This document shows, piece after piece, positions 1-64,000 of a stretch of 64,000 nt of DNA; the stretch's first letter is position 1; each line of letters opens with the position of its first letter. A program made the translations under genes and the position numbers. The DNA is taken from assembly GCF_027625995.1 (NCBI RefSeq), contig NZ_CP115396.1, positions 1,302,001 through 1,366,000 of the forward strand, given 5' to 3'. The notes beneath the pieces are model-generated. The model saw only the letters and a list, made by a program, of their open reading frames with translations, was not told the origin of the DNA and searched no databases. The stretch comes from Hymenobacter yonginensis. GTDB taxonomy: Bacteria > Bacteroidota > Bacteroidia > Cytophagales > Hymenobacteraceae.

Positions 1-388
1 GGCGGCGCACCCGCTTCAGGCCGTCGGGGCCGGAGTTGGCCCAGTCCCGGTCGCCGGGCACGAAGTAGATTTTGCCGTTGGGCAAACCCTGCACCAGCGC
101 AATCAGGGCATCAGCGCGGGCGGTTTCGCCGGCCCGGCTGGAGTCAGTTTTGGTGCCGAGGCCATCGTGACCCACAATATCGCCGAGGTGGACTACGGTG
201 AAGGCGCCGCGTTGCTGCTCCAGCGTGCGGCGCAGGGCCTGCAGACGGGCCGTAGGAAGGTCGGCAGTGGCGGTGTTGCCGAGCAGGTAGACTGTGTGGG
301 CAGGGGAGGAGGCAGTCTGGCCCAGCAGGGGCTGCGCCATAGCCAGACCCAGGGAGGCCAGCAGCAGACGACGGTAGAGTGAGTGCAT
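1..388 (-). CDS. Exported metallophosphoesterase, N-terminal part (cut by window edge)
   Basis: Reads leftward from an ATG at 386-388 and leaves the window, so only about 129 N-terminal residues are visible. The start has basic residues followed by a hydrophobic run (about residues 8-22), a likely signal peptide. The blocks VVHLGDIVG (about 65-73) and FVPGDRDWANSG (from about 109) fit the first two metal-binding motifs of calcineurin-like phosphoesterases, with GDRD in the place of the common GNHD. The family hydrolyses phosphate esters with a two-metal centre. In Bacteroidota similar N-termini occur on large outer-membrane-associated phosphoesterases, but the C-terminal part needed to tell is outside the window. 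Confidence is good for the fold and low for the substrate. Confidence 0.72.
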   Translation of the reverse strand, partial: MHSLYRRLLLASLGLAMAQPLLGQTASSPAHTVYLLGNTATADLPTARLQALRRTLEQQRGAFTVVHLGDIVGHDGLGTKTDSSRAGETARADALIALVQGLPNGKIYFVPGDRDWANSGPDGLKRVRR

Positions 389-470
389 AGAAAAGGAGCT
401 AGATACCCCCATACGGAAAAACCGGGAAGTCGATTTAACCGAAATTTAATTTACTGGCTTTCCGATATGC

Positions 471-1022
471 TTAGGTGGCAGAGGCTCTTCGCAGCGGGGC
501 TATTGCCCGGCCAACGGCCAGTGCTAGCAGGCAGGGCAGGCCCACCCACAGCAGCTCACTTTTCAGCACCCGCGCCGCCCACTCGCCCACAAACTTCTTC
601 ACCCCGATGGGTGAAACCTGCAAAGGCCGCCATGGGAAAAAGTAGCGCTGCTGCTCGAACGGGCTGAAAAACGCCACGCCCTCGCCGCCAGTGGTCAGGG
701 CATCGAGGACGCCATGCGAAGCCGTGGCCAGAAACAGCAACAGCCACAGCCGCCCGGCCGGCGGCGTGCCGGGCGCGCGTCGGGCCCACGCCAGCCCAGT
801 CAGCGCTGAGGCTACCACGGCCGCGGCCAAGATGGAGTGCGTAAGCCCGCGGTGCCCCCAAAGGCTGGCGTAGGGAACATGAAACTTGAAGCCGATAACG
901 TCGGCATCGGGCAGGAAAGCGCAGGCGGCGGCCAGCAGCCAGTAGCGCCAATGCCGCCGCTCCGGCAGCAGCAGCTTGCCCAGCGTGGCGCCCAACGCGC
1001 AATGCCCGAAAATGGAAGCCAT
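471..1022 (-). CDS. YdjM/DUF457-type inner-membrane metal-dependent hydrolase
   Basis: A 183-residue membrane protein. The start is the ATG at 1020-1022 (MASIFGHCALGATLG); the longer open frame from a GTG at 1085 only translates a palindromic repeat and is rejected. Motifs typical of the YdjM/DUF457 family are FLPDADV (about residue 38), HRGLTHS (about 58) and SHGVLDALT (about 104). Their His and Asp residues are presumed metal ligands. Hydrophobic segments surround these motifs and a further one lies near the C-terminus, giving about four membrane spans. The family is annotated as a metal-dependent hydrolase but its substrate is not established. It is followed on the same strand by the metallophosphoesterase gene, 82 bp away, so cotranscription is possible. 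Confidence 0.75.
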   Translation of the reverse strand: MASIFGHCALGATLGKLLLPERRHWRYWLLAAACAFLPDADVIGFKFHVPYASLWGHRGLTHSILAAAVVASALTGLAWARRAPGTPPAGRLWLLLFLATASHGVLDALTTGGEGVAFFSPFEQQRYFFPWRPLQVSPIGVKKFVGEWAARVLKSELLWVGLPCLLALAVGRAIAPLRRASAT

Positions 1023-1055
1023 TGGTGAGAGTGAGAGAAGTGTAAACGGGCGCAG

Positions 1056-1143
1056 TAGCGCGAACTTTGTAGTTCGCGTCCCCACGCCGCTGAAACGGAA
1101 TTGTCTGAACGGCGCGGGGGCGCGAACTGCAAAGTTCGCGCTA
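1056..1143. repeat. Palindromic intergenic element, GCGAACT family, copy 1
   Basis: The left end (1056-1078) reads TAGCGCGAACTTTGTAGTTC and onward; the right end (1120-1143) carries the same word inverted and ends in CGCGCTA. Each end is itself a small palindrome (CGCGAACT/AGTTCGCG), separated by a GC-rich middle. The element ends one base before the sirtuin stop codon (1144-1146). A second, larger copy lies at 57831-57976. Confidence 0.85.
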
Positions 1144-1836
1144 CTACTTGCCCAGCAGCTCGGCGGCCAGCCGGGGTACGCCGGTGCTGGCCGGCTCCAT
1201 GATGAAATGCAGGTTGCGCCGCGCCGAAACCGGGGGGCGGCTGGGGTCGATGAAGTACACCGGGCAGTTGGCCGGGGCGTAACCGACCAGTCCGGCCGCC
1301 GGATATACCTGCAGTGAAGTACCTACTACCAGGAAAATATCGGCCGTGGCGGTTTCCTCCATGGCCTGCTCCATCAGCGGCACGGCCTCGCCAAACCACA
1401 CAATGTTGGGCCGCAACTGGTGGCCCTTGGCGCACCGCTCGCCCAGCTCAATCCGGTCAGTATCCATCGGGTACACCAAGTGCTCGAAGCGAGAGCTACG
1501 CGCCTCCAGCAGCTTGCCGTGCAGATGGATAATGTGGCTGGAGCCGGCCCGCTCGTGCAGGTCGTCGACGTTCTGGGTGACGACCACCACCTCAAACTCC
1601 CGCTCCAGCGCAGCCAGCGCCAGGTGGCCCGCATTGGGCTGGGCGGCCCGGGCGGCGGCCCGGCGCTGGTTATAGAACTCCAGCACCAGCTCCGGGTTGG
1701 CGGCCCAGCCTTCCGGCGTGGCCACGTCCTCAATGCGGTGGCCTTCCCACAGCCCATCGGAGCCGCGGAAGGTAGCCAGGCCGCTTTCCGCGCTAATGCC
1801 CGCGCCGGTCAGGGCAACAATCTTCTTCTTTTTCAT
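1144..1836 (-). CDS. cobB: NAD-dependent protein deacylase, Sir2 class III (SIRT5/CobB type)
   Basis: A 230-residue sirtuin that removes acyl groups from protein lysines using NAD. Visible motifs: GAGISAESGLATFRG (11-25) for NAD binding, TQNVDDLH (87-94), the catalytic histidine in HLHG (His106), and VGTSLQVYPAAGLV near the C-terminus. Tyr55 and Arg58 in the EFYNQRR stretch match the Tyr-x-x-Arg pair that lets class III sirtuins accept negatively charged acyl groups such as succinyl, so desuccinylation or demalonylation is likely. The small zinc module is reduced: only one cysteine (GERCAKGHQLRPNIVWFGE) remains of the usual four. The ATG start at 1834-1836 is followed by a lysine run. The gene stands alone between two repeat-filled spacers. 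Confidence 0.9.
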   Translation of the reverse strand: MKKKKIVALTGAGISAESGLATFRGSDGLWEGHRIEDVATPEGWAANPELVLEFYNQRRAAARAAQPNAGHLALAALEREFEVVVVTQNVDDLHERAGSSHIIHLHGKLLEARSSRFEHLVYPMDTDRIELGERCAKGHQLRPNIVWFGEAVPLMEQAMEETATADIFLVVGTSLQVYPAAGLVGYAPANCPVYFIDPSRPPVSARRNLHFIMEPASTGVPRLAAELLGK

Positions 1837-1848
1837 AGTATAAATGTA

Positions 1849-1868
1849 GCACAGGCTTCAGCCTGTGC
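1849..1868. repeat. 20-nt perfect palindrome upstream of the sirtuin gene
   Basis: GCACAGGCTTCAGCCTGTGC reads the same on both strands. It resembles the cores of the elements at 38525-38549 and 45148-45222, where a GCAC(A/G)GG(C/A)CTT-like arm faces its complement. It lies 12 bp upstream of the sirtuin start codon, so it could also influence that gene as a leader hairpin. Confidence 0.6.
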
Positions 1869-1892
1869 CGTGACAGAAGCTGCAAGGCTTTG

Positions 1893-2025
1893 AAGCTGGA
1901 AGGGTTCTGAGCTGCAAGCTATAAGCCTCAAGCTGCAAGAGGCAAGCTACAGCTCATAGCACACAGGATATAACCATATCGATACAGCTTGCAGCTCACG
2001 GCTAGCTTGCGGCTCAAAGCTTACA
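1893..2025. repeat. Degenerate AAGCTGCAAGCT-type repeat region
   Basis: The spacer between the sirtuin and DUF4846 genes is built from variants of GAGCTGCAAGCT/AAGCTTGCAGCTC on both strands: the left half carries the forward words and the right half (from about 1978) the inverted words. This gives a long imperfect hairpin. A related stretch lies at 19582-19662. No gene is seen here. Confidence 0.55.
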
Positions 2026-2053
2026 GCCCCAAACTTGCCGCTTCAAACTCACT

Positions 2054-2953
2054 TTAGAACCGCTTCAGCTCCTCGCGCCGAAACGTCCATTCCGGGGTGC
2101 TGAACCGGGCCTGGCTGGGGTCGACGGCAAACCAGGCGCCCAGCGCCGGGTCGCCCCAGGCGTTGCGCAGCACGTGAATCTGCTGGGCCGGCATGTAGCT
2201 CTGGGCCAGCAGCACGTAGCGGCGGCTGCTACCGGCCTGCTCGGCCACGTCCAGCACCAGCACGGCGTGGCCCGGCGAGCCGCCCCGGATGAGCACGTCG
2301 CCGGGCTGCACCGCGGCCAGCGGCACGGGCTTCAGCTCCCGGTCCAGCGAGAGGGTGCCGGCGTAGGTGAAAATCTGGTCGAGGTAGCGGCGGAAGGTGG
2401 CGTGGGTGGGCGCTTCCACGGGCCGGGAGGCCGGCAGCACGTCGTTTCCGCTTACCCGGAAGCCCTTGCCGCCGTACCAATCGGCAAACCGGATATCGTG
2501 GCCACTGGTGAGGTGGAAGTGCACCTGGGCCGGGTTCTGCGCAAAGAGGTACTCGCCCCGCAGCCGGATAAGGGCATCGGCGCACTGCTGCAAATCCTGC
2601 GTGCCCACGTCAATGTTGACCACGGCGGCGTGCACGTCCTGCGGGTCTTTCAGCTGGCCGTTGTAGAGCTTCACGGGCGTGCCGGCGGGCAGAAGCGGCA
2701 GGCCACGCAGCCACTGCCCGAACGAGCCCGGCGCCACCGCCACCCGCACGCAGCCACGCGGCGGCGCAAACCGGCTGGCCACGCTCCGGCGGGCATCATA
2801 GGCGCCGGCCGGCAGCCACGCATAGGGGCTGGCCGCCGACGGCGCGGCAACGGTAGAAGTCGGTGGGGGAGTGGGTGGGTTGTCAGGATAGAGAGCCGCG
2901 CCTATGGAAGCGGCATAGCTGAGCAGCAGAACTGAAAAGGGGAGAGGCAGCAT
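2054..2953 (-). CDS. Secreted DUF4846 domain protein
   Basis: A 299-residue protein of unknown function. The ATG at 2951-2953 is chosen over the upstream TTG because MLPLPFSVLLLSYAASIGAA forms a signal peptide directly. After a proline/threonine/alanine-rich linker (to about residue 45) comes the DUF4846 domain. Conserved-looking stretches are RGCVRVAVAPGSFGQWLRGL, the HFHLTSGHDIRF block and PGDVLIRGGSPGHAVLVLDV. The last resembles the His-bearing strand of NlpC/P60-like hydrolases, but no catalytic claim is made. DUF4846 proteins are common in Bacteroidota. It lies downstream of topA and is separated from it by a strong terminator, so it has its own promoter. Confidence 0.78.
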   Translation of the reverse strand: MLPLPFSVLLLSYAASIGAALYPDNPPTPPPTSTVAAPSAASPYAWLPAGAYDARRSVASRFAPPRGCVRVAVAPGSFGQWLRGLPLLPAGTPVKLYNGQLKDPQDVHAAVVNIDVGTQDLQQCADALIRLRGEYLFAQNPAQVHFHLTSGHDIRFADWYGGKGFRVSGNDVLPASRPVEAPTHATFRRYLDQIFTYAGTLSLDRELKPVPLAAVQPGDVLIRGGSPGHAVLVLDVAEQAGSSRRYVLLAQSYMPAQQIHVLRNAWGDPALGAWFAVDPSQARFSTPEWTFRREELKRF

Positions 2954-3030
2954 GTCAGGCAACAAATAACACCAGATAGAATAGCCGCATAACGATATAA
3001 GCCGAGCGGTATTTCAAGCCCAACAATACA

Positions 3031-3066
3031 AAAAAAAATCCCCGGCCAGGAAGGGCCGGGGATTTT
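3031..3066 (-). terminator. topA: Intrinsic terminator after topA
   Basis: Arms 3035-3047 and 3054-3066 pair perfectly (ATCCCCGGCC / GGCCGGGGAT core) with a six-base loop. Read leftward they are followed by an eight-base T run (A run at 3031-3038). It sits about 20 bp after the topA stop. Confidence 0.9.
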
Positions 3067-3087
3067 AATAAACAGCAGCTGATTGGG

Positions 3088-5574
3088 CTACTTGGCTTTG
3101 GCAGCCGGTTTTTTGGCGGTAGTACCAGCAGCCTTTTTCGCGGCGGGCTTTTTGGCTGCCGGCTTCTTGGCGGCGGGTTTTTTCGCGGGCTTGTCGGCGG
3201 CGTCGGCCTTGTCGGCGGCGGGGGCCTTCTTGGCGAAGCGGCCACCCTTGGCGGGCTTGTCGGGCGTCAGCTCGCCCAACTCCAGGCAGCGCTCCAGCGT
3301 AAGGTCGGCCGGCTCTTCGCCTTTCGGAATCTTCACGTTTTTCTTGCCCACCACGATGTACGGCCCGAAACGACCGTTCAGCACCTGCACGTCGTCGCGG
3401 CCCTCGAAGGTCTTGATGAGGCGCTCGGCGTCGGTCTTACGCTTGTTCTCAATCAGCTCAATGGCCTCGGGCGCCGTGATGGTGTGCGGGTCCTGCTCCT
3501 TGGTGAGCGAGTAGAACTTGCTGTCGTGGCGGATGTAGGGGCCGAAACGGCCCAGGGCGGCCGTCATGGATTTCTCCTCAAACTCGCCAACCACGCGGGG
3601 CAGCTTGAACAGCTCCAGCGCCTCTTCCAGCGTGATATTCTCAATGAACTGCCCTTTGCGCAGGCTGGCGTATACCGCCTTTTCGTCCTCGGGCGCGCCT
3701 TCTTTGGGCTCGATCTGCACGTAGGGACCAAAGCGGCCGAGGCGGGCCGTCAGCTTCTGGCCGGTTTCGGGGTGCAGCCCGATTTCGCGGTTGCTGCCCA
3801 GCGTGTTGCGCTCGATGTCCTTGCCGCGCTCCACCGTCTCGTGGAACGTGCCGTAGAAGCCGGCCAGCATGTCGGTCCACTGCTCTTCGCCGTCGGCAAT
3901 GCGGTCAAACTCGCCTTCCACTTTGGCCGTGAACTGGAAGTCCACAATTACCGGGAAGTGCTCCACCAGGAAGTCGTTCACCACCATGGCGGTGTCGGTG
4001 GGGAACATCTTGGCCTTGTCAGCCCCGTAGGTTTCGGTTTTGACTTCGGTTTTCACCTCGCTGCCTTCCAGCGTCAGCACGTGGAACTTGCGCTCCTTGC
4101 CTTCGCGGGTGTCTTTTTCCACGTAGCCGCGCTTCTGAATGGTGCTGATGGTAGGCGCGTAGGTGGAAGGTCGGCCGATGCCCATTTCCTCCAGCTTTTT
4201 CACCAGCGAGGCTTCCGTGTAGCGGGCAGCCGGGGCGGCGTAGCGCTCCACGCCGCGCAGCTGCAGCAGCGGCATCAGCTGGCCCACGGTCAGGGGCGGC
4301 AGGCCGCGCGAAAACGACGATTCCGTGGTGGCTTCGTCCTGCTCTTCCTCGTCCTTGCTTTCGCTGTAGGCTTTCAGGAAACCCTCGAAGGTGATGACCT
4401 CCCCCGTAGCCGTGAGCGTAACGCCGGGCTGGGTGCTGATGCCGATGGTGGCCACCGTCCGCTCAATCTGAGCGTCGGCCATCTGCGAGGCCATGGCCCG
4501 CTTCCGGATCAGGTCGTAAAGGCGCTGCTCCTGCGAGTCGGAGCCGGCTTTCATCAGCGCGAAGTCGGTGGGGCGGATGGCTTCGTGAGCTTCCTGCGCC
4601 GAGGCCGACTTTGTTTTGTACAGACGGGTCTGGGCATATTCGGCCCCGTATGCGCGGCTGATTTCCACCTGCGCGGCCGTCAGGGCGTCCTGCGAGAGGT
4701 TCACCGAGTCGGTACGCATGTAGGAGATTTTACCGGCTTCGTAGAGCTTCTGAGCCACGCTCATCGTCTGGGCCACCGAGAAGCCGAGCTTGCGCGAAGC
4801 TTCCTGCTGCAGCGTAGACGTGGTGAAGGGCGGCGCGGGGCTGCGCTTGCCGGGCTTTTTCTCTAGGTTCTCGATGCGGTACTCGGCGCCGGCGCAGCGG
4901 GCCAGGAAAGCTTCGGCCTCTTCGCGGGTTTTGTAGCGCGTGGGCAGGTCGGCTTCCAGCACAGCACCTTTGCCGGCGTCCAGGCGCGCTGTAATCCGGT
5001 ACGCCGACGACACTTTGAACTGGTTGATTTCCCGCTCGCGCTCCACCACCAGCCGCACGGCCACGCTCTGCACGCGGCCGGCCGAAAGGCCCGTTTTCAC
5101 TTTCTTCCAGAGCACCGGGCTCAGCTCGAAGCCCACCAGCCGGTCGAGGACGCGGCGGGCCTGCTGGGCATTCACCAGGTTCAGGTCGATTTCCCGGGGG
5201 TTGTCGATGGCGTGCAGGATGGCGTTCTTGGTGATTTCACGGAACACGATGCGGCGCGTCTTGGAGCTGCCGGTCAGGTTCAGGGTTTCGGCCAGGTGCC
5301 ATGAAATAGCCTCGCCCTCCCGGTCATCGTCACTCGCCAGCCAGACGGTTTCGGCCTCCTTGGCCAGCTTCTTGAGCTGGCTGATAATCTCCCGCTTGTC
5401 GGCCGACACCACGTAGGTGGGCTTGAAGTTGTTGGCTACGTCAATGGCATTGTTATCCTTCGGCAGGTCACGGACGTGCCCGAAAGACGATTTGACGACG
5501 AAATCCTTGCCCAGATAGCCTTCAATGGTTTTGGCTTTCGCGGGGGATTCGACGATGACTAGATTTTTAACCAT
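3088..5574 (-). CDS. topA: DNA topoisomerase I (type IA)
   Basis: An 828-residue enzyme that relaxes negatively supercoiled DNA through a 5'-phosphotyrosine intermediate. The N-terminal Toprim domain starts VKNLVIVESPAKAKTIEGYL and includes the acidic SDDDREGEAI motif (81-90). The catalytic tyrosine is Tyr285 in ISYMRTDS. The C-terminal region has three topoisomerase-I repeat blocks, each marked GRFGPY (near 3737, 3545 and 3372 on the DNA). No cysteine tetrad is visible, so classical zinc fingers are absent. The protein ends in a lysine/alanine tail with three repeats of KKPAA type, which probably adds DNA affinity. The start is the ATG at 5572-5574. It is divergent from the chemosensory cluster and closed by a strong terminator. 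Confidence 0.97.
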   Translation of the reverse strand: MVKNLVIVESPAKAKTIEGYLGKDFVVKSSFGHVRDLPKDNNAIDVANNFKPTYVVSADKREIISQLKKLAKEAETVWLASDDDREGEAISWHLAETLNLTGSSKTRRIVFREITKNAILHAIDNPREIDLNLVNAQQARRVLDRLVGFELSPVLWKKVKTGLSAGRVQSVAVRLVVEREREINQFKVSSAYRITARLDAGKGAVLEADLPTRYKTREEAEAFLARCAGAEYRIENLEKKPGKRSPAPPFTTSTLQQEASRKLGFSVAQTMSVAQKLYEAGKISYMRTDSVNLSQDALTAAQVEISRAYGAEYAQTRLYKTKSASAQEAHEAIRPTDFALMKAGSDSQEQRLYDLIRKRAMASQMADAQIERTVATIGISTQPGVTLTATGEVITFEGFLKAYSESKDEEEQDEATTESSFSRGLPPLTVGQLMPLLQLRGVERYAAPAARYTEASLVKKLEEMGIGRPSTYAPTISTIQKRGYVEKDTREGKERKFHVLTLEGSEVKTEVKTETYGADKAKMFPTDTAMVVNDFLVEHFPVIVDFQFTAKVEGEFDRIADGEEQWTDMLAGFYGTFHETVERGKDIERNTLGSNREIGLHPETGQKLTARLGRFGPYVQIEPKEGAPEDEKAVYASLRKGQFIENITLEEALELFKLPRVVGEFEEKSMTAALGRFGPYIRHDSKFYSLTKEQDPHTITAPEAIELIENKRKTDAERLIKTFEGRDDVQVLNGRFGPYIVVGKKNVKIPKGEEPADLTLERCLELGELTPDKPAKGGRFAKKAPAADKADAADKPAKKPAAKKPAAKKPAAKKAAGTTAKKPAAKAK

Positions 5575-5922
5575 GGGGGGAAGGTGGAGACGGAAGGAGG
5601 CAAGCTAGCGCGCTTTCCTATAGAAAACGGGGCAGCGGGCAAGAAGTTGAATTTTGCCGCAAAGATGCTGGAATAATCCGGCCCGCCGTTGCTGCCCCGC
5701 AGAATGAGGCCCAGCCGGGCGGGCCCGAAGTCGTATGTAGGCAACAGTCAGGATAGCTCAACTGGTTCACCAGAAGTAAGTTCTGAAACAGCAGGAATAG
5801 GTGCAGAATCCTTCTGGGCGAAACAGGCGTATTCGCTACCTTTGCCGGCATAGGCAAAAGCAGCAAGGTGTGCATTGCGCCCTGCTTCACCGCCTTCCGC
5901 AGCCTCCGATACTCCTTGCTAT
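5575..5922. other. Intergenic region between divergent topA and receptor genes
   Basis: No gene is supported in these 348 bp. On the minus strand CATCTTTG (complement of 5660-5667) is a weak -7 box for topA. On the plus strand a good -7 box lies at 5837-5844. A tRNA-like string at 5747-5818 is discussed under rejected items. Confidence 0.6.
5837..5844 (+). promoter_or_regulatory. Bacteroidota -7 box upstream of the chemosensory cluster
   Basis: TACCTTTG matches the Bacteroidota -7 consensus TAnnTTTG exactly. TTCTG at 5812-5816 is a poor -33 element at about the right distance. Transcription would begin near 5850, leaving a leader of about 70 nt before the ATG at 5923. Confidence 0.55.
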
Positions 5923-8900
5923 ATGGCATCAGGTAAGACTACTTCTCCCGCCCGCCGTTCTGCCGCCTCCGCCCCGGCCGACAGCACTCCGGCTCCGGCC
6001 GTTACCACCGTGGTGCCTGCCAAGCCCGCCAACGGCAAGGCGCCCGCCGTCGGCGACGCCGCGCGCCGCAGCGGAAGTGCCAAAGGGTCCAACCTGCGCG
6101 GAACGGCGACCCTGGAAAACACCGATTACGTCAACGAGCAGCTCAACCGGGTGCTCTACGCCCTCGACGCCTTCAAGAAAGGCGACGTTTCGGTGCGCCT
6201 GACCAAGCAGAACGACGACATTTTCGCCGAAATAGCCGAGGCCTACAACTCCATGGTGGAGATGATTGGCGGGGTAGGGGGCGAGGTGTCTCGCATCTCG
6301 AAGGTGGCTGGGGTGGAAGGCAACCTGAAAGCCCGCGCGTCGGCCGAGAATGCCGCCGGTTTCTGGCGCGACATGATCAACAATATCAACGGCCTCGTCG
6401 ACAGCATTGCGGTGCCGGTGCTGGAGGTGGGCAAGGTGCTCAAGAACATCAGCAAGGGCAACCTCGACGAAACCTTCCAGATTCCGGTTTCCGGCGACTT
6501 CAAGGTGATGGCCGAAACCATCAATAAGACCATCGACAACCTCAACCTGTTTGCCGGCGAAGTAACCCGCGTGGCGCAGGAAGTGGGCACGGAAGGCAAG
6601 CTCGGCGGCCAGGCGTCGGTACCCAACGTGGGCGGCATCTGGAAAGACCTGACCGACAACGTAAACTACATGGCCTCCAACCTGACGAGTCAGGTGCGGG
6701 ACATTGCCAACGTAGCCACCGCCGTAGCAAAGGGCGACCTGACCCAGAAAATCACCGTGGACGTGAAGGGCGAGCTGCTGCAGTTGAAGCAGAACCTGAA
6801 CCAGATGGTGGACTCGCTCAACCTGTTCGCCGGCGAAGTAACCCGCGTGGCGCAGGAAGTGGGCACCGAGGGCAAGCTCGGCGGCCAGGCGCTGGTGCCC
6901 AACGTGAGCGGTGTGTGGAAAGACCTGACCGACAATGTAAACAACATGGCTTCCAACCTGACGCTTCAGGTACGGGACATTGCCAACGTGGCCACGGCCG
7001 TAGCCAAAGGCGACTTGTCGCAGAAAATCACCGTGGACGTGAAGGGCGAGCTGCTGCAGTTGAAGCAGAACTTGAACCAAATGGTGGACTCGCTCAACCT
7101 GTTTGCCGGCGAAGTAACCCGCGTGGCGCTGGAAGTGGGCACCGAAGGTAAGCTTGGCGGTCAGGCCGACGTGCCGAACGTGGCCGGCGTCTGGAAGGAG
7201 CTGACCGACAACGTAAACAACATGGCCTCGAACCTGACGCTGCAGGTACGAGACATTGCCAACGTAGCTACGGCCGTAGCCAAAGGTGACCTGTCGCAGA
7301 AAATTACCGTGGACGTGAAAGGGGAGCTGCTGCAATTGAAGCAGAACCTGAACCAGATGGTGGACTCGCTCAACCTGTTTGCCGGCGAAGTAACCCGCGT
7401 GGCGCTGGAAGTAGGCACTGAAGGAAAGCTCGGCGGCCAGGCGTCGGTACCGAACGTGGCCGGTGTGTGGAAGGACCTCACCGACAACGTGAACTACATG
7501 GCCTCCAACCTGACCTCTCAGGTGCGGGACATTGCCAACGTGGCCACGGCCGTAGCCCGCGGCGACCTGAGCCAGAAAATGACGGTAGATGTGAAAGGAG
7601 AAATCCTGGAGCTGAAGAACATCCTCAACCAGATGGTGGACTCACTCAACATCTTCGGCGACGAAGTAACCCGCGTGGCCCGCGAAGTAGGCACCGAGGG
7701 CAAGCTCGGCGGCCAAGCCAGCGTGCCGCGCGTGTCGGGTACCTGGAAAGACCTCACCGATAACGTGAACTACATGGCCTCCAACCTGACGAGTCAGGTG
7801 CGGGACATTGCCAACGTAGCCAGCGCCGTAGCCAAAGGCGACCTGACCCAGAAGATGACGGTGGATGTGAAAGGCGAGATTCTCGACCTGAAAAACATTC
7901 TCAATCAGATGGTGGACTCGCTCAACATCTTCGCCGGCGAAGTAACCCGCGTGGCCCGCGAAGTAGGCACCGAGGGTATCCTGGGCGGCCAGGCCTCCGT
8001 GCCGAACGTGAGCGGCACCTGGAAAGACCTGACTGACAACGTAAACACGATGGCCTCCAACCTGACGAGTCAGGTGCGGGACATTGCCAACGTGGCCACG
8101 GCCGTAGCCAAAGGAGACCTGAGCCAGAAAGTGACGGTAAACGTGCGCGGCGAGCTGTTGCAGCTGAAGGAAAACCTCAACCAGATGGTGGACTCGCTCA
8201 ACACCTTCGGCGACGAAGTAACCCGCGTAGCCCGCGAAGTAGGCACCGAGGGCAAGCTCGGCGGCCAAGCCGACGTACCAAACGTGCGCGGTACCTGGAA
8301 AGACCTCACCGACAACGTAAACTTCATGGCCGCCTCGCTCACCAGCCAGGTGCGCGACATTGCCAACGTAACCACCGCCGTAGCCCGCGGCGACCTCAGT
8401 CAGAAGGTATCGGTAGATGTGAAAGGCGAGCTGCTCGACCTCAAGGACAACATCAACCGGATGGTGGACTCACTCAACATCTTCGCCGGCGAAGTAACCC
8501 GCGTGGCGCAGGAAGTGGGCACCGAGGGCAAACTGGGCGGCCAGGCCGACGTGCCGAACGTGAGCGGCGTGTGGAAAGACCTTACCGACAACGTAAACAC
8601 CATGGCTACCAACCTTACCACGCAGGTGCGGGGTATCGGTAAGGTAGTGACCGGCGTATCGCAGGGCGACCTGACTCAGAAGCTGACGCTGGAAGCCAAA
8701 GGCGAAGTGGCCGAGCTGGCCGACACCATCAACCGCATGGTGGACGACCTGAACCGCCTGGCGCTGGAAGTAAGCCGCGTGGCGAAAGTGGCCGGGGTGG
8801 AAGGCAAGCTCACCGAACGCGCCACAGTAGGCGGCGTGAGTGGCTCGTGGAAGGAAATCGTGGACACGCTCAACGACCTGCTCGAATCCATTGCCTCGCC

Positions 8901-10344
8901 GGTACTGGAAGTGAGCCGCGTGGTACGGGCCATCAGCGAAGGCGACCTGACCCAGCAAGTGGAAATCCAGACCGCCGGCGACATCAAGTCGATGGCCGAC
9001 GCCCTGAACCTGGCCGTGGATAACCTCAACGACCTGCTGGCCGAAATCAACGAGTCGTCGCAGGTGGTAGGAACGTCGTCGGAGGAAATGGCAGCGAAAG
9101 GGCAGGAGATGAGCCGGGTGACCGTCGACGTGGCTTTGGCCATGCAGCAGATGGCCGAAGGCGCCCAGAACCAGGCCCTCAAGACCGACCAAGCCTTCAA
9201 GCTGATCGAGGAAATCATGCAGGCCACCAAGGAAACTGCCGGCAAAGCCGATGTGGGTATTAAGGCGGCTATTCTGGGTGAGCAGACTTCCCAGCTCGGC
9301 CTCAAAACGGTGGCCGAAGTGGTGAAGAACATGGAAGAAATTTCGGCGGCAGCGGCCCAGACGGCCAAAACCATCGAAGTGCTTTCGGCCCGCTCGCAGG
9401 ATATCAGCAAGTCGCTGGGCGTTATCACCGACATTGCCTCGCAAACCAACCTGCTGGCTCTGAACGCCGCCATCGAGGCGGCCCGAGCCGGGGAAGCGGG
9501 CCGCGGCTTTGCGGTAGTAGCCGAAGAAATCCGCAAGCTGGCCGAAGGCTCCCGCCGCTCGGCCTCGGAAATCGGCACGCTCGTAGACGATGTGCGCAAG
9601 GATACCACCTCGGCCGCCACGGCTATCAGCACCATGGAAGGCCGGGTACTGAAAGGCAAGAATGCCACCTTCGAGGCCAGCTCGGCCTTTAAGAACATTG
9701 CTACCAGCTCCGGCGAAACCTTGCGCACCTCCCGCGACATCCTCACGGCCACCGAAATTCAGAAAACGTCTATCGGCGACGTGGTGAAGTACGTGGAAGA
9801 AGTGGTAGCCATTGCCGAGCAGACGGCCTCGGGCACGCAGCAGGTAGCCGGCACGGCCAAGCAGCTCTCCTCGAGCATGCACGAGCTGACCGTTTCCAGC
9901 CAGCGCCTCACCGACATTGCCGACGACCTGCAGCTGGGCCTCTCCAACTTCCAGCTGCTGGAAGAAATCGAGCCGGAGCCCGAGCCGGAGCCCATCCGGC
10001 ACCGTGCCCGCCGCGTGGCGCACCAGCCGGCCTCGGCCACGCCGGAGCGCGACCGGGCCACGGCCCGCCGTGCTGACGCCGCCACCGATGCGGCCCACGC
10101 CCAGGTGGTAGCCAACCGCCCGCTCACGACCACGCGCCGCGGCGACGCCCGTGCCACAGCAGCAGCTCCGGCTCCGGTCCGCTCGCAAACCAATGCCGAG
10201 CAGACCGAGGCCCAGCGCAGCCGCAAAGCCAGCCGCCGCAAAGCCGACGCCACGCCCGCCGAGCCCGCCCCGAATGGCAAGGCCGGCGCCGAGGCTCCGG
10301 CCGCCAAGCCCGCCCGTGCCCGCAGCCGCAAAGAAGCCAAATAG
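5923..10344 (+). CDS. Soluble methyl-accepting-type chemoreceptor with a ten-unit HAMP array
   Basis: A 1,473-residue receptor with no convincing membrane span, so probably cytosolic. The ATG at 5923 ([12 protein letters not shown]) is preferred to the upstream TTG. Order: an Ala/Pro-rich head (1-65); about ten tandem HAMP-type units of roughly 92 residues (about 70-1040), eight of them nearly identical and marked [19 protein letters not shown] and [14 protein letters not shown]; an MCP signalling domain whose hairpin tip reads [20 protein letters not shown] and [18 protein letters not shown] (about 1175-1210); and a basic Ala/Arg-rich tail (from about 1350). Such HAMP arrays are known from fungal group III histidine kinases, but here the output is a CheA-coupling MCP tip. 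No ligand-binding domain is recognised. It leads the operon-like cluster with cheW, cheY, cheB, cheA and cheC. Confidence 0.9.
6541..8748 (+). repeat. Eight tandem 276-bp coding repeats
   Basis: Units begin with CTCAACNTSTTC-like sequence at 6541, 6817, 7093, 7369, 7645, 7921, 8197 and 8473, an exact 276-bp period (92 codons). DNA identity between neighbouring units is high. This is above what protein conservation alone would need, which suggests recent duplication or gene conversion. Confidence 0.9.
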
Positions 10345-10384
10345 CCACTTGAACTGTTAACTCCCGGAGGGGCTGATTTTCCTG

Positions 10385-10416
10385 TTGAAAGTCAGTCCCA
10401 GCCAGGAACATCTTTG
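10385..10416 (+). promoter_or_regulatory. cheW: Possible promoter for cheW
   Basis: TTG at 10385-10387, 21 bases, then CATCTTTG at 10409-10416, close to TTG-N19..23-TAnnTTTG. It lies a few bases before the cheW ATG at 10421, so a transcript from it would have almost no leader. The same CATCTTTG word recurs at 10928-10935 after cheW. Confidence 0.35.
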
Positions 10417-10420
10417 CCAT

Positions 10421-10927
10421 ATGGCCGAAGCTGAACAATCCAGCGACAAAAAGACGTCGAAGCCCGACACCATCATCCAGCTTATCGTTTTCCGGCTCGG
10501 AAGCGAGGAGTATGGCCTGCGCATCGAGCAGGTGAAGGAAGTGACGCTGACACCCGAAATTGCGCGCATGCCCAAAACGCCGCCGTTCGTGAAAGGCATT
10601 GCCAACCTGCGCGGCGACATCATTGCCATCATCGACCTGGAGCAGCGCTTCGGCCTGCGGAGCTTCGAGGAGGAATTGCCGGCGCTGTCGTACACGCTGG
10701 CCATTGAAGCTAAGGACTACACCATCGGGATTGTAGTCCGTGAAGTGCCCACGCCACTGTCGATTCCGGCCTCCAGCATCGAAAAAGCGCCTGAGTTCAT
10801 TCAGGACATCAACATCAACGACAAATACATTGAGGGAATCGTGAAGGTGGATGGCCGCATCATCATCGTACTCGATATGATGAAGCTGCTGACCCCCTCA
10901 GAGATTATGCAGCTTCAAACGCGCTAA
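10421..10927 (+). CDS. cheW: Chemotaxis coupling protein CheW
   Basis: A 168-residue CheW-domain protein that links receptor tips to CheA in signalling arrays. The start is the ATG at 10421 (MAEAEQSSDKKTSK); the TTG at 10385 lies in the probable promoter. Recognisable CheW features: IVFRLGSEEYGLRIEQVKEV (about 21-40), MPKTPPFVKGIANLRGDIIAIIDL (about 48-70) containing the conserved NLRG turn, and the C-terminal YIEGIVKVDGRIIIVLDMMKLL. It follows the receptor gene by 76 bp and precedes cheY by 81 bp, in line with an array made of the soluble receptor, CheW and CheA. No fusion or missing part is seen. Confidence 0.95.
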   Translation: MAEAEQSSDKKTSKPDTIIQLIVFRLGSEEYGLRIEQVKEVTLTPEIARMPKTPPFVKGIANLRGDIIAIIDLEQRFGLRSFEEELPALSYTLAIEAKDYTIGIVVREVPTPLSIPASSIEKAPEFIQDININDKYIEGIVKVDGRIIIVLDMMKLLTPSEIMQLQTR

Positions 10928-11008
10928 CATCTTTGCCGGCGCTTCGCCGTACAAAGCTCGGCTTTCCCCTTTTGGCCCTCATTCTTCCCGTTTTTTGAAT
11001 TGCTTCTT

Positions 11009-11380
11009 ATGAAAAACCGCATTCTCATCGTCGACGACTCTTTCTACATGCGCACGATGCTCAAGAACATGCTCACCGATGCCGGCTACGAGGTAGTAGG
11101 AGAAGCCGCCAACGGCCAGCAGGCGCTTGAAATGGCGGCCGCCACCAAACCCGACCTGATTACCCTGGACGTGATTCTGCCCGACAACACCGGACTGGAC
11201 GTGCTCAAAGGCATCCGCCTCAACGACCCGGACGTGAAAGTGGTGATGTGTAGCGCCGTAGGGCAGGAGGTTATCGTGACCGAAGCGCTGGAAAGCGGGG
11301 CATCGGCCTATATCGTGAAGCCTTTCTCTGAGGAGAAGGTGCTGGAAATCGTCAGCACTGCCCTGCAGCCTGCCGAATAG
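11009..11380 (+). CDS. cheY: Single-domain response regulator, CheY-like
   Basis: A 123-residue receiver domain with no output domain. The ATG at 11009 begins MKNRILIVDDS. The acidic pocket is Asp9/Asp10, the phosphoacceptor is Asp54 (LITLDVILPDN), and the conserved lysine is in AYIVKPF near the end. It should take phosphate from the cluster's CheA and be the main diffusible output. Since CheB in this cluster has lost its phosphoacceptor, this may be the only receiver CheA serves locally. Its partner is unclear: no flagellar gene is in the window, and relatives of this organism move, if at all, by gliding or pili. CheC downstream is a candidate phosphatase for it. Confidence 0.93.
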   Translation: MKNRILIVDDSFYMRTMLKNMLTDAGYEVVGEAANGQQALEMAAATKPDLITLDVILPDNTGLDVLKGIRLNDPDVKVVMCSAVGQEVIVTEALESGASAYIVKPFSEEKVLEIVSTALQPAE

Positions 11381-11462
11381 CCTGAATACCGCATTGCCTT
11401 TTCTGGTGGGTAGCCGGTAGCGCCAACCGTTGCCGGCCGCCTGCCTGCTTAGTTTCTTATCC

Positions 11463-12533
11463 GTGTCCGACCGTTCCCTTTCTTTTACCATTCTGCTGGG
11501 TAACCTGCCCACTGCTCTGCGGCTACGGCTGCTGCGCCTGTTTCAGGGCCAGCCAGACTGGCAGGTGGTGGGCGGCGCAGATGCGGGGACGGATCTGCCG
11601 GCGGCGGCCCGTCGGCTCCGGCCCAGCCTGATCATCGTGGGGCAAAACCAGCTGCGCGATATCGAGCAGTTGCGCCGGTCGGCCACTATCCCCGTGCTGC
11701 TTTTCGCAGAGGCGCCGCCGCTGCCGGGAATGCTGCGCGAGGTAGCAGCCTGGGGCGTTTATGGTTACTTTCAGCCCGACTCTGGGCAGCCGCTCTGGGC
11801 GGCCGAACTGCTGCGTCAGGTGCGGCAGGCCATGCCGGCGCCCGTGCGCCCGTTGGCACAGCCTACGGCAGCCACAGCCGTCCCCGGCATTGCTACCGGC
11901 TTGGTGATAGTGGGCGGCTCTACGGGCGGCACGCTGGCGGTCGAGCAACTGGTGCGGGCCCTGCCCACCACGCTGTCCTGTGCGGTGCTGGTGGCCGTGC
12001 ATCTGCCGGCCTCTTTTCTATCGTCGTTCGTCGACCGGTTGCGGCGGGCTACGGCCCTGCCCGTAGTGGCGGGAGGCGCGGGGGTAGTGCTGCAGCCCGG
12101 GCAGATTGTGGTGGCGCCCGGTGGCCGCAACTCCCTGGTTACGGCCGCTGCCAACAGCCCGTGGCAGGCCTGGCAGACGGAATTCACCGCCGAGCTCAGC
12201 CCATCCGGCGACGAACCGTCTCTGGACGTGCTGATGCGCTCGGCCGCCCGCACGGTGGGCCGCAACGTGCTGGGGGTGGTCTTGACCGGCCTGGGACGCG
12301 ACGGTACGCTGGGGGCTCAGGCCATCCGGCAGCACGGTGGCACGGTGCTGGTGCAGGATGAAGCTTCCTCGGCCGTGTTTTCCATGCCCAAATCAGTAAT
12401 TCAGGCGGGGTGGGCTAATGCTGTGCTGCCCCTCCACGAGCTACCCAAGGCCATTGGCCGGCACGTTGCCCTGTTCCAGCAGGCTTCCGCGCAGGCGCGG
12501 CTGCCCCATCTTATTCCTGCCCGCGCTTTTTAA
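11463..12533 (+). CDS. cheB: CheB-type methylesterase with a degenerate receiver domain
   Basis: About 356 residues from a GTG at 11463 (the upstream TTG at 11430 is less likely). The C-terminal half is a CheB methylesterase/deamidase with the catalytic triad present: Ser153 in GGSTGG, His180 in VAVHLP and Asp280 in LTGLGRDG. These enzymes demethylate receptor glutamates. The N-terminal 125 residues have receiver-like length and pattern, but the phosphoacceptor position holds glycine (SLIIVGQNQ, Gly60) and the acidic pocket reads LLGNL instead of VDDS. Phosphorylation by CheA therefore looks impossible by the usual route. CheB stops 3 bp before cheA. No cheR is in the window, so the matching methyltransferase must be elsewhere or absent. 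Confidence 0.88.
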   Translation: MSDRSLSFTILLGNLPTALRLRLLRLFQGQPDWQVVGGADAGTDLPAAARRLRPSLIIVGQNQLRDIEQLRRSATIPVLLFAEAPPLPGMLREVAAWGVYGYFQPDSGQPLWAAELLRQVRQAMPAPVRPLAQPTAATAVPGIATGLVIVGGSTGGTLAVEQLVRALPTTLSCAVLVAVHLPASFLSSFVDRLRRATALPVVAGGAGVVLQPGQIVVAPGGRNSLVTAAANSPWQAWQTEFTAELSPSGDEPSLDVLMRSAARTVGRNVLGVVLTGLGRDGTLGAQAIRQHGGTVLVQDEASSAVFSMPKSVIQAGWANAVLPLHELPKAIGRHVALFQQASAQARLPHLIPARAF

Positions 12534-12536
12534 CCT

Positions 12537-14168
12537 ATGAAATCACGCGAGCAGGAATATCGGGAAATCTACATGGCCGAGGCGCTGGAAGCCTACGACG
12601 GCATGAGCCGGCACATCAGTGAGCTGGAGCGCAACCCGCAGGACCAGCAGGCCCTGAACGAGCTGTTCCGGCTCATGCACAACCTCAAGTCTAACTCGCG
12701 GGCTATGGGGTTTGTGCAGATCGGGGAGGTGGCCCACAACATGGAAACCATCTTCGGCCTGATTCGCAGCAAGGACCGGGAGTTCAGCGGCAGCCTGGCC
12801 AAGGTGCTGTTCATGGGCGTTGACGTGCTGAGCGCCATGATCCGGGCCGTGGAAGACGAGTCGACCATGCCCGACAGCGCGCCGCTGCTGGCCAACCTGG
12901 AGCGGCTAGTGAACGGAGAGGAGCCGATTCTGGAAGAAGAAGAGAAGGACGACGAGGACGCCAACCGCAAGCTGGAGCTCTCCGACCTGGTCTACATCCA
13001 GATCAAAAAGCTCGACCACCTGCTGAATCTGGTAGGAGAGCTGATAATCGACCGGGACCGAATTCTGACTCTGAGCCAGGAAATCGGGCATCCGGCGCTG
13101 CAGGCCACGGCGGCGCACCTGTTCCGCATCACCGACGAGCTGCAGTATTCCGTGATGGATGCCCGCTTGGTGAACGTGGGCTCGCTGCTGAACAAGTTTC
13201 CGCGGGTGGTGCGCGACGTAGCCACGGCCGAGAAAAAGCAGGTGGAGCTCACGCTGCTGGGCCAGGACATTCAGATTGACCGCAACATCCTGCAGATCAT
13301 CACTGATGCCCTGCTGCACCTAGTGCGCAACGCCATTGGCCACGGCCTGGAAACCCCCGCCGACCGGGAGAAGGCCGGCAAGCCCGCCCAAGGCAACCTG
13401 GTGCTTTCGGCCCAAACAGAACGCGACGACGTGCTGATTCGGGTGGCCGACGACGGCCGCGGTATCGACGTGGAAAATGTGCGCCGCAAGGCCATAGAGC
13501 GCGGCCTAGTGAGCAAAGAAGCAGCCCGCCACCTCGACGATGCCGCCGTGCGGGCCTTCCTGTTCGAGCCGGGCTTTTCGATGGCCAAAGAGGTAACGGA
13601 AATTTCCGGCCGGGGCGTGGGCCTCGACGTGGTAAAGCTCGCCATTGACTCGCTGGGCGGGCAGCTGCGCGTGGATTCCGTGCTGGGCAAGGGCACCACG
13701 TTTACGCTCGTGCTGCCTACGTCCATTGCCGTGAAAGGCGCGCTGCTCTTCGAGCTGGATGGCCGCAATTACGCCATTCCACTCATGCACACCGATTCCG
13801 TGGTGTCGCTGATGCCGGACGTGCTGCACGTGGTGGGCGGCGTGCTGATGGCCGAGGTGCAGGGCGAAAACGTGCCAGTGGTAAGTTTGCGCCGTCTGCT
13901 GCATAATGGCGACGGCCCGCTGCCGCCCGCCAACCGCACCGAGCTCGAAGGCCGCCAGGACATCATCATCATTGCCTACAACAACCGCAAGCTGGGCCTG
14001 ATCGTTGACCGGTTTCTGCGTCAGCAGAACATCGTCATCAAGCCCATGAGCAAACCCTTGGATACCATTGAATTGTTTGGCGGCGTCACCCTGCTTGGAA
14101 GCGGGCAGGTGTGTCTGGTGCTGGACGTTCCGGCTTTAACTCGTCTGTTTATAGCCCGACGAGTCTGA
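12537..14168 (+). CDS. cheA: Chemotaxis histidine kinase CheA
   Basis: A 543-residue kinase. P1: Hpt domain with phospho-accepting His48 in RLMHNLKSNSRAMGF. A short acidic linker (about 124-142, EEEEKDDED) takes the place where the P2 CheY/CheB-docking domain would be. P3: dimerisation helices (LDHLLNLVGELIIDRDRI). P4: ATPase with N box HLVRNAIGHGLE, G1 box VADDGRGID, and G2 region ISGRGVGLDVVK. P5: CheW-like domain from about 400 to the end (VKGALLFELDGRNYAIPL). The N box has Gly where many CheAs have Asp (NAIGHG for NxxDHG); the key Asn is kept. It starts 3 bp after cheB, so the two are probably translated from one message. Confidence 0.95.
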   Translation: MKSREQEYREIYMAEALEAYDGMSRHISELERNPQDQQALNELFRLMHNLKSNSRAMGFVQIGEVAHNMETIFGLIRSKDREFSGSLAKVLFMGVDVLSAMIRAVEDESTMPDSAPLLANLERLVNGEEPILEEEEKDDEDANRKLELSDLVYIQIKKLDHLLNLVGELIIDRDRILTLSQEIGHPALQATAAHLFRITDELQYSVMDARLVNVGSLLNKFPRVVRDVATAEKKQVELTLLGQDIQIDRNILQIITDALLHLVRNAIGHGLETPADREKAGKPAQGNLVLSAQTERDDVLIRVADDGRGIDVENVRRKAIERGLVSKEAARHLDDAAVRAFLFEPGFSMAKEVTEISGRGVGLDVVKLAIDSLGGQLRVDSVLGKGTTFTLVLPTSIAVKGALLFELDGRNYAIPLMHTDSVVSLMPDVLHVVGGVLMAEVQGENVPVVSLRRLLHNGDGPLPPANRTELEGRQDIIIIAYNNRKLGLIVDRFLRQQNIVIKPMSKPLDTIELFGGVTLLGSGQVCLVLDVPALTRLFIARRV

Positions 14169-14233
14169 AAATACGTAATGCTGACTCCGAAGCAGCCGCT
14201 CCGCGGTAAACTTTGGCCAACTGATTGAACCAT

Positions 14234-14866
14234 ATGGACTTGCACATGACAGAGATGGAGCGCGACGTCGTCCGTGAGATTCTGAACATAGGACTGGCTC
14301 GCGCCGCCGACTCCTTCGCCGTAATTGCGCAGGAGCGGGTGCTGCTGGAAGTTCCCAGCCTCGACCTGATGCCCGGCAAGGGCATGCTGGAGATGGTGCG
14401 GGAGATTCAGAAAACCAACGTGCCGATTCTGTCCGACATCCGCGGGGACTTCAACGGCACCACGCTCATGTTTTTCTCGGGGCAGCATGTGCAGCGCCTC
14501 TCCAAGGTTTGTCTGCGGATGAATACCTCCGCCTCCATCCAAATCGATGAGATGCAGGAGTCGCTGCTGCTGGAAATCAGCAACATTATCACTGGCGCCC
14601 TGGTCACGCAACTGGCCAATATTCTTAAGGCCAACATCTACGGCGCTCCGCCGTCAGCGCCGCGCGGCGACCTGGCCGACAGCCTGCAGAACCTGCTGGA
14701 AACCCAGCCGCCGGTGCAGCCCATGATTTTTTCGGTTATCACCCAGTTTTCCGACGCCGAATATTCGGTAGAACTGCCGCTGATGCTGTTTTTCGACCGG
14801 GCTACCTTTGTCAAGATCCTGGAAATCATCCGCACCTACGACTTTCTGGGCGGCACGCCGGCTTAG
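14234..14866 (+). CDS. cheC: CheC-family CheY-P phosphatase
   Basis: About 210 residues from the ATG at 14234 (a later ATG at 14246 is possible). Both phosphatase centres of the CheC family are visible with the pattern (D/S)-x3-E-x2-N-x22-P. The first is in RDVVREILNIG with the proline in LLEVP, and the second in ESLLLEISNII with the proline in YGAPP. CheC dephosphorylates CheY-P and in some bacteria pairs with CheD, which is not present here. As the last gene of the cluster, 65 bp after cheA, it would switch off the CheY signal in a system without CheZ. The C-terminal half (SVELPLMLFFDRATFVKIL) is also CheC-like. Confidence 0.85.
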   Translation: MDLHMTEMERDVVREILNIGLARAADSFAVIAQERVLLEVPSLDLMPGKGMLEMVREIQKTNVPILSDIRGDFNGTTLMFFSGQHVQRLSKVCLRMNTSASIQIDEMQESLLLEISNIITGALVTQLANILKANIYGAPPSAPRGDLADSLQNLLETQPPVQPMIFSVITQFSDAEYSVELPLMLFFDRATFVKILEIIRTYDFLGGTPA

Positions 14867-14890
14867 CTGACGACTCTCTTAAGACTTTGT

Positions 14891-14943
14891 AACCACTCTG
14901 TAGGGCGCTGTGCGGCGGCTCTTACGGAGTGGTTATTTATTTT
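14891..14943 (+). terminator. Terminator-like hairpin after cheC
   Basis: AACCACTC (14891-14898) pairs with GAGTGGTT (14927-14934), extended by further partial pairing, followed by ATTTATTTTT. The T-rich tail overlaps the -7 box of the next gene. Confidence 0.6.
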
Positions 14944-14945
14944 TG
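14938..14945 (+). promoter_or_regulatory. -7 box for the ureohydrolase gene
   Basis: TATTTTTG matches TAnnTTTG and lies 28 bp before the ATG at 14974. No clear TTG is seen 20 bases upstream. It overlaps the tail of the preceding hairpin. Confidence 0.5.
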
Positions 14946-14973
14946 CCCATCTTTTTCCTGTTTCCCCGATAGT

Positions 14974-16068
14974 ATGGCCCAGCCGACTCCAACCAGTCTA
15001 GAGAAAAAACTTGCCGCCTTCGACCCTAACGCCCTCGGCGACGCGCAGGGCGGGGTGTATGGCCTGCCCTTCACCGTAGATGAAGCCCAGGTGGTGATAG
15101 TGCCTGTGCCGTGGGAAGTAACCGTTTCGTACCGGGCCGGCACCGCCGAAGGCCCCGCCGCCATCCGCGACGCTTCGCTGCAGGTGGACCTCTACGACCC
15201 GGACCTGCCCGAAGCCTGGCGCATGGGTTTGGCCATGGAAGACGACGACGAGAAAGTGGCAGCCGAAAGCCAGGAGCTGCGCCCCCGCGCCGAAGCATAC
15301 ATCGGCTGGCTGGAAGAAGGCGAGCCCGAGGCCGACCACGCCAAGTATTCGACAGCCCCGGCCCACATCAACCAGCGTGGCGAGGCGCTGCTGCAGTATC
15401 TCAAGCAGAAAACCGGCGCCTACCTCGACGCCGGCAAAGGCGTAGTGCTTCTCGGCGGCGACCATAGCACGCCGCTGGGCTATATGCACGCGTTGGCCGA
15501 GCGCCACGAGGAGTTTGGCATTCTGCAGATTGACGCGCACTGCGACCTGCGCCCCGCCTACGAGGGGTTTGAGTTTTCGCACGCTTCCATCATGTACAAT
15601 GCCCTGAAGCTGCCGCAGGTGAAGAAGCTGGTGCAGGTAGGCATTCGCGACCTGTGCCAGCAGGAAGCCGAGATGGTGGAGCAGAGCAAGGGCCGCATCA
15701 CCATGTTCCACAACCGGTTTCTGAGCGACGAGCGGTTCGCCAAGAAGTCGTGGAAGAAGGTGTGCGGCAAGATTATCGCGCAGCTGCCCCAGAAAGTGTA
15801 CCTGAGCTTCGACATCGACGGCCTCGACCCCAAGCTGTGCCCCGGCACCGGCACGCCCGTGCCCGGCGGCCTGGAGTTTGAGGAGGCCCTGTACCTGATT
15901 CGGGCGGTGGTGCGCTCGGGCCGTACCATCATCGGCTGCGACCTGAACGAAGTGGGCCCCGGCGACACCGAGTGGAACGCCATTGTAGGTGCCCGTCTGC
16001 TCTACAGCATGGCCAACTGGATGGGCGTGTCGCAGGGCCGCCTGCAGGACCGGGGCGCCGATAAGTAG
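14974..16068 (+). CDS. Ureohydrolase (arginase/agmatinase family)
   Basis: A 364-residue enzyme of the arginase fold, which hydrolyses guanidino compounds to urea and an amine with a two-manganese centre. The ATG at 14974 gives MAQPTPTSLEKKL; the in-frame GTG at 14929 falls in the upstream hairpin. Metal-binding motifs are complete: GGDHS (about 163-167), DAHCD (about 187-191) and SFDIDGLDP (about 277-285), with the C-terminal block CDLNEVGPGDTEWNA. Substrate cannot be fixed: arginine, agmatine or formimidoylglutamate are all possible. The gene is monocistronic between a hairpin and a 122-bp spacer. Confidence 0.88.
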   Translation: MAQPTPTSLEKKLAAFDPNALGDAQGGVYGLPFTVDEAQVVIVPVPWEVTVSYRAGTAEGPAAIRDASLQVDLYDPDLPEAWRMGLAMEDDDEKVAAESQELRPRAEAYIGWLEEGEPEADHAKYSTAPAHINQRGEALLQYLKQKTGAYLDAGKGVVLLGGDHSTPLGYMHALAERHEEFGILQIDAHCDLRPAYEGFEFSHASIMYNALKLPQVKKLVQVGIRDLCQQEAEMVEQSKGRITMFHNRFLSDERFAKKSWKKVCGKIIAQLPQKVYLSFDIDGLDPKLCPGTGTPVPGGLEFEEALYLIRAVVRSGRTIIGCDLNEVGPGDTEWNAIVGARLLYSMANWMGVSQGRLQDRGADK

Positions 16069-16190
16069 CCGCGGCGCCGGCCGGAGCGTGGGATAGAAGG
16101 GAAGTATAGCCCTGGTCTTATCCTTTTTGACGAGGGTACGTACACCGACCAGATTTTCTCTCCTTCACTTCCCTAACTCCACACTTTTCC

Positions 16191-16529
16191 ATGGTAGGTT
16201 TCATTCTCAAATTCCTGCTCACGGCCGTTATCACGTACGTGCTGGCCAACTTCCTGCCCGGCGCCCACATTGCCGGCTTCGGCGACGCCATTTTGCTGGT
16301 GATTGTGCTGGCCGTGCTCAACGCCGTGCTCAAGCCCATTCTCAAGCTGCTCGGCTTCCCGATTACGGTGCTCACGCTGGGCCTGTTCCTGCTGGTTATC
16401 AACGCGGCTATCGTCATGATTGCCGACGCCATGCTTTCGGGCTTCTCGGTGGACAATTTCCTGTACGCGCTACTCTTTAGCGTGGTGCTGTCCGTCGTGA
16501 CGTCCATCGTGGACATGGTGGTAGACTAA
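16191..16529 (+). CDS. PF04020-type (YvlD/phage-holin-like) membrane protein
   Basis: A 112-residue, strongly hydrophobic protein with four predicted membrane spans (about 3-20, 28-48, 54-78 and 90-110). The pattern LLTAVITYVLANFLPGAHI, then a central KPILKLLGFPITVLTLGLFLLVINA, is that of the family misleadingly called phage holin family 4 superfamily. Such genes are chromosomal in many phyla and their role is unknown, with envelope stress links in Gram-positives. Nothing phage-like surrounds it. The ATG at 16191 is clear and a perfect terminator follows the stop. Confidence 0.82.
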   Translation: MVGFILKFLLTAVITYVLANFLPGAHIAGFGDAILLVIVLAVLNAVLKPILKLLGFPITVLTLGLFLLVINAAIVMIADAMLSGFSVDNFLYALLFSVVLSVVTSIVDMVVD

Positions 16530-16553
16530 CGTCCGGCGCCTGTTAGCGTAGAC

Positions 16554-16585
16554 AACCCCGGCTGCCTGTGCAGCCGGGGTTTTTT
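16554..16585 (+). terminator. Intrinsic terminator
   Basis: Perfect 12-bp stem (AACCCCGGCTGC, 16554-16565, with 16570-16581), loop CTGT, then a run of T to 16585. Confidence 0.93.
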
Positions 16586-16617
16586 ATGCCTCACCCTCAT
16601 GCATAACCTTGATTGGT

Positions 16618-17148
16618 ATGACCACTACCTTACCTACCGACGTGCGCCGGACGCTGGCGGCAGAAACTGCGCCGGCCGCTGCCCTCACGCAGGTGCTGGA
16701 GCTAGTCGGGCAGGCGCTGGCCGCCGACCGCTGCTTTCTGTACGTGCGCGACCCGGCAGCGGGCCGCGGCCGTATTGCGCTCTGCTGGCGCCGCCACACC
16801 GACATCCCGAACCCCATCCACGACTGGCAGGACGATACCACCGCCCTGCCGCAGGAAGACCCGCTGTTTCGGGCGGCGCTGGCGGCCAAGCCCTCCGTGT
16901 TTGTGGAAGACGTGGAAACCGCGCCACCCACGGTACTCAACCGCGCCTTCGAGCACAAAACCTTCGGCCACCGGGCCCTCATTCACGCCCACATCACCGA
17001 GCACGGCCAGCTGTGGGGCATCCTGCAGCCCTGCCTGTTTGGGCAGCCCCGCGCCTGGACCGCCGATGAGCGTGCTGCCATTGAAAGCATCCTGCCGCTG
17101 CTGGTGGCGCCCATCAAGGCCTATATGCAGACCGTGACGACGATCTGA
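16618..17148 (+). CDS. Stand-alone GAF domain protein
   Basis: A 176-residue soluble protein from the ATG at 16618. Almost the whole chain is one GAF domain: helix VRRTLAAETAPAAALTQVLELVGQAL, strand RCFLYVRDPAAGRGRIALCW, the DPLFRAALAAKPSVFVEDVET block and ALIHAHITEHGQLWGIL. GAF domains bind small ligands or chromophores, or act as dimerisation modules. There is no kinase, cyclase or HTH output, and no CxH/DxCF chromophore signature was recognised. It is convergent with the DUF4349 gene, 25 bp away, with no clear terminator between them. Confidence 0.72.
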   Translation: MTTTLPTDVRRTLAAETAPAAALTQVLELVGQALAADRCFLYVRDPAAGRGRIALCWRRHTDIPNPIHDWQDDTTALPQEDPLFRAALAAKPSVFVEDVETAPPTVLNRAFEHKTFGHRALIHAHITEHGQLWGILQPCLFGQPRAWTADERAAIESILPLLVAPIKAYMQTVTTI

Positions 17149-17173
17149 GGCCCGCCGCCGAGCAGCCCAACGG

Positions 17174-18079
17174 TCAGGCTGCCCGGCGACGGCGCCGCCA
17201 CCAGAAGCGCAGCATTGCCACGGCCAGCCCCAGCAGCGCAACCAGCGGCCAGTTGGCTACCACGCCCAGCACTAGGTTGGTGAGCAGCTGCCAGCCGCTG
17301 TAGAAGGATTCCAGCAGCCGGCTGCCAAACGACAGCACTGGCTGGTCGGGGGTGGGGCGCGCCAGTTCCTGGTAGTAGTTCAGCGTGATGGTGGAGTAGG
17401 CCACCTCGTTGTCGAGGGTGCGCAGGCGGCTTTCGGTGGCCTCAATGTCCTCCCTGATTTCGCCCATGTTCTCCTCTATCTCCAGAATGTCCGCCACTTT
17501 GCGCGCTTGGCCCAGCAGGGCTAGGTAGCGTTGCTCGAGTGCCCGCTTGGAGCGCAGCCGCGCCGATATGTCGGCGTGCTGGGTGGTTACGTCGTCGGTG
17601 CTGAGCTCTTTGTGGCGGAGGGTGCCCAGGCGGTTGAGGCCGCCGAGCAGGGCCTCGAAGCGGGCCGGCGCTACCCGGAGCTTCACGTGGTGCCGCCACT
17701 GTTCGTCTTCGCGGGTTTCCGATATTTCCTCCGCGTAGGCCCCAAATGCGCGGATGAGGCTGTCCACCTGCTGGTTGGCTGCTGGCAGGTCGGCTACTTT
17801 GATCTGGACTTCAGCATGGTATACCAGTTTGCGGGTGGCCGCCGGCTTGGCCTCATTGGTAGCAGGTGCGCCCAGGCCGGGCGGTGGTGGAACGGGTGCT
17901 TCGGGCGCTATTGCCAGCTTATCCACCGACTCCTCGTACTCAGCAGAGGAAGGAGACATCATCACGGCGGGCCGCGCTTCGCCGGCGGCTTCCACTTCTC
18001 CGGCCGGTTCGGCGGGGTGGTCGGCGCAAGACGTTGCAAGCAATACAAACAGCAGCTGGGCAAGTGGCCTGATACGCAT
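17174..18079 (-). CDS. DUF4349 lipoprotein
   Basis: About 301 residues from the ATG at 18077-18079; the longer frame from a TTG at 18145 is rejected because MRIRPLAQLLFVLLATSC is a ready lipoprotein signal with Cys18 as the lipidated residue. DUF4349 features follow: KLVYHAEVQIKVADLPAANQ, a coiled-coil helix rich in Arg/Glu (KRALEQRYLALLGQARKVAD, then EENMGEIREDIEATESRLRT) and a C-terminal membrane span (about 265-290) ending in WWRRRRRAA. The protein is thus anchored by a lipid at one end and a span at the other. Function is unknown. Confidence 0.82.
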   Translation of the reverse strand: MRIRPLAQLLFVLLATSCADHPAEPAGEVEAAGEARPAVMMSPSSAEYEESVDKLAIAPEAPVPPPPGLGAPATNEAKPAATRKLVYHAEVQIKVADLPAANQQVDSLIRAFGAYAEEISETREDEQWRHHVKLRVAPARFEALLGGLNRLGTLRHKELSTDDVTTQHADISARLRSKRALEQRYLALLGQARKVADILEIEENMGEIREDIEATESRLRTLDNEVAYSTITLNYYQELARPTPDQPVLSFGSRLLESFYSGWQLLTNLVLGVVANWPLVALLGLAVAMLRFWWRRRRRAA

Positions 18080-18211
18080 AGCACGGAATGGAATAAATGA
18101 AACAATCAACCTGCCCGCTGCCACTCCCAACCATTCATCCGGCAAACGCTGCCGCCAACTGAAACAGTATAGCCGCTTTCAAATACAGCTGAGCCAGCCA
18201 GCTGAAACGCG

Positions 18212-18246
18212 AAATGCCCGGCTGCCAAAGCGGCAACCGGGCATTT
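18212..18246 (-). terminator. murA: Terminator after murA
   Basis: AAATGCCCGG(C)TGCC at 18212-18226 pairs with GGCA(A)CCGGGCATTT ending at 18246. The leftward reading ends in TTTCGCG, a short T tail. It lies 22 bp past the murA stop. Confidence 0.7.
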
Positions 18247-18268
18247 GTGTGTAGGAAAATCAAACAGC

Positions 18269-19573
18269 CTACAGGCGGCGAATCTTGGCGCCGAGGGCGG
18301 TGAGGCGCTGGTCGATGTACTGGTAGCCGCGGTCAATCTGCTCCACGTTCTCAATCACGCTGCGGCCTTCGGCAGAGAGGGCCGCAATCAGCAAAGCCAC
18401 GCCGGCCCGGATGTCGGGGGAGGTCATGCTGATGCCGCGCAGTTTCTGGCGCTGGTCGAGGCCGATGACGGTGGCGCGGTGCGGGTCGCAGAGAATCACC
18501 TGCGCGCCCATGTCGATGAGCTTGTCAACGAAGAACAGGCGCGACTCGAACATCTTCTGGTGAATAAGCACCGTGCCTTTGGCCTGGGTGGCCACCACCA
18601 GCACAATGCTGAGCAGGTCGGGCGTGAAGCCGGGCCAGGTGTGGTCGGAAACCGTCAGGATGGAGCCGTCGAGGTAGGTGGCAATTTCGTAGTGGTCCTG
18701 GGCCGGAATGTGGATGTCGTCGCCGCGGAACTCCAGCTTGATGCCCAGCTTGCGGAACGTGTCGGGGATGATGCCCAGCTCCGGAATCTGGCAGTCCTTG
18801 ATGGTGATTTCCGAGCCCGTCATGGCCGCCAGACCAATGAAGGAGCCGATTTCAATCATGTCGGGCAGCATGCGGTGCTCGGTGCCGCCGAGGCTTTGCA
18901 CGCCCTCAATGGTGAGCAGGTTGGAGCCGATGCCGTTGATTTTCGCGCCCATGCGCACCAGCATCTTGCACAGCTGCTGCAGATACGGCTCGCAGGCGGC
19001 GTTGTAGATGGTGGTAGTGCCCTGGGCCAGCGCGGCGGCCATCAGAATATTGGCGGTGCCCGTTACGGAAGCCTCGTCCAGCATCATGTAGGCGCCGGTC
19101 AGGCCGTTTTCGGCCTTGATGCGGTAGAAGTCGGTGCCTTCCAGCGTGAGCTTGCCGCCGAGCTTCTCCAGGCCCAAAAAGTGTGTATCCATCGGCCGCC
19201 GGCCGATTTTGTCGCCGCCGGGCTTGGGCAGCTGGCACTTGCCGAAGCGGGCCAGCATCGGGCCCAGAATCATCACCGAGCCGCGCAGCGCGCCAGCCTG
19301 AGCAATGAACTCGGGCGTATCGAGGTAGTCGAGGTTGACGGCGTCGGCCTGAAACCGGTAGGTGTCGGAGGCCAGCTTGCCCACCTTCACGCCCATGTCG
19401 CGCAGCAGCTCAATCAGCTTGTTAACGTCGCGGATGTCGGGGATGTTGGAAATCGTGACGGGCTCTGGCGTGAGCAGCACGGCGCAGAGGATTTGCAGGG
19501 CCTCGTTTTTTGCGCCCTGCGGCACGATTTCACCCTTCAGCGGATGCCCGCCAATTACTTCAAATGAAGCCAT
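18269..19573 (-). CDS. murA: UDP-N-acetylglucosamine 1-carboxyvinyltransferase with Asp at the catalytic Cys position
   Basis: A 434-residue enzyme of the EPSP/MurA fold that adds enolpyruvate to UDP-GlcNAc, the first committed step of peptidoglycan synthesis in the cytosol. The N-terminus MASFEVIGGHPLKGEIVPQGAKNEAL (two stretches) carries the conserved Lys-Asn pair. The loop that normally holds the fosfomycin-targeted cysteine reads PKPGGDKIGRRPMD, with Asp121 instead of Cys. Asp at this place is known from other bacteria and gives intrinsic fosfomycin resistance while keeping activity. The ATG at 19571-19573 is unambiguous. It follows the DUF4290 gene on the same strand, with a repeat-bearing 97-bp spacer. 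Confidence 0.96.
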   Translation of the reverse strand: MASFEVIGGHPLKGEIVPQGAKNEALQILCAVLLTPEPVTISNIPDIRDVNKLIELLRDMGVKVGKLASDTYRFQADAVNLDYLDTPEFIAQAGALRGSVMILGPMLARFGKCQLPKPGGDKIGRRPMDTHFLGLEKLGGKLTLEGTDFYRIKAENGLTGAYMMLDEASVTGTANILMAAALAQGTTTIYNAACEPYLQQLCKMLVRMGAKINGIGSNLLTIEGVQSLGGTEHRMLPDMIEIGSFIGLAAMTGSEITIKDCQIPELGIIPDTFRKLGIKLEFRGDDIHIPAQDHYEIATYLDGSILTVSDHTWPGFTPDLLSIVLVVATQAKGTVLIHQKMFESRLFFVDKLIDMGAQVILCDPHRATVIGLDQRQKLRGISMTSPDIRAGVALLIAALSAEGRSVIENVEQIDRGYQYIDQRLTALGAKIRRL

Positions 19574-19581
19574 GTGTTATT

Positions 19582-19662
19582 GAGCTACCAGCCGTAAGCT
19601 ACAGGCGGCAAGCTGATTGAAATGGTTGGAATAAAGAGAAGCAAGCGGGTAGCTTGCGGCAG
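19582..19662. repeat. AAGCTNNAGGCGGCAAGCT-type repeat between DUF4290 gene and murA
   Basis: GAGCTACCAGCCGTAAGCTA and GGCGGCAAGCTGAT face GGTAGCTTGCGGCAG near 19650, giving a weak hairpin. Words are those of the 1893-2025 region, so the two look like relics of one element. Confidence 0.4.
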
Positions 19663-19670
19663 AGGTGTGC

Positions 19671-20396
19671 TTACTGCGGAGGCTGCTGTGGTTCCTGGCG
19701 GCCCTTTTTGCCGCCCCGGCGCTGCTTGTCGCGGCGGTTGCCGTTGCCACCACCGTTGCCGCTGCGGCGACCTTCGCGCTCCTGGCGCGGCTGGGGCACA
19801 ATGAACGGAGCCGGACGACCACCGGCAACGGCCGGAGCGGCGGCCATTTCAAACAGGCTCTGTGCTTCCACGGTGGCCGGGTCCAGGGTGAGCTGGCCGC
19901 CGGACAAGTCCTTCAGGTGCTTCAGGATCGTGACGTCCTTGGCGTTTTCCTTGTTGTGCGAGCGGTACAGGAACTTCATCGTGCGGCCGATGGTGATGGT
20001 GGCCTGCTCGCGTTCCGTGGGGTCTTCCAGCGTGAGGGCTTTCTCCACCATCAGCTCCACACCGCGGCCGTAGGCGCGCAGCTTGAGGTTTTTCTCGGGG
20101 TAGGCGAGGGGCTTGGGCTGCTGATGCAGCTCTTTCAGGCCTTTCAGTTGGAAGGGCGCGTCAATATCCAGGTCTTCATCGGCCATCTCGTAGAGGTGGT
20201 TCCAGACTTTCTCCTGGGAGTTGGGCTGGTCGCGCAGGCTGGGCTGCAGCCGGAAAATCAGCTGCACGATCTGCGTGGCGCGGCGCGTGCGCTCGGCCTT
20301 GTCTTCCACTTCGCGCAGGCCCTGAATGAGCTGAAAAGTGGTTTGGCCGTACTCGCGCTGGAGCAGCTCGTGTTTATGTAAGATGGGAAGGGGCAT
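19671..20396 (-). CDS. DUF4290 family protein
   Basis: A 241-residue soluble protein found across Bacteroidota and usually next to murA, as here. The ATG at 20394-20396 gives MPLPILHKHELLQREYGQTT, typical of the family. The first 185 residues are mostly helical, with VWNHLYEMADEDLDIDAPF and MVEKALTLEDPTEREQATI as recognisable stretches. The tail from about residue 205 is low-complexity and basic (Arg, Gly, Asn, Gln and Lys rich), suggesting contact with nucleic acid. The conserved pairing with murA suggests a link to envelope synthesis, but no function is established. It lies 135 bp downstream of the helicase gene, on the same strand. Confidence 0.8.
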   Translation of the reverse strand: MPLPILHKHELLQREYGQTTFQLIQGLREVEDKAERTRRATQIVQLIFRLQPSLRDQPNSQEKVWNHLYEMADEDLDIDAPFQLKGLKELHQQPKPLAYPEKNLKLRAYGRGVELMVEKALTLEDPTEREQATITIGRTMKFLYRSHNKENAKDVTILKHLKDLSGGQLTLDPATVEAQSLFEMAAAPAVAGGRPAPFIVPQPRQEREGRRSGNGGGNGNRRDKQRRGGKKGRQEPQQPPQ

Positions 20397-20530
20397 TCTA
20401 AGAAAATAAGCGCCGGCGCAGGCCAGCGGCAGTGCAAAAATAGGAGGCTGTTGTTCCGGATTGTACCAGCAAAGCAGCGTTAGCCGGTGGGTAGGCGCGC
20501 CTGGCGGCGGCGTGCGGCCCGGAACAACGG

Positions 20531-22813
<2,283 letters not shown>

Positions 22814-22826
22814 ATTGGCTTGTTAG

Positions 22827-22834
22827 CAAAGGTA
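22827..22834 (-). promoter_or_regulatory. pcrA: -7 box for the helicase gene
   Basis: On the minus strand the bases read TACCTTTG, an exact TAnnTTTG. Transcription should start near 22820, only a few bases before the first ATG and about 25 before the second. Confidence 0.6.
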
Positions 22835-22839
22835 CGGCA

Positions 22840-22872
22840 TTGCAGCCGGGCCACGAAACAGGGTTATCTTTG
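22840..22872 (+). promoter_or_regulatory. Promoter for the DUF3109 gene
   Basis: TTG at 22840-22842, a 22-base spacer and TATCTTTG at 22865-22872: a full match to the Bacteroidota consensus. It lies back to back with the helicase promoter and leaves a leader of about 90 nt. Confidence 0.72.
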
Positions 22873-22970
22873 TGTTTCCGATTTCCTGCCGTGGGCCCCG
22901 GCGGTTTTGCCGCCGACTGTTCTCCGGCACACTGCAAAACCGTCGGCAGGCGCTGCGGAACCCTACTACC

Positions 22971-23546
22971 ATGATTCAGATCCAGAACACCCTGATTTCC
23001 GACGACGTTCGGGATAATTTCTTCGTCTGCAACCTCGAAGCCTGCAAGGGCGCCTGCTGCGTGGAAGGCGACCTGGGCGCGCCGCTCGAAGACGCCGAGC
23101 TGGCCATCCTGGAGCAGGAGTACGCCGCCATCAAGCCCTTCCTCACCGAGGCCGGCCAGCAGGCCATCGAGGCCCAGGGCCTCTACATCAAAGACTGGGA
23201 AGGCGACTACAGCACCACCACCATCAACGACCGGGAGTGCGCCTACGCCCTCTATGACGAACGGGGCATCCTAAAGTGCGGCATCGAGCAGGCCTACCTA
23301 GCTGGCGCCACCAGCTTCAAGAAGCCCATCAGCTGCCACCTATACCCCATCCGCATCACCAAGTACGACGGCTTCGAGGCCCTCAACTACGACCGGTGGA
23401 GCATCTGCTCGCCCGCCTGCAGCTTCGGCGCCAACCTGGGCGTGCGCGTTTATCAGTTCCTGAAAGAGCCCTTGATCCGCAAGTACGGCGAGGACTGGTA
23501 CGGCGAGCTGGTGCACGAAATCGAGCACGGCAACCCTGCCGAATAA
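22971..23546 (+). CDS. DUF3109 cysteine-rich protein
   Basis: A 191-residue protein starting at the ATG at 22971 ([18 protein letters not shown]). The longer open frame from 22872 only covers leader sequence. It is rich in cysteines in the pattern of the DUF3109/YkgJ group: [15 protein letters not shown] near the N-terminus, then [25 protein letters not shown] and ICSPACSFG. The set could bind a metal or an iron-sulfur cluster, but this is inference. The family is widespread in Bacteroidota with no known role. It has its own consensus promoter and a strong terminator. Confidence 0.85.
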
Positions 23547-23550
23547 GCAA

Positions 23551-23582
23551 AAAAGACCGGCTATACAGCCGGCCTTTTCTTT
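23551..23582 (+). terminator. Bidirectional terminator
   Basis: AAAAGACCGGCT (23551-23562), loop ATAC, AGCCGGCCTTTT (23567-23578), then TCTTTT. It serves the DUF3109 gene and, by its A run, possibly the convergent amylase gene. Confidence 0.85.
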
Positions 23583-23611
23583 TACATGCTTTTCAGGTTA
23601 CTAAAACCAGC

Positions 23612-25411
23612 TTACTGCCACGTTTCGGTGCGCGTCTGGCTGGTGCCGGTGGGCGTGAAGGTGCGGTTGGCGCCGCCTTCATAGAGCACGTTGCCGGCGG
23701 CATCCTTGCGGATGTACTTGTACTGCACGCTGGTGCCGCTGGTCAGGTTGATGGTGCCTTTCCACACGGGGAAGGAGGCGCCGCTCAGCTTGATGGCGTT
23801 GGCCGTGTTCCAGGCGCCGAGCTGGGCGGTGCTGCCCAGCACGTACACATCCTGCCCCGATACGGTGCCGCTATACGTCACGTTAAACGAAACAGCCGTG
23901 GTAGTGGTGGATGGAGGCGTCGTGACGGTGCCGCCGGGCACCCATACCGAGTAGCTGCGGGCATTCACCGGGAAGTTGCCGGTGCCGTTGGCATCGGTGG
24001 TCACGGTGCTGGTGTTGTTGCCGGTTTTGTCGGTCAGCGTGGCGCTCTTGAAGGGCGTGGTCACCGTTTTGGTGCGGGCCGTGCTGCCGTCGTTGAGCAG
24101 CAGGAGCAGGCCTTTGTGCGAGGCGTCGCCGGCGCGGGAGTACACGTACACGTCGGCGTCGTTCACGCTGGTGTACTCGGCGGCGGCACCGTAGGCGTTG
24201 GCCTGGCGGATGCCGTTGAGGGTTTTAATCTGGTTGCCGAGGCCGTAGTTGTAGTAGTCCTTGTAGAACACGCAGGGGTAGCCGTTGGCGCGGGTCAGGA
24301 TGTAGGCGTAGGCCAGCATCTTGAGGTTGGTCACGGGCGAGTACAGGGCGCCGGGGTGGTCGGTGTCGTGGTTATCCACGAACGACACCGACAGCGTCGG
24401 GTTCGACTCAGTGAAACCGGCGAACTGCAGCCCGCGCATGTCCCAGGCGCCGTTGCCGTTGCTCATGTCCTGGAAGGTGTAGTGCAGCGGCACGTCGAAG
24501 AGGCTGGTGCGGCCACCGGTGGCGGCGGCGTAGTTCTTCAGGTCCTGCAGGTTGCGGAACCACGCCTCCGAAACGGCAAAGCGGCCGTTGGTTTTCACCG
24601 CATCCAGCCACTGGTTCACGTAGGGCGTGTAGATGTGCTTGGTGGCATCGAGGCGGTAGCCGTCGAGACTCATCTTGGTGGTAATCCAGTTGCCCCAGTT
24701 GATGGTCTCGGTCTGGTTGCTGGTGTTGCCATTATACTGGATTTCCGAGCCGAGCAGGTTGTCGTAGGCGTCGTTGTTGGCGTAGGGCTGGAAGTCCCAG
24801 CTTTTCCACTGGTACCAGCCGTTGTTGGGCGCCTGCTGCGTGCCGGTGAAGTTGTTGAAGGTCCACTTGTAGCTGCTGTAGGTGTTGCCGCGGCCGGGGA
24901 AGTTGAACTTGGTGTACACCAGGTTGCCGTTCACGTTTTCCTGGGCGTCGGCCCAGGTCATGTGGTTCATCACCATGTCCTCGTACACCTGCAGGCCCTG
25001 GGCCTTCATGGCCCCAATAGCGGTCTGCAGCTGCCCGATGGTGCCGTAGCGCGTGGCCACGGTACCTTTCTGGTTGAACTCGCCCAGGTCGTAGCGGTCA
25101 TACACGCCGTAGCCGACGTCGCTCTGGCTGCCGCCTTTGTATGCCGGCGGGAGCCACAGAGCAGTAATGCCGGCGGACTTCAGCTCGGCGGCCCGAGAGC
25201 CCAGCACCTGCCACCAGGTGCCCTGCGTGCTGCTGATCGGCACATCCCAGTAGAAGGCCTGCATCATCACACCATTGGTCGCCACGGCACTCTGTGTGAC
25301 CGGGGCGGCGCTTGGGGCTGCCATGGGCTGCACCGCGTCTTTGTTGCAGGCTTGCGTCAGCAGTCCTGCGGCAGCCAGCCCGCAGAGGGCCAGCGCGTTC
25401 ATTTTTCTCAT
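23612..25411 (-). CDS. Alpha-amylase lipoprotein, GH13 with C-terminal CBM20
   Basis: About 599 residues from the ATG at 25409-25411; the TTG at 25450 is within the promoter. MRKMNALALCGLAAAGLLTQAC is a lipoprotein signal with lipidated Cys22. The GH13 barrel has the four conserved regions: DMVMNH, GYRLDATKH (nucleophile Asp255), AVSEAW (acid/base Glu282) and SFVDNHDT (Asp349). The calcium-domain sequence is of the bacterial/plant-like secreted amylase group. From about residue 505 a CBM20 starch-binding domain follows (VSFNVTYSGTVSGQDVYVLG, then WKGTINL). It should act at the cell surface on starch. There is no susC/susD pair nearby, so it is not in a classical Sus-type locus. Confidence 0.93.
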   Translation of the reverse strand: MRKMNALALCGLAAAGLLTQACNKDAVQPMAAPSAAPVTQSAVATNGVMMQAFYWDVPISSTQGTWWQVLGSRAAELKSAGITALWLPPAYKGGSQSDVGYGVYDRYDLGEFNQKGTVATRYGTIGQLQTAIGAMKAQGLQVYEDMVMNHMTWADAQENVNGNLVYTKFNFPGRGNTYSSYKWTFNNFTGTQQAPNNGWYQWKSWDFQPYANNDAYDNLLGSEIQYNGNTSNQTETINWGNWITTKMSLDGYRLDATKHIYTPYVNQWLDAVKTNGRFAVSEAWFRNLQDLKNYAAATGGRTSLFDVPLHYTFQDMSNGNGAWDMRGLQFAGFTESNPTLSVSFVDNHDTDHPGALYSPVTNLKMLAYAYILTRANGYPCVFYKDYYNYGLGNQIKTLNGIRQANAYGAAAEYTSVNDADVYVYSRAGDASHKGLLLLLNDGSTARTKTVTTPFKSATLTDKTGNNTSTVTTDANGTGNFPVNARSYSVWVPGGTVTTPPSTTTTAVSFNVTYSGTVSGQDVYVLGSTAQLGAWNTANAIKLSGASFPVWKGTINLTSGTSVQYKYIRKDAAGNVLYEGGANRTFTPTGTSQTRTETWQ

Positions 25412-25447
25412 AAAAGTGGGAGTTGGTTGTGGTAAGAAAGAACGAAG

Positions 25448-25478
25448 CAATACTACCGGATTTATGAGAATTATTCAA
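25448..25478 (-). promoter_or_regulatory. Promoter for the amylase gene
   Basis: On the minus strand TTG (25476-25478), 20 bases, then TAGTATTG (25448-25455): one mismatch from TTG-N20-TAnnTTTG. It leaves a leader of about 30 nt before the ATG. Confidence 0.6.
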
Positions 25479-25646
25479 TTGACGCCCAGTGATTTTGCGT
25501 GTAGAATTTGGGCTAATATTCAAAATAAGCCATTTTTAGCGCCTGAGGCTATGTTTAGCCGATTCGCCTGTGTATCAGGATGCTTGTAATAATACTATAT
25601 TGACCAAAGCTGGTGCTGTGTTGCTCCGTTTCGGATGGGCCACGCA
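25479..25646. other. AT-rich spacer upstream of the amylase gene
   Basis: No gene is seen. The stretch is clearly richer in A and T than its surroundings and may hold regulator sites for the amylase promoter, but no palindrome stands out. Confidence 0.4.
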
Positions 25647-25681
25647 CGAAAACGCCCGGCCTGCAAAGCAGATCGGGCGTT
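25647..25681 (-). terminator. accC: Terminator after accC
   Basis: AACGCCCG (25651-25658) pairs with CGGGCGTT (25674-25681); the leftward reading ends in GTTTTCG. A weaker inner pairing (GC AAAG CA) fills the loop. Confidence 0.65.
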
Positions 25682-25708
25682 GAAACGAAGGCGGTTAGCG
25701 GGCTAAAC

Positions 25709-27055
25709 TTACAGCTCCGTGAAGTCGAAAGAGGTTTCCAGGAACTTCGTGGTGAAGTTGCCCGACTTGAAGTCGGCGTTGTCCATCAGCTTCAGGTGGA
25801 ACGGAATCGTCGTTTTCACGCCTTCCACCACAAACTCGCTCAGGGCGCGCTTCATCTTCACGATGCACTCCTCCCGGGTCTGGGCCACGGTGATGAGCTT
25901 GGCAATCATCGAGTCGTAGTTCGATGGAATCTGGTAGCCGGCATATACGTGCGTGTCTACGCGCACGCCGTGGCCGCCGGGGATGTGCAGGGTCGTGATT
26001 TTGCCCGGCGACGGACGGAAATCCTTGCTTGGGTCCTCGGCGTTGATGCGGCACTCCATGGCGTGCATCTTGGGGGCGTAGTTGTTGCCCGAAATCGGGA
26101 TGCCCGCCGCCACCTTGATCTGCTCCTTGATCAGGTCGTAGTTGATAACCTCTTCCGTCACGGGGTGCTCCACCTGAATGCGGGTGTTCATCTCCATGAA
26201 GTAGAAGTTGCGGTCCTTGTCCACCAGAAACTCGATGGTGCCCACGCCTTCGTAGCCGATAGCGGCAGCTCCAGCAATGGCGGCTGCGCCCATCCGCTCG
26301 CGCAGATCGTCGGTCATGAAGGGCGAAGGGGCCTCTTCCACCAGCTTCTGGTGGCGGCGCTGAATGCTGCAGTCGCGCTCCGAAAGGTGGCACACGTGGC
26401 CGAACTGGTCGCCGCAGATCTGGATTTCAATGTGGCGGGGCTCCACCACAAACTTCTCCAGGTACATGCCGTCGTTGCCGAAGGCGGCTTTCGATTCGGT
26501 GCGGGCGTCGTTCCAGGCTTTCTCGAACTCGTCTTCGGAGTTGATGATGCGCATGCCGCGCCCGCCGCCGCCGGCTGTCGCCTTCAGAATAACGGGGTAC
26601 TTGATCTTGGCGGCAATCTTCTTGCCCTGCTCCACCGATTCCAGCAAGCCCACCGAACCCGGAATGCAGGGTACGCCGGCCTTGATCATGGTGGCTTTGG
26701 CCGAAGCCTTGTCGCCCATCTGGTTGATCATCTCGGGCGAGGCCCCGATGAACTTGATGCCATTTTCATGGCACACGCGCGAGAATTCGGCGTTTTCGCT
26801 CAGGAAGCCATAACCCGGATGAATGGCGTCAGCGTTGGTGATTTCGGCGGCGGCAATCAGTGTCGGGATGCTCAGGTAGCTCTGCGACGAAGCCGGTGGG
26901 CCGATGCACACGGCCTCATCAGCAAAGCGCACGTGCAGGCTTTCCTTGTCGGCGGTGGAGTACACAGCCACCGTCTTGATGCCCATCTCCTTGCAGGTGC
27001 GGATAATGCGCAACGCAATTTCGCCCCGGTTGGCAATCAGTATTTTTTTGAACAC
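25709..27055 (-). CDS. accC: Biotin carboxylase subunit of acetyl-CoA carboxylase
   Basis: A 448-residue ATP-grasp enzyme that carboxylates the biotin on AccB, the first step of fatty-acid synthesis. The start is a GTG at 27053-27055, read as [20 protein letters not shown], exactly the family N-terminus. Other motifs: the glycine-rich loop [13 protein letters not shown], the [17 protein letters not shown] block, and the metal/catalytic stretch [18 protein letters not shown]. The length is normal. It is downstream of accB on the same strand, but the 113-bp spacer holds an inverted repeat (27073-27152) that may fine-tune or stop read-through. Confidence 0.97.
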
Positions 27056-27072
27056 GAGTTCAGTATTGAGTG

Positions 27073-27152
27073 GTGAGTATTAAGTAGTGAGTAATGAGCA
27101 ACAGCCACTTCATGATTTCTGGAGTTACCCAGTCTCACTACTTAGTACTCAC
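27073..27152. repeat. Inverted repeat in the accB-accC spacer
   Basis: GTGAGTATTAAGTAGTGAG (27073-27091) and CTCACTACTTAGTACTCAC (27134-27152) are complementary with one mismatch over 19 bp. The spacer is AT-rich against GC-rich neighbours, so it looks inserted. No T run follows on the coding strand. Confidence 0.75.
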
Positions 27153-27168
27153 TACTCCATACCAAAAA

Positions 27169-27660
27169 TTACATCGGCTCAATCAGGAACAGCGGCTGGT
27201 CGTATTCCACTGGCGAAGCGTTTTCCACCAGAGCTTTTACCACGCGGCCGCTCTGCTCGGCTTCAATTTCGTTGAAGAGCTTCATAGCCTCAATGATGCA
27301 AATCACCTGACCTTTCTCCACCAGGTCACCGACTTGGATGAAGGCGGGCGTTTCGGGGCTGCTGCTGCGGTAGAACGTGCCAATCATCGGGGATTTCAGC
27401 GGTACCATGTTGGCGGCTTCGGCCGGAGCCGCGGCGGCTGGGGCCGGAGCTGCTGCTGCCGCTGCAACCGGGGCTGCTGGGGCCGGAGCCGCCACGGCGG
27501 CCGGAGCTGCCTGGGGCGCTGGGGCCGCTACGCTCATCACCTGGCGGGTGTTGGGCTCGCGCTGAACCGAGATTTTAAATTCCTCGGTTTCGATGTTGAC
27601 TTTGTTCAGTCCCGACTTGGCGATGAAGTCGATGAGGTCCTGGAGTTCTTTGGCTTTCAT
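27169..27660 (-). CDS. accB: Biotin carboxyl carrier protein
   Basis: 163 residues from the ATG at 27658-27660 (MKAKELQDLIDFIAKSGLNK), the usual BCCP start. Longer frames would run into efp. The N-terminal helix pair is followed by an alanine/proline linker (about 45-82) and the biotinyl domain. Lys127 in EAMKLFNE is the biotinylation site. It carries CO2 from AccC to the carboxyltransferase. It lies 22 bp after efp on the same strand, an arrangement common in Bacteroidota. Confidence 0.97.
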   Translation of the reverse strand: MKAKELQDLIDFIAKSGLNKVNIETEEFKISVQREPNTRQVMSVAAPAPQAAPAAVAAPAPAAPVAAAAAAPAPAAAAPAEAANMVPLKSPMIGTFYRSSSPETPAFIQVGDLVEKGQVICIIEAMKLFNEIEAEQSGRVVKALVENASPVEYDQPLFLIEPM

Positions 27661-27682
27661 GGAGGAAGGCTTGAGTGGCTGC

Positions 27683-28246
27683 TTACTTGACTCTTTCGAC
27701 ATAGGAGTAGTCGCTGGTCTTGATGCGGATTTTGGTGTCAGTATCAATGAACAGCGGCACCTGAATGCGGGCGCCGGTTTCCACGATGGCCGGCTTGAGG
27801 GTGTTGGTAGCGGTGTCGCCTTTCAGGCCGGGCTCGGTGTAGGTCACTACCAGCTCCACGGTGGTCGGCAGCTCGGCCGTGAGGGGCTGCTCGGTCTCGG
27901 CGTGGAACAGGATGGTGGCCACTTGGCCTTCCTTCATGATATCGGCGAAGGGCACCATGGCCTCGGGCAGCACTACCTGCTCAAACGACTCGTTGTCCAT
28001 GAACGTGTAGCCGTAGTCGTCTTTGTACAGGTACTGGTGCGGGCGCTGCTCTACGCGGGCCGTCTCCACTTTTACGCCAGCATTGAACGTGTTGTCGATG
28101 ACGCGGCCGGTTTTGATGTTGCGGAGCTTGGTGCGCACGAAGGCCGGGCCTTTGCCGGGCTTCACGTGCTGAAATTCGGTGATGACGTGCAATTCGCCGT
28201 TGTAGTTCAGAACGAGCCCGTTGCGAAAGTCTGCAGTGGTTGCCAT
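27683..28246 (-). CDS. efp: Translation elongation factor P
   Basis: A 187-residue, three-domain EF-P that helps ribosomes through proline stretches. The ATG at 28244-28246 begins MATTADFRNGLVLNYNGELH. The tip loop is HVKPGKGPAFVR with Lys32 at the position modified in many bacteria; no modification enzyme is in the window. The OB-fold signature near the C-terminus (DTATNTLKPAIVETGARIQV) is intact. It heads the efp-accB-accC group after a fabH terminator and an AT-rich hairpin element. Confidence 0.97.
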   Translation of the reverse strand: MATTADFRNGLVLNYNGELHVITEFQHVKPGKGPAFVRTKLRNIKTGRVIDNTFNAGVKVETARVEQRPHQYLYKDDYGYTFMDNESFEQVVLPEAMVPFADIMKEGQVATILFHAETEQPLTAELPTTVELVVTYTEPGLKGDTATNTLKPAIVETGARIQVPLFIDTDTKIRIKTSDYSYVERVK

Positions 28247-28267
28247 GGGTGGGAATTAAGAATTAGG

Positions 28268-28361
28268 AATTAAGCATCAAGAAGTACACATTATCCATTG
28301 GCTGGAAATCTGGCTGAAAGCAACGAGCCAATGGCTAATTTTTACTTCTCAAGTCTTAATT
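28268..28361. repeat. Nested inverted-repeat element upstream of efp
   Basis: Outer arms AATTAAG...GAAGTA (28268-28286) and TACTTC...CTTAATT (28343-28361) pair imperfectly. Inside them CCATTGGCT (28295-28303) pairs perfectly with AGCCAATGG (28326-28334). It fills most of the spacer between the fabH terminator and efp, and must be traversed or contain the efp promoter. Confidence 0.6.
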
Positions 28362-28362
28362 G

Positions 28363-28403
28363 AAAAAAGAAGTGCCGTCCCGGCAGTGGTGGCGGGGCGG
28401 CAC
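28363..28403 (-). terminator. fabH: Terminator after fabH
   Basis: GTGCCGTCCCG (28372-28382) pairs with CGGGGCGGCAC (28393-28403) with one wobble; leftward it runs into TTCTTTTTT (A-rich 28363-28371). Confidence 0.85.
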
Positions 28404-28443
28404 GACGGGAGTGCAAGTATAGAGGTTTTCCGTTTTCGCGCCG

Positions 28444-29463
28444 CTATTCCTGGGGGGCGTTTGGATCGGGTTTGGGGTCGTAGGCCCACTTCAGGTAGAT
28501 GGAGCCCCAGGTGAAGCCCCCACCGAAAGCGGCCAGCACGAGGTTGTCGCCGCGGCGCAGCTGCTGCTCGTAGTCGGCCAGGCACAGCGGAATCGTGCCG
28601 TTGGTGGTGTTGCCGTAGCGGTGGATGTTGAGCATCACCTTCTCCGGGCCCACGCCCATGCGGTTGGCGGTGGCATCAATGATGCGCTTGTTGGCCTGGT
28701 GCGGTACTAGCCACGCCACTTCCTCGTTGGTGAGGTGGTTGCGCTCCATCACCTGAGCCGCTACGTTGGCCATGTTCGTGACGGCGAATTTGAACACCGT
28801 GGCGCCTTCCTGATACACGAAATGCTCGCGGTTGGCCACGGTTTCGGAAGAAGGCGGGCGGCGGCTGCCACCGGCTTTCTGATGCAGATACTGCTCGCCG
28901 TTACCGTCGGAGCGGAGCACCTGGTCGAGTACGCCGAAACCATCCGTGTTAGGTTCGAGCAGCACGGCGCCGGCGCCATCCCCAAAGATGATGCAGTTGG
29001 CGCGGTCGGTGTAGTCGATGATGGACGACATCTTGTCGGCACCCACCACCACTACCTTCTGGTAGGTGCCAGTCTGGATGTACTGGGCGCCGGTGGCCAG
29101 CGCAAACAGGAAGCCCGAACAGGCGGCCTGCATGTCAAAGCTGAACGCCTTGGTGGTGCCCACGGCAGCCGAAATAATGTTAGCCGTGGCCGGAAACACC
29201 AGGTCCGGGGTGGTGGTCGAGCAGATCAGCAGATCAATGTCCTCGGCTTTGGTGCCCGTTTTCTCCAGCAGTTGCTGCACTGCCTTGATGGCCATCACCG
29301 AAGTGCCCTGGTTTTCGCCTTTCAGGATGCGACGCTCCTTAATGCCCGTCCGGGTGGTAATCCACTCGTCGGTTGTATCTACCAGCTTCTCGAGTTCGTG
29401 GTTGGTAAGCACGTAATCGGGCACGTAAGAGCCCACTCCGGTAATTGCAGCGGTTATTTTCAT
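28444..29463 (-). CDS. fabH: 3-oxoacyl-ACP synthase III
   Basis: A 339-residue condensing enzyme that starts fatty-acid chains from an acyl-CoA primer and malonyl-ACP. The catalytic triad is visible: Cys115 in MQAACSGF, His255 in VPHQAN and Asn285 in RYGNTTNGT. The N-terminus [20 protein letters not shown] is standard and the ATG is at 29461-29463. It follows plsX by 56 bp, the usual plsX-fabH order, and is closed by a strong terminator. The C-terminal extension [12 protein letters not shown] is short and unremarkable. Confidence 0.97.
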
Positions 29464-29519
29464 TGAAGAAAGGTCGGGGGCGCGGCAAGAAAAAATCCGG
29501 CCGGGGCCGGACTTAGTCG

Positions 29520-30461
29520 CTAGGACTTGAAAGTGTTTTTTATCTGGTCGGAGATGCCGGAATGTGCCATCTGGTAGCCTTGCAGCAGCATGTTGCAGAT
29601 AGCCAGCGGCGTGCTGACACCGTGCCCGATGATGGCATTGTCGTTGATGCCCAAGATAGGGGAGCCGCCGACAGCTTCGTAGTTGAACTTGTCGAAGAAC
29701 GGATCCTGCATCTTCTTGTCGGCCATGATGTCGTAGATGGACTCGGCCATCTTCAGCATCACGTTGCCGGTGTAGCCGTCGCAGACGATGACGTCGGCCT
29801 TGTCGTTGAATAGGTCGCGCCCTTCGATATTGCCGATGAAGTGAATATGGGGGTTCACTTTCAGCAGCTGATGAGCGGCCTGCGTGATAGAAGTGCCTTT
29901 GCCTTCTTCTTCACCCAGGTTCATCAGCCCAACCTTGGGCTTGTCGATGCCCAACACGTACTGCGCGTAGAGGGAGCCCAGCTCGCCGAATTGCTCCAGC
30001 ATTTCGGGCTTGCACTCAGCGTTGGCCCCCACGTCCAGCAGAATACCCAGGCCGCCGTGCAGCTTGGGTACAAAGTTGGCAATGGCCGGGCGCATAACGC
30101 CCGGAACCGGCTTCACGCTGAACATGGCCCCCACGAGCATAGCGCCCGTGTTGCCGGCCGAGCAAAACGCTTCCACCTCGCCGGTGTGCAGCATACGGTA
30201 GCCGACGGCAATGCTGGAATCCTGCTTCTGCTGGTAGGCTTTGGCCGGATGCTCGCCCATTTCAATAATCTGCGAGGCCGGCACCAACTCCAGTTCAGCA
30301 GCTGCCGCACCATGCTTTTCCAGCAGCGGACGAACAGCATCTTCCTGGCCGATTAGCACAATCCGGGCCTTGCCAGCCAGCTGTTGGGCAGCCAGCACAG
30401 CACCGTCAACAGCTGCCTGGGGCGCAAAATCGCCCCCCATAGCGTCCAGGGCTATCTTCAT
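29520..30461 (-). CDS. plsX: Phosphate acyltransferase PlsX
   Basis: A 313-residue soluble enzyme that turns acyl-ACP into acyl-phosphate for phospholipid synthesis. The N-terminus [20 protein letters not shown] is the family hallmark, and [21 protein letters not shown] and [13 protein letters not shown]-like ([18 protein letters not shown]) stretches are in place. The ATG is at 30459-30461. It sits between rpmF and fabH, as in many bacteria where ribosome, lipid and cell-growth genes are coupled. Confidence 0.97.
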
Positions 30462-30588
30462 GTACGGGGTATCAAAGAGGAGTCTGGGAGAGAAACCCGC
30501 AGCTAACTCCCGGGCCCCGCCCTACGCCTAAAAAGCGCAGAGCGGGGCCACTAATAGGGGAGCAGCCGCAGGAAAAGCGGCGACGCGA

Positions 30589-30816
30589 CTATTCTTCGTC
30601 GTTGTCGGAGGCGGCAGCCGGAGCAGCTACGGGAGCGTAGTCCTTGATGGCAACTTTGCCGTGCAGGTACAGGTCGCCGTCCACTACATAGGCCTTGTGG
30701 CGCAGGTGCAGTTCGCCGGTGGTAGCGCAGAGGCTTACAGCTTTCGGGGTCAGTTTGTCGTGCGAGCGACGCTTGTCGCGGGTGGCGGAGGAGGTCCGGC
30801 GTTTAGGATGAGCCAT
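30589..30816 (-). CDS. rpmF: 50S ribosomal protein L32 (zinc-free type)
   Basis: A 75-residue ribosomal protein. The start MAHPKRRTSSATRDKRRSHD is diagnostic. Only one cysteine (Cys30, SLCATTGELHLRH) is left of the zinc ribbon found in many L32 proteins, so this is a zinc-independent form. A short acidic Ala/Asp/Glu tail ends the chain. It lies between the DUF177 gene and plsX, 52 bp and 127 bp away, in the conserved order. Confidence 0.95.
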   Translation of the reverse strand: MAHPKRRTSSATRDKRRSHDKLTPKAVSLCATTGELHLRHKAYVVDGDLYLHGKVAIKDYAPVAAPAAASDNDEE

Positions 30817-30868
30817 GGTACAGTTAAAAAAGAAAAGTTGAAATCAGGAAAAGGGGCTAAGCCGGGGC

Positions 30869-31411
30869 TTAGTTGAGATTGCGCAGGGCATTCCAGCGCG
30901 GGTCAATATCGTCGTCGCCGTCGTCATCCCCATCCGAGTCGCCATCCTGGCGGGTGGTGAAGATGAGCTTGGTGGCAGAGTCGGGGTCTTCATCGGGCTC
31001 GTTCTGGAAGCGCGGGTGCAGCTTCTTCATGGGCAGCGCCAGCCCGATGTAGTCGAACAGGTGCTGGGCCAGGGGCAGCGTCTGGGTGTCGGCCGTAATC
31101 TGCAGCACGTTATCGTCGAGCTCCACCTCCCGGTCGCCGTAGCGCACGAGCAGCTGCTCCTGCGTGTCGATTTCCTGGTCGTAGTCGTCGAGGCTCCGGT
31201 CGCAGACCTGGCGCACGGTGCCCTTGATGTCGAAATCGAGGGTCAGCAGGCGGTCGGTTTTGTGCAGCGTCACGTCGGCGTGCACGGTCCCGTCGGGGAT
31301 GAGCTGCTGGTCGAACTGCTCGAAAAAGGCACGGTCGAGCTCAAACGCAAAATGGTGCGTTTTGTCGGCCAGTTTGGCAATATTCAAGTCGTATTGCGAG
31401 TCCTTCTTCAC
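30869..31411 (-). CDS. DUF177 (YceD) family protein
   Basis: A 180-residue protein of the YceD/DUF177 family, which is almost always encoded next to rpmF and has been linked to 23S rRNA or ribosome metabolism. The start is a GTG at 31409-31411 (read MKKDSQYDLNIAKLADKTHH); no ATG fits nearby. The family block KGTVRQVCDRSLDDYDQEID (about 62-81) has one of the usual cysteines. The C-terminal part is acidic (DGDSDGDDDGDDDIDPRW). It is 52 bp upstream of rpmF. Confidence 0.88.
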   Translation of the reverse strand: MKKDSQYDLNIAKLADKTHHFAFELDRAFFEQFDQQLIPDGTVHADVTLHKTDRLLTLDFDIKGTVRQVCDRSLDDYDQEIDTQEQLLVRYGDREVELDDNVLQITADTQTLPLAQHLFDYIGLALPMKKLHPRFQNEPDEDPDSATKLIFTTRQDGDSDGDDDGDDDIDPRWNALRNLN

Positions 31412-31489
31412 GGTTTAGTAGGTAGCAGGGGGCAAAAGTAATAAGTTTTCCCCGTTTTGTAAAAGCAGATAGTGCTGTTTGGCGGGCGG

Positions 31490-31858
31490 TCAGGCGTATT
31501 TCAGGATGAAATCGGGCGGGATGCCGAGCCGCTCGTAGAGGCGCTTGGCCAGGTCGAGCGTGACACGCCGCTTGCCGCTGAGAATCTGGGAGAGGCGCCC
31601 GGCGGGCACTTCCAGCAGCTGCGCCAGATCCTTCTGCTTGAGCCGCATCTGCTGGCGCTTCAGCTCAATCATCTCCGCTAGCGAAGTGGGCAGGTTCGGA
31701 ATCGGGAGCAGGCCCAGCTTGCCTTCGTAGGCATCGAGGGCCGCAATCAGCTCCCGCAGCTCGGCTTCCAGGGCCGCATTGCCTTCCACGCCGGCGGCCA
31801 CCAAGGCGTCGAGGCGACGCAGGGCGGTACGGTAATCAGGCGGAGTGAGAAGCAGCAT
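31490..31858 (-). CDS. XRE/HigA-like helix-turn-helix protein, solitary
   Basis: 122 residues from the ATG at 31856-31858; the longer frame from 31993 runs into the pdxA terminator. The N-terminal 50 residues are helical. The C-terminal part is an XRE helix-turn-helix: RLKQKDLAQLLEVPAGRLSQ followed by ILSGKRRVTLDLAKRLYERL. This architecture is that of HigA-type antitoxins and related repressors. No toxin gene is adjacent: the flanks are pdxA and the DUF177 gene. It breaks the otherwise common pdxA-DUF177-rpmF order. It may be an orphan antitoxin or a plain regulator of its own operon. Confidence 0.7.
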   Translation of the reverse strand: MLLLTPPDYRTALRRLDALVAAGVEGNAALEAELRELIAALDAYEGKLGLLPIPNLPTSLAEMIELKRQQMRLKQKDLAQLLEVPAGRLSQILSGKRRVTLDLAKRLYERLGIPPDFILKYA

Positions 31859-31972
31859 TAGGAAGTAGTACGGGAACCGGAATCCGGGTAATGATGCTGC
31901 AAAGCTACGGTGCGTGTTTCGAAAGGCCAAACAAAATTTCGATTTTGAAAAGAATGTTTCAATAAGGAAACG

Positions 31973-32012
31973 AAAAAGCCGCCTCCCCCACATGGAGAGA
32001 AGACGGCTTTTT
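31973..32012 (-). terminator. pdxA: Terminator after pdxA
   Basis: AAAAAGCCG (31973-31981) pairs with CGGCTTTTT (32004-32012); inner CTCCCC/GAGAGA pairing adds stability. It lies 25 bp past the pdxA stop. Confidence 0.8.
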
Positions 32013-32037
32013 AGGCTGATAGAAAGCTGATTGGCGC

Positions 32038-33090
32038 CTACTCGTGGCGGCCGCCGCGCAAAGGCGGGCCGGGCACCAGCGGCTTGATGCCGGCCAGCAG
32101 CTGACGCTGGCGCACCAGCTCGCAGGCCATATACAGCGCCTCCCGGAACGACGTTTCGTCGGCCTTGAACTGCCCGGCCAGGCCGTAGGCAGTGCCGTGG
32201 TCGGGGGAGGTGCGGATGACGGGCAGGCCGGCCGTGAAGTTCACGCCCCGCTCGAAGGCCAGGGTTTTGAATGGAATCAGACCCTGGTCGTGGTACAGGG
32301 AAAGCGTGGCGTCGAACTGGCGGTACTGGCCGGTGCCGAAGTAGCCGTCGGCGGGGTAGGGGCCATAGACCAAGTGGCCGTCATGGAGCAGCTGCTGTAC
32401 CACGGGCGTCACGACGTCGCGCTCCTCGGTGCCGAGCAGGCCGTTTTCGCCGGCGTGGGGGTTGAGGCCCAGCACGGCCACGCGCGGCTTCTCAATGCCG
32501 AAGTCTTGCTTCAGCGACTTGAGCAGAATGCGCAGCTTGGTGTTCAGCAGCTCCTTGGTAACGCGGCCGGGCACGTCCTTGAGCGGGATGTGGCCGGTGG
32601 CGGTGGCCACGCGCAGCTCATCGGCGGCCAGCAGCATCAGGCTCTCCTTGGTGTCGAAGAAAGCCGTCAGGAACTCGGTGTGGCCGGGGTAGCGGAAATC
32701 GTCGGCCTGGGTGTTTTCCTTGCTGATGGGCGCCGTGACAAGGGCGTCGAGCAGGCCGGCTTTCAGGTCGCGGGCGGCGGCGAGCAAACTCTGACGGGCG
32801 GCGGTGCCGCTGGCGGCACTGGGCTGGCCGGGCGTGAGGTGGAAGTCGTCTTCCCAGCACGTCACGGCGTTGTGCTTGCCGGGCGCAATGTCGGCGGCTT
32901 CGCGCACCTGCCGGAACGTGAGCGGCTCGCCATCGGCGGGCACCGGAAAGTCGTCGAAGAGCACCGTAGCGGTGCCGTACACGACCGGCGTGCAGAACTT
33001 GAGCAGGCGCTGGTCGAGGAAGGTTTTATAGATGATTTCCGGGCCGATACCGGCAAGGTCGCCAACGGAAATGCCAATGCGTGGAAGCAT
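32038..33090 (-). CDS. pdxA: 4-hydroxythreonine-4-phosphate dehydrogenase
   Basis: A 350-residue, NAD-dependent enzyme of the DXP-dependent vitamin B6 route. The start MLPRIGISVGDLAGIGPEII carries the family GDxxGIGPE motif. Metal-ligand histidines are in YPGHTEFL (about 138), GLNPHAGENG and LYHDQGLIPFK, and TSPDHGTAYGLAG lies near the C-terminus. The ATG is at 33088-33090. Upstream is a palindromic repeat and the aminopeptidase gene on the same strand. Confidence 0.96.
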   Translation of the reverse strand: MLPRIGISVGDLAGIGPEIIYKTFLDQRLLKFCTPVVYGTATVLFDDFPVPADGEPLTFRQVREAADIAPGKHNAVTCWEDDFHLTPGQPSAASGTAARQSLLAAARDLKAGLLDALVTAPISKENTQADDFRYPGHTEFLTAFFDTKESLMLLAADELRVATATGHIPLKDVPGRVTKELLNTKLRILLKSLKQDFGIEKPRVAVLGLNPHAGENGLLGTEERDVVTPVVQQLLHDGHLVYGPYPADGYFGTGQYRQFDATLSLYHDQGLIPFKTLAFERGVNFTAGLPVIRTSPDHGTAYGLAGQFKADETSFREALYMACELVRQRQLLAGIKPLVPGPPLRGGRHE

Positions 33091-33124
33091 GATTTTAGGG
33101 CTTGGGGATTGAGGGGGCTTTGAA

Positions 33125-33220
33125 CGTCATGCAGAGACGCAGCCGAAGCATCTCGCTCGTGTAGTGATTACCATACTGGCGAGATGCTTCGCTACGCCTT
33201 CGGCTTCGCTCAGCATGACG
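33125..33220. repeat. Palindromic element, GTCATGC/GAAGCATCTCGC family, copy a
   Basis: CGTCATGCAGAGACGCAGCC and GAAGCATCTCGC on the left face GCGAGATGCTTCG and GCTCAGCATGACG on the right. Arms of about 40 bp with a short centre. It fills the spacer between the aminopeptidase stop and the pdxA start. Other copies: 42970-43067, 51700-51793, 61643-61745 and a half copy near 47670. Confidence 0.9.
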
Positions 33221-33238
33221 GCCTTTTACAGGACGTTC

Positions 33239-34687
33239 TTAGGCCTTGCCTTTCAGGAATTCATACGTGAGGCGCACGGCGGTGCCGGTGCCGCCTTTGC
33301 CGCGGTAGGAGTCGGGGGCGGTGAGGAAGGCGGGGGCGGCAATGTCGAAATGCACCCAGGGGTAGCCGTCGGTGAAGCGCTCCAGGAACTTGCCGGCCGA
33401 AATGGCGCCGGCTTCGGCCTTGCCGATGTTGTTGATGTCGGCAATGTCGGACTTGATGTGGTCGGCGTACTCATCCCAGAGCGGAAACTCCACCAGCCGC
33501 TCGTGGGTGGCGTGGCCGGCCTTTTTTAGGGCGCTGAGCGTGTCTTCGTCGGCGGTGCCCATGCACACGATGCCTTCCTTGCCAATGGCGCGGGCGGCCG
33601 AGCCGGTGAGCGTGGCGAAGTCGAGCACCAGCTCGGGGTCATACTTTTTGGCAAAGGCCAGGGCATCGCCGAGCAGCAGGCGGCCTTCGGCGTCGGTGTT
33701 CATCACCTCCACGGTGAGGCCGCTGTACATGGTAATCACGTCGCCGGGGGCGAAGGCGAGGCCGCCGGGGCGGTTGTCGGTGGCCGGCACGAGGCCGATA
33801 ACGTGCAGCGGCACCTGGTTTTTGGCCAGCGCGTAGAGCGTGCCCACCACGGCGGCGCCGCCGGCCATATCGCACTTCATCATGTCCATGCTGGCGGGCG
33901 TAGGCTTGAGGCTCAGGCCGCCGGTATCAAACACCACGCCTTTGCCGACCAGCACGTAGGGCTTCTTATTGGTGGCGCCTTCCGGCTTGTACTCCATGAT
34001 GGTGAACGTGGGCGGCTCGGGGCTGCCCTGGTTGACGGCCAGCAGGCCACCCATGCGCAGGGCCTCAATCCGCACCAGATCCAGGATTTCGGTGTGGAAG
34101 CCAGCTTCTTCTCCGGCCGCAGCCATGCGCTCGGCAAACTGCAGGGCGTTGAGCTTGTTGAGGGGCGCGTTTACCAGGTCGCGGGCTAGGAATACCCCAT
34201 CCAGTACGTGTTGCAGCTCCTGCACCCGCTCGGCGCTGAGGTGCGGGCCCACCAGCGTTACGCTTTCCAGCGGGGCCGCCTGGCGGGATTTCTCGTCGGT
34301 TTTGTAGCCTTCAAACTGATAGGCCGTGAGGGCCAGGCCCTCGGCCAGCGGCAGCGCGCCGCCGTCGGTCAAGTCCTGGATGAACAGGTTACGCACCTTG
34401 TCGGCCTTGAGCTGGGCGTGCAGCTGGTGGCCGCTTTTGCGCAGGGCTTCGGCAGCCAGGGCCGGCGTCTTTTTGTCAGCGGCCACCACGTAGTAGTGGT
34501 GGTGGGCGTAGTGGTTGATGCGGATCAGCTTGCTGTCGGCGGCCAGCTGGTCGGCCACGTACTGGCGGGCCGGCTCGGAGAGGTCGGCAGCGGCGGCTAC
34601 GGGCAGCTCGGTGGTGCCGGCTGGCAGGATAAACACGGTATCGGCCGAGGCGGAGAAATCGGCAGCGTAACGAAGGAGCAGCGACAT
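33239..34687 (-). CDS. pepA: Leucyl aminopeptidase, M17 family
   Basis: About 482 residues from the ATG at 34685-34687 (MSLLLRYAADFSASADTVFI). The longer frame to 34915 crosses the rsmA promoter and is rejected. The C-terminal catalytic domain holds the two-metal site: VGKGVVFDTGGLSLKP with Lys/Asp ligands, MKCDMAGGAAVVGTL, and NTDAEGRLLLGDAL with the catalytic Asp/Glu/Arg. The ATLTGSA and GAISAGKFLERF stretches are also standard. It cleaves N-terminal residues from peptides in the cytosol. It is divergent from rsmA. Confidence 0.95.
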   Translation of the reverse strand: MSLLLRYAADFSASADTVFILPAGTTELPVAAAADLSEPARQYVADQLAADSKLIRINHYAHHHYYVVAADKKTPALAAEALRKSGHQLHAQLKADKVRNLFIQDLTDGGALPLAEGLALTAYQFEGYKTDEKSRQAAPLESVTLVGPHLSAERVQELQHVLDGVFLARDLVNAPLNKLNALQFAERMAAAGEEAGFHTEILDLVRIEALRMGGLLAVNQGSPEPPTFTIMEYKPEGATNKKPYVLVGKGVVFDTGGLSLKPTPASMDMMKCDMAGGAAVVGTLYALAKNQVPLHVIGLVPATDNRPGGLAFAPGDVITMYSGLTVEVMNTDAEGRLLLGDALAFAKKYDPELVLDFATLTGSAARAIGKEGIVCMGTADEDTLSALKKAGHATHERLVEFPLWDEYADHIKSDIADINNIGKAEAGAISAGKFLERFTDGYPWVHFDIAAPAFLTAPDSYRGKGGTGTAVRLTYEFLKGKA

Positions 34688-34756
34688 AGAAACAGGGAAT
34701 TTAGAGCGGAACAAACCAGAAAAGCACGCCAGCGCCGGATTCAGCAAGCGGGACCG

Positions 34757-34764
34757 TACCTTTG
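34757..34764 (+). promoter_or_regulatory. rsmA: -7 box upstream of rsmA
   Basis: TACCTTTG is an exact TAnnTTTG on the plus strand. The leader to the rsmA ATG would be about 165 nt and contains a repeat relic. Confidence 0.5.
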
Positions 34765-34797
34765 CGGCCGTGAAGGTAGGCCTTTTGTAGAAGTGAG

Positions 34798-34930
34798 ATA
34801 ATGAAGTGAGGCGGTGACAAGCTGCAGGCAGCCGGCGGCGTTTTGATTCCGCCAGCTTCCCGGGGCGTTGTTGTATTCCTCGCTCCATTTGCCCACGACC
34901 GTATTGCTCCGTCACCTGTCACCTCATTCC
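34798..34930. repeat. Relic of the GTGACAGGTGA family in the rsmA leader
   Basis: AATGAAGTGAGGCGGTGACA (34799-34818) on the left and CCGTCACCTGTCACCTCATTCC (about 34908-34929; first 20 shown as CCGTCACCTGTCACCTCATT) on the right are inverted with a 4-base offset. The words are those of the long element at 37392-37622. Confidence 0.6.
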
Positions 34931-34940
34931 TCCCGACTGC

Positions 34941-35729
34941 ATGGATTCCGTTAAAGCCAAAAAACACCTGGGCCAGCACTTTCTGGCCGATGCCAACATT
35001 GCCCGCAAGATTGTGGAGGCGCTGCGCCTGCCCGACGGCGTGCAGGAAGTGCTGGAAATCGGGCCGGGGATGGGCGTGCTGACCGGCACGCTGCTGCAGC
35101 ATGCGGAGTACCGCACGTCGGTGGTGGAAATCGACCGGGAGTCGGTGGCGTATCTGGGCAAGCACTTTCCGGCACTGGAAGGCCGCATCCACAGCCAGGA
35201 TTTCCTGAAGATGAACCTGGCCACACTATATCCGGGGCAGCCGATTAGTATCATCGGCAACTTTCCCTACAACATCAGCAGCCAGATCTACTTCCAGATT
35301 CTGGCCCACCGCCAGCAGGTGCGTGAGAGCGTAGGCATGATTCAGAAGGAAGTGGCCGACCGTCTGGCCGAAGGGCCGGGCTCGAAGACCTACGGCATCC
35401 TGAGCGTGCTGCTGCAGGCATTCTATACCATCGAGTACCTGTTCACGGTGCCGCCGCACGTGTTCAACCCGCCGCCCAAAGTGCAGTCGGCCGTTATCCG
35501 GCTCACGCGCAACGCCACCGAGAAGCTGGACTGCGACGAGGTGCTGTTCTTTAAAGTGGTGAAGCAGGCTTTTTCGACGCGCCGCAAAACGCTCCGCAAC
35601 GCCCTAAAGCCCTTCGGCATGCCCGCCGAAGCCACCACCGACCCCATCTTCGATAAGCGCGCCGAGCAGCTCAGTGTCGCCGATTTCGTGGGGCTGACGC
35701 AACTGGTGGAGCGCGAGCGGCAGGCGTAG
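34941..35729 (+). CDS. rsmA: 16S rRNA dimethyladenosine transferase
   Basis: A 262-residue SAM-dependent enzyme (KsgA) that dimethylates two adenines in the 3' hairpin of 16S rRNA late in 30S assembly. Motifs: KKHLGQHFLADANIARKI at the N-terminus, the SAM loop LEIGPGMGVLT, and the catalytic NFPYNISSQI. The C-terminal helical domain contains VKQAFSTRRKTLRNAL. The ATG at 34941 is clear. It is followed by a 2-hydroxyacid dehydrogenase gene 60 bp downstream. Confidence 0.97.
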   Translation: MDSVKAKKHLGQHFLADANIARKIVEALRLPDGVQEVLEIGPGMGVLTGTLLQHAEYRTSVVEIDRESVAYLGKHFPALEGRIHSQDFLKMNLATLYPGQPISIIGNFPYNISSQIYFQILAHRQQVRESVGMIQKEVADRLAEGPGSKTYGILSVLLQAFYTIEYLFTVPPHVFNPPPKVQSAVIRLTRNATEKLDCDEVLFFKVVKQAFSTRRKTLRNALKPFGMPAEATTDPIFDKRAEQLSVADFVGLTQLVERERQA

Positions 35730-35789
35730 TGCCAGAATACGGCAATGCACCGTGTGATTCACGGCCGATACTTACTTCCTGATTAAAAA

Positions 35790-36731
35790 ATGTCCCTCTG
35801 CCTCGTCATCGACGAAATGCACCCCAGCCTGCCCGACCTGATGCAAAAAATCGGGGTGACGCTGCACTACCGGCCCGACCTGAGCGTGGCCGAAGTGCCC
35901 GCCGCGTTGGCTGCCCACCCCTACGAGGGCCTGATGGTGCGCTCCAAGCTGCGCGTAACGGCCGAGCTGCTCAGCCACGGCCCGCAGCTGCGCTACGTGG
36001 CCCGCGCCGGTGCCGGCGTCGATAACATCGACGAGGCGGCGCTGACGGCGGCGGGCGTGACGCTGCTCAACGCGCCCGAAGGCAACCGCGACGCGGTAGG
36101 CGAATACGCCGTAGGGCTGCTGCTGGCGCTGTTTCGCAACATTGCCCGCGCCGACCACGAGGTGCGGGCCGGACAATGGTGCCGCGAGGCCAACCGGGGC
36201 GAGGAAATTGGGGGCAAGACCATTGGCCTGTTCGGCTACGGCCACATGGGCCGGGCCTTTGCGCGCCGCCTGCAGGCGTTTGGCTGCACCGTGCTGGCCC
36301 ACGACCACGACCCGGCTGTGCTGCCTGACGCAAATGCCACGCTGGTTAGCCTAGCCGAGTTGCAGGACCGAGCCGAGGTGCTGAGCTTGCACATTCCGTA
36401 TTCGGCGGCCAACCACCACTGGGTGAACGAGGAGCTGCTGGCGGGCTTCCGCAACGCCATCTGGCTGCTCAACACGGCCCGTGGTGAGGTGCTCGACCAC
36501 GCGGCGCTGGTGCAGCGCCTGCAAACCGGCCAGGTGCGCGGCGCCGCCCTCGACGTGCTGGAAAACGAGAAGCTCACGACCCTGACCGCCGGGCAGCAGG
36601 CCCGGTTTGCGTATCTGGCGGCGGCGCCCAACGTGGTGCTCTCGCCGCACGTGGGCGGCTGGAGCTACCAGAGCTACCAGCGTATCAACGAGGTGCTGGC
36701 GGGCAAAATTGCGGCTTTTTTAGGCCGTTAG
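35790..36731 (+). CDS. D-isomer-specific 2-hydroxyacid dehydrogenase (SerA-like)
   Basis: A 313-residue NAD-dependent oxidoreductase. The nucleotide-binding loop is GLFGYGHMGRAFARRL (about 150-165). Catalytic residues: Arg in NTARGEVLD, Glu in LDVLENEK and His in SPHVGGWS. The N-terminal half has the SerA-like RSKLRVTAELL and RAGAGVDNID stretches. 3-phosphoglycerate is a likely substrate, as this is a common form in Bacteroidota, but hydroxypyruvate or other 2-hydroxyacids cannot be ruled out. There is no ACT domain, so serine feedback of the E. coli type is not expected. The ATG is at 35790 after an A-rich stretch. Confidence 0.88.
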   Translation: MSLCLVIDEMHPSLPDLMQKIGVTLHYRPDLSVAEVPAALAAHPYEGLMVRSKLRVTAELLSHGPQLRYVARAGAGVDNIDEAALTAAGVTLLNAPEGNRDAVGEYAVGLLLALFRNIARADHEVRAGQWCREANRGEEIGGKTIGLFGYGHMGRAFARRLQAFGCTVLAHDHDPAVLPDANATLVSLAELQDRAEVLSLHIPYSAANHHWVNEELLAGFRNAIWLLNTARGEVLDHAALVQRLQTGQVRGAALDVLENEKLTTLTAGQQARFAYLAAAPNVVLSPHVGGWSYQSYQRINEVLAGKIAAFLGR

Positions 36732-36835
36732 GCTGGCCGGCTACCGGGCTCTGGCCCAATAGCTGACGCGGCGGCACGGATGGCTAACCGGCGCGGCCTC
36801 ATCACCGAGGGGTGGCTTCTTTTCCCGCAGATTCG

Positions 36836-36843
36836 TATATTTG
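36836..36843 (+). promoter_or_regulatory. greA: -7 box for greA
   Basis: TATATTTG matches TAnnTTTG. Transcription should begin near 36850, just ahead of a terminator-like hairpin (36859-36898) and 65-70 nt before the greA ATG. Confidence 0.6.
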
Positions 36844-36858
36844 CCATGAACCCGTGTT

Positions 36859-36898
36859 GGAGAACGGTCGGCAGTGCCGGCCGTTCTCCTTGTTTTTT
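36859..36898 (+). terminator. greA: Terminator-like hairpin in the greA leader
   Basis: A 14-bp stem (36859-36872 with 36876-36889; one G-T pair) closed by loop AGT and followed by TTGTTTTTT. It lies between the greA -7 box and the greA start codon, so it may act as an attenuator. It could also end read-through from the upstream dehydrogenase gene. Confidence 0.85.
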
Positions 36899-36917
36899 AG
36901 CTTACCATCACCCTCCC

Positions 36918-37391
36918 ATGGCCACCATCAACTATTATACCGCCGAAGGCCTTCAGAAACTCAAGGACGAACTGCAGGACCTCAAAATCCGTGGCCGCTC
37001 TGAGGCTGCCGAAGCGCTGCGCGAAGCTCGCGACAAAGGCGACCTGAGCGAAAACGCGGAGTATGACGCCGCCAAGGAAGCCCAGGGCCTGCTGGAACTG
37101 AAAATATCGAAGCTCGAAGAAGTGGTCGGCAACGCCCGCATCCTCGACGAAGCCGGCCTCGACCTCACCAAAGTGCTCATCATGAGCAAGGTGAAGCTCA
37201 AGAATCTGAAAAATAACATGGTGCTCGACTACACGCTGGTAGCCGAGGAAGAAGCCAACCTGGCTGCCGGCAAAATCTCCGTAAAGTCGCCCATCGGCAA
37301 AGGCCTGCTGGGCAAGTCGGCCGGCGACAAAGCCGAGATTACCGTGCCCGCCGGCAAGCTGCAGTTCGAAATTTTGGAAATCAGTCGTTAA
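36918..37391 (+). CDS. greA: Transcription elongation factor GreA
   Basis: A 157-residue factor that rescues backtracked RNA polymerase by stimulating RNA cleavage. The ATG at 36918 begins MATINYYTAEGLQKLKDELQ. The coiled-coil tip has the acidic pair in ARDKGDLSENAEYDAAKE, which reaches the polymerase active site. The C-terminal FKBP-like domain ends VPAGKLQFEILEISR. An in-frame ATG at 36846 would run through the leader hairpin and is rejected. The stop is followed at once by a long inverted-repeat element. Confidence 0.97.
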   Translation: MATINYYTAEGLQKLKDELQDLKIRGRSEAAEALREARDKGDLSENAEYDAAKEAQGLLELKISKLEEVVGNARILDEAGLDLTKVLIMSKVKLKNLKNNMVLDYTLVAEEEANLAAGKISVKSPIGKGLLGKSAGDKAEITVPAGKLQFEILEISR

Positions 37392-37622
37392 GGGTGATTT
37401 TGGTGATGGAGTGATGAGGTGAACTGTGACAAGTGACAGGTCACAAGTGAACCGCCCCGCCATCAACCCGTAGAAAGCCAGACGGCGAAGCATCTTGCTT
37501 CGCCGTCTGGCTTTTTGCCTTACTTTGGCCTGACCGACAAAGGCCCTTTTCACCTGTCACGGTTCACCTCACACCTGTCACCTGTCACGGTTCACCTCAT
37601 CACCCCATCACCAAAATCACCA
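37392..37622. repeat. Long inverted-repeat element, GTGACAGGTGAACC family, between greA and the HIT-NuiA gene
   Basis: The left arm starts right after the greA stop (GGTGATTTTGGTGATGGAGT at 37393) and the right arm ends at 37621 with its complement. About 49 bp pair with three mismatches. The inside holds a second, separate hairpin (37474-37516). Related pieces lie at 34798-34930 and 41479-41530, and a short one near 61750-61770. Confidence 0.88.
37474..37516 (+). terminator. Strong terminator inside the repeat
   Basis: AAAGCCAGACGGCGAAGC (37474-37491) pairs perfectly with 37497-37514, followed by TT. It is the likely end of the greA transcript. Confidence 0.88.
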
Positions 37623-37631
37623 CCCACACCA

Positions 37632-38519
37632 ATGGCTTCCATTTTCTCGCGTATTGTGTCGGGCGAGCTGCCCGCGTATAAAGTAGCCGAGGACGACCAG
37701 CATCTGGCGTTTCTCGACATCACGCCGCTGGTGGAAGGCCACACGCTGGTGATTCCGAAACGCGAAATCGACTACATCTTCGATATGCCGGCCGAGGAGC
37801 TGGCGGCCCTGCACCTGTTTGCGCAGCGCGTAGCCAAGGGCGTGCAGGCGGCCGTGCCGTGCCGCCGAATTGGGGTGGCCGTTATCGGGCTGGAGGTGCC
37901 GCACGCCCACATTCACCTGATTCCGATGAACAAGGTGGCGGACATGAACTTCGCCAACCCCAAAATCAAGGTGGCCGAAGACCGAATGCAGGAACTGGCC
38001 GCTGCCATTGCCGCGCAGGTGCCCGCCGCCGTTGGCAGCCGCACTGTAGACGCTCTGGACACCAAAGGTGGCCGCGAAACCGCCGCTGCCAACGAGCCGG
38101 CAGCTTCCGCCACCGGCGCTGCCCCGGCCGACAGCACCACGGCGCAGCTGCAGCAACTCACGAAAGGGCTATTGTTTCTGAGTGAGTCGGATGCGGCGCT
38201 GGAGCCGGTGAGCTACGACGCGCCGGCCGGCCCGCTGACCGATGCGGCGCTGCTGCAGGCCGTAGGGGCCGAAGCCGGCAGCAAGGTGGAAACCCAGGAG
38301 CTGACCCTGTTCCTGCGCAACCACACCGCCGACGACGGTGTGCTCGGCGACCCGGCCCAGGCCAACCGCTTCAAGGCATTGCAGATGTACCTGAAGCAGG
38401 AGCTGCAGGACGTGAAGGTGTACCGCGTGGGCACCGGCCCGCAGGTGCAGGCTTACGCCCTCGGCCGCACCACCAGCGGCAAGCTGGCCGGCTTCAAAAC
38501 CGTGCTGACGGAAACGTAG
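37632..38519 (+). CDS. HIT hydrolase fused to a NuiA-like nuclease inhibitor domain
   Basis: 295 residues from the ATG at 37632; the longer frame only translates the repeat. Residues 1-130 are a HIT domain: MASIFSRIVSGELPAYKVAE, DITPLVEGHTLVIPKRE, and the active-site motif HAHIHLIPM with three histidines, as in nucleoside phosphoramidases. A low-complexity Ala/Thr/Glu linker follows (about 138-172). Residues 175-295 match the NuiA family: LTKGLLFLSESDAALEPVSY, then RFKALQMYLKQELQDVKVYR, VQAYALGRTTSGKLAGFKTV and the C-terminus LTET. NuiA proteins inhibit NucA-type DNA/RNA nucleases; the SES glutamate and the C-terminal Thr that I recall as metal-bridge residues of that inhibitor are both present. 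There is no signal peptide, so it is cytosolic. The fusion is unusual; these are normally separate proteins. Confidence 0.85.
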   Translation: MASIFSRIVSGELPAYKVAEDDQHLAFLDITPLVEGHTLVIPKREIDYIFDMPAEELAALHLFAQRVAKGVQAAVPCRRIGVAVIGLEVPHAHIHLIPMNKVADMNFANPKIKVAEDRMQELAAAIAAQVPAAVGSRTVDALDTKGGRETAAANEPAASATGAAPADSTTAQLQQLTKGLLFLSESDAALEPVSYDAPAGPLTDAALLQAVGAEAGSKVETQELTLFLRNHTADDGVLGDPAQANRFKALQMYLKQELQDVKVYRVGTGPQVQAYALGRTTSGKLAGFKTVLTET

Positions 38520-38524
38520 GAAGT

Positions 38525-38549
38525 GTGGCACGGACTTCAGTCCATAGCC
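38525..38549. repeat. Half copy of the GTGGCACGG element
   Basis: GTGGCACGGACTTCAGTCCA with ATAGCC matches the left arm of the element at 45148-45222 with a few changes and includes GGACTTCAGTCC, an internal palindrome. It lies 6 bp after the HIT-NuiA stop. No right arm is seen. Confidence 0.6.
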
Positions 38550-38609
38550 CCGCCGGCATGGCCCCAGCCTTGGTATAACGGCGTTGAAACCCTGCTCAGC
38601 AGATATATT

Positions 38610-38647
38610 GTGGTGCCGTACTCCTCCGGGGTGGCACCACTTTTTTT
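38610..38647 (+). terminator. Intrinsic terminator ahead of the M28 peptidase gene
   Basis: GTGGTGCC (38610-38617) pairs with GGCACCAC (38633-38640), then seven T. It lies about 90 bp past the HIT-NuiA stop and 13 bp before the M28 start, so it is either that gene's terminator or a leader hairpin of the peptidase gene. Confidence 0.8.
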
Positions 38648-38659
38648 GTGAATTGATTG

Positions 38660-40312
38660 ATGATGAAGCCAATAACTGCCTCCGTGCTGATCGCCCTGCT
38701 TCTGCTAAGCAGCGCGGCCCACGGCCAATCCGGAAAAAAAACACCCAAACCCCTCCGCAAGCCGCTAAGCAGCATCAGTCCGGCCGGGTTCAGGACCCAC
38801 GTGCAGTACCTCGCCGACGACCAGCTGCGCGGGCGGCAGCCGGGCACGTCGGGCTACAAAATGGCCGTCGACTACGTGGTGGCGCAGCTGCAGCAGCGCG
38901 GCGTGCAGCCAGCCGGCGAAAATGGCACGTTTCTGCAAACCGTGCAGCTGCGGCGCGCCATCACGGAAGCCGGGGCCACGCTGCGCCTGACACCGGCCAC
39001 GGGCCCGGCCAGCGCGCTGGTCTATGGCACTGACTTCACCTTGTATCCCAACCCCGAGCAGCCGAAAACGGCCGTGGAAGCCGGGCTGGTGTTTGCCGGC
39101 TTCGGCATCAGTGCGCCAGAGCTGGGGTATGACGACTACGCCGGCCTCGATGCCCGGGGCAAGGTGGTGGTGCTGACGCGGCTGGAGCCCACCCGTTTCC
39201 CCGACGCCGTGCGCCTCTACAACGCCGACCTGCTGACCGTGCTGCAAACCGCCGCCCGCCACGGCGCCGTGGGCGTGCTACTGGCCGCGCCCAAAACCAC
39301 CACGAAGCTGCCCGATCCGCCCAAAGGCCTCGTGAGCGTGTTGGGGGCCGACGGGAAAGTGGTGGTATCGCGCAGCTTCCAGCCGCAGATTCAGGTGGCG
39401 GGCTTCATCAGCGCGGCCACGCTGCAGCGGCTGTTTGCGGGAGCGGCTACTGATACCACGCGGGCCATGGCCGCCCTGAGGGCCGGCAAACCTGCTTCGG
39501 TGGCGCTGCTGCCGCGCCTGGCCGCCACCCAGCGCAGCCGCTACCAGGACGTGACCAGCTACAACGTTGTAGGTAAAATCGAAGGCGCCGACCCGCAGCT
39601 GCGGCAGGAGTACGTGGTGCACACTGCCCACCTCGACCACCTCGGCGTGGGCACCCCCGTGGCCGGCGACTCCATCTACAACGGCGCCCACGATAACGCC
39701 ACTGGCGTGACAACGCTGCTGGAAATTGCGGGCGTATATCAGCAGCTGAAGCCCAAGCAGCGGCCGAAACGCTCGGTGCTGCTGACGGTGGTGACGGGGG
39801 AGGAGCTGGGTTTGCTGGGCTCGGCGTACTTTGCCCGCAACCCCACCGTGCCTCGCGAAAAGCTGGTGGCCAACGTCAATACCGACATGCCCACCATTAT
39901 TGCGCCGCTGCTGTCGGTGGTGGCGCTGGGGGCCGAAAACTCCACGCTGGCCGCGCCGGTGGCGGAGGCGGCGCGGGCGCTGGGTGTCACGGTGGAAGCC
40001 GACCCCGAACCTGCCCAGAACCGTTTCATCCGCTCCGATCAGTACAGCTTTGTGACGCAGGGCATTCCGGCGCTGCACATCAAATACGGCAACAAAACAG
40101 CTGACGGCCGCAATAATCTAAGTGAGCAGGTGCAGAAGTGGCGCGCCGTCACGTACCACAAGCCCCAGGACGATATTAACGGGCAGTTCGACTTCGAGGC
40201 CGGCAAGACCTACGTTCAGCTGAACTTCCTGGTGGGCTATCTGGTGGCCAATTCCGCGCAGCGGCCCACCTGGAACCCAGGCAATTTCTTCGGGGAGCGG
40301 TTTGGGAAGTAG
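38660..40312 (+). CDS. Exported M28 family metallopeptidase with PA domain
   Basis: About 550 residues from the ATG at 38660 (38663 is the next ATG). MMKPITASVLIALLLLSSAAHGQ is a signal peptide. A PA-type insert spans about 110-270 (GYDDYAGLDARGKVVVLTRL). The M28 zinc site is complete: His in HTAHLDHLG, bridging Asp in NGAHDNATGV, Glu-Glu in TGEELGLLGS, Asp in NVNTDM and the last His in PALHIKYG. The enzyme is an aminopeptidase or carboxypeptidase acting in the periplasm or outside. It is convergent with the AI-2E family gene, only 3 bp apart, with no terminator between them, so the transcripts must overlap. Confidence 0.92.
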   Translation: MMKPITASVLIALLLLSSAAHGQSGKKTPKPLRKPLSSISPAGFRTHVQYLADDQLRGRQPGTSGYKMAVDYVVAQLQQRGVQPAGENGTFLQTVQLRRAITEAGATLRLTPATGPASALVYGTDFTLYPNPEQPKTAVEAGLVFAGFGISAPELGYDDYAGLDARGKVVVLTRLEPTRFPDAVRLYNADLLTVLQTAARHGAVGVLLAAPKTTTKLPDPPKGLVSVLGADGKVVVSRSFQPQIQVAGFISAATLQRLFAGAATDTTRAMAALRAGKPASVALLPRLAATQRSRYQDVTSYNVVGKIEGADPQLRQEYVVHTAHLDHLGVGTPVAGDSIYNGAHDNATGVTTLLEIAGVYQQLKPKQRPKRSVLLTVVTGEELGLLGSAYFARNPTVPREKLVANVNTDMPTIIAPLLSVVALGAENSTLAAPVAEAARALGVTVEADPEPAQNRFIRSDQYSFVTQGIPALHIKYGNKTADGRNNLSEQVQKWRAVTYHKPQDDINGQFDFEAGKTYVQLNFLVGYLVANSAQRPTWNPGNFFGERFGK

Positions 40313-40315
40313 CGG

Positions 40316-41365
40316 CTACGGCTGGGCCGCCGTGTCGGCAGGAGCGGGGCGGTGGCGGTTTTCGCGCTCAAACACGCGCATCAGCACCATGAAGTAGGAG
40401 AGCAGCAGCGGCCCGATGACCAGACCGAGGATGCCGAAAATCTCCACTCCCAGAATCACGCCCACCAGCGTGACGAGCGGGTGGATGTCGCCGATGCGGC
40501 GGGCCAGCACGATGCGCAGCAGGTTGTCGATGTTCATTACCACCACCAGCCCCAGCAGCAGAATGCCCACGCCCTGCCCGGTGTGGCCCTGCGCCAGCTT
40601 AACCAGCGCCGCCGGCCCCCATACCAGCGGGGTGCCCAGCACCGGAATGAAGGCCATGAAAAACGACACCATGCCCCAGAACAGGGCGTCGGGCACCTTA
40701 AACACCCAGAGCAGCAGCCCCGTCAGGATGGCCTGCACCAGCGAAATCAGGGCTTGGCCGAGCACGTTGGCGTGCACGTTGTTGCGCAGGGCCTCACCCA
40801 GCTCGCGCAGCGTTGCGTCGCGGAAGGGCAGGTAGCGGCGCAGGCCGTGCAGAAACCCTTCCTCCTGCACAAACATGAAGTAGAGCGTGAACAGCATCAG
40901 GCCGATGACGATGACGAAGTGTAGCAGCCCGCTGGCCAGCGAAGGCAGCCGCTGGCTGAGCCAGCCCAGGCCCTGCCGGATCAGCGTCTGTACGTTCTGG
41001 TCGGCCGTGAAGCTGACGCCGATGCGGCGCTCGAAGGCGTGCAGTACGGCCATGAGCTGGGTGGTGTCGGTGTGCACGGCGTAGAACTGCAGCCGGTTGA
41101 CGAGCATCAGGGTCAGGGCCGTGAAGGGCAGGATGATGACCACCAGCGCAAACGTCAGCAGCGTGGCGCTGGCCAGCTGCCGGTTCCAGTGGCGGCGGTG
41201 CACCAGCGCCGCCCACCACGGCCGCAGCACCACATACAGGATGCCCGCCCCGAACAGCCCGGTGATGTAGCTGCCCAGCCCAAACAGCACCAGCCCCGCC
41301 AGCACCAGCAGGCAGACAATCAGCAGCACGTATTGCTGCCGGGGAGTGTAGATGGAGTGCGACAT
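40316..41365 (-). CDS. AI-2E family (PerM-like) membrane transporter
   Basis: A 349-residue integral membrane protein with about eight spans. Early hydrophobic pairs (16-34, 36-54 and 65-90) are followed by a soluble loop with HAFERRIGVSF and then the family core: LHFVIVIGLMLFTLYFMFVQ, LRELGEALRNNVHANVLGQA, the FFMAFIPVLGTPLVWGPAAL stretch, and RIGDIHPLVTLVGVILGVEI. Members include exporters of the AI-2 signal and sodium/proton antiporters, so the substrate is open. The ATG is at 41363-41365. A short basic tail ends the chain. Confidence 0.9.
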   Translation of the reverse strand: MSHSIYTPRQQYVLLIVCLLVLAGLVLFGLGSYITGLFGAGILYVVLRPWWAALVHRRHWNRQLASATLLTFALVVIILPFTALTLMLVNRLQFYAVHTDTTQLMAVLHAFERRIGVSFTADQNVQTLIRQGLGWLSQRLPSLASGLLHFVIVIGLMLFTLYFMFVQEEGFLHGLRRYLPFRDATLRELGEALRNNVHANVLGQALISLVQAILTGLLLWVFKVPDALFWGMVSFFMAFIPVLGTPLVWGPAALVKLAQGHTGQGVGILLLGLVVVMNIDNLLRIVLARRIGDIHPLVTLVGVILGVEIFGILGLVIGPLLLSYFMVLMRVFERENRHRPAPADTAAQP

Positions 41366-41403
41366 GGCGGCAGGAATGGGCGGTGAACAAGACAGTATAC
41401 CAT

Positions 41404-41445
41404 AAAAAAACGGTCATTGAGAGGCAGTTGCCCTTTCAATGACCG
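41404..41445 (-). terminator. Terminator after the MFS gene
   Basis: CGGTCATTGA (41411-41420) pairs perfectly with TCAATGACCG (41436-41445); leftward a run of seven T follows (A run 41404-41410). It terminates transcripts coming from the MFS gene. Confidence 0.88.
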
Positions 41446-41478
41446 TCCTCTGCCGGCCGGGCGCAGTACACGTATCAC

Positions 41479-41530
41479 CGTTTACCTGTCACCTGTCACG
41501 GTTCACCTCATCACTTCATCACCCCTTCAC
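41479..41530. repeat. Single arm of the GTGACAGGTGAACC family overlapping the MFS stop
   Basis: On the minus strand this reads GGTGAAGGGGTGATGAAGTG, then ATGAGGTGAACCGTGACAGG, then TGACAGGTAAACGG. It lines up with the arms at 37392-37622. The last codons of the MFS gene (Val-Lys-Gly-stop) are inside it. Confidence 0.75.
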
Positions 41531-42688
41531 CCGACTAGCCAGCGCCGCCACGCACAGGCCCAGGCCGGCAATGATGGAAAACGACACCCGCAGGCTGGTG
41601 AAGCCGGCCACAATACCAATCAGCGGCGGCCCGAACAGAAACCCCAGGAACCCGACCGTGGACACGGCCGCCAGCGCCACGCTGGCCGGCATGGTGGTGG
41701 AGCGGCCCGCCGCCCCGTACACCAGCGGCACCACCGACGACACCCCGAACCCCACCAGCAGAAAGCCCAGAATAGCCGTGGGCAGGGCCGGCAGCGCCAC
41801 CGACAGCAGCAGTCCGGTAGCAGTGAGCAAACCGCTTAGCTGCAACGTGCGACGCAGTCCGTAGCGGTGCGCGAAGCCGTCGGCGATGAAGCGGCCGCCG
41901 GCCATGGTGCACATGAAGGCTGTGTTGCCGGCGCCCACCCAGGCGGCCTCGGCGTGCACCACCTTGCGGAAATACACCCCGCTCCAGTCGAACATAGCGC
42001 CCTCGCAGATCATGGAGCAGAACGCCAGCACCCCCAGCAGCAGCAGCGACTTGTCGGGCAGCGCGAACAGGGGCACCTTCACGTCGGCACCGATGCTGGC
42101 GTCGCGGGGGCGGATGGAGGTGCTGCAGGCTGCCACGCCCGCCACCACCAGCACGGCCACCAGCACGAAGTGCGGCAGCGGTGCCACCTGCCGGCCAATC
42201 ATGAGGGCGCCCAGCGCCGCCCCGGCAAAGCCCGCCAAACTCCAGAGCCCGTGGAACGAGGCCATGATGGACTTGCGGTGCAGCTGCTCTACGCCCACCG
42301 CCTGGGTGTTGACGGCAATATTAGACAGGTTGGACACGAAGCCAAACAGCACCAGCCCCGCCACCAGCAGCGGCACCGACTGCGCCAGCCCCAGCAGGAC
42401 CAGCCCCAGCGCGTAGCCCACAATGCCGCCCAGCACCACCCGACGGCTGCCTAGCCGCGCCACCAGCCACCCCGCCACCGGCAGTGAAGCCATGGAGCCC
42501 ACCGGCGCCGCCAGCAGCAGCAGCCCCAGCCGGGCTTCCGAAATACCCAGCTGCTGCTGGATGGTGGGAATGCGCGACGCCCAGGTGGCAAACGTGAGGC
42601 CCATCAGGAAAAACAGGACTCCCACGGCCACCCGGTAAACCTGGCGGGGCGGGCGGGAAACAGCAAGCGGCAAACGAAGCGTAAGCAT
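41519..42688 (-). CDS. MFS transporter (YbjJ-like)
   Basis: About 389 residues from the ATG at 42686-42688 (MLTLRLPLAVSRPPRQ); the longer frame from a GTG at 42832 runs through the promoter and leader. Twelve spans are expected. Family features: GLTFATWASRIPTIQQQLGI in the first helix and loop, VAGWLVARLGSRRVVLGG (the MFS loop 2-3 signature), FGFVSNLSNIAVNTQAVGVE, and MASFHGLWSLAGFAGAALGA. These recall the YbjJ and fucose-permease branch; the substrate is unknown. The C-terminus ...ASRVKG and the TGA stop lie inside a dispersed repeat, so the natural end may have been replaced. Confidence 0.9.
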   Translation of the reverse strand: MLTLRLPLAVSRPPRQVYRVAVGVLFFLMGLTFATWASRIPTIQQQLGISEARLGLLLLAAPVGSMASLPVAGWLVARLGSRRVVLGGIVGYALGLVLLGLAQSVPLLVAGLVLFGFVSNLSNIAVNTQAVGVEQLHRKSIMASFHGLWSLAGFAGAALGALMIGRQVAPLPHFVLVAVLVVAGVAACSTSIRPRDASIGADVKVPLFALPDKSLLLLGVLAFCSMICEGAMFDWSGVYFRKVVHAEAAWVGAGNTAFMCTMAGGRFIADGFAHRYGLRRTLQLSGLLTATGLLLSVALPALPTAILGFLLVGFGVSSVVPLVYGAAGRSTTMPASVALAAVSTVGFLGFLFGPPLIGIVAGFTSLRVSFSIIAGLGLCVAALASRVKG

Positions 42689-42733
42689 AGAAATAGGCAG
42701 AAAATCAGCAGAAAACCAGCCCCCGTAGGCCAC

Positions 42734-42773
42734 AAAAAAGCCCACTAACCCCTGCTGGCAGGAGTTGATGGGC
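42734..42773 (-). terminator. Terminator-like hairpin in the MFS leader
   Basis: Arms 42740-42755 and 42758-42773 pair over 16 bp with three non-Watson-Crick positions and a two-base loop; leftward six T follow (A run 42734-42739). It lies between the -7 box at 42821-42828 and the start codon at 42688, so it may be an attenuator. Confidence 0.75.
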
Positions 42774-42820
42774 GGGAGAGGCAGGGCAGGAGCAGCAGCA
42801 GCGCCAGGGCGCCGCCGCCA

Positions 42821-42828
42821 CAAAGATA
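42821..42828 (-). promoter_or_regulatory. -7 box for the MFS gene
   Basis: Minus strand TATCTTTG, an exact TAnnTTTG. The predicted leader is about 125 nt. Confidence 0.55.
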
Positions 42829-42969
42829 CCACTCAATCAGGAAGTTGCAGGCAGCGCGGAAATGCCCTGCCGCCCATCAGGGGTAAGATGGCAGAAAAGC
42901 ACTTTCCGGCGCCATTAGTTCCCGGATGAAAGCTGGGGCAAGGCGGGAAGCAGAGCCGTGCTGTGTATG
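42829..42969. other. Spacer without a recognised gene
   Basis: Between the MFS promoter and the palindromic element no gene, hairpin with T run or repeat word is seen. Together with its flanks this forms the gap between the nuclease stop (43081) and the MFS start. Confidence 0.4.
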
Positions 42970-43067
42970 AACGTCATGCTGAGCTTGCCGAAGCATCTCT
43001 GCCGCTTCGTTGCAGTGCCGATTGATTAGCCTCGGTAGGGATGCTTCGGCAAGCTCAGTATGACGTT
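42970..43067. repeat. Palindromic element, GTCATGC/GAAGCATCTC family, copy b
   Basis: AACGTCATGCTGAGCTTGCC followed by GAAGCATCTCTGCCG faces GGGATGCTTCGGCAAGCTCA and GTATGACGTT. It ends 13 bp before the stop codon of the nuclease gene. Confidence 0.9.
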
Positions 43068-43080
43068 CTGTTAAGAAGTT

Positions 43081-44520
43081 CTACCGCACCGGGCCCGTGT
43101 CTACCGTTTTCTGCAGACGGGTCTGGGCTTCCAGGGGAAGCTTGCTGAGCAGGTCGAGGCCGGTGGCGGCTTCCAGGGCGTCCACGCTCACGCGGTAGCG
43201 GCTCCAGTCGGGGTCAACGGTTTGGTCGTTGGGGGTGTCGATGGCAATGATGCGGGCCTGGCCGGCGGCAATGCGCTGCAGGTCGTTGGTGCCTTCGGGC
43301 AGCAGCACCAGCAGCTTCCAGACGCGGGCCGGCACCGTCACGCGTCCCTGGTCGATGGTGGTTTTGAGGCCGTTGAGGCCGGTGCCGCCTTTGCCATAGC
43401 ACCCCATCACCACGTACACTTCCTGGCCGCGCTGCACCTGAGCGCGGGTCCATTCCTCGAGGTTGCCCCAGGTGCGCTGGTTGTTGTTGGCCGCCTGCGG
43501 AATCATGTTGGTCATCAGGAAGGTGGCCGAGTTGTCGTCGAGGTCGGTGGTGCGGTCGGCGCTGGGGCAGTTATGACCTTTGTCGAAGCCGGAGCCGGAG
43601 TAGCTGTTGCGCGTGACGGCGTAGAACTGCCGCGGCAACGCCGGGTCGGGGCGGAAGTCATCCTGGCGCGGGGCTGCGCCCATCCAGGCGCGATTGAGGT
43701 GCCAGCTCACCCACGTGGGCGTGCCCCGCTGGGCGTTGTAGCCGATGGTGAACTGGGGCTTGGTGAGCAGGTAGTTGGTGGGGTTGTTGGCGTCGGCGGT
43801 GGCGCCGCTGGGGTTGCCCAGGGCCATGTTGTCGTCGCGGGTATTGGCGGATTGCCGGGGTGGTGGAGTGGGGGATTGGGTGGGTTTGGGGGGCTGGGGC
43901 GCGGAAGGCACGCTGCCGCCCGCCACAGCTGCGCCGCCAGCGGCTTCCAAGGCAATGTCGTCGATGTTGAGGCGGCCGGAGCCGCCGTCGGTTTTGCGGA
44001 TTTCCAGGCGCAGCGGCGCGGGCGTGGGACCGGCCTGGAAGGTGGTGCTGAGCAAGCGCGGGCTTTGCACCCGCACTGGCTGCCCGATACGACGGAACGT
44101 GCGGCCGCCATCCACGCTGCCCCACAGCTCCCAAGTGGCGGCGGCATCCTGCCCGTACAGCGCGCTGCTGACCCGGATGGTGCGCACGCCGGCCGGCGCA
44201 TCGAAGTTCATGCGCACCCGGCCCTTGCCGCGCAGGCGGGCGGCGTGCTCGCCGTGCTTGTGGTCCTGCTCTGAGGAGCCGATCAGGGCGTCTTCAAAGT
44301 ACCACAGCCCCGTGCCCAGCGGCTCAGCCGCGGCCGTGTAGGCGCCTTTGCTGCCCGCCTCAAAGGTTTCAGGAAAGGCGGTGCTCGCCTGTGCCACGCC
44401 GCGGCCGCCCGACTCCACCGGAATAGCCGGAGGCCCCTCGGGCAGTGGCGGGCGGGTAGTCTCGACGGGCGCCTGCGAGCAGGCCAGCAACGGAAGCAAA
44501 AGCAGCGGGAAAAGGCGCAT
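43081..44520 (-). CDS. DNA/RNA non-specific endonuclease (NucA/NUC1 family) lipoprotein
   Basis: About 479 residues from the ATG at 44518-44520. MRLFPLLLLPLLAC is a lipoprotein signal with lipidated Cys14. Residues about 50-195 look like a beta-sandwich (FEDALIGSSEQDHKHGEHAA, then LNIDDIALEA) of the kind that binds sugars or surfaces. A Pro/Ser/Thr linker leads to the nuclease domain (about 245-440). Its signature is GFDKGHNCPSADRT with catalytic His316 (DKGH in place of the common DRGH), followed by NMIPQAANNNQRTWGNLE with the metal-binding Asn and Glu. Such nucleases cut DNA and RNA without sequence preference. The lipid anchor places it on the envelope. A NuiA-like inhibitor domain is encoded about 5 kb away. 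Confidence 0.92.
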   Translation of the reverse strand: MRLFPLLLLPLLACSQAPVETTRPPLPEGPPAIPVESGGRGVAQASTAFPETFEAGSKGAYTAAAEPLGTGLWYFEDALIGSSEQDHKHGEHAARLRGKGRVRMNFDAPAGVRTIRVSSALYGQDAAATWELWGSVDGGRTFRRIGQPVRVQSPRLLSTTFQAGPTPAPLRLEIRKTDGGSGRLNIDDIALEAAGGAAVAGGSVPSAPQPPKPTQSPTPPPRQSANTRDDNMALGNPSGATADANNPTNYLLTKPQFTIGYNAQRGTPTWVSWHLNRAWMGAAPRQDDFRPDPALPRQFYAVTRNSYSGSGFDKGHNCPSADRTTDLDDNSATFLMTNMIPQAANNNQRTWGNLEEWTRAQVQRGQEVYVVMGCYGKGGTGLNGLKTTIDQGRVTVPARVWKLLVLLPEGTNDLQRIAAGQARIIAIDTPNDQTVDPDWSRYRVSVDALEAATGLDLLSKLPLEAQTRLQKTVDTGPVR

Positions 44521-44653
44521 AGCAGCAGAGTAGGGCGGTAGAGAAACGAGGAGTGGCGCGAAGTTTGACACCCGCCTGGTCCGGGAACGAGGACGGGAAG
44601 ATTGCCCCGCGAATCGGCCTGAAAACTACGTGAATCCTTTTATTTCCTTTCCG

Positions 44654-45136
44654 ATGCTGAAAAAACTATGCTGCCTGCTGCTGCTGGCCGGCGCCGCGCC
44701 GCTAGCGCACGCCCAGACCCGTCCTGCGCCGGTGAAAGTGCCCGCCACCACCGCTACTCCTCTGGAAGCTACTGCCACCAAAGAGCACGATACCATGGTA
44801 ATAGAGCTGACCGATGCTCCCATGGTGATCTGGCGACGGCTGGCGCAGGTACTAGCCGTGCGCGGCTACGCCATCGAGCACAGCAGCCCGGAGCTACTGA
44901 CGCTGGCCACGTATCCGCTGGAGGTGCGCAGCTCCAGGATACGGATAGCGGGTATGGTGGAAGGCCGGACGCTGATGGTGCGGGCCTATGCCGTGTATCA
45001 AAATGAGGGCTACCCCGAAACCAACCAACGAGCGCGCCGCCGTGGTGGCGATAATGCCGAATGGGAAGAACTGGCAGCCATTGGGCAGCAGCTGGGCGGC
45101 ACTATTCGCTACACCACCTCGGCCGCACCGCAGTAG
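44654..45136 (+). CDS. Small secreted protein of unknown function
   Basis: About 160 residues from the ATG at 44654; the GTG at 44630 would add eight residues before the signal. MLKKLCCLLLLAGAAPLAHAQ is a signal peptide with an AxA-like cleavage site. The mature chain starts with a Thr/Ala/Pro linker, then MVIELTDAPMVIWRRLAQVL and VRGYAIEHSSPELLTLATYP, then GMVEGRTLMVRAYAVYQNEG. The pattern of alternating helices and strands suggests a small alpha/beta domain. I do not recognise the family. It is divergent from the nuclease gene, whose start is 133 bp away. Confidence 0.65.
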   Translation: MLKKLCCLLLLAGAAPLAHAQTRPAPVKVPATTATPLEATATKEHDTMVIELTDAPMVIWRRLAQVLAVRGYAIEHSSPELLTLATYPLEVRSSRIRIAGMVEGRTLMVRAYAVYQNEGYPETNQRARRRGGDNAEWEELAAIGQQLGGTIRYTTSAAPQ

Positions 45137-45147
45137 GACGCTTCGCC

Positions 45148-45222
45148 GTGGCACGGGCTTTAGTCCGTAGCCCACTGCTGTCCATGGGTAGCGTGTGGGC
45201 TACGGACTAAAGCCCGTGCCAC
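45148..45222. repeat. Perfect 28-bp inverted repeat, GTGGCACGG family
   Basis: Arm 45148-45175 (GTGGCACGGGCTTTAGTCCG and eight more bases) is fully complementary to 45195-45222; the loop is 19 bases. Found between two convergent genes. Related pieces at 38525-38549 and, more distantly, 1849-1868. Confidence 0.92.
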
Positions 45223-45236
45223 AGGAAGATGGGCTT

Positions 45237-45740
45237 CTACTTCTGCTTGGTTTTGAGCTTGATGGTACCGACGGGCACCTTGGCCTGCTGCATCTGGGCG
45301 GCCAGCGGCACGCTGCTCATGGCCAGGATGGTCTGGTCGTCGGCGAGGGAGGCGCAGGAGAGGGCCACCAGTGCGCCCTGCCACTTGCAGCTGAAGCCCT
45401 GCAGGCGGCCGGGCCCGTAGAGGGCCTCGAACGTAGGGCGCACCTTCTGGGCGTCAGCGGCGCCTTTCACGATGATGGTGACGGCCGCAAACTGCCCCCG
45501 GAAAAACTTGTAATGAATGCGTGCCGCCGTGAAGCTGCCCACGCGCAGCTGCTCGTCCAGCCGCTCGTATATTTTCTCATCGCCTTTGTCCTGCACCAGG
45601 TTCAGGTGAAGCGCCTCAGTCAGCGGCGAGCCAAAGGTGAGCCCCCGGAAGCCGTTGGCGACATCGAGACGGGCAACGGACTGGGCGCGGGCCGGCAGGA
45701 TGAGCAGCAGGCAGAGCAGGGAGGCAAGCAGGAGTTTCAT
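45237..45740 (-). CDS. Small secreted protein of unknown function
   Basis: 167 residues from the ATG at 45738-45740. MKLLLASLLCLLLILPARAQ is a signal peptide cut after AQ or ARA. The mature part includes GFRGLTFGSPLTEALHLNLV, GAADAQKVRPTFEALYGPGR and a pair of cysteines in FSCKWQGALVALSCASL that could form a disulfide. It ends in a lysine-rich IKLKTKQK. The layout (FRGLTFGSP near the N-terminus, a LYGPG turn) recalls small periplasmic proteins of Bacteroidota, but no named family is claimed. It is convergent with the previous secreted-protein gene, a perfect inverted repeat between them. Confidence 0.65.
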   Translation of the reverse strand: MKLLLASLLCLLLILPARAQSVARLDVANGFRGLTFGSPLTEALHLNLVQDKGDEKIYERLDEQLRVGSFTAARIHYKFFRGQFAAVTIIVKGAADAQKVRPTFEALYGPGRLQGFSCKWQGALVALSCASLADDQTILAMSSVPLAAQMQQAKVPVGTIKLKTKQK

Positions 45741-45827
45741 AGAAGAGAAAAGCAGCCGGGCAGATGGGGCTGCGCGGCATTAGCAAACGTTGCGCCAGAG
45801 ACAGTAGTGTGGCAGTAGGGTATCAAC

Positions 45828-45863
45828 AAAAAACCACGCCTTATTCCCGGCGGGAGGCGTGGT
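45828..45863 (-). terminator. Terminator on the minus strand
   Basis: ACCACGCC (45833-45840) pairs with GGCGTGGT (45856-45863), with a run of T leftward (A run 45828-45833). It lies about 135 bp past the stop of the orphan gene at 45999. Confidence 0.7.
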
Positions 45864-45873
45864 CTTCGTGGGG

Positions 45874-45941
45874 GCGGCAACCGGCCGGACGGTGGCGCCG
45901 TCGGACCGGGGCGGCGGTGCTACTGGGCGGCCGGTTGCCGC
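45874..45941. repeat. GC-rich 14-bp inverted repeat
   Basis: GCGGCAACCGGCCG (45874-45887) and CGGCCGGTTGCCGC (45928-45941) are perfect complements around a 40-base GC-rich middle with its own small hairpin (ACGGTGGCGCCGT). No T run follows. It marks the border between GC-rich and AT-richer sequence. Confidence 0.6.
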
Positions 45942-45998
45942 TGTTGGTGGCGGAGCCGGTTGTGCATTGTTTTGGTGAACGAACTCCCTGACTGAGTA

Positions 45999-46850
45999 TT
46001 ATGCACGCTTTACATCAAGCACTTTAAGCACCGTATAGTGTAGCAGTGGGTGGCCAAAAGTGCCCTGATAAGTTGTTTTGGTTTGCAGCCGGACGCGTAG
46101 ATAATCACAGGGACGCATTACCACCCGGCCTTCCTGGAATTCGGTTAGCCAATCAGTATCAGCTATTTTGGCCGTGATAGGATGGTTGCGGAGCACGAGT
46201 TCCCACATGGCCTCACCCATGAAATCGGGACGCTTGATACGAACCAAGTATTCGTTTTCGGATAGCTCACTGCTACTTTCAAGCAAAGCCCGCAAATTGG
46301 AAGTGTCGAAATGAGGGTTGATGCGCACCTTGCCCGCTGTTGAGCGATACTCGGCGTAGTCGGTGGGGCGCAGTTGTGAGGCGGCTCGCACTATGTCTTC
46401 CAGTAACGCTACGAGCTTACCCATTGGCAGTTGCCCCGGTACTTGCAGCGGATTAAGGTGGGTAGTGGGAGCCATGTTCTCAATTTCAAGCCGCAGGTTT
46501 TCCAGTTCGCGCACATCATACACTCCTGTGCGACCTTCCAAAAACCGAAGCAGGCGGTACTTCGCTTTTAGCAGAAAGTGGCCTACCAGCTTCTTCCAAT
46601 CAAAGTTTTCGATAGCCGTATCTGGAATGCCGCGTAGCACCGTGGCAAGCTTCGACCGAATGGATCCAGTTTCGACATCATCGAGCAATAAATCGGTTTG
46701 CAACTCTGGCAAGACAATCTGGGCCAGTAACTCATCAAATTTGCCAAAGGCGGTTATTAGGTCGGCCACTGCCTTGAACACCCGTTGCGGGGCTTGGCTC
46801 TGGCGCTCAAACTGAACGTAAATTTCAAATTCGGCAACACGTAAATCCAT
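45999..46850 (-). CDS. Orphan protein of unknown function, gene A of an AT-richer pair
   Basis: 283 residues from the ATG at 46848-46850 (MDLRVAEFEIYVQFERQSQA); another ATG at 46908-46910 would add 20 residues. The first 100 residues look alpha/beta: VFKAVADLITAFGKFDELLA and LLLDDVETGSIRSKLATVLR, with a Gly-Ser turn. A helical middle (FDWKKLVGHFLLKAKYRLLR) follows. The last third is strand-rich (VLRNHPITAKIADTDWLTEF, then PCDYLRVRLQTKTTYQG). No signal peptide or membrane span. I do not recognise the family. Codon use and base composition are AT-richer than the neighbours, suggesting transfer. It lies 140 bp downstream of gene B on the same strand. Confidence 0.6.
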   Translation of the reverse strand: MDLRVAEFEIYVQFERQSQAPQRVFKAVADLITAFGKFDELLAQIVLPELQTDLLLDDVETGSIRSKLATVLRGIPDTAIENFDWKKLVGHFLLKAKYRLLRFLEGRTGVYDVRELENLRLEIENMAPTTHLNPLQVPGQLPMGKLVALLEDIVRAASQLRPTDYAEYRSTAGKVRINPHFDTSNLRALLESSSELSENEYLVRIKRPDFMGEAMWELVLRNHPITAKIADTDWLTEFQEGRVVMRPCDYLRVRLQTKTTYQGTFGHPLLHYTVLKVLDVKRA

Positions 46851-46990
46851 AACAGGCGATAAGGAGAAAGTGGAAGGAGCGGAACAACACCCATCGTTGA
46901 ACGGGTACATCGCCCCACTAAGGGTTTTGTTGCTTTATAGTGACTACTAATTACCTATATGTTGCCCCTCTGGGGCCACGTAGGAGCGGG

Positions 46991-47626
46991 CTAATGTAGA
47001 AACAGCCCGCCAAAAGCCGCCTTCACCAGCTTCAGTACCTCCTGTGCCTGGGTGGGGTTGAGGGCCAAGCTGGTAATGGAGCTGATGAAACCGCCGATAA
47101 TCCAGTTCTGCCAATCCTTCTTAGTCAGCCCTTCGGCCTTCACGGCGGCGGTCTGGGTCAATTCAATTAGCTTTTGCCGGGCAGGTTCAGGCAGGGTTGC
47201 GGCGGTAAAGCTCTGCTGCAACTGGCGCAACTGGCCTTGTACTTCGGCTAGCTCGGTGCGGTTGAATTTGTCATCGGGTGCTTCGGTGGTGCCGGCAAAG
47301 AGTTGGGCGGTCTTGGCGGCTTCGGCCCAGAGGTCGGGTGTGTCAAGTTCTTCCTTTAAAGCTGATGCCCAGCTATCAAATTTATCAGCCACCTCCTCCC
47401 ACGACCTAACAGCAGTATTGCTAGTAACTATACCTCTTATGCCTGGACGCATTGCTAATTCATACTGGTATGAATTAGCCTCCAAATGGAAGAAGTATTC
47501 GTCATCAATAGTGGAGAAAGAAAGTTGGTAAGATTCTTCCTCTCGGTTTTCGTCAAGGCTAGTTGGTTCTATACCATGAACCCTAAGTATTGAAAAAAAA
47601 TCGTTGCGTTGTTTTTTCAGCAGCAT
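46991..47626 (-). CDS. Orphan protein with a C-terminal hydrophobic segment, gene B of an AT-richer pair
   Basis: 211 residues from the ATG at 47624-47626. The N-terminal third is strand-rich (SYQLSFSTIDDEYFFHLEAN, then YELAMRPGIRGIV) and ends in a tryptophan-bearing helix (VRSWEEVADKFDSWASALKE). The middle is a long helical region with heptad-like spacing (ELAEVQGQLRQLQQSFTAAT). The C-terminus DWQNWIIGGFISSITSLALN and the following LVKAAFGGLFLH form one or two hydrophobic segments that could insert in a membrane. This layout, soluble sensor-like part plus a small membrane end, would suit an effector or a membrane-tethered regulator; that is inference. The DNA here is among the most AT-rich in the window. 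Confidence 0.6.
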   Translation of the reverse strand: MLLKKQRNDFFSILRVHGIEPTSLDENREEESYQLSFSTIDDEYFFHLEANSYQYELAMRPGIRGIVTSNTAVRSWEEVADKFDSWASALKEELDTPDLWAEAAKTAQLFAGTTEAPDDKFNRTELAEVQGQLRQLQQSFTAATLPEPARQKLIELTQTAAVKAEGLTKKDWQNWIIGGFISSITSLALNPTQAQEVLKLVKAAFGGLFLH

Positions 47627-47669
47627 AATTGATTGTTGAGTCTATTATTGGTTGTACAATTACGTTCAA

Positions 47670-47704
47670 GCGTGAGAAGGTCCTTCCCTCCGCTCAGGAT
47701 GACA
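47670..47704. repeat. Decayed half copy of the GTCATGC palindrome
   Basis: GCGTGAGAAGGTCCTTCCCTCC then GCTCAGGATGAC (as read from 47670; written in two parts) resembles one arm of the GTCATGC elements with GGATGAC for GCATGAC. No second arm is seen. It borders the AT-richer gene pair. Confidence 0.5.
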
Positions 47705-47806
47705 ATGTAGCGGGTAAAAACTGAGGTCGGAAGATATGGGGCTGCAATCCGCAATACCAAACCCCGTCCTTGCCCGCTACCTTGCCGCTTCAACCCCCTT
47801 CACTAC

Positions 47807-49579
47807 ATGAAACACCCGCTACTCCTGGCTGCCACGTTGGCGGCCGCTGCTTCCCTGGCCGCCTGCTCCGACTTGCCGGGGCGCAAAGCGGCCGAAACCG
47901 ACGCCCAGCCCGACGTGGCGTTTGAGCGCTACAAGTCGCGCTTCATCGACTCGCTCTGGTACTACAACCCCGAGTGGGCCAGCGGCGCCGGCTACCACCG
48001 CTACGACTCGCTGCTGGTGGTGCCCAACGAGGGGCGGCGCCGCACCGAGGCCAAGGCCCTGCGGCGCCGCGCCACCGAGCTGGCCACGTTCAAGCCCGAG
48101 GAGCTGAGCGTGAACAACCAGACCGACTGGCGCCTGATGCAGAACTACGTGCGCAGCAGCGGCTTCTACGCCGACACGCTGCGCGACTGGCAGTGGAACC
48201 CGGCCAACTACAACCTAGGCGCTTCGGTGGGCGAAATCCTCAACGGCCGCTACTGGCCGCTGGATCGTCGGCTGCGGGCCATCAGCCTGAAAATCTCGCG
48301 CGCCGCCGACTACTACGCTGCTGCCGAGCAAAACATCAGCACGCCCACCAAAGAGCACACCGAGCTGGCCATTCTGCAGAACCAGGGCGGGCTGGAGGTC
48401 TTCGGTAAGGCTCTGGAAGACTCCGTGGCCCGCTCGGGGCTGTCGGCACGCGAAAAGGAGGACTTTGCCAACCGGCTGGCTACCACGCGCCTGAGCATCG
48501 AGGACTACCTCCGGTTTCTGAAAACGGAGGTGCTGCCGGCCGGCAAGTTCCGCAGCTTCCGGCTGGGGCAGGACCTGTTCGCCCGCAAGTTCAGCTACGA
48601 CATCCAGAGCACTTACTCGGCCGGGCAAGTCTACGAGAAGGCCCTCACGCACAAGCAGGAGCTGCTGCGCGACATGAAGACGCGCGCCACCCGGCTCTAC
48701 CCCAAGTACTTCCCGGGCCAGCCGCTGCCCGCCGACTCGCTGGCTACCGTGCAGCAGGTTATCGGCAAGCTTTCGGAGAAGCACGCCACGCCGGCCGGCT
48801 TCGTGCAGGCCGTGAAAGACCAGATGCCCACGCTGGTGAAGTGGGTGGATGACCACAAGCTGCTCACCCAGGACCCCTCCAAGCCGCTGGTAGTGCGCGA
48901 AACGCCGCTGTACATGCGCGGCAGCGGCGCGGGCGCCAGCATTTCGGCCCCCGGCCCCTACGACAAGGCCGCCAACACTTACTACAACGTGGAGCCCCTC
49001 ACCGGCCAGCCCGACGCCCAGGCCCAAAGCTACCTGCGCGAGTACAACCAGTACACGTTGCAGATTCTTAACATCCACGAGGCCATTCCGGGCCACTACA
49101 CGCAGCTCGTTTACGCCAACCGCAGCCCCTCGCTCATCAAGTCCATCTTCGGCAACGGCGCCATGGTGGAAGGCTGGGCCGTGTATGCCGAGCGCATGAT
49201 GCTGGAAAGCGGCTACGGTGGCAACACCGATGAAATGTGGCTGATGTGGGACAAGTGGAACATGCGCGTGACCCTCAACGCCATCCTCGACCACGAGGTG
49301 CACGTGAAAAATGCCTCCGAGGCCGCCACCGTTGCTATGCTCCGCCGCGACGGGTTCCAGGAAGAAGCCGAGGCCCGCAACAAGTGGCGCCGCGCCACCC
49401 TCAGCCAGGTGCAGCTCAGCTCGTACTTCACCGGCTATACCGAAATCTACGACCTGCGCCAGGAACTGAAAAAGGAGCAGGGCCAGGGCTTCGACCTGAA
49501 GTCCTTTCACGAGCAGTTCCTGAGCTTCGGTAGTGCCCCGGTGCGCTACATCCGGACCATGATGCTGAAGAAAGGATGA
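47807..49579 (+). CDS. DUF885 family lipoprotein, probable metallopeptidase
   Basis: A 590-residue protein. The ATG at 47807 begins MKHPLLLAATLAAAASLAAC, a lipoprotein signal with lipidated Cys20. The rest is the DUF885 domain: DSLWYYNPEWASGAGYHRYD near the N-terminus, and the putative metal site HEAIPGHYTQL (His424, Glu425, His430 region) followed by GAMVEGWAVYAERMMLESGY. The HExxxGH-like motif and the downstream Glu resemble gluzincin-type peptidases. Experimental function is scarce for the family. It is followed by a strong terminator and has no partner on its strand. Confidence 0.9.
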   Translation: MKHPLLLAATLAAAASLAACSDLPGRKAAETDAQPDVAFERYKSRFIDSLWYYNPEWASGAGYHRYDSLLVVPNEGRRRTEAKALRRRATELATFKPEELSVNNQTDWRLMQNYVRSSGFYADTLRDWQWNPANYNLGASVGEILNGRYWPLDRRLRAISLKISRAADYYAAAEQNISTPTKEHTELAILQNQGGLEVFGKALEDSVARSGLSAREKEDFANRLATTRLSIEDYLRFLKTEVLPAGKFRSFRLGQDLFARKFSYDIQSTYSAGQVYEKALTHKQELLRDMKTRATRLYPKYFPGQPLPADSLATVQQVIGKLSEKHATPAGFVQAVKDQMPTLVKWVDDHKLLTQDPSKPLVVRETPLYMRGSGAGASISAPGPYDKAANTYYNVEPLTGQPDAQAQSYLREYNQYTLQILNIHEAIPGHYTQLVYANRSPSLIKSIFGNGAMVEGWAVYAERMMLESGYGGNTDEMWLMWDKWNMRVTLNAILDHEVHVKNASEAATVAMLRRDGFQEEAEARNKWRRATLSQVQLSSYFTGYTEIYDLRQELKKEQGQGFDLKSFHEQFLSFGSAPVRYIRTMMLKKG

Positions 49580-49604
49580 GCAGCAGATAGCCTGTTCTAT
49601 TATG

Positions 49605-49644
49605 AAAAAGCCGTCCCAGAATGGAATTTCCGGGACGGCTTTTT
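49605..49644 (+). terminator. Intrinsic terminator after the DUF885 gene
   Basis: AAAAAGCCGTCCC (49605-49617) pairs perfectly with GGGACGGCTTTTT (49632-49644); loop of 14. Works in both directions. Confidence 0.93.
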
Positions 49645-49678
49645 CGTATGGGTTGCCGGAAGTATAGCCGCGGCGGTG

Positions 49679-49686
49679 TATCTTCG
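49679..49686 (+). promoter_or_regulatory. -7-like box for the thioredoxin-like gene
   Basis: TATCTTCG is one base from TAnnTTTG. It fits a start near 49693 and a leader of 15 or 54 nt, depending on which ATG is used. Confidence 0.4.
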
Positions 49687-49746
49687 AAGTTGGGTATCTC
49701 TAAAATCATGGCGCTGCTGGATGGCAGTGCGCTCTTTTCTTGCCGT

Positions 49747-50103
49747 ATGAAAGTTGCTGAACGACAGCGGGTGCACGATGTAAACGATGAGCAGCTACGC
49801 AAGCTCACGCATGAGCACATGAAGGTGTTTGCCAAATTCACTTCGGAAAACTGCGATACGTGCGAGTTGCTGGCCCCGCCGTTCGCCAAGTTCTCGGATG
49901 ACGAGGAATTTGAGACTATCTTGTTTGTGCGGCTGAACTCCGACGAAAACCCGGTCGCCAAAAAAATCATGCAGGAGAAAGTAGCCCCCTTCTTTGTGTC
50001 ATACTGCCAGGGCCGGCTGCTGGAGTGCGACATGCTCACCACCGAAGCCGACGTGCTGGATATGCTGCGCCGGCTACAGAAGTATATGCCCCAAACCGCA
50101 TGA
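49747..50103 (+). CDS. Thioredoxin-fold protein with CDTC motif
   Basis: 118 residues if translation starts at the ATG at 49747 (MKVAERQRVHDVNDEQLRKL); an in-frame ATG at 49708 would add 13. The thioredoxin fold is recognisable: MKVFAKFTSENCDTCELLAP with the redox pair Cys36 and Cys39, a conserved FSDDEEFETILFVRLNSDEN strand, and the cis-proline in EKVAPFFVSYCQGR. CDTC is less common than CGPC and may shift the redox potential. No signal peptide is present in the short form. Its stop codon overlaps the start of a 28-residue membrane peptide, so the two are probably coupled. Confidence 0.8.
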   Translation: MKVAERQRVHDVNDEQLRKLTHEHMKVFAKFTSENCDTCELLAPPFAKFSDDEEFETILFVRLNSDENPVAKKIMQEKVAPFFVSYCQGRLLECDMLTTEADVLDMLRRLQKYMPQTA

Positions 50104-50186
50104 GTGAGCTGCGCCTGCACAAAGCCGTGTGGGCGCTGGTAGCCCTGGTAGTTTCGCTGCTGCTCATGCTGCTGCTGTTTCGGTAG
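50100..50186 (+). CDS. 28-residue single-span membrane peptide, overlapping the previous stop
   Basis: The ATG at 50100 shares bases with the TGA (50101-50103) of the thioredoxin-like gene, an ATGA overlap typical of translational coupling. The peptide starts MSELRLHKAVWALVAL and continues as one hydrophobic segment (VVSLLLMLLLFR), about 18-20 residues, with charges only at its N-terminus. It ends with TAG at 50184-50186 and a terminator follows at once. This fits a small membrane partner or anchor for the thioredoxin-like protein. No homology is claimed. Confidence 0.6.
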   Translation: MSELRLHKAVWALVALVVSLLLMLLLFR

Positions 50187-50207
50187 CCGTAGCGGCAGAT
50201 AAGGCAG

Positions 50208-50250
50208 AAGCCCATTGCGCCCGGCCAACCCGAGCGCAATGGGCTTTTTT
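50208..50250 (+). terminator. Intrinsic terminator
   Basis: AAGCCCATTGCGC (50208-50220) pairs perfectly with GCGCAATGGGCTT (50234-50246), then T to 50250. It ends the thioredoxin-like/small-peptide unit and overlaps alternative GNAT starts, which argues against them. Confidence 0.9.
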
Positions 50251-50301
50251 ATGAACTTGCGGCCCCCAGAGCCCCGGCGGCTCCCACTCAGCAGGCAGTG
50301 C

Positions 50302-50826
50302 ATGATAACAGTAGCTCCCCTCCAGCAGGAACACGTGGCCAGCTTCTACCGCTGGATTCGCGACCCGGAAGTAATTGAGTACTCGCTGTCGGCTTTCCAG
50401 CGCATGCACACCGACGAGCAGATCCGCCAATGGTACGCGGCTACGCTGCAGGATCAGAAAAGCCTCAACTTGGGCATCTTCCTCCCCGATACCAACGAGC
50501 TGATCGGTTACGCCGGGCTGTCGGGCATCTCCGCTATCAACCAGTCGGCCGAGTATTTCATCCTCATCGGGCAGAAAGACCACTGGGGGCGGGGTATCGG
50601 CACCGCTGTAACCAGGCAGGTGCTGGCCGTGGGCTTCTCAGTTTGGCAGCTGAACCGGATCATGCTCACGGTTTCGGAAACCAATATCGGCGGCTGGAAA
50701 GCCTACGCCAAAGCCGGCTTTGTGGAAGAAGGCCGGATGCGGCAAGCCTGCAAGAGAAACGGCCTGTTTCACGACAAAATCATCATGTCGGTGCTGAAAG
50801 CTGAGTGGGAGCGTGCCGCCCACTGA
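50302..50826 (+). CDS. GNAT family N-acetyltransferase (RimJ-like)
   Basis: 174 residues from the ATG at 50302 (MITVAPLQQEHVASFYRWIR). Longer frames start inside the upstream terminator. The acetyl-CoA loop is in KDHWGRGIGTAVTRQVL (motif A, about 98-114), and VSETNIGGWKAYAKAGFVEE is the usual motif B with Asn and Tyr. This subgroup acetylates ribosomal protein N-termini or small amines; substrate is not known. The gene is free-standing between a terminator and the YdcF-like gene, 76 bp away. Confidence 0.9.
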   Translation: MITVAPLQQEHVASFYRWIRDPEVIEYSLSAFQRMHTDEQIRQWYAATLQDQKSLNLGIFLPDTNELIGYAGLSGISAINQSAEYFILIGQKDHWGRGIGTAVTRQVLAVGFSVWQLNRIMLTVSETNIGGWKAYAKAGFVEEGRMRQACKRNGLFHDKIIMSVLKAEWERAAH

Positions 50827-50848
50827 CACGCGCCTCCGGCATTGCGGC

Positions 50849-50856
50849 TACCTTTG
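50849..50856 (+). promoter_or_regulatory. -7 box for the YdcF-like gene
   Basis: TACCTTTG, an exact TAnnTTTG, 46 bp before the GTG start at 50903. No convincing -33 TTG. Confidence 0.5.
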
Positions 50857-50902
50857 CCTGGACTGGCGGCCAGCTTCCGGCGCCGGGTTTTAGCTTTTCG
50901 CA

Positions 50903-51670
50903 GTGTTCTTCGTTCTCTCCAAGCTCCTCGATTTTGTATTGTCGCCGGCCGTGTGGCTGGTAGTGCTGCTGCTGGCCGCCGTGCTGGTGCGGCAGCCGGC
51001 ACGCCGCCGCCAGCTGCTGCTGGCCACGCTGGCGCTGTTGCTGCTGCTCACCAACCCCGGCCTGATCAATGAGGCGCTGCTGGCCTGGGAGCTGCCCCCG
51101 GTGCGCCTGCGCCAGCTGCCGCCCCGCGCCGACGCGGCCGTGCTGCTCACGGGCATCACCAGCGTCAGCAAGTCGCCGCACGACCGGGTGTACCTGCACG
51201 AAGGCGCCGACCGCCTCACCAATGCGCTGTGGCTGTGGCGGGCCGGGCGTGTGCGCTACATTCTGGTGTCGGGCGGCTCGGGCGCCATGCTGCAAAAGGC
51301 CCACACCGAAGCCGCCGACCTCATCACGCTGCTGCACCTGGCCGGCGTGCCCGATTCGGCCATTATCAAAGAAGACCAGAGCCGCAACACCCGCGAAAAT
51401 GCCCTGTTCACGCGCCGCATCACGCAGGCGCGCTCCGAGCTGGACACGCTCATTCTGGTGACGTCGGCGTTTCATCAGCGGCGGGCGCTGGGCTGCTTCG
51501 CGCAGGTGGGCCTGCACCCGCAGCCCTTCCCGGCCGGCTACTACAGCACCGACCGCGCCGCCACCCCCGACTACTGGCTCATGCCCGACCCGCAGGCCTT
51601 GAGCCGCTGGAGCCTGCTGCTGCACGAAATCAGCGGGTATGTGGTGTATAAGGTGCTGGGCTACGCGTGA
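50903..51670 (+). CDS. YdcF/ElyC-like membrane protein (DUF218)
   Basis: 255 residues from a GTG at 50903, read MFFVLSKLLDFVLSPAVWLV. Two N-terminal spans (about 12-30 and 38-55) are followed by a DUF218 domain in the periplasm: ADAAVLLTGITSVS, ILVSGGSGAM, the DQSRNTRENALFT stretch typical of the family (E-x-x-S-x-N-T-x-E-N), and LVTSAFHQRRALGCF. Members such as ElyC act in envelope polysaccharide or peptidoglycan precursor use. A SAM-binding role has been discussed for YdcF. The neighbour is a palindromic repeat, so its role is not clarified by context. Confidence 0.88.
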   Translation: MFFVLSKLLDFVLSPAVWLVVLLLAAVLVRQPARRRQLLLATLALLLLLTNPGLINEALLAWELPPVRLRQLPPRADAAVLLTGITSVSKSPHDRVYLHEGADRLTNALWLWRAGRVRYILVSGGSGAMLQKAHTEAADLITLLHLAGVPDSAIIKEDQSRNTRENALFTRRITQARSELDTLILVTSAFHQRRALGCFAQVGLHPQPFPAGYYSTDRAATPDYWLMPDPQALSRWSLLLHEISGYVVYKVLGYA

Positions 51671-51699
51671 GGTAGTGGCCTAAAAAGGTTAATAAGTAA

Positions 51700-51793
51700 G
51701 CCCGTCATGCTGAGCGGAGCGAAGCATCTCGCTAGCGTGGTAGAATCATTTACCACACTAGCGAGATGCTTCGCTCCGCTCAGCATGACGGGC
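51700..51793. repeat. Palindromic element, GTCATGC/GAAGCATCTCGC family, copy c
   Basis: The best preserved copy: GCCCGTCATGCTGAGCGGAG, CGAAGCATCTCGCTAGCGTG and GTA on the left, mirrored on the right to GACGGGC with almost no mismatches over about 43 bp. It lies between two convergent genes and could also act as a bidirectional terminator. Confidence 0.95.
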
Positions 51794-51817
51794 TAATAGC
51801 TTATCGTTCCGACCAAC

Positions 51818-53221
51818 TTACTCCACCTTCTTCTTACCCGCCGCCGGCTTTTCCTCCTTGGCTATCCAGATGGACTTCTGGTTTACGAACTCCCGGATGC
51901 CCAGGTACGACAGCTCGCGGCCGTAGCCCGACTTCTTCACGCCCCCAAACGGCATTTCCGGGGCCGACTTCACGAGGCTATTGACGAACACCGCGCCGGC
52001 TTCCACGCGCCGGGCCAGCGCCTCGCCGCGCGCCACGTCGGCCGTCCAGACGGAGCCGCCGAGGCCGAAGCGCGAGTCGTTGGCGAGGCGCACGGCGTCG
52101 TCGGCATCTTTGGCTTCCAGCACCAGCGCCACCGGCCCAAACAGTTCCTCGTCGTAGGCACGCTGGCCGGGCCGGATGTTGCTCAGAATCATGGGGCGGA
52201 ACAGGGCCGTTCCAGGCTCACTCTGGCCACCGTACAGCTCTACTTTGGCACCCTGCTTAATCGAGTCGTTCACCTGTTCGGTCAGCTCGTCGGCCAGGTC
52301 GGGGCGGGCGAGGGGGCCGTATTGCGTATCCTCCGCAAGCGGGTCGCCGGGCCGGAAGGCCAGCAGGTGGGTTTTCATCTTCGAGATGAATTCCTTCAGT
52401 ACCGGCTTCTCCACGATAAAGCGCTTGGCCGCAATGCAGCTCTGGCCGGCGTTGATCATGCGGGCCTGCGCGGCCGTTTTGGCGGCCACCTCAATATCGG
52501 CGTCGGCCAGCACGATGAAGGCGTCGGAGCCGCCCAGCTCTAGCACGGTTTTCTTGATGTAGCGCCCGGCCGTGGCGGCCACCTGGGCGCCGGCGGCTTC
52601 CGAGCCGGTGAGCGTCACGGCCCGCACCCGGTCGTCGGCAATGAGCGGCTCAATCAGGTCGGAGCCGATGAGCAGCGTACGGAACGTGGCAGGCGGGAAG
52701 CCGGCATCGTGGAAAATCTTTTCCAGCGCCAGCGCGCACTGCGGCACATTGGAGGCGTGCTTGAGCAGGCCCACGTTGCCGGCCATCAGGGCCGGGGCCG
52801 CGAAGCGCACCACCTGCCAGAACGGGAAGTTCCAGGGCATGATGGCCAGCACCACCCCAATGGGCTCGTGGCTGATGAAGCTGCGCTGGGCTTCGGTTTT
52901 GATGATGTCGTCGGCCAGAAACTGCTCGGCGTGCTCGGCGTAGTAGTCGCAGCAGAGGGCGCACTTCAGGGCTTCGGCCCGGCCGTCGGCCAGTGGCTTG
53001 CCCATTTCCACAGCCATCAGGCGGGCCAGCTCGTCCTGCCGCTCGCGCAGCAGCTCGGCGGCGCGGCGCATCAGGCGGGTGCGCTCAGCAAACGGCGTGG
53101 TGCGCCAGGTGGCGGCAGCGCGGTGGCTCTGGGTTACGATACGCTCGGTCTTCGACCAGGAAAATGCGCGAAACCGGCGCTCTACGCGGCCAGTGTAGGG
53201 GTTACGGGACTCAATGGGCAT
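51818..53221 (-). CDS. NAD(P)-dependent aldehyde dehydrogenase, succinate-semialdehyde type
   Basis: A 467-residue enzyme of the ALDH superfamily. The cofactor region IMPWNFPFWQVVRFAAPALM and the catalytic Glu in TVLELGGSDAFIVL and Cys in NAGQSCIAAKRFI are in place. The sequence APEMPFGGVKKSGYGRELSY near the C-terminus is typical of the succinate-semialdehyde (GabD/Sad-like) branch. A lysine-rich tail (EEKPAAGKKKVE) ends the chain. It would feed 4-aminobutyrate carbon into the TCA cycle, but no GABA transaminase is nearby. The ATG is at 53219-53221. Confidence 0.92.
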   Translation of the reverse strand: MPIESRNPYTGRVERRFRAFSWSKTERIVTQSHRAAATWRTTPFAERTRLMRRAAELLRERQDELARLMAVEMGKPLADGRAEALKCALCCDYYAEHAEQFLADDIIKTEAQRSFISHEPIGVVLAIMPWNFPFWQVVRFAAPALMAGNVGLLKHASNVPQCALALEKIFHDAGFPPATFRTLLIGSDLIEPLIADDRVRAVTLTGSEAAGAQVAATAGRYIKKTVLELGGSDAFIVLADADIEVAAKTAAQARMINAGQSCIAAKRFIVEKPVLKEFISKMKTHLLAFRPGDPLAEDTQYGPLARPDLADELTEQVNDSIKQGAKVELYGGQSEPGTALFRPMILSNIRPGQRAYDEELFGPVALVLEAKDADDAVRLANDSRFGLGGSVWTADVARGEALARRVEAGAVFVNSLVKSAPEMPFGGVKKSGYGRELSYLGIREFVNQKSIWIAKEEKPAAGKKKVE

Positions 53222-53461
53222 AGCAAAGGTGGGTAGGGAAAGAATCGGGCCGCCGGAAAGGCTCGACCGTAGAACAACTTATAGGCAAACGCAGCCGTAG
53301 CACGCAGGTTGCCATCAGGTGTGCCGGCGCAATTATGAATTAACCACCAGCCCCACGCGAACAATTGCCCGGGAAGTGTACTTTCGCTTGTCGGTAAGCT
53401 TTGCTTCATTGCTCACTCGTCTTATATCCCATTGCCCGTGAATGTCATTCCCCCCGAAGCC

Positions 53462-54001
53462 ATGCCCCCGATAGCCGATGGCGAAGACCTGCTGGTGCAG
53501 CGTCTGCGCGACCGGGACGAGGCGGCCATGACGCTATTCTACGACCGATACTCGGCTGCCCTCTACGGCGTTATCATGCGCGTCGTGAAGAAGGAAGAAG
53601 AAGCCGAAGACGTGCTGCAGGAAAGCATGGTCAAGATCTGGAACTCTTTTTCCTCCTATGATGCTAGCAAAGGCCGGCTATTCACGTGGGTAATGAACGT
53701 GAGCCGGAATTTAGCCATCGACAAAATCCGCTCCCGACAGTACCGCGTAGGTACTCGTACCCAGCCGCTTGAAGACAGCGCCGCAGTACGTGAGCCCGCT
53801 TCGCCCACGTTCCGGCCCGAGCACATCGGTTTGCAGGAAATGACCAAAAAACTCTCCCCTGACCAACAGCAGGTCGTTGATATGCTGTACTTCGGAGGCT
53901 ACACCCAGAGTGAGGTAGCCGACGAGCTGAATCTGCCGCTAGGCACGGTGAAAACCCGCGCCCGCGCTGCTATCAAGGTACTCTCTAAACTGATTCGATA
54001 G
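53462..54001 (+). CDS. ECF-type RNA polymerase sigma factor
   Basis: About 179 residues from the ATG at 53462; a GTG at 53438 would add eight. Region 2: DEAAMTLFYDRYSAALYGVI, then EAEDVLQESMVKIWNSFSSY with the core-binding helix, and RLFTWVMNVSRNLAIDKIRS for -10 recognition. Region 4: LSPDQQQVVDMLYFGGYTQS and EVADELNLPLGTVKTRARAA, the -35 helix-turn-helix. It is followed 2 bp later by an anti-sigma gene, so the pair forms an envelope-signal switch. It is probably autoregulated, but its own promoter was not identified. Confidence 0.92.
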   Translation: MPPIADGEDLLVQRLRDRDEAAMTLFYDRYSAALYGVIMRVVKKEEEAEDVLQESMVKIWNSFSSYDASKGRLFTWVMNVSRNLAIDKIRSRQYRVGTRTQPLEDSAAVREPASPTFRPEHIGLQEMTKKLSPDQQQVVDMLYFGGYTQSEVADELNLPLGTVKTRARAAIKVLSKLIR

Positions 54002-54003
54002 CC

Positions 54004-54948
54004 GTGGACATTCAGCAATATATCGAATCAGGCATTCTGGAAGAATACGCGCTAGGCGTACTCTCCGCCGCCGAAGCTGCTCAGGTAGAGCAGGTGGCTG
54101 CCGCCCATCCGGAGGTACAACACGAGCTGCAGGCCGTTATCGGCGGCCTGGATGCGTATGCCGAGGCCCACGCCATTGCGCCGCCGACCGCCATGCGGGA
54201 GCGGGTGCTGGCGGGCTGGCAGCAGGCCATCCGCAGCACTTCTGCCCCTGAAACGCCCGTGGTACCGTTCGTGCCCGCCGCCGCGCCTTCCACTGCTGAC
54301 GCTGCCCCACTGGGCGTGCCCACGGCCCCCATTGTGCCCGACCCCGTAACCAAGGACGAGCCGGTTATGCGCCCCATCAACAGCGCTCCGGAGCCAGTAT
54401 ATGAGGCCGCGCCACGCGCTGGTTTTGGCTGGCTGATGGCGGCCTCGGTGGCGCTGCTGCTGAGCCTGGCCGGCAACTACGTACTCTACAACCGCTGGCA
54501 GAACACCGAAACGGCTCTGTTTGCGGCTCAGAACGACCAGGCCCGCTTTGCCGCCACGCAGCAGGCTTCTGAAAAGCGCCTGCTCACCCAGGACCGCGAG
54601 CTGGCCGTGCTCCGCGACGAGCAGTACCAGAGCGTGATTCTGGCCGGCACACCGGCCGCGCCCTCGGCTAAAGCGCGGGTGCTTTACAACCCTACGACCA
54701 AAGCCGTGTACGTGAACGTGCGCAGCCTGCCCGCGCCACCCGCCGGCAAGCAGTATCAGCTCTGGGCCCTCGACAACGGCAAGCCCGTAGATGCCGGCGT
54801 ACTGGCCGCCACCACCGCCGCCGGCGACAGCCTGCAGCAGATGAAGGACATTGCCAGTGCCCAAGCCTTCGCCATGACGGTGGAGGATGCTGGTGGCAGC
54901 GTTTCGCCTACGCTTTCTACCATGACGGTGCTGGGCAAAATGCTTTAA
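54004..54948 (+). CDS. RskA-type membrane anti-sigma factor
   Basis: 314 residues from a GTG at 54004, two bases after the sigma stop, which implies coupling. The N-terminal part (DIQQYIESGILEEYALGVLS) is the sigma-binding domain, with a cysteine-free zinc-less form. A proline/alanine-rich linker (about 82-135) precedes one membrane span (GFGWLMAASVALLLSLAGNY, about 141-160). The periplasmic RskA domain follows: VLYNPTTKAVYVNVRSLPAP, KQYQLWALDNGKPVDAGVLA and the C-terminal FAMTVEDAGGSVSPT. Signal-driven proteolysis of such proteins releases the sigma factor. A terminator follows at 54968-55006. Confidence 0.92.
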   Translation: MDIQQYIESGILEEYALGVLSAAEAAQVEQVAAAHPEVQHELQAVIGGLDAYAEAHAIAPPTAMRERVLAGWQQAIRSTSAPETPVVPFVPAAAPSTADAAPLGVPTAPIVPDPVTKDEPVMRPINSAPEPVYEAAPRAGFGWLMAASVALLLSLAGNYVLYNRWQNTETALFAAQNDQARFAATQQASEKRLLTQDRELAVLRDEQYQSVILAGTPAAPSAKARVLYNPTTKAVYVNVRSLPAPPAGKQYQLWALDNGKPVDAGVLAATTAAGDSLQQMKDIASAQAFAMTVEDAGGSVSPTLSTMTVLGKML

Positions 54949-54967
54949 ACCGCGAAGCCACGTATCG

Positions 54968-55006
54968 GAAGGCGTGAAGAGGAAAACTTCTTCACGCCTT
55001 CTTTTT
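54968..55006 (+). terminator. Intrinsic terminator of the sigma/anti-sigma operon
   Basis: GAAGGCGTGAAGA (54968-54980) pairs perfectly with TCTTCACGCCTTC (54989-55001), then five T. Confidence 0.93.
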
Positions 55007-55075
55007 GTCAGGTAGTTTCTGGCCGGATTGGTGTTATTTAGACTGGAAAATCTCTTTTCACCAGACTTTACAGTA

Positions 55076-55624
55076 GTGCACGGTACCATCTTCACGCTTC
55101 TGAAGCGCTACGTTCAAACGCAGTACGACCACAGTACGTGGGTGCGGCTGATGGAAGCGGCGGGCCTGAGCGCCACCAGCTTCGATCATAAAAACGTGTA
55201 TCCCGACGAGCACATGTATGCGCTGGTCGGGCACGCCGCCGAAATGACCGGCCTCTCGGCGCAGGAACTGCACGAGAAATTCGGGGAGTACCTGGTGCCC
55301 GACCTGATGTATATGTACCAGAAGCTGCTGCAACCCCAGTGGACCACGCTGGACATGCTGGAGCACACCGAAAACACCATGCACCGGCAGGTCCGGCAGG
55401 AGCACGCCGAAAACGCCCCGCCCGTGCTGCAGGTCACGCGCCTCTCGCCCGACGAACTGGAAATCAACTACGTATCGAAGCGGCGCATGGGGGCGCTGGC
55501 CGTGGGCATCGTGCGCGGCATTGCCACTTACTACGACGAGGCCGACCGCATCCTGGTAGAGCCCGAAACCAGCGAGGACGGCGAGCATGTCCGCATCCGG
55601 GTGCGCCGGGTGGCGGCGGCCTGA
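55076..55624 (+). CDS. Stand-alone H-NOX (heme-nitric oxide/oxygen binding) protein
   Basis: 182 residues from a GTG at 55076, read MHGTIFTLLKRYVQTQYDHS, the normal H-NOX N-terminus; the frame to 55028 adds nothing family-like. The heme-ligand histidine is His103 in ENTMHRQVRQEH. The YxSxR heme-propionate motif is Tyr132-Ser134-Arg136 (INYVSKRRM). APPVLQVTRLSPDELEI and the C-terminal GIVRGIATYYDEA also fit. It should bind NO, and possibly O2. H-NOX proteins usually sit next to a kinase or cyclase gene; here none is adjacent. Downstream, 65 bp away, begins an arsenosugar-type block. Confidence 0.9.
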   Translation: MHGTIFTLLKRYVQTQYDHSTWVRLMEAAGLSATSFDHKNVYPDEHMYALVGHAAEMTGLSAQELHEKFGEYLVPDLMYMYQKLLQPQWTTLDMLEHTENTMHRQVRQEHAENAPPVLQVTRLSPDELEINYVSKRRMGALAVGIVRGIATYYDEADRILVEPETSEDGEHVRIRVRRVAAA

Positions 55625-55689
55625 GGTCAGTCGACCCGCCTGTCCATCCATCAGAATCTATTCTCTCTCACCACATTCTATTTCTTCCC

Positions 55690-56028
55690 ATGGAAAAGTC
55701 AACCTATTACAATCCGGCCGACCTGGCCAAATTTGGCAACATCACCGAGTGGCAGCCCGAAATGGGCAACAAGTTTTTCGCCTACTACGCCGAGGTGTTC
55801 AAGGATGGCGCACTGTCGGAGCGCGAGAAGTCGCTGATTGCGCTGGCGGTGGCCCATGCCGTGCAGTGCCCCTATTGCATCGATGCCTACACCTCTGACT
55901 CGCTGCAAAAAGGCGCCGACGAAGCCCAGATGATGGAGGCGGTGCACGTGGCGGCTGCCATCAAGGGCGGCGCGGCTTTGGTACACGGCGTGCAGATGAT
56001 GAACAAGGCCAAGGAGCTATCCATGTAA
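55690..56028 (+). CDS. Arsenosugar-associated peroxidase-like protein (AhpD fold)
   Basis: 112 residues from the ATG at 55690 (MEKSTYYNPADLAKFGNITE). The AhpD/carboxymuconolactone-decarboxylase fold shows in FAYYAEVFKDGALSEREKSL and HAVQCPYCIDAYTSDSLQKG, with the redox pair Cys-x-x-Cys in QCPYCID. Proteins of this kind are annotated as arsenosugar biosynthesis-associated because they sit beside arsS, as here. A thiol-peroxidase or reductase role toward arsenicals is likely but not proved. Its TAA stop forms the first bases of the palindromic element that fills the gap to arsS. Confidence 0.87.
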   Translation: MEKSTYYNPADLAKFGNITEWQPEMGNKFFAYYAEVFKDGALSEREKSLIALAVAHAVQCPYCIDAYTSDSLQKGADEAQMMEAVHVAAAIKGGAALVHGVQMMNKAKELSM

Positions 56029-56157
56029 ATCGCTGATTTGCGCTGATTGAGGTGATTTTGCTGATTTTTTCAGTCAGATATTATGCCCTTTCAGTAGCAG
56101 TTTCTGGTGACCAGTAATCAGTGAAATCAATCCAACCAGCGTAAATCAGCGATTTAT
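56026..56157. repeat. Inverted-repeat element spanning exactly from one stop to the next start
   Basis: The left arm begins with the TAA stop (TAAATCGCTGATTTGCGCTG at 56026) and the right arm ends with its complement at 56157, inside the arsS ATG. Arms of about 41 bp pair with some mismatches. The middle is AT-rich. Confidence 0.88.
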
Positions 56158-57205
56158 GAAATCTCTCCAGGCGCGCCACGCGCTATTGGCCGATACTGGC
56201 TACCAACTGACGGTTCTTTCGCAGGCGGATGCCGCCGGGGCGCACCTGCCGGCGTTTGCGCACAAGCTGCGCGAAACCGGCCTGCTGCCGTTGCGCCCAA
56301 CCAGCCTGCGCGTGATGCAGATCAACGTGGGCAAAATGTGCAACCAGGTCTGCAAGCACTGCCATGTAGACGCCGGGCCCGACCGCACCGAAATCATGAC
56401 CCGCGAAACCATGCAGCAGTGCCTGGCAGCGCTGGCGCAGTCGGACATCCAGGTGGTGGACCTAACGGGCGGAGCGCCGGAGATGAACCCGGACTTCCGC
56501 TGGCTGGTGGAGCAGATTTCGGCTCTGGGCCGGCAGACCATTGTGCGCTGCAACCTCACCATCATCGTGGCCAACAAGAAATACCACGATTTGCCGGAGT
56601 TCTTTGCCAAGCACCGGGTGCAGGTGGTGTCGTCGTTGCCGCACTTCTCGGCGGCCCGCACCGATGCCCAGCGGGGCGAAGGCGTGTTTGGGCGTTCCAT
56701 CCGGGCGCTGCAGATGCTGAACGAGGTGGGCTATGGCGTGGAAGGATCGGGCTTGCAGCTGGATCTGGTGTTCAACCCGTCGGGGGCGTTTCTGCCCGGC
56801 AATCAGGCGTCGCTGGAGCGCGAGTTCAAGCAGCGGCTGCTGCGCGAGCATGGCATCGTGTTCAACAACCTGCTGGCCATCACCAACCTGCCCGTGAGCC
56901 GCTTCCTGGAGTATCTGCTGGAAAGCGGCAACTACGAGAGCTACATGGAGAAGCTGGTGGCCGCCTACAACCCCACGGCGGCCGAAAACGTGATGTGCCG
57001 CAGCACGCTCAGCGTGAGCTGGGACGGCCTGCTCTACGACTGCGACTTCAACCAGATGCTGGAACTGCCCGTGGCCGCCACCGCCCCCCAGCACATCCGC
57101 GACTTCGACGAAGCGGCGCTCAATGCTCGGGCCATCGTGGTAAACCAGCATTGCTTTGGCTGCACAGCTGGTGCGGGCTCCAGTTGCGGCGGCGCTACCA
57201 CGTAG
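56156..57205 (+). CDS. arsS: Arsenosugar biosynthesis radical SAM protein ArsS
   Basis: A 349-residue radical SAM enzyme. The ATG at 56156 is clear. The iron-sulfur cluster site is CNQVCKHCHVDAGP (Cys62, Cys66, Cys69). DLTGGAPEMNPDF follows the usual GGxP turn. The C-terminal half is the ArsS-specific domain, with CDFNQMLELP and the cysteine cluster HCFGCTAGAGSSCGG at the end. ArsS is thought to add a 5'-deoxyadenosyl group to dimethylated arsenic, leading to arsenosugars. Some homologues carry selenocysteine; here all these positions are cysteine codons. The methyltransferase ArsM is not in the window. Confidence 0.93.
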   Translation: MKSLQARHALLADTGYQLTVLSQADAAGAHLPAFAHKLRETGLLPLRPTSLRVMQINVGKMCNQVCKHCHVDAGPDRTEIMTRETMQQCLAALAQSDIQVVDLTGGAPEMNPDFRWLVEQISALGRQTIVRCNLTIIVANKKYHDLPEFFAKHRVQVVSSLPHFSAARTDAQRGEGVFGRSIRALQMLNEVGYGVEGSGLQLDLVFNPSGAFLPGNQASLEREFKQRLLREHGIVFNNLLAITNLPVSRFLEYLLESGNYESYMEKLVAAYNPTAAENVMCRSTLSVSWDGLLYDCDFNQMLELPVAATAPQHIRDFDEAALNARAIVVNQHCFGCTAGAGSSCGGATT

Positions 57206-57247
57206 CCACTTCGGCCAGCGCAACTGCCATAAACCGCACCACTAAAT

Positions 57248-57811
57248 ATGCTGAATCGCCTTGTACATAAGCTGGCCTGGCTGCGCCGCACGAGTTTGGT
57301 GTCGTCGGGGCTGTGGCTGCTGGCGCTGGGGGCCTGCGGGCGGGAGCGGCAGGGCGAGCCGGCCCGTAACAACACCGCTTACGACCAGCTGCTGAAAACG
57401 CTGTACCGCAACACGGTGCCGCTGATGCAGCCGGCTCAGCTGGCCGCCCTGCAGGCCAAGCCCGGCGGCGTGGTGCTGCTGGACACCCGCACGCCCGAAG
57501 AGTACCGCATCAGCCACCTGCAGGGCGCCCGGTTTGTGGACTTCGGCACCTTCGAAAAGGCCGAGTTTCGCGATGTGCCCCGCGACCGGCCGGTGGTGGT
57601 GTACTGCTCGGTGGGCTACCGGAGCGAGCGGGTAGGGGAGCGGCTGCGCGCCCTCGGCTTTCGCGACGTGCGCAACCTCTACGGCGGTATTTTCCAGTGG
57701 GTGAACGACGGCTACCCGGTGTTCAACGCCCAGGGCCGCACCGACGAAGTACACCCATACTCGGTGCTGTGGAGCCCGTGGCTGAAAAAAGGCCGTAAGG
57801 TATACGAGTAG
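57248..57811 (+). CDS. Rhodanese-domain lipoprotein
   Basis: 187 residues from the ATG at 57248. The N-terminus has a basic stretch and a hydrophobic core ending SGLWLLALGAC, a lipobox with Cys30. The rhodanese domain follows: VVLLDTRTPEEYRISHLQGA and the active-site loop VYCSVGYRSE with catalytic Cys120, then GFRDVRNLYGGIFQWVNDGY. Rhodaneses carry sulfur as a persulfide. At the envelope and next to arsS it might handle thio-arsenicals, which is inference only. It is 42 bp after arsS. Confidence 0.88.
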   Translation: MLNRLVHKLAWLRRTSLVSSGLWLLALGACGRERQGEPARNNTAYDQLLKTLYRNTVPLMQPAQLAALQAKPGGVVLLDTRTPEEYRISHLQGARFVDFGTFEKAEFRDVPRDRPVVVYCSVGYRSERVGERLRALGFRDVRNLYGGIFQWVNDGYPVFNAQGRTDEVHPYSVLWSPWLKKGRKVYE

Positions 57812-57830
57812 GCGCGTCGGTCCTGACGCT

Positions 57831-57976
57831 GTGTAGCGCGAACTTTGTAGTTCGCGCCTCCGCGCCGATGGAACGGCTACGGATGTAGCGCGAACTTTGT
57901 AGTTCGCGTCCTCGCACCGTTGAAACGAAATCGTCCGGGCGGCGCGGAGGCGCGAACTACAAAGTTCGCGCTACAC
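57831..57976. repeat. Palindromic element, GCGAACT family, copy 2 (double)
   Basis: TAGCGCGAACTTTGTAGTTC occurs directly at 57834 and again at 57886, and inverted at the right end (to 57973). The outer ends GTGTAGCGCG and CGCGCTACAC close the element. It fills the spacer before the TIGR04282-type gene. Confidence 0.9.
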
Positions 57977-58027
57977 AGCGGCGTCACGTCAGCTTCTCAC
58001 TCATTGCTTTTAAATTCTCTTCCGCTT

Positions 58028-58657
58028 ATGTCTACCACCAGTGCCAACCCTGCTCACCAGCACCTGCTCGTTTTCGCCCGTCATCCGGAGCTGGGCAAGG
58101 TGAAAACCCGACTGGCCGCCGGCATCGGCAACGAAGCGGCGCTGGCCGTGTACCGGGAGCTGCTGGCCCATACCCGGGCCGTGGCACAGGCGCTGCCCGC
58201 CCATAAAACCGTGTGGCTGGCCGAAGCCCCCACGACCACCCCCGACAGCGCCGACGCCTGGCCTGACTACGAGCAGCAGCTACAGTTTCCCGGCGACCTG
58301 GGGGCCCGTATGTTGACGGCTTTTGCCCACGCCTTCAATCAGGGCGCCCGCGCCGTGCTCATCGTCGGGACGGATTGCCCGGGTTTATCCACGGCTATTC
58401 TGGAGCAGGCATACGCTGTGCTGGCTACGCATGACCTGGTTGTAGGGCCGGCTGAGGATGGCGGGTATTACCTATTGGGAATGAAAGAGTTGTGCGAAGA
58501 TGTTTTTCTTGGAAAAAGCTGGAGCACCGACTCCGTGCTGTTCCACACCCTGGCCGACGCCGACCGGCTGGGCCTGACCGTCGCACAGCTGCCCACGCTG
58601 CGCGACGTAGACGATGCCGCCGACTTGGCAGCCTGGCGCGCTACTTCCGGCGCGTAG
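58028..58657 (+). CDS. TIGR04282-type (DUF2064) glycosyltransferase of arsenosugar clusters
   Basis: 209 residues from the ATG at 58028 (MSTTSANPAHQHLLVFARHP); the longer frame translates the repeat. Family motifs: FARHPELGKVKTRLAAGIG, DLGARMLTAFAHAF, VLIVGTDCPGL and VVGPAEDGGYYLLGMKE, which form a nucleotide-sugar-binding GT-A-like fold. Proteins of this group are annotated in arsenosugar loci as the glycosyltransferase. It is convergent with the GT-C type gene (33 bp apart). Confidence 0.9.
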   Translation: MSTTSANPAHQHLLVFARHPELGKVKTRLAAGIGNEAALAVYRELLAHTRAVAQALPAHKTVWLAEAPTTTPDSADAWPDYEQQLQFPGDLGARMLTAFAHAFNQGARAVLIVGTDCPGLSTAILEQAYAVLATHDLVVGPAEDGGYYLLGMKELCEDVFLGKSWSTDSVLFHTLADADRLGLTVAQLPTLRDVDDAADLAAWRATSGA

Positions 58658-58690
58658 CAGCCGCGGCCGGATTCAGACTCCGGCCAGCAG

Positions 58691-60109
58691 CTAAGCAGCC
58701 GGACGTACCAGCCGCCGCCGATAATCCCAAACCATAGCGCCCAGCAGCCCGCCATATTCCAGCGCCAGCAGCCACGGATTCTCGGTGTAGGCTGTGGTCT
58801 GGTAGGCCGCGTACGACAGCACCACCAGCCCCGACCAGGCGAAGGCGTAGCGGTAGCGCGTGAACACGCTCAGGGCCAGCAGCGGCGTCAGGTACCAGGG
58901 GTGCACGATGGTGGCCAGCAGGTAGTAGCCCGTAAGCAGCAGCAGCAGGGTGGCCGGCAGTGCGGCCCAGGTTGGGCGCTTTTCGCCGAAAGTCAGCAAC
59001 AGGATCCAAGCCACGCTGCCCAGCGCCAGCGCCGGCCCGATGCGGGCAATCTGGTTGTAGCCGGTGAGGTAGTAGCCGCCGGCGCGCAGCAGGTAATACA
59101 CGCTGGCATTGAACTCGAAGCTGCGGAAGTACAGGTTGAGGCTGCGGCCGATGTTGCGGGTCAGCTTCGTAGACACAAACGGCGCGAATAGCAGCGCCAC
59201 AGTCAGCAGTGTGAGGGCGCCGTAGGCTGCCGTGCGCCACCAGCCCAGCCGGCGCAGCAGCAGTGGCAGCAGCAGCAGCGGCAGCAGCTTGGTGCCCACC
59301 GCCAGCCCCAGCGCCCCCGCCGACACCGCCCAGCGTCCCCGCACCAGCAGCCACAGCGCCAGCAGCAGCAGCGCCACCACTAGGGCCTCGAAGTGCAGGT
59401 TACCAGTCAGCTCCACCAGCACCAACGGGTTGAGCAGGTACCACAGCGCCCGTTGCCGGGGCAGACCCAGCTGCCGCAGCAGCGCCAGCAGCAGCCCGGC
59501 CGTGGCGGCTTCGGCCAGCAGCAGCACCAGCCGCATCAGCATGACCGCGCCCCGCTCATGGGCCGGAAAAATTCCCGACGCTGCCCCAAACACCGCTTGG
59601 CACACCGGCGGATACACGGAGTAGTAATGCGGCGAGTTCAGCTTCGGATAGAGCGTCTGGAGTTCCTCAGCAACGGGCCGGGGCGAGGTAGTTACCGGCC
59701 GGGGCGGGGTCGGGTTGGCCTGAATATCAGCCGCTGGACTGTCTGCCACGAGTTCATCCGGGCGGTACTGATAGGGGTTGAGGCCGGCGGCCACCAGCAG
59801 GCCGTCCCAGCGGAAGCGGTGGTAGTCGTCGGAGAGGGCGGGGAGGGCCGGCAGCCACAGCAGCCGCAGCAGCAGCGCCGCCAGTAGGCCCGCCCGCAGC
59901 GGCAGCCGTGAGTGTAGCAGCCACGCATACGCCCCAAATGCCACCGCCAGCAGCCCCAGCAGCAGCTCGAATTCTGCCCGCGGCGTGGCGTAGGCCAGCC
60001 CCGCATACGCCCCGCCCGAAACCAGCAGGGCCAGCCATTGTCGGCCGGTTATCGGCCGCGAATCGTTAGCAAGCGGCTCAGGTGAGTGTTTGTCTGTCAG
60101 GCTGTTCAT
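58691..60109 (-). CDS. Polytopic GT-C fold glycosyltransferase
   Basis: A 472-residue membrane protein with about a dozen spans. The ATG is at 60107-60109. Features of polyprenol-sugar-using GT-C enzymes: the Asp pair in LPALSDDYHRFRWDGLLVAA after the first spans, the periplasmic loop with HYYSVYPPVCQAVF, and VGTKLLPLLLLPLLL. It resembles mannosyl/glucosyltransferases of Bacteroidota. It is the last of three same-strand genes (62458 to 58691) with a GT2 of dolichyl-phosphate-mannose-synthase type at the head, so a lipid-linked sugar donor could be made and used here. Confidence 0.82.
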   Translation of the reverse strand: MNSLTDKHSPEPLANDSRPITGRQWLALLVSGGAYAGLAYATPRAEFELLLGLLAVAFGAYAWLLHSRLPLRAGLLAALLLRLLWLPALPALSDDYHRFRWDGLLVAAGLNPYQYRPDELVADSPAADIQANPTPPRPVTTSPRPVAEELQTLYPKLNSPHYYSVYPPVCQAVFGAASGIFPAHERGAVMLMRLVLLLAEAATAGLLLALLRQLGLPRQRALWYLLNPLVLVELTGNLHFEALVVALLLLALWLLVRGRWAVSAGALGLAVGTKLLPLLLLPLLLRRLGWWRTAAYGALTLLTVALLFAPFVSTKLTRNIGRSLNLYFRSFEFNASVYYLLRAGGYYLTGYNQIARIGPALALGSVAWILLLTFGEKRPTWAALPATLLLLLTGYYLLATIVHPWYLTPLLALSVFTRYRYAFAWSGLVVLSYAAYQTTAYTENPWLLALEYGGLLGAMVWDYRRRLVRPAA

Positions 60110-60152
60110 GCCGGGTAGCTAATCTGTTGGATGAAGTAGCTGACGACTGGTA

Positions 60153-61622
60153 TCATGCCCGGTGGCGGACGGAATACAGGAAGACAATGCCGTAGCCGAC
60201 CGTGAGCATCAGGTGGAACGGCAATAGTCCCCAGTCGCCCAGATACAGCCCGGCGCCGACTCCGAAAGCGAAGTACAGCGCCAGCAGCCCTTCCGTGAAC
60301 GTGAGGCCGTCGAGCAGGTCGCCGGTGCGGTAGCGGCGGCCGCGCCAGCCTCCGGCGCGCTTCACCAGCCCCAGCTTGGGCGTGCGGATAAACGCCGACT
60401 GCCGGCCCCTGTAGCCCAGCAGCACCGCCCGCGCATTGTGCAGCGTCAGCCCCATCGACACCGATAAAAACAGCAGGAAGTCGGCTACGAAGCGCCAGCG
60501 CGGGGCGGTGGGCTTGTCGAGGCGCCAAGCTGTGTAGTAGTAGTACACCAACGGCACAAACGCCAGCAGAAACACCGACGCCACCCGCAGCACCGGCTTC
60601 AGCTCCGGCAAATCGGCCCGCACGAAGACCAGCGGCACACTCACCAGCGCCATCACCAGAATAGCCACAAACACCGAGCTGTTGAGCAGGTGAAACGTGG
60701 CATGCAGCTTGGTCGATAGCGGCTGCCCGGAACGGAGCACGTTGCGCAGGTGCTTGCGGGCGGTTTCGGCGGCGCCCTTGGTCCAGCGGAACTGCTGCGA
60801 CTTCAGCGCGTCGAGGGTGGCGGGCAGCTCTGCCGGGGCCACCACGTGGGGCAGGTAGTGGAAGCGCCAGCCGCGCAGCTGGGCCCGGTAGCTGAGGTCC
60901 AGGTCTTCGGTGAGCGTGTCGGCGTGCCAGCCGCCGGCATCCTCGATGCAGCTGCGGCGCCACACCCCGCCGGTGCCGTTGAAGTTGATGAAGTGCCCGC
61001 CGGCGTTGCGGCCCAGCTGCTCCACGTGAAAGTGCGCGTTCAGCCCGAACGCCTGCAGCTCGGTGAGCAGCGAATACTCCTCGTTGAGGTGGCCCCAGCG
61101 CGTCTGCACCACGCCCAAACGCGGCTCCTCCTGAAAGTACGGCACCGTGCGGCGCAGGAAATCGGGCTGCGGCACAAAGTCGGCGTCGAAGATGGCCACC
61201 AGCTCGGCTTCGGAATGAGTCAGGCCGTAGGCCAGGGCGCCGGCCTTATAGCCTTGGCGGTCGGGCCGGCGCACCTGCTCGATGTGCAGGCCGCGGGCCT
61301 GGTGGTAGGCCACGCGCGCCGCCACCAGGGCTACGGTTTCGTCGGTGGAATCGTCGAGGACCTGGATGTGGAGTTGGGCGGTGGGGTAGTCGAGGGCGGC
61401 GCAGGCGTCAATAAGGCGCTCGGCCACAAACACCTCGTTGTAGAGCGGCAGCTGAACCGTCACGCGGGGCCACACGGCCGGCGCGGCCGGCTCCGGCGCC
61501 AACCCCTGCCGGTAGGCACGCCGGGCCAGCCGCGTCAGCTGAAACTGCGTGAGGCTGAAGCCCAACACAAACAGCAGACACAGCCCATAAACGACCAGCA
61601 GCGTAATTTCGAGGAAAAGCAT
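60153..61622 (-). CDS. Membrane family 2 glycosyltransferase (cellulose-synthase-like)
   Basis: A 489-residue enzyme with a span at the N-terminus and several at the C-terminus. Catalytic motifs: VQLPLYNE, VLDDSTDET, AIFDADFVP (DxD), TEDLDLSYRA and the QQFRW acceptor motif. These are the processive GT2 pattern of beta-glycan or glucosylceramide-type synthases. The ATG is at 61620-61622. It lies 43 bp upstream of the GT-C gene, so they are probably one operon. Confidence 0.93.
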   Translation of the reverse strand: MLFLEITLLVVYGLCLLFVLGFSLTQFQLTRLARRAYRQGLAPEPAAPAVWPRVTVQLPLYNEVFVAERLIDACAALDYPTAQLHIQVLDDSTDETVALVAARVAYHQARGLHIEQVRRPDRQGYKAGALAYGLTHSEAELVAIFDADFVPQPDFLRRTVPYFQEEPRLGVVQTRWGHLNEEYSLLTELQAFGLNAHFHVEQLGRNAGGHFINFNGTGGVWRRSCIEDAGGWHADTLTEDLDLSYRAQLRGWRFHYLPHVVAPAELPATLDALKSQQFRWTKGAAETARKHLRNVLRSGQPLSTKLHATFHLLNSSVFVAILVMALVSVPLVFVRADLPELKPVLRVASVFLLAFVPLVYYYYTAWRLDKPTAPRWRFVADFLLFLSVSMGLTLHNARAVLLGYRGRQSAFIRTPKLGLVKRAGGWRGRRYRTGDLLDGLTFTEGLLALYFAFGVGAGLYLGDWGLLPFHLMLTVGYGIVFLYSVRHRA

Positions 61623-61642
61623 TTCAAAAGATGACTAAAGAG

Positions 61643-61745
61643 AACGTCATGCAGAGGCGGAGTCGAAGCATCTCGCTTGCTGAGGTTGAGTTACTAATCC
61701 TGAGTAAGCAAGCGAGATGCTTCGGCTGCGCCTCTGCATGACGTT
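61643..61745. repeat. Palindromic element, GTCATGC/GAAGCATCTCGC family, copy d
   Basis: AACGTCATGCAGAGGCGGAG and TCGAAGCATCTCGCTTGCTG (two stretches) mirror GCAAGCGAGATGCTTCGGCT and GCATGACGTT. It separates two same-strand glycosyltransferase genes. A small CACCTCATCACTCC word of the GTGACAGGTGA family follows at about 61756-61769. Confidence 0.92.
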
Positions 61746-61768
61746 TTTACTTGCACCTCATCACTCCA

Positions 61769-62458
61769 TTACAGATACCGGAAAATGGTCCAGAGGATTT
61801 TGTAGCCGGCGCCCAGCGTGCCGCGTACCGTGCCCGATACCTTGCTGGTACCGATGCGGCGGCGGTAGCGCACCGGTACTTCGGTGTTGCGCAGGCGCAG
61901 CTTGGCGGCTTTGAGCTGCATTTCCACCGTCCAGCCGTAGGTGGTGTCGGCCATGCCAATACGTTGCAGCGCCTCCCGCCGGATTGCCCGGAACGGGCCC
62001 AGGTCGGTGAAGTGGGCCCCGTAGAGGCGGCGCAGTAGGGTAGTGGCCAGCCAGTTGCCGAAAATCTGCTGCGGCATCATGGAGCCGGCTTCCCGCTCGC
62101 CCAGCGCCCGCGAGCCAATCACCATATCGGCCTCGCCGCGCAGAATGGGGGCCACCAGCAGCGGCATTTCCTCGGGATAGTCGGAATGGTCGCCGTCCAG
62201 AAACACGATGATGTCGGCCTGCTCGGGCAGGGGGCGGGCGAAGGCGTGGGCCATGCCGGCCAGGCAGGCGTGGCCGTAGCCGGGGCGGGTTTCGCGCAGC
62301 ACCGTGGCGCCGGCCGCGCGGGCCACTTCGCCGGTGCGGTCGGAGGAGTTGTTGTCGACTACAATGACTTCCCGTACCAGACCGGCCGGAATCTCGCGCA
62401 GCACCTGCGCAATGGACTGCTCTTCGTTGAAAGCAGGAATAATGACGTCAATCAGCAT
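61769..62458 (-). CDS. Family 2 glycosyltransferase, polyprenyl-phosphate sugar transferase type
   Basis: 229 residues from the ATG at 62456-62458. GT2 motifs: VIIPAFNEEQSIAQVL, VVDNNSSDRTGEVA, PGYGHACLAGMAHA and IVFLDGDHSDYPEEM (DxD), then DLGPFRAIRREAL and TEVPVRYRRRIGTSKVSGTV. There is no C-terminal membrane domain. The pattern is that of dolichyl-phosphate mannose synthase relatives, which load a sugar on polyprenyl phosphate. It heads the three-gene glycosyltransferase run, but a palindromic repeat of about 100 bp separates it from the next gene. Confidence 0.9.
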   Translation of the reverse strand: MLIDVIIPAFNEEQSIAQVLREIPAGLVREVIVVDNNSSDRTGEVARAAGATVLRETRPGYGHACLAGMAHAFARPLPEQADIIVFLDGDHSDYPEEMPLLVAPILRGEADMVIGSRALGEREAGSMMPQQIFGNWLATTLLRRLYGAHFTDLGPFRAIRREALQRIGMADTTYGWTVEMQLKAAKLRLRNTEVPVRYRRRIGTSKVSGTVRGTLGAGYKILWTIFRYL

Positions 62459-62680
62459 GGCAGGGGCAGCACATAGCCGCCCGCTTTTGGAGGGCAGAGA
62501 AAGTTACAGACTACAAAGATGCAGACTTGGACCCGGTTGCCCCCCACGCCGCCCCGCGGCGGGCGCAACATTCGGCCCGGGCAGCGGGTTTCCAGCTACT
62601 TTTACGCGCCGGCTTCCCATCCTATGGGGTGGCATTGGCTTTCTCACACCATCAGCTCGCGCACATTGCGCGCCTCATAT

Positions 62681-63142
62681 ATGCTTCAGATAGGCGACCA
62701 GGCCCCCGACTTCACCCTCAAAACCACCACCGGCGACTCGTTCCGCCTGAGCGAGCAGCGCGGGCAGCGGGCCATCGTGCTGTACTTCTACCCCAAAGAC
62801 GATACGCCCGGCTGCACCGCCGAAGCCTGTTCGTTCCGCGACCAGTACCAGGATTTCCAGGACCTCGGGGCCGAAGTGGTGGGCGTCAGCTCCGACTCGG
62901 AGGCCTCGCACCAGAAGTTCACCCAGAAGCACCGGCTGCCCTTCCCGCTGCTGGCCGATGCCGGCGGGCAGGTGCGCAAGCTCTACGAGGTGCCCCGCGC
63001 CCTGCTGGGTTTGCTGCCCGGCCGCGTCACGTTCGTCATCGACAAGGAAGGCACCATTCGCTACATCTTCAACTCCATGAACCGGGCCACCGACCACGTG
63101 GAAACGGCCAAAAAAGTGCTGGCCGAGCTGAATCAGGCTTAA
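62681..63142 (+). CDS. bcp: Peroxiredoxin, BCP/PrxQ type
   Basis: 153 residues from the ATG at 62681 (MLQIGDQAPDFTLKTTTGDS); the longer frame to 62519 has no family match. The peroxidatic cysteine is Cys45 in PKDDTPGCTAEACSFRD and the resolving cysteine is Cys50, the PrxQ spacing. It reduces hydroperoxides with thioredoxin. It is divergent from the GT2 gene and followed by an AT-rich palindrome. Confidence 0.95.
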   Translation: MLQIGDQAPDFTLKTTTGDSFRLSEQRGQRAIVLYFYPKDDTPGCTAEACSFRDQYQDFQDLGAEVVGVSSDSEASHQKFTQKHRLPFPLLADAGGQVRKLYEVPRALLGLLPGRVTFVIDKEGTIRYIFNSMNRATDHVETAKKVLAELNQA

Positions 63143-63163
63143 TATATTGCATTAAATATATTA
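63140..63163. repeat. AT-only palindrome between the peroxiredoxin and GAF genes
   Basis: TAATATATT (63140-63148) and AATATATTA (63155-63163) are perfect complements with loop GCATTA. The first TAA is the stop codon of the peroxiredoxin gene. It lies 21 bp before the -7 box of the next gene, at the position of an operator or an upstream promoter element. Confidence 0.6.
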
Positions 63164-63184
63164 GCCATTCTGCTTCGGGACTGG

Positions 63185-63192
63185 TAATTTTG
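63185..63192 (+). promoter_or_regulatory. -7 box for the GAF gene
   Basis: TAATTTTG matches TAnnTTTG and lies 5 bp before the ATG at 63198, so the message would be nearly leaderless. Confidence 0.5.
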
Positions 63193-63197
63193 CCCCT

Positions 63198-63905
63198 ATG
63201 GATGCTTTGCCTGACCAGTTGATTCCAGCAAATGATGCGCACCGTCTGCGCACCCTGCACCAGTACCGGATTCTGAACACCACGCCCGAGCCCGTTTTCG
63301 ATGAGTATGTGGCGCTGGCAGCCCAACTGTTTAACTTGCCCATCTCGCTGATTTCGTTGGTGGATGAGGAGCAGGTGTTTTTCAAGGCTAATACCGGACT
63401 GCCCGGGCTGGAGCGGGTAGATCGGGCCGATAGCCTGTGCTCGGCGGCGGTGTTGCAGGATAAGGTGCTGTCGTTTGAGGATTTGTCGGCCAATAGCTGC
63501 CGCCTGATTAATCCGTACACGGCGCAGTCGGCCGGGCTGCGGTTCTACGCCGGCGCGGCCCTGCGCATGCCCAACGGCGACAATATCGGGTCGTTGTGCG
63601 TGATTGGGCGAGAGCCCCGCGCCATCACGGCCGGCGAAGAAGCCCTGCTCACTACACTGGCCGACCTAGTGAGCCGCACCATTCAGCTGCGGCGCCAGCT
63701 CCTGGACCACGGCCTGCCGGAGCGGTGGGAGGCCGCCCAGACCGAGCTGCAGGAGGGCCTGCACGACAACTCGGCGCTAGCCCGCTACCTCACCAGCCGC
63801 ACCGGCACCGTATCGGCCAGCGAGGCCGACCGGCAGGCAGTAGGGCAGCGGCTGCAAGCGCTGCACCGCCTCCTCGACGGCTACCTCACGGAAATGCCGG
63901 CCTAG
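63198..63905 (+). CDS. GAF domain sensor-like protein without output domain
   Basis: A 235-residue soluble protein. The ATG at 63198 begins MDALPDQLIPANDAHRLRTL, and RILNTTPEPVFDEYVALAAQ with LFNLPISLISLVDEEQVFFK forms the GAF start seen at the head of many bacterial sensor kinases. GLRFYAGAALRMPNGDNIGS and LCVIGREPRAIT complete the domain (to about 160). The last 70 residues are helical and would end in a kinase or cyclase in other proteins, but here the chain stops at 63903-63905. It may be a scaffold or a partner of a separate kinase. Confidence 0.8.
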   Translation: MDALPDQLIPANDAHRLRTLHQYRILNTTPEPVFDEYVALAAQLFNLPISLISLVDEEQVFFKANTGLPGLERVDRADSLCSAAVLQDKVLSFEDLSANSCRLINPYTAQSAGLRFYAGAALRMPNGDNIGSLCVIGREPRAITAGEEALLTTLADLVSRTIQLRRQLLDHGLPERWEAAQTELQEGLHDNSALARYLTSRTGTVSASEADRQAVGQRLQALHRLLDGYLTEMPA

Positions 63906-63964
63906 GGTTCTTCGCTCAGCCCGCAAAAGCAGCTTAACTGCGGTAGTAGCAACCGGCGGCGGCC

Positions 63965-64000
63965 TATATTTACGGCCTTTAGCTGTTTACTACGATGGGA
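63965..64000 (+). other. Possible promoter and start of a gene cut by the window edge
   Basis: TATATTTA at 63965-63972 is one base from the -7 consensus and an ATG stands at 63995. Only two codons are visible, so this is a guess. Confidence 0.25.

Follow-up and report, generated by a model that had tools for sequence, protein, structure and literature searches.

The protein NuiA of Anabaena/Nostoc sp. PCC 7120 (PDB entries 2o3b, 1j57 and 1ktu) inhibits NucA, a nuclease that is directed to the periplasm by its signal peptide, as described in PMC4890671; according to the same source, the supposed functions of nucleases of this type are nutrition and, in some cases, killing. NuiA is described in PMC5758888 as a competitive inhibitor bound where DNA binds, and PMC5374557 presents it as an intracellular inhibitor with an experimental pKd of 11.49.

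Here we analyse a gene from a stretch of 64,000 nucleotides of Hymenobacter yonginensis (the whole of which is referred to as the window), whose product contains a NuiA domain. This domain shares with Anabaena NuiA the fold, the equivalents of Glu24 and of the C-terminal threonine, and the association with a gene of a NucA-type nuclease. It differs from it in being part of a HIT protein, of which it forms the C-terminal half, and in the replacement of Trp76 by valine. The nuclease in the window, compared with that of the Anabaena system, resembles a lipoprotein and is extended by an additional N-terminal region. The role of HIT enzymes in bacteria is poorly understood. With other members of the HIT superfamily (PF01230; the closest solved proteins by sequence are 3p0t and 7mqw) the window protein has in common the length of the domain, the HxHxH motif and alignment over the whole domain; it differs from them in being extended by a linker and by NuiA. 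Our search of the open literature covered the titles and the beginnings of abstracts of the papers listed, and none of these describes a HIT-NuiA protein.

The HIT-NuiA fusion gene and its retention within one clade

The gene is a single unbroken frame running from ATG to the stop codon, exactly at the coordinates given in Table 1, while the mechanical ORF begins 39 codons further upstream, at a TTG. The preliminary description of this DNA had proposed an uninterrupted HIT-linker-NuiA frame, and this is borne out; the motifs that it quoted (HAHIHLIPM, LTKGLLFLSESD, VKVYRVG and KTVLTET) were all found in the translation. Profile searches placed both domains far above the Pfam cut-offs, i.e. PF01230 at residues 11-100 (E 3.6e-18; 66.4 bits against a cut-off of 21.5) and PF07924 at residues 169-295 (E 3.8e-34; 118.2 bits against 22.1; profile positions 3-130 of 130), which confirms the fusion. 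In PDB sequence searches, residues 1-129 matched HIT proteins (best 3p0t, E 4e-24) and residues 170-295 matched NuiA alone (2o3b and 1j57/1ktu, E 2.4e-11). An AlphaFold2 model computed without templates has pLDDT values mostly of 85-97 in the NuiA part and below 50 in linker residues 129-164; its HIT half is of low confidence, because this domain is represented in the alignment by just two sequences besides the window protein. The top solved match of the model in Foldseek was chain B of 2o3b, the inhibitor of the NucA-NuiA complex (E 2.7e-10, TM 0.86 on target).

Table 1. Features of the fusion locus, with positions in the window
Feature	Position	Strand	Basis
hit-nuiA fusion gene, 295 aa	37632..38519	+	ORF, translation, Pfam HIT + NuiA
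HIT domain, residues 1-129, HxHxH triad at 91-95	37632..38018	+	Pfam PF01230, PDB sequence matches
Linker, residues about 130-168	38019..38135	+	Ala/Thr/Pro-rich by eye, predicted disordered
NuiA domain, residues 169-295	38136..38516	+	Pfam PF07924, 2o3b alignment, residue counts, fold match
Predicted cognate exported nuclease, PF01223, FDKGH motif	43081..44520	-	Pfam Endonuclease_NS E 6.1e-48
greA, conserved upstream neighbour	36915..37391	+	Pfam GreA_GreB N and C domains; 20/20 loci
Strong intrinsic-terminator-like hairpin between greA and fusion gene	37472..37516	+	20-pair stem, T-rich tail; consensus scan

The genome nearest to the window is G001, and the fusion occurs in two sibling genera, g1 (120 genomes) and g27 (8), represented by species-level genomes. 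Among the matches listed, HIT lies within a frame of at least 252 aa in 124 of these 128 genomes, with four exceptions: in G151 and G113 the frames measure 223 and 217, and in G078 and G011 the HIT match is divided into two pieces. All 37 genomes examined from the nearest genus contain NuiA, and the frames that encode it are invariably 252-366 aa long. HIT and NuiA sequence occur together in one frame in 85 of the 87 g1 and g27 genomes that were read in detail (84 identified by script and one, G009, by eye); G151 and G113 have them in different frames, and in G078 and G011 the N-terminal part of HIT lies in another frame, with the rest joined to NuiA. The fusion is thus whole in 83 of the 87, its linker varying between 19 and 54 residues across relatives. 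The frame problems in the four genomes may represent either sequencing errors or real breakage. They are the one observation that could speak for an assembly or sequencing artefact joining two genes, a reading that was rejected, since it is ruled out by the survey of the frame across genomes and deserves practically no credence; a frameshift, considered earlier as a possible source of the fusion, is likewise rejected.

NuiA was detected in 201 and HIT proteins in all of the 204 genomes of the family (among the matches listed). In the genera g23-g26 (76 genomes), the 24 HIT frames among the matches listed measure 131-173 aa and the longest NuiA frame among them 219 aa; the two are therefore separate genes there. 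Elsewhere NuiA is rare, occurring in 23 of 395 genomes of a phylum sample (four of these 23 from g1), 9 of 98 genomes in the class of G494, 13 of 301 in the phylum of G618 and 24 of 292 in the phylum of G919. In the phylogeny, the fused NuiA sequences of g1 and g27 group together in a single branch (SH-aLRT 96). The label 'HIT family protein' alone would hide the inhibitor from annotators.

Key residues and selection in the two halves

In the alignment with 2o3b, the glutamate of the SES motif (E185) is the counterpart of Glu24, and T295 that of the C-terminal Thr135, of Anabaena NuiA, two residues that we take to act at the metal site of the nuclease. Their conservation, claimed previously for the window, extends to the clade: each is kept in 79 of 80 fused rows, composed of 79 distinct relatives and the window. 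These relatives had been selected for a complete N-terminus and for presence of the HIT string GLEVPHAHIHL; conservation of HIT among them therefore holds by construction. The penultimate glutamate, nearly invariant in other NuiA, is kept in 72 rows and replaced in eight. The position of Trp76, which is conserved in other NuiA and lies outside the Pfam definition of membership, is occupied by V237 in the window and by valine in 74 of the 80 rows. Of 88 NuiA from elsewhere, 87 have Trp at this position; most of them were fetched with a pattern holding the Glu24 motif, so their Glu24 is present by construction, which does not apply to their Trp and Thr.

The absence of Trp76 and the eight losses of the penultimate glutamate, together with the retention of the fusion in G135, which has no PF01223 match, could be taken as signs that the NuiA domain has been repurposed as a scaffold or regulator and that inhibition of the nuclease has been lost. 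We consider this improbable. The Trp76 loop also lacks Trp in all 20 unfused NuiA examined from sister genera, 17 of which are encoded beside nuclease genes, and the residue was therefore probably lost before the fusion was formed. Moreover, Glu24 and the C-terminal Thr have been kept, a nuclease orthologue has been retained and gene order is conserved.

The fusion protein is under purifying selection. Median pairwise dN/dS values (Nei-Gojobori; the pairs are not independent) were 0.136 for HIT, 0.499 for the linker and 0.377 for NuiA at dS 0.3-0.6, and 0.098, 0.616 and 0.323, respectively, at dS 0.6-1.0. In the ten closest pairs the corresponding values were 0.079, 0.148 and 0.076, HIT and NuiA being alike.

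The HIT motif of the window protein is HAHIH, and HxHxH occurs in 84 of the 84 relatives counted as same-frame, which were taken without the prefilter on the HIT string. Since the window HIT did not reach any NCBIfam subfamily cut-off (best 54 bits against 130), its subfamily is left unassigned; the score for the PRK10687 purine nucleoside phosphoramidase equivalog was 34.8 bits, with a cut-off of 206. In nearly every genome of the fused clade this domain is the sole close match of its kind.

The nuclease gene and the neighbourhood of the fusion

Upstream of the fusion gene, the window encodes an M17 aminopeptidase, an rRNA adenine dimethylase (rsmA), a 2-hydroxyacid dehydrogenase and greA. 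Among 20 fused loci, greA and HIT are present in 20, rsmA in 19, the dehydrogenase in 19 and the aminopeptidase in 18. Genes for an M28 peptidase, an AI-2E transporter and an MFS transporter follow downstream, and then the PF01223 nuclease gene in convergent orientation. A scan for promoters gave no hit immediately before the fusion gene, which is separated from greA by the terminator-like hairpin; steady expression of the fusion is therefore an assumption.

Two repeated sequences were noticed in the vicinity. A repeat based on TCACCTGTCAC occurs at window positions 34912, 37426-37443, 37550-37588 and 41482-41499, with one copy just upstream of the fusion gene (8 matches with at most one mismatch, against 0.64 expected), and a pair of 55-nt copies at 37558 and 41469 is 85% identical. 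A palindrome-like element, GGCACGGACTTCAGTCCATAGCC, is located just 3' of the fusion gene (38527-38549) and again at 45150-45172 and 45198-45220 (3 copies with at most three mismatches, against 0 expected).

The start of the nuclease gene is taken at an internal ATG (44520); the open frame extends to a GTG at 44571. The N-terminus of the protein is lipoprotein-like by eye, and the protein has an extra N-terminal region; a Pfam search gave no match for the N-terminal region encoded at 43890-44517 (-). Nuclease frames are 464-715 aa long in 62 fused-clade loci, compared with 277-424 aa beside standalone nuiA in the sister genera, and N-terminal additions thus appear to have been acquired within one clade by both partners, HIT-NuiA and the nuclease. 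A strict lipobox pattern is present in 40 of the 62 fused-clade nucleases. Of eight of the 22 failures, inspected by eye, seven appear to contain a hydrophobic stretch with AC or GC at its end; in the remaining one the frame start is over-extended.

The preliminary description had connected the fusion with this nuclease, and the connection is strengthened by two observations, namely synteny throughout the clade and the joint absence of NuiA and nucleases within the family. In 68 of 80 fused loci (the four broken ones counted in), the nuclease gene is downstream and convergent, at a distance of 633-6487 bp (median 3512). Two of these 68 loci, those of G151 and G006, have the nuclease sequence divided between two frames. 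In ten of the other 12 loci, an orthologue with 73-80% identity (present in G078 as fragments with 80 and 67%) lies on the same contig, also convergent, roughly 10-52 kb further downstream. In G018 the orthologue is on another contig, and in G135 there is none. In sister genera the standalone nuiA adjoins a nuclease gene in 17 of 20 loci, with a gap of 5-224 bp. No HIT orthologue was found beside nuiA in these 20 loci, and greA is represented near it by two weak greA-like matches (31-32%).

PF01223 was found in 196 of the 204 genomes of the family (among the matches listed). All three genomes without NuiA (G068, G157 and G163) also lack PF01223, a coincidence with a hypergeometric chance of 4e-5, computed by hand and ignoring kinship. 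NuiA without a PF01223 match occurs in five genomes of the family (G135, G188, G192, G208 and G209), the one fused case being G135, an assembly of 340 contigs. Among the matches listed, two or more PF01223 matches (fragments counted apart) are present in 115 and one NuiA match in 118 of the 120 g1 genomes. A plain housekeeping gene is thus the source of the sole NuiA-type protein in nearly every genome of this genus, most of which have several NucA-type nucleases, and one fused inhibitor may serve several of these enzymes.

Specific coevolution of NuiA and the nuclease was considered and rejected. The rank correlation of their distances, given HIT, rsmA and the dehydrogenase, was 0.29 in the 44 of 62 loci with usable rsmA and dehydrogenase, and none of 1000 permutations was as high; the control pairs rsmA-nuclease and NuiA-dehydrogenase reach 0.33, however, and the value therefore contains no specific signal. 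In a run with other alignment settings and spans (55 loci), nuclease correlations were near zero everywhere, rsmA included, for which we presume an alignment fault.

We consider it reasonably probable that the protein represents a working cytosolic NuiA immunity domain against an exported nuclease, carried by a housekeeping HIT enzyme. By analogy with Anabaena NuiA, the domain would act as a competitive inhibitor of the NucA-type nuclease exported by the same genome, and perhaps of its paralogues too, shielding cellular DNA and RNA from nuclease molecules that fold before export or return to the cell. The HIT domain keeps its catalytic triad; the two-domain protein would be cytosolic and, because HIT proteins dimerise, the inhibitor is likely to be presented in pairs. 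In a Hymenobacter-like clade, an ancestral pair of nuiA and nuclease genes would have moved behind the greA-hit locus, and nuiA would have been joined to the 3' end of hit, giving rise to the fusion a single time. This order of domains leaves the C-terminus of NuiA free, as the interface with the nuclease presumably requires. The main advantage may have been one of dosage, i.e. the inhibitor would be produced whenever the housekeeping HIT protein is produced. Several observations speak against this reading: the replacement of Trp76 and, in eight rows, of the penultimate glutamate, the five genomes that have NuiA without a PF01223 match, the hairpin and the negative promoter scan at the start of the fusion gene, the distance correlation that is no higher than in control pairs, and the low dN/dS of the linker in the ten closest pairs, where HIT and NuiA are alike.

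A second HIT-NuiA fusion and other partners of NuiA

A scan of architectures among the best 80 of 185 relatives and in samples of phyla revealed another HIT-NuiA protein in Candidatus Thermochlorobacter (genus g123), where it is present in 3 of 3 genomes as frames of 300-352 aa with Pfam matches to HIT and NuiA (L178; L160, L161, L163). The order is the same as in the window protein, i.e. HIT followed by NuiA with a free C-terminus, but the HIT domain belongs to a branch resembling Ap4A phosphorylase and ATP adenylyltransferase, Trp76 is kept and the origin is separate. The best solved matches of this HIT domain are 6af2, a HIT domain-containing protein (E 1.3e-38), and the Ap4A phosphorylase 3ano (E 3.2e-37), and its NCBIfam score as ATP adenylyltransferase is 165.3 bits, below the cut-off of 290. 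Its NuiA domain groups with unfused NuiA of its own family, f47 (SH-aLRT 93), and a single clade of all HIT-fused NuiA was rejected by the AU test (p 0.007; 0.00693), which was based on a rapidly built tree of 131 columns that contains long branches. One origin for all HIT-NuiA fusions was therefore discarded. In the related GBChlB bin (L179, same genome as L162), the two genes are unfused, the TGA of hit overlapping the ATG of nuiA (ATGA). This genome also has a PF01223 gene, and in all three fused Thermochlorobacter genomes such a gene lies on another contig than the fusion.

A similar merger thus apparently arose separately in distant bacteria, which points to a possible use of the combination more than to an accident. 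It is possible, in line with the sensing or clearing of nuclease products suggested in the preliminary description, that HIT is itself part of the immunity mechanism, binding or hydrolysing a nucleotide made when the nuclease leaks; candidate ligands would be 5'-nucleotides, adenylated ends or stress nucleotides of the Ap4A type, and HIT would either clear damage products or bind a ligand that gates the inhibitor. The second fusion, involving a different branch of HIT, makes such a functional link more credible, and the overlapping genes of the GBChlB relative and the HIT triad, intact in every same-frame relative, are consistent with it. Two separate fusions with HIT are also unlikely under random choice of partners, although this is an argument made after the fact and from few events. 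Against a functional link, the linker is long, variable and predicted to be disordered, so that any crosstalk would have to proceed via a ligand or through proximity, and NuiA has also been fused to proteins that are not nucleotide enzymes, namely a gamma-carbonic-anhydrase-like protein (L247) and pentapeptide repeats (L284). These other partners favour the simpler reading of HIT as a carrier, and on balance we regard a coupling of HIT catalysis to immunity as rather unlikely. Equally tentative, and somewhat doubtful in our opinion, is the more general proposal of a recurrent design, according to which HIT was joined to NuiA at least twice because its catalysis or nucleotide binding aids protection from nucleases, for example when a nucleotide damage signal gates the inhibitor or when HIT clears adducts arising from leaked nuclease. 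In any case, a pairing that evolved twice constitutes a natural test of whether HIT enzymes protect against nucleic-acid damage.

The same diversity of partners between lineages, and the existence of an unfused, overlapping hit/nuiA pair, would also suit a neutral origin, in which neighbouring genes were joined without benefit and the halves work separately. In the Hymenobacter-like clade this seems unlikely, considering that the fusion persists in a set of 128 species-level genomes, in which four cases are broken or split, and that at larger distances the linker changes more rapidly than HIT or NuiA. Moreover, nuiA is not located beside hit or greA orthologues in the 20 sister-genus loci examined, and joining would therefore have needed a relocation. 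An immunity domain carried by a HIT enzyme is our preferred reading.

The hexapeptide protein L247, from Candidatus Viridilinea mediisalina, scores 131.7 bits as an NCBIfam gamma carbonic anhydrase, below the cut-off of 250. As in the window, NuiA is the C-terminal domain of an enzyme-like protein, and a nuclease gene is located 10 bp downstream; the partner domain, in contrast, is unrelated to HIT. L284 (1452-3443), from the cyanobacterial sample, has pentapeptide repeats followed by two NuiA stretches. Every fusion seen ends in a NuiA domain (in the tandem protein L284 a further copy is internal), as would be expected if the C-terminus of NuiA sits in the active site of the nuclease.

Unusual forms of NuiA were also noticed outside these fusions. 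In the cyanobacterial sample, L285, L286, L287 and L288 contain two diverged NuiA-like stretches in tandem, and some of these proteins are without the usual C-terminal Thr. In the Chloroflexota sample, the NuiA proteins L278, L279 and L280 have a putative signal peptide, judged by eye, and are possibly exported inhibitors.
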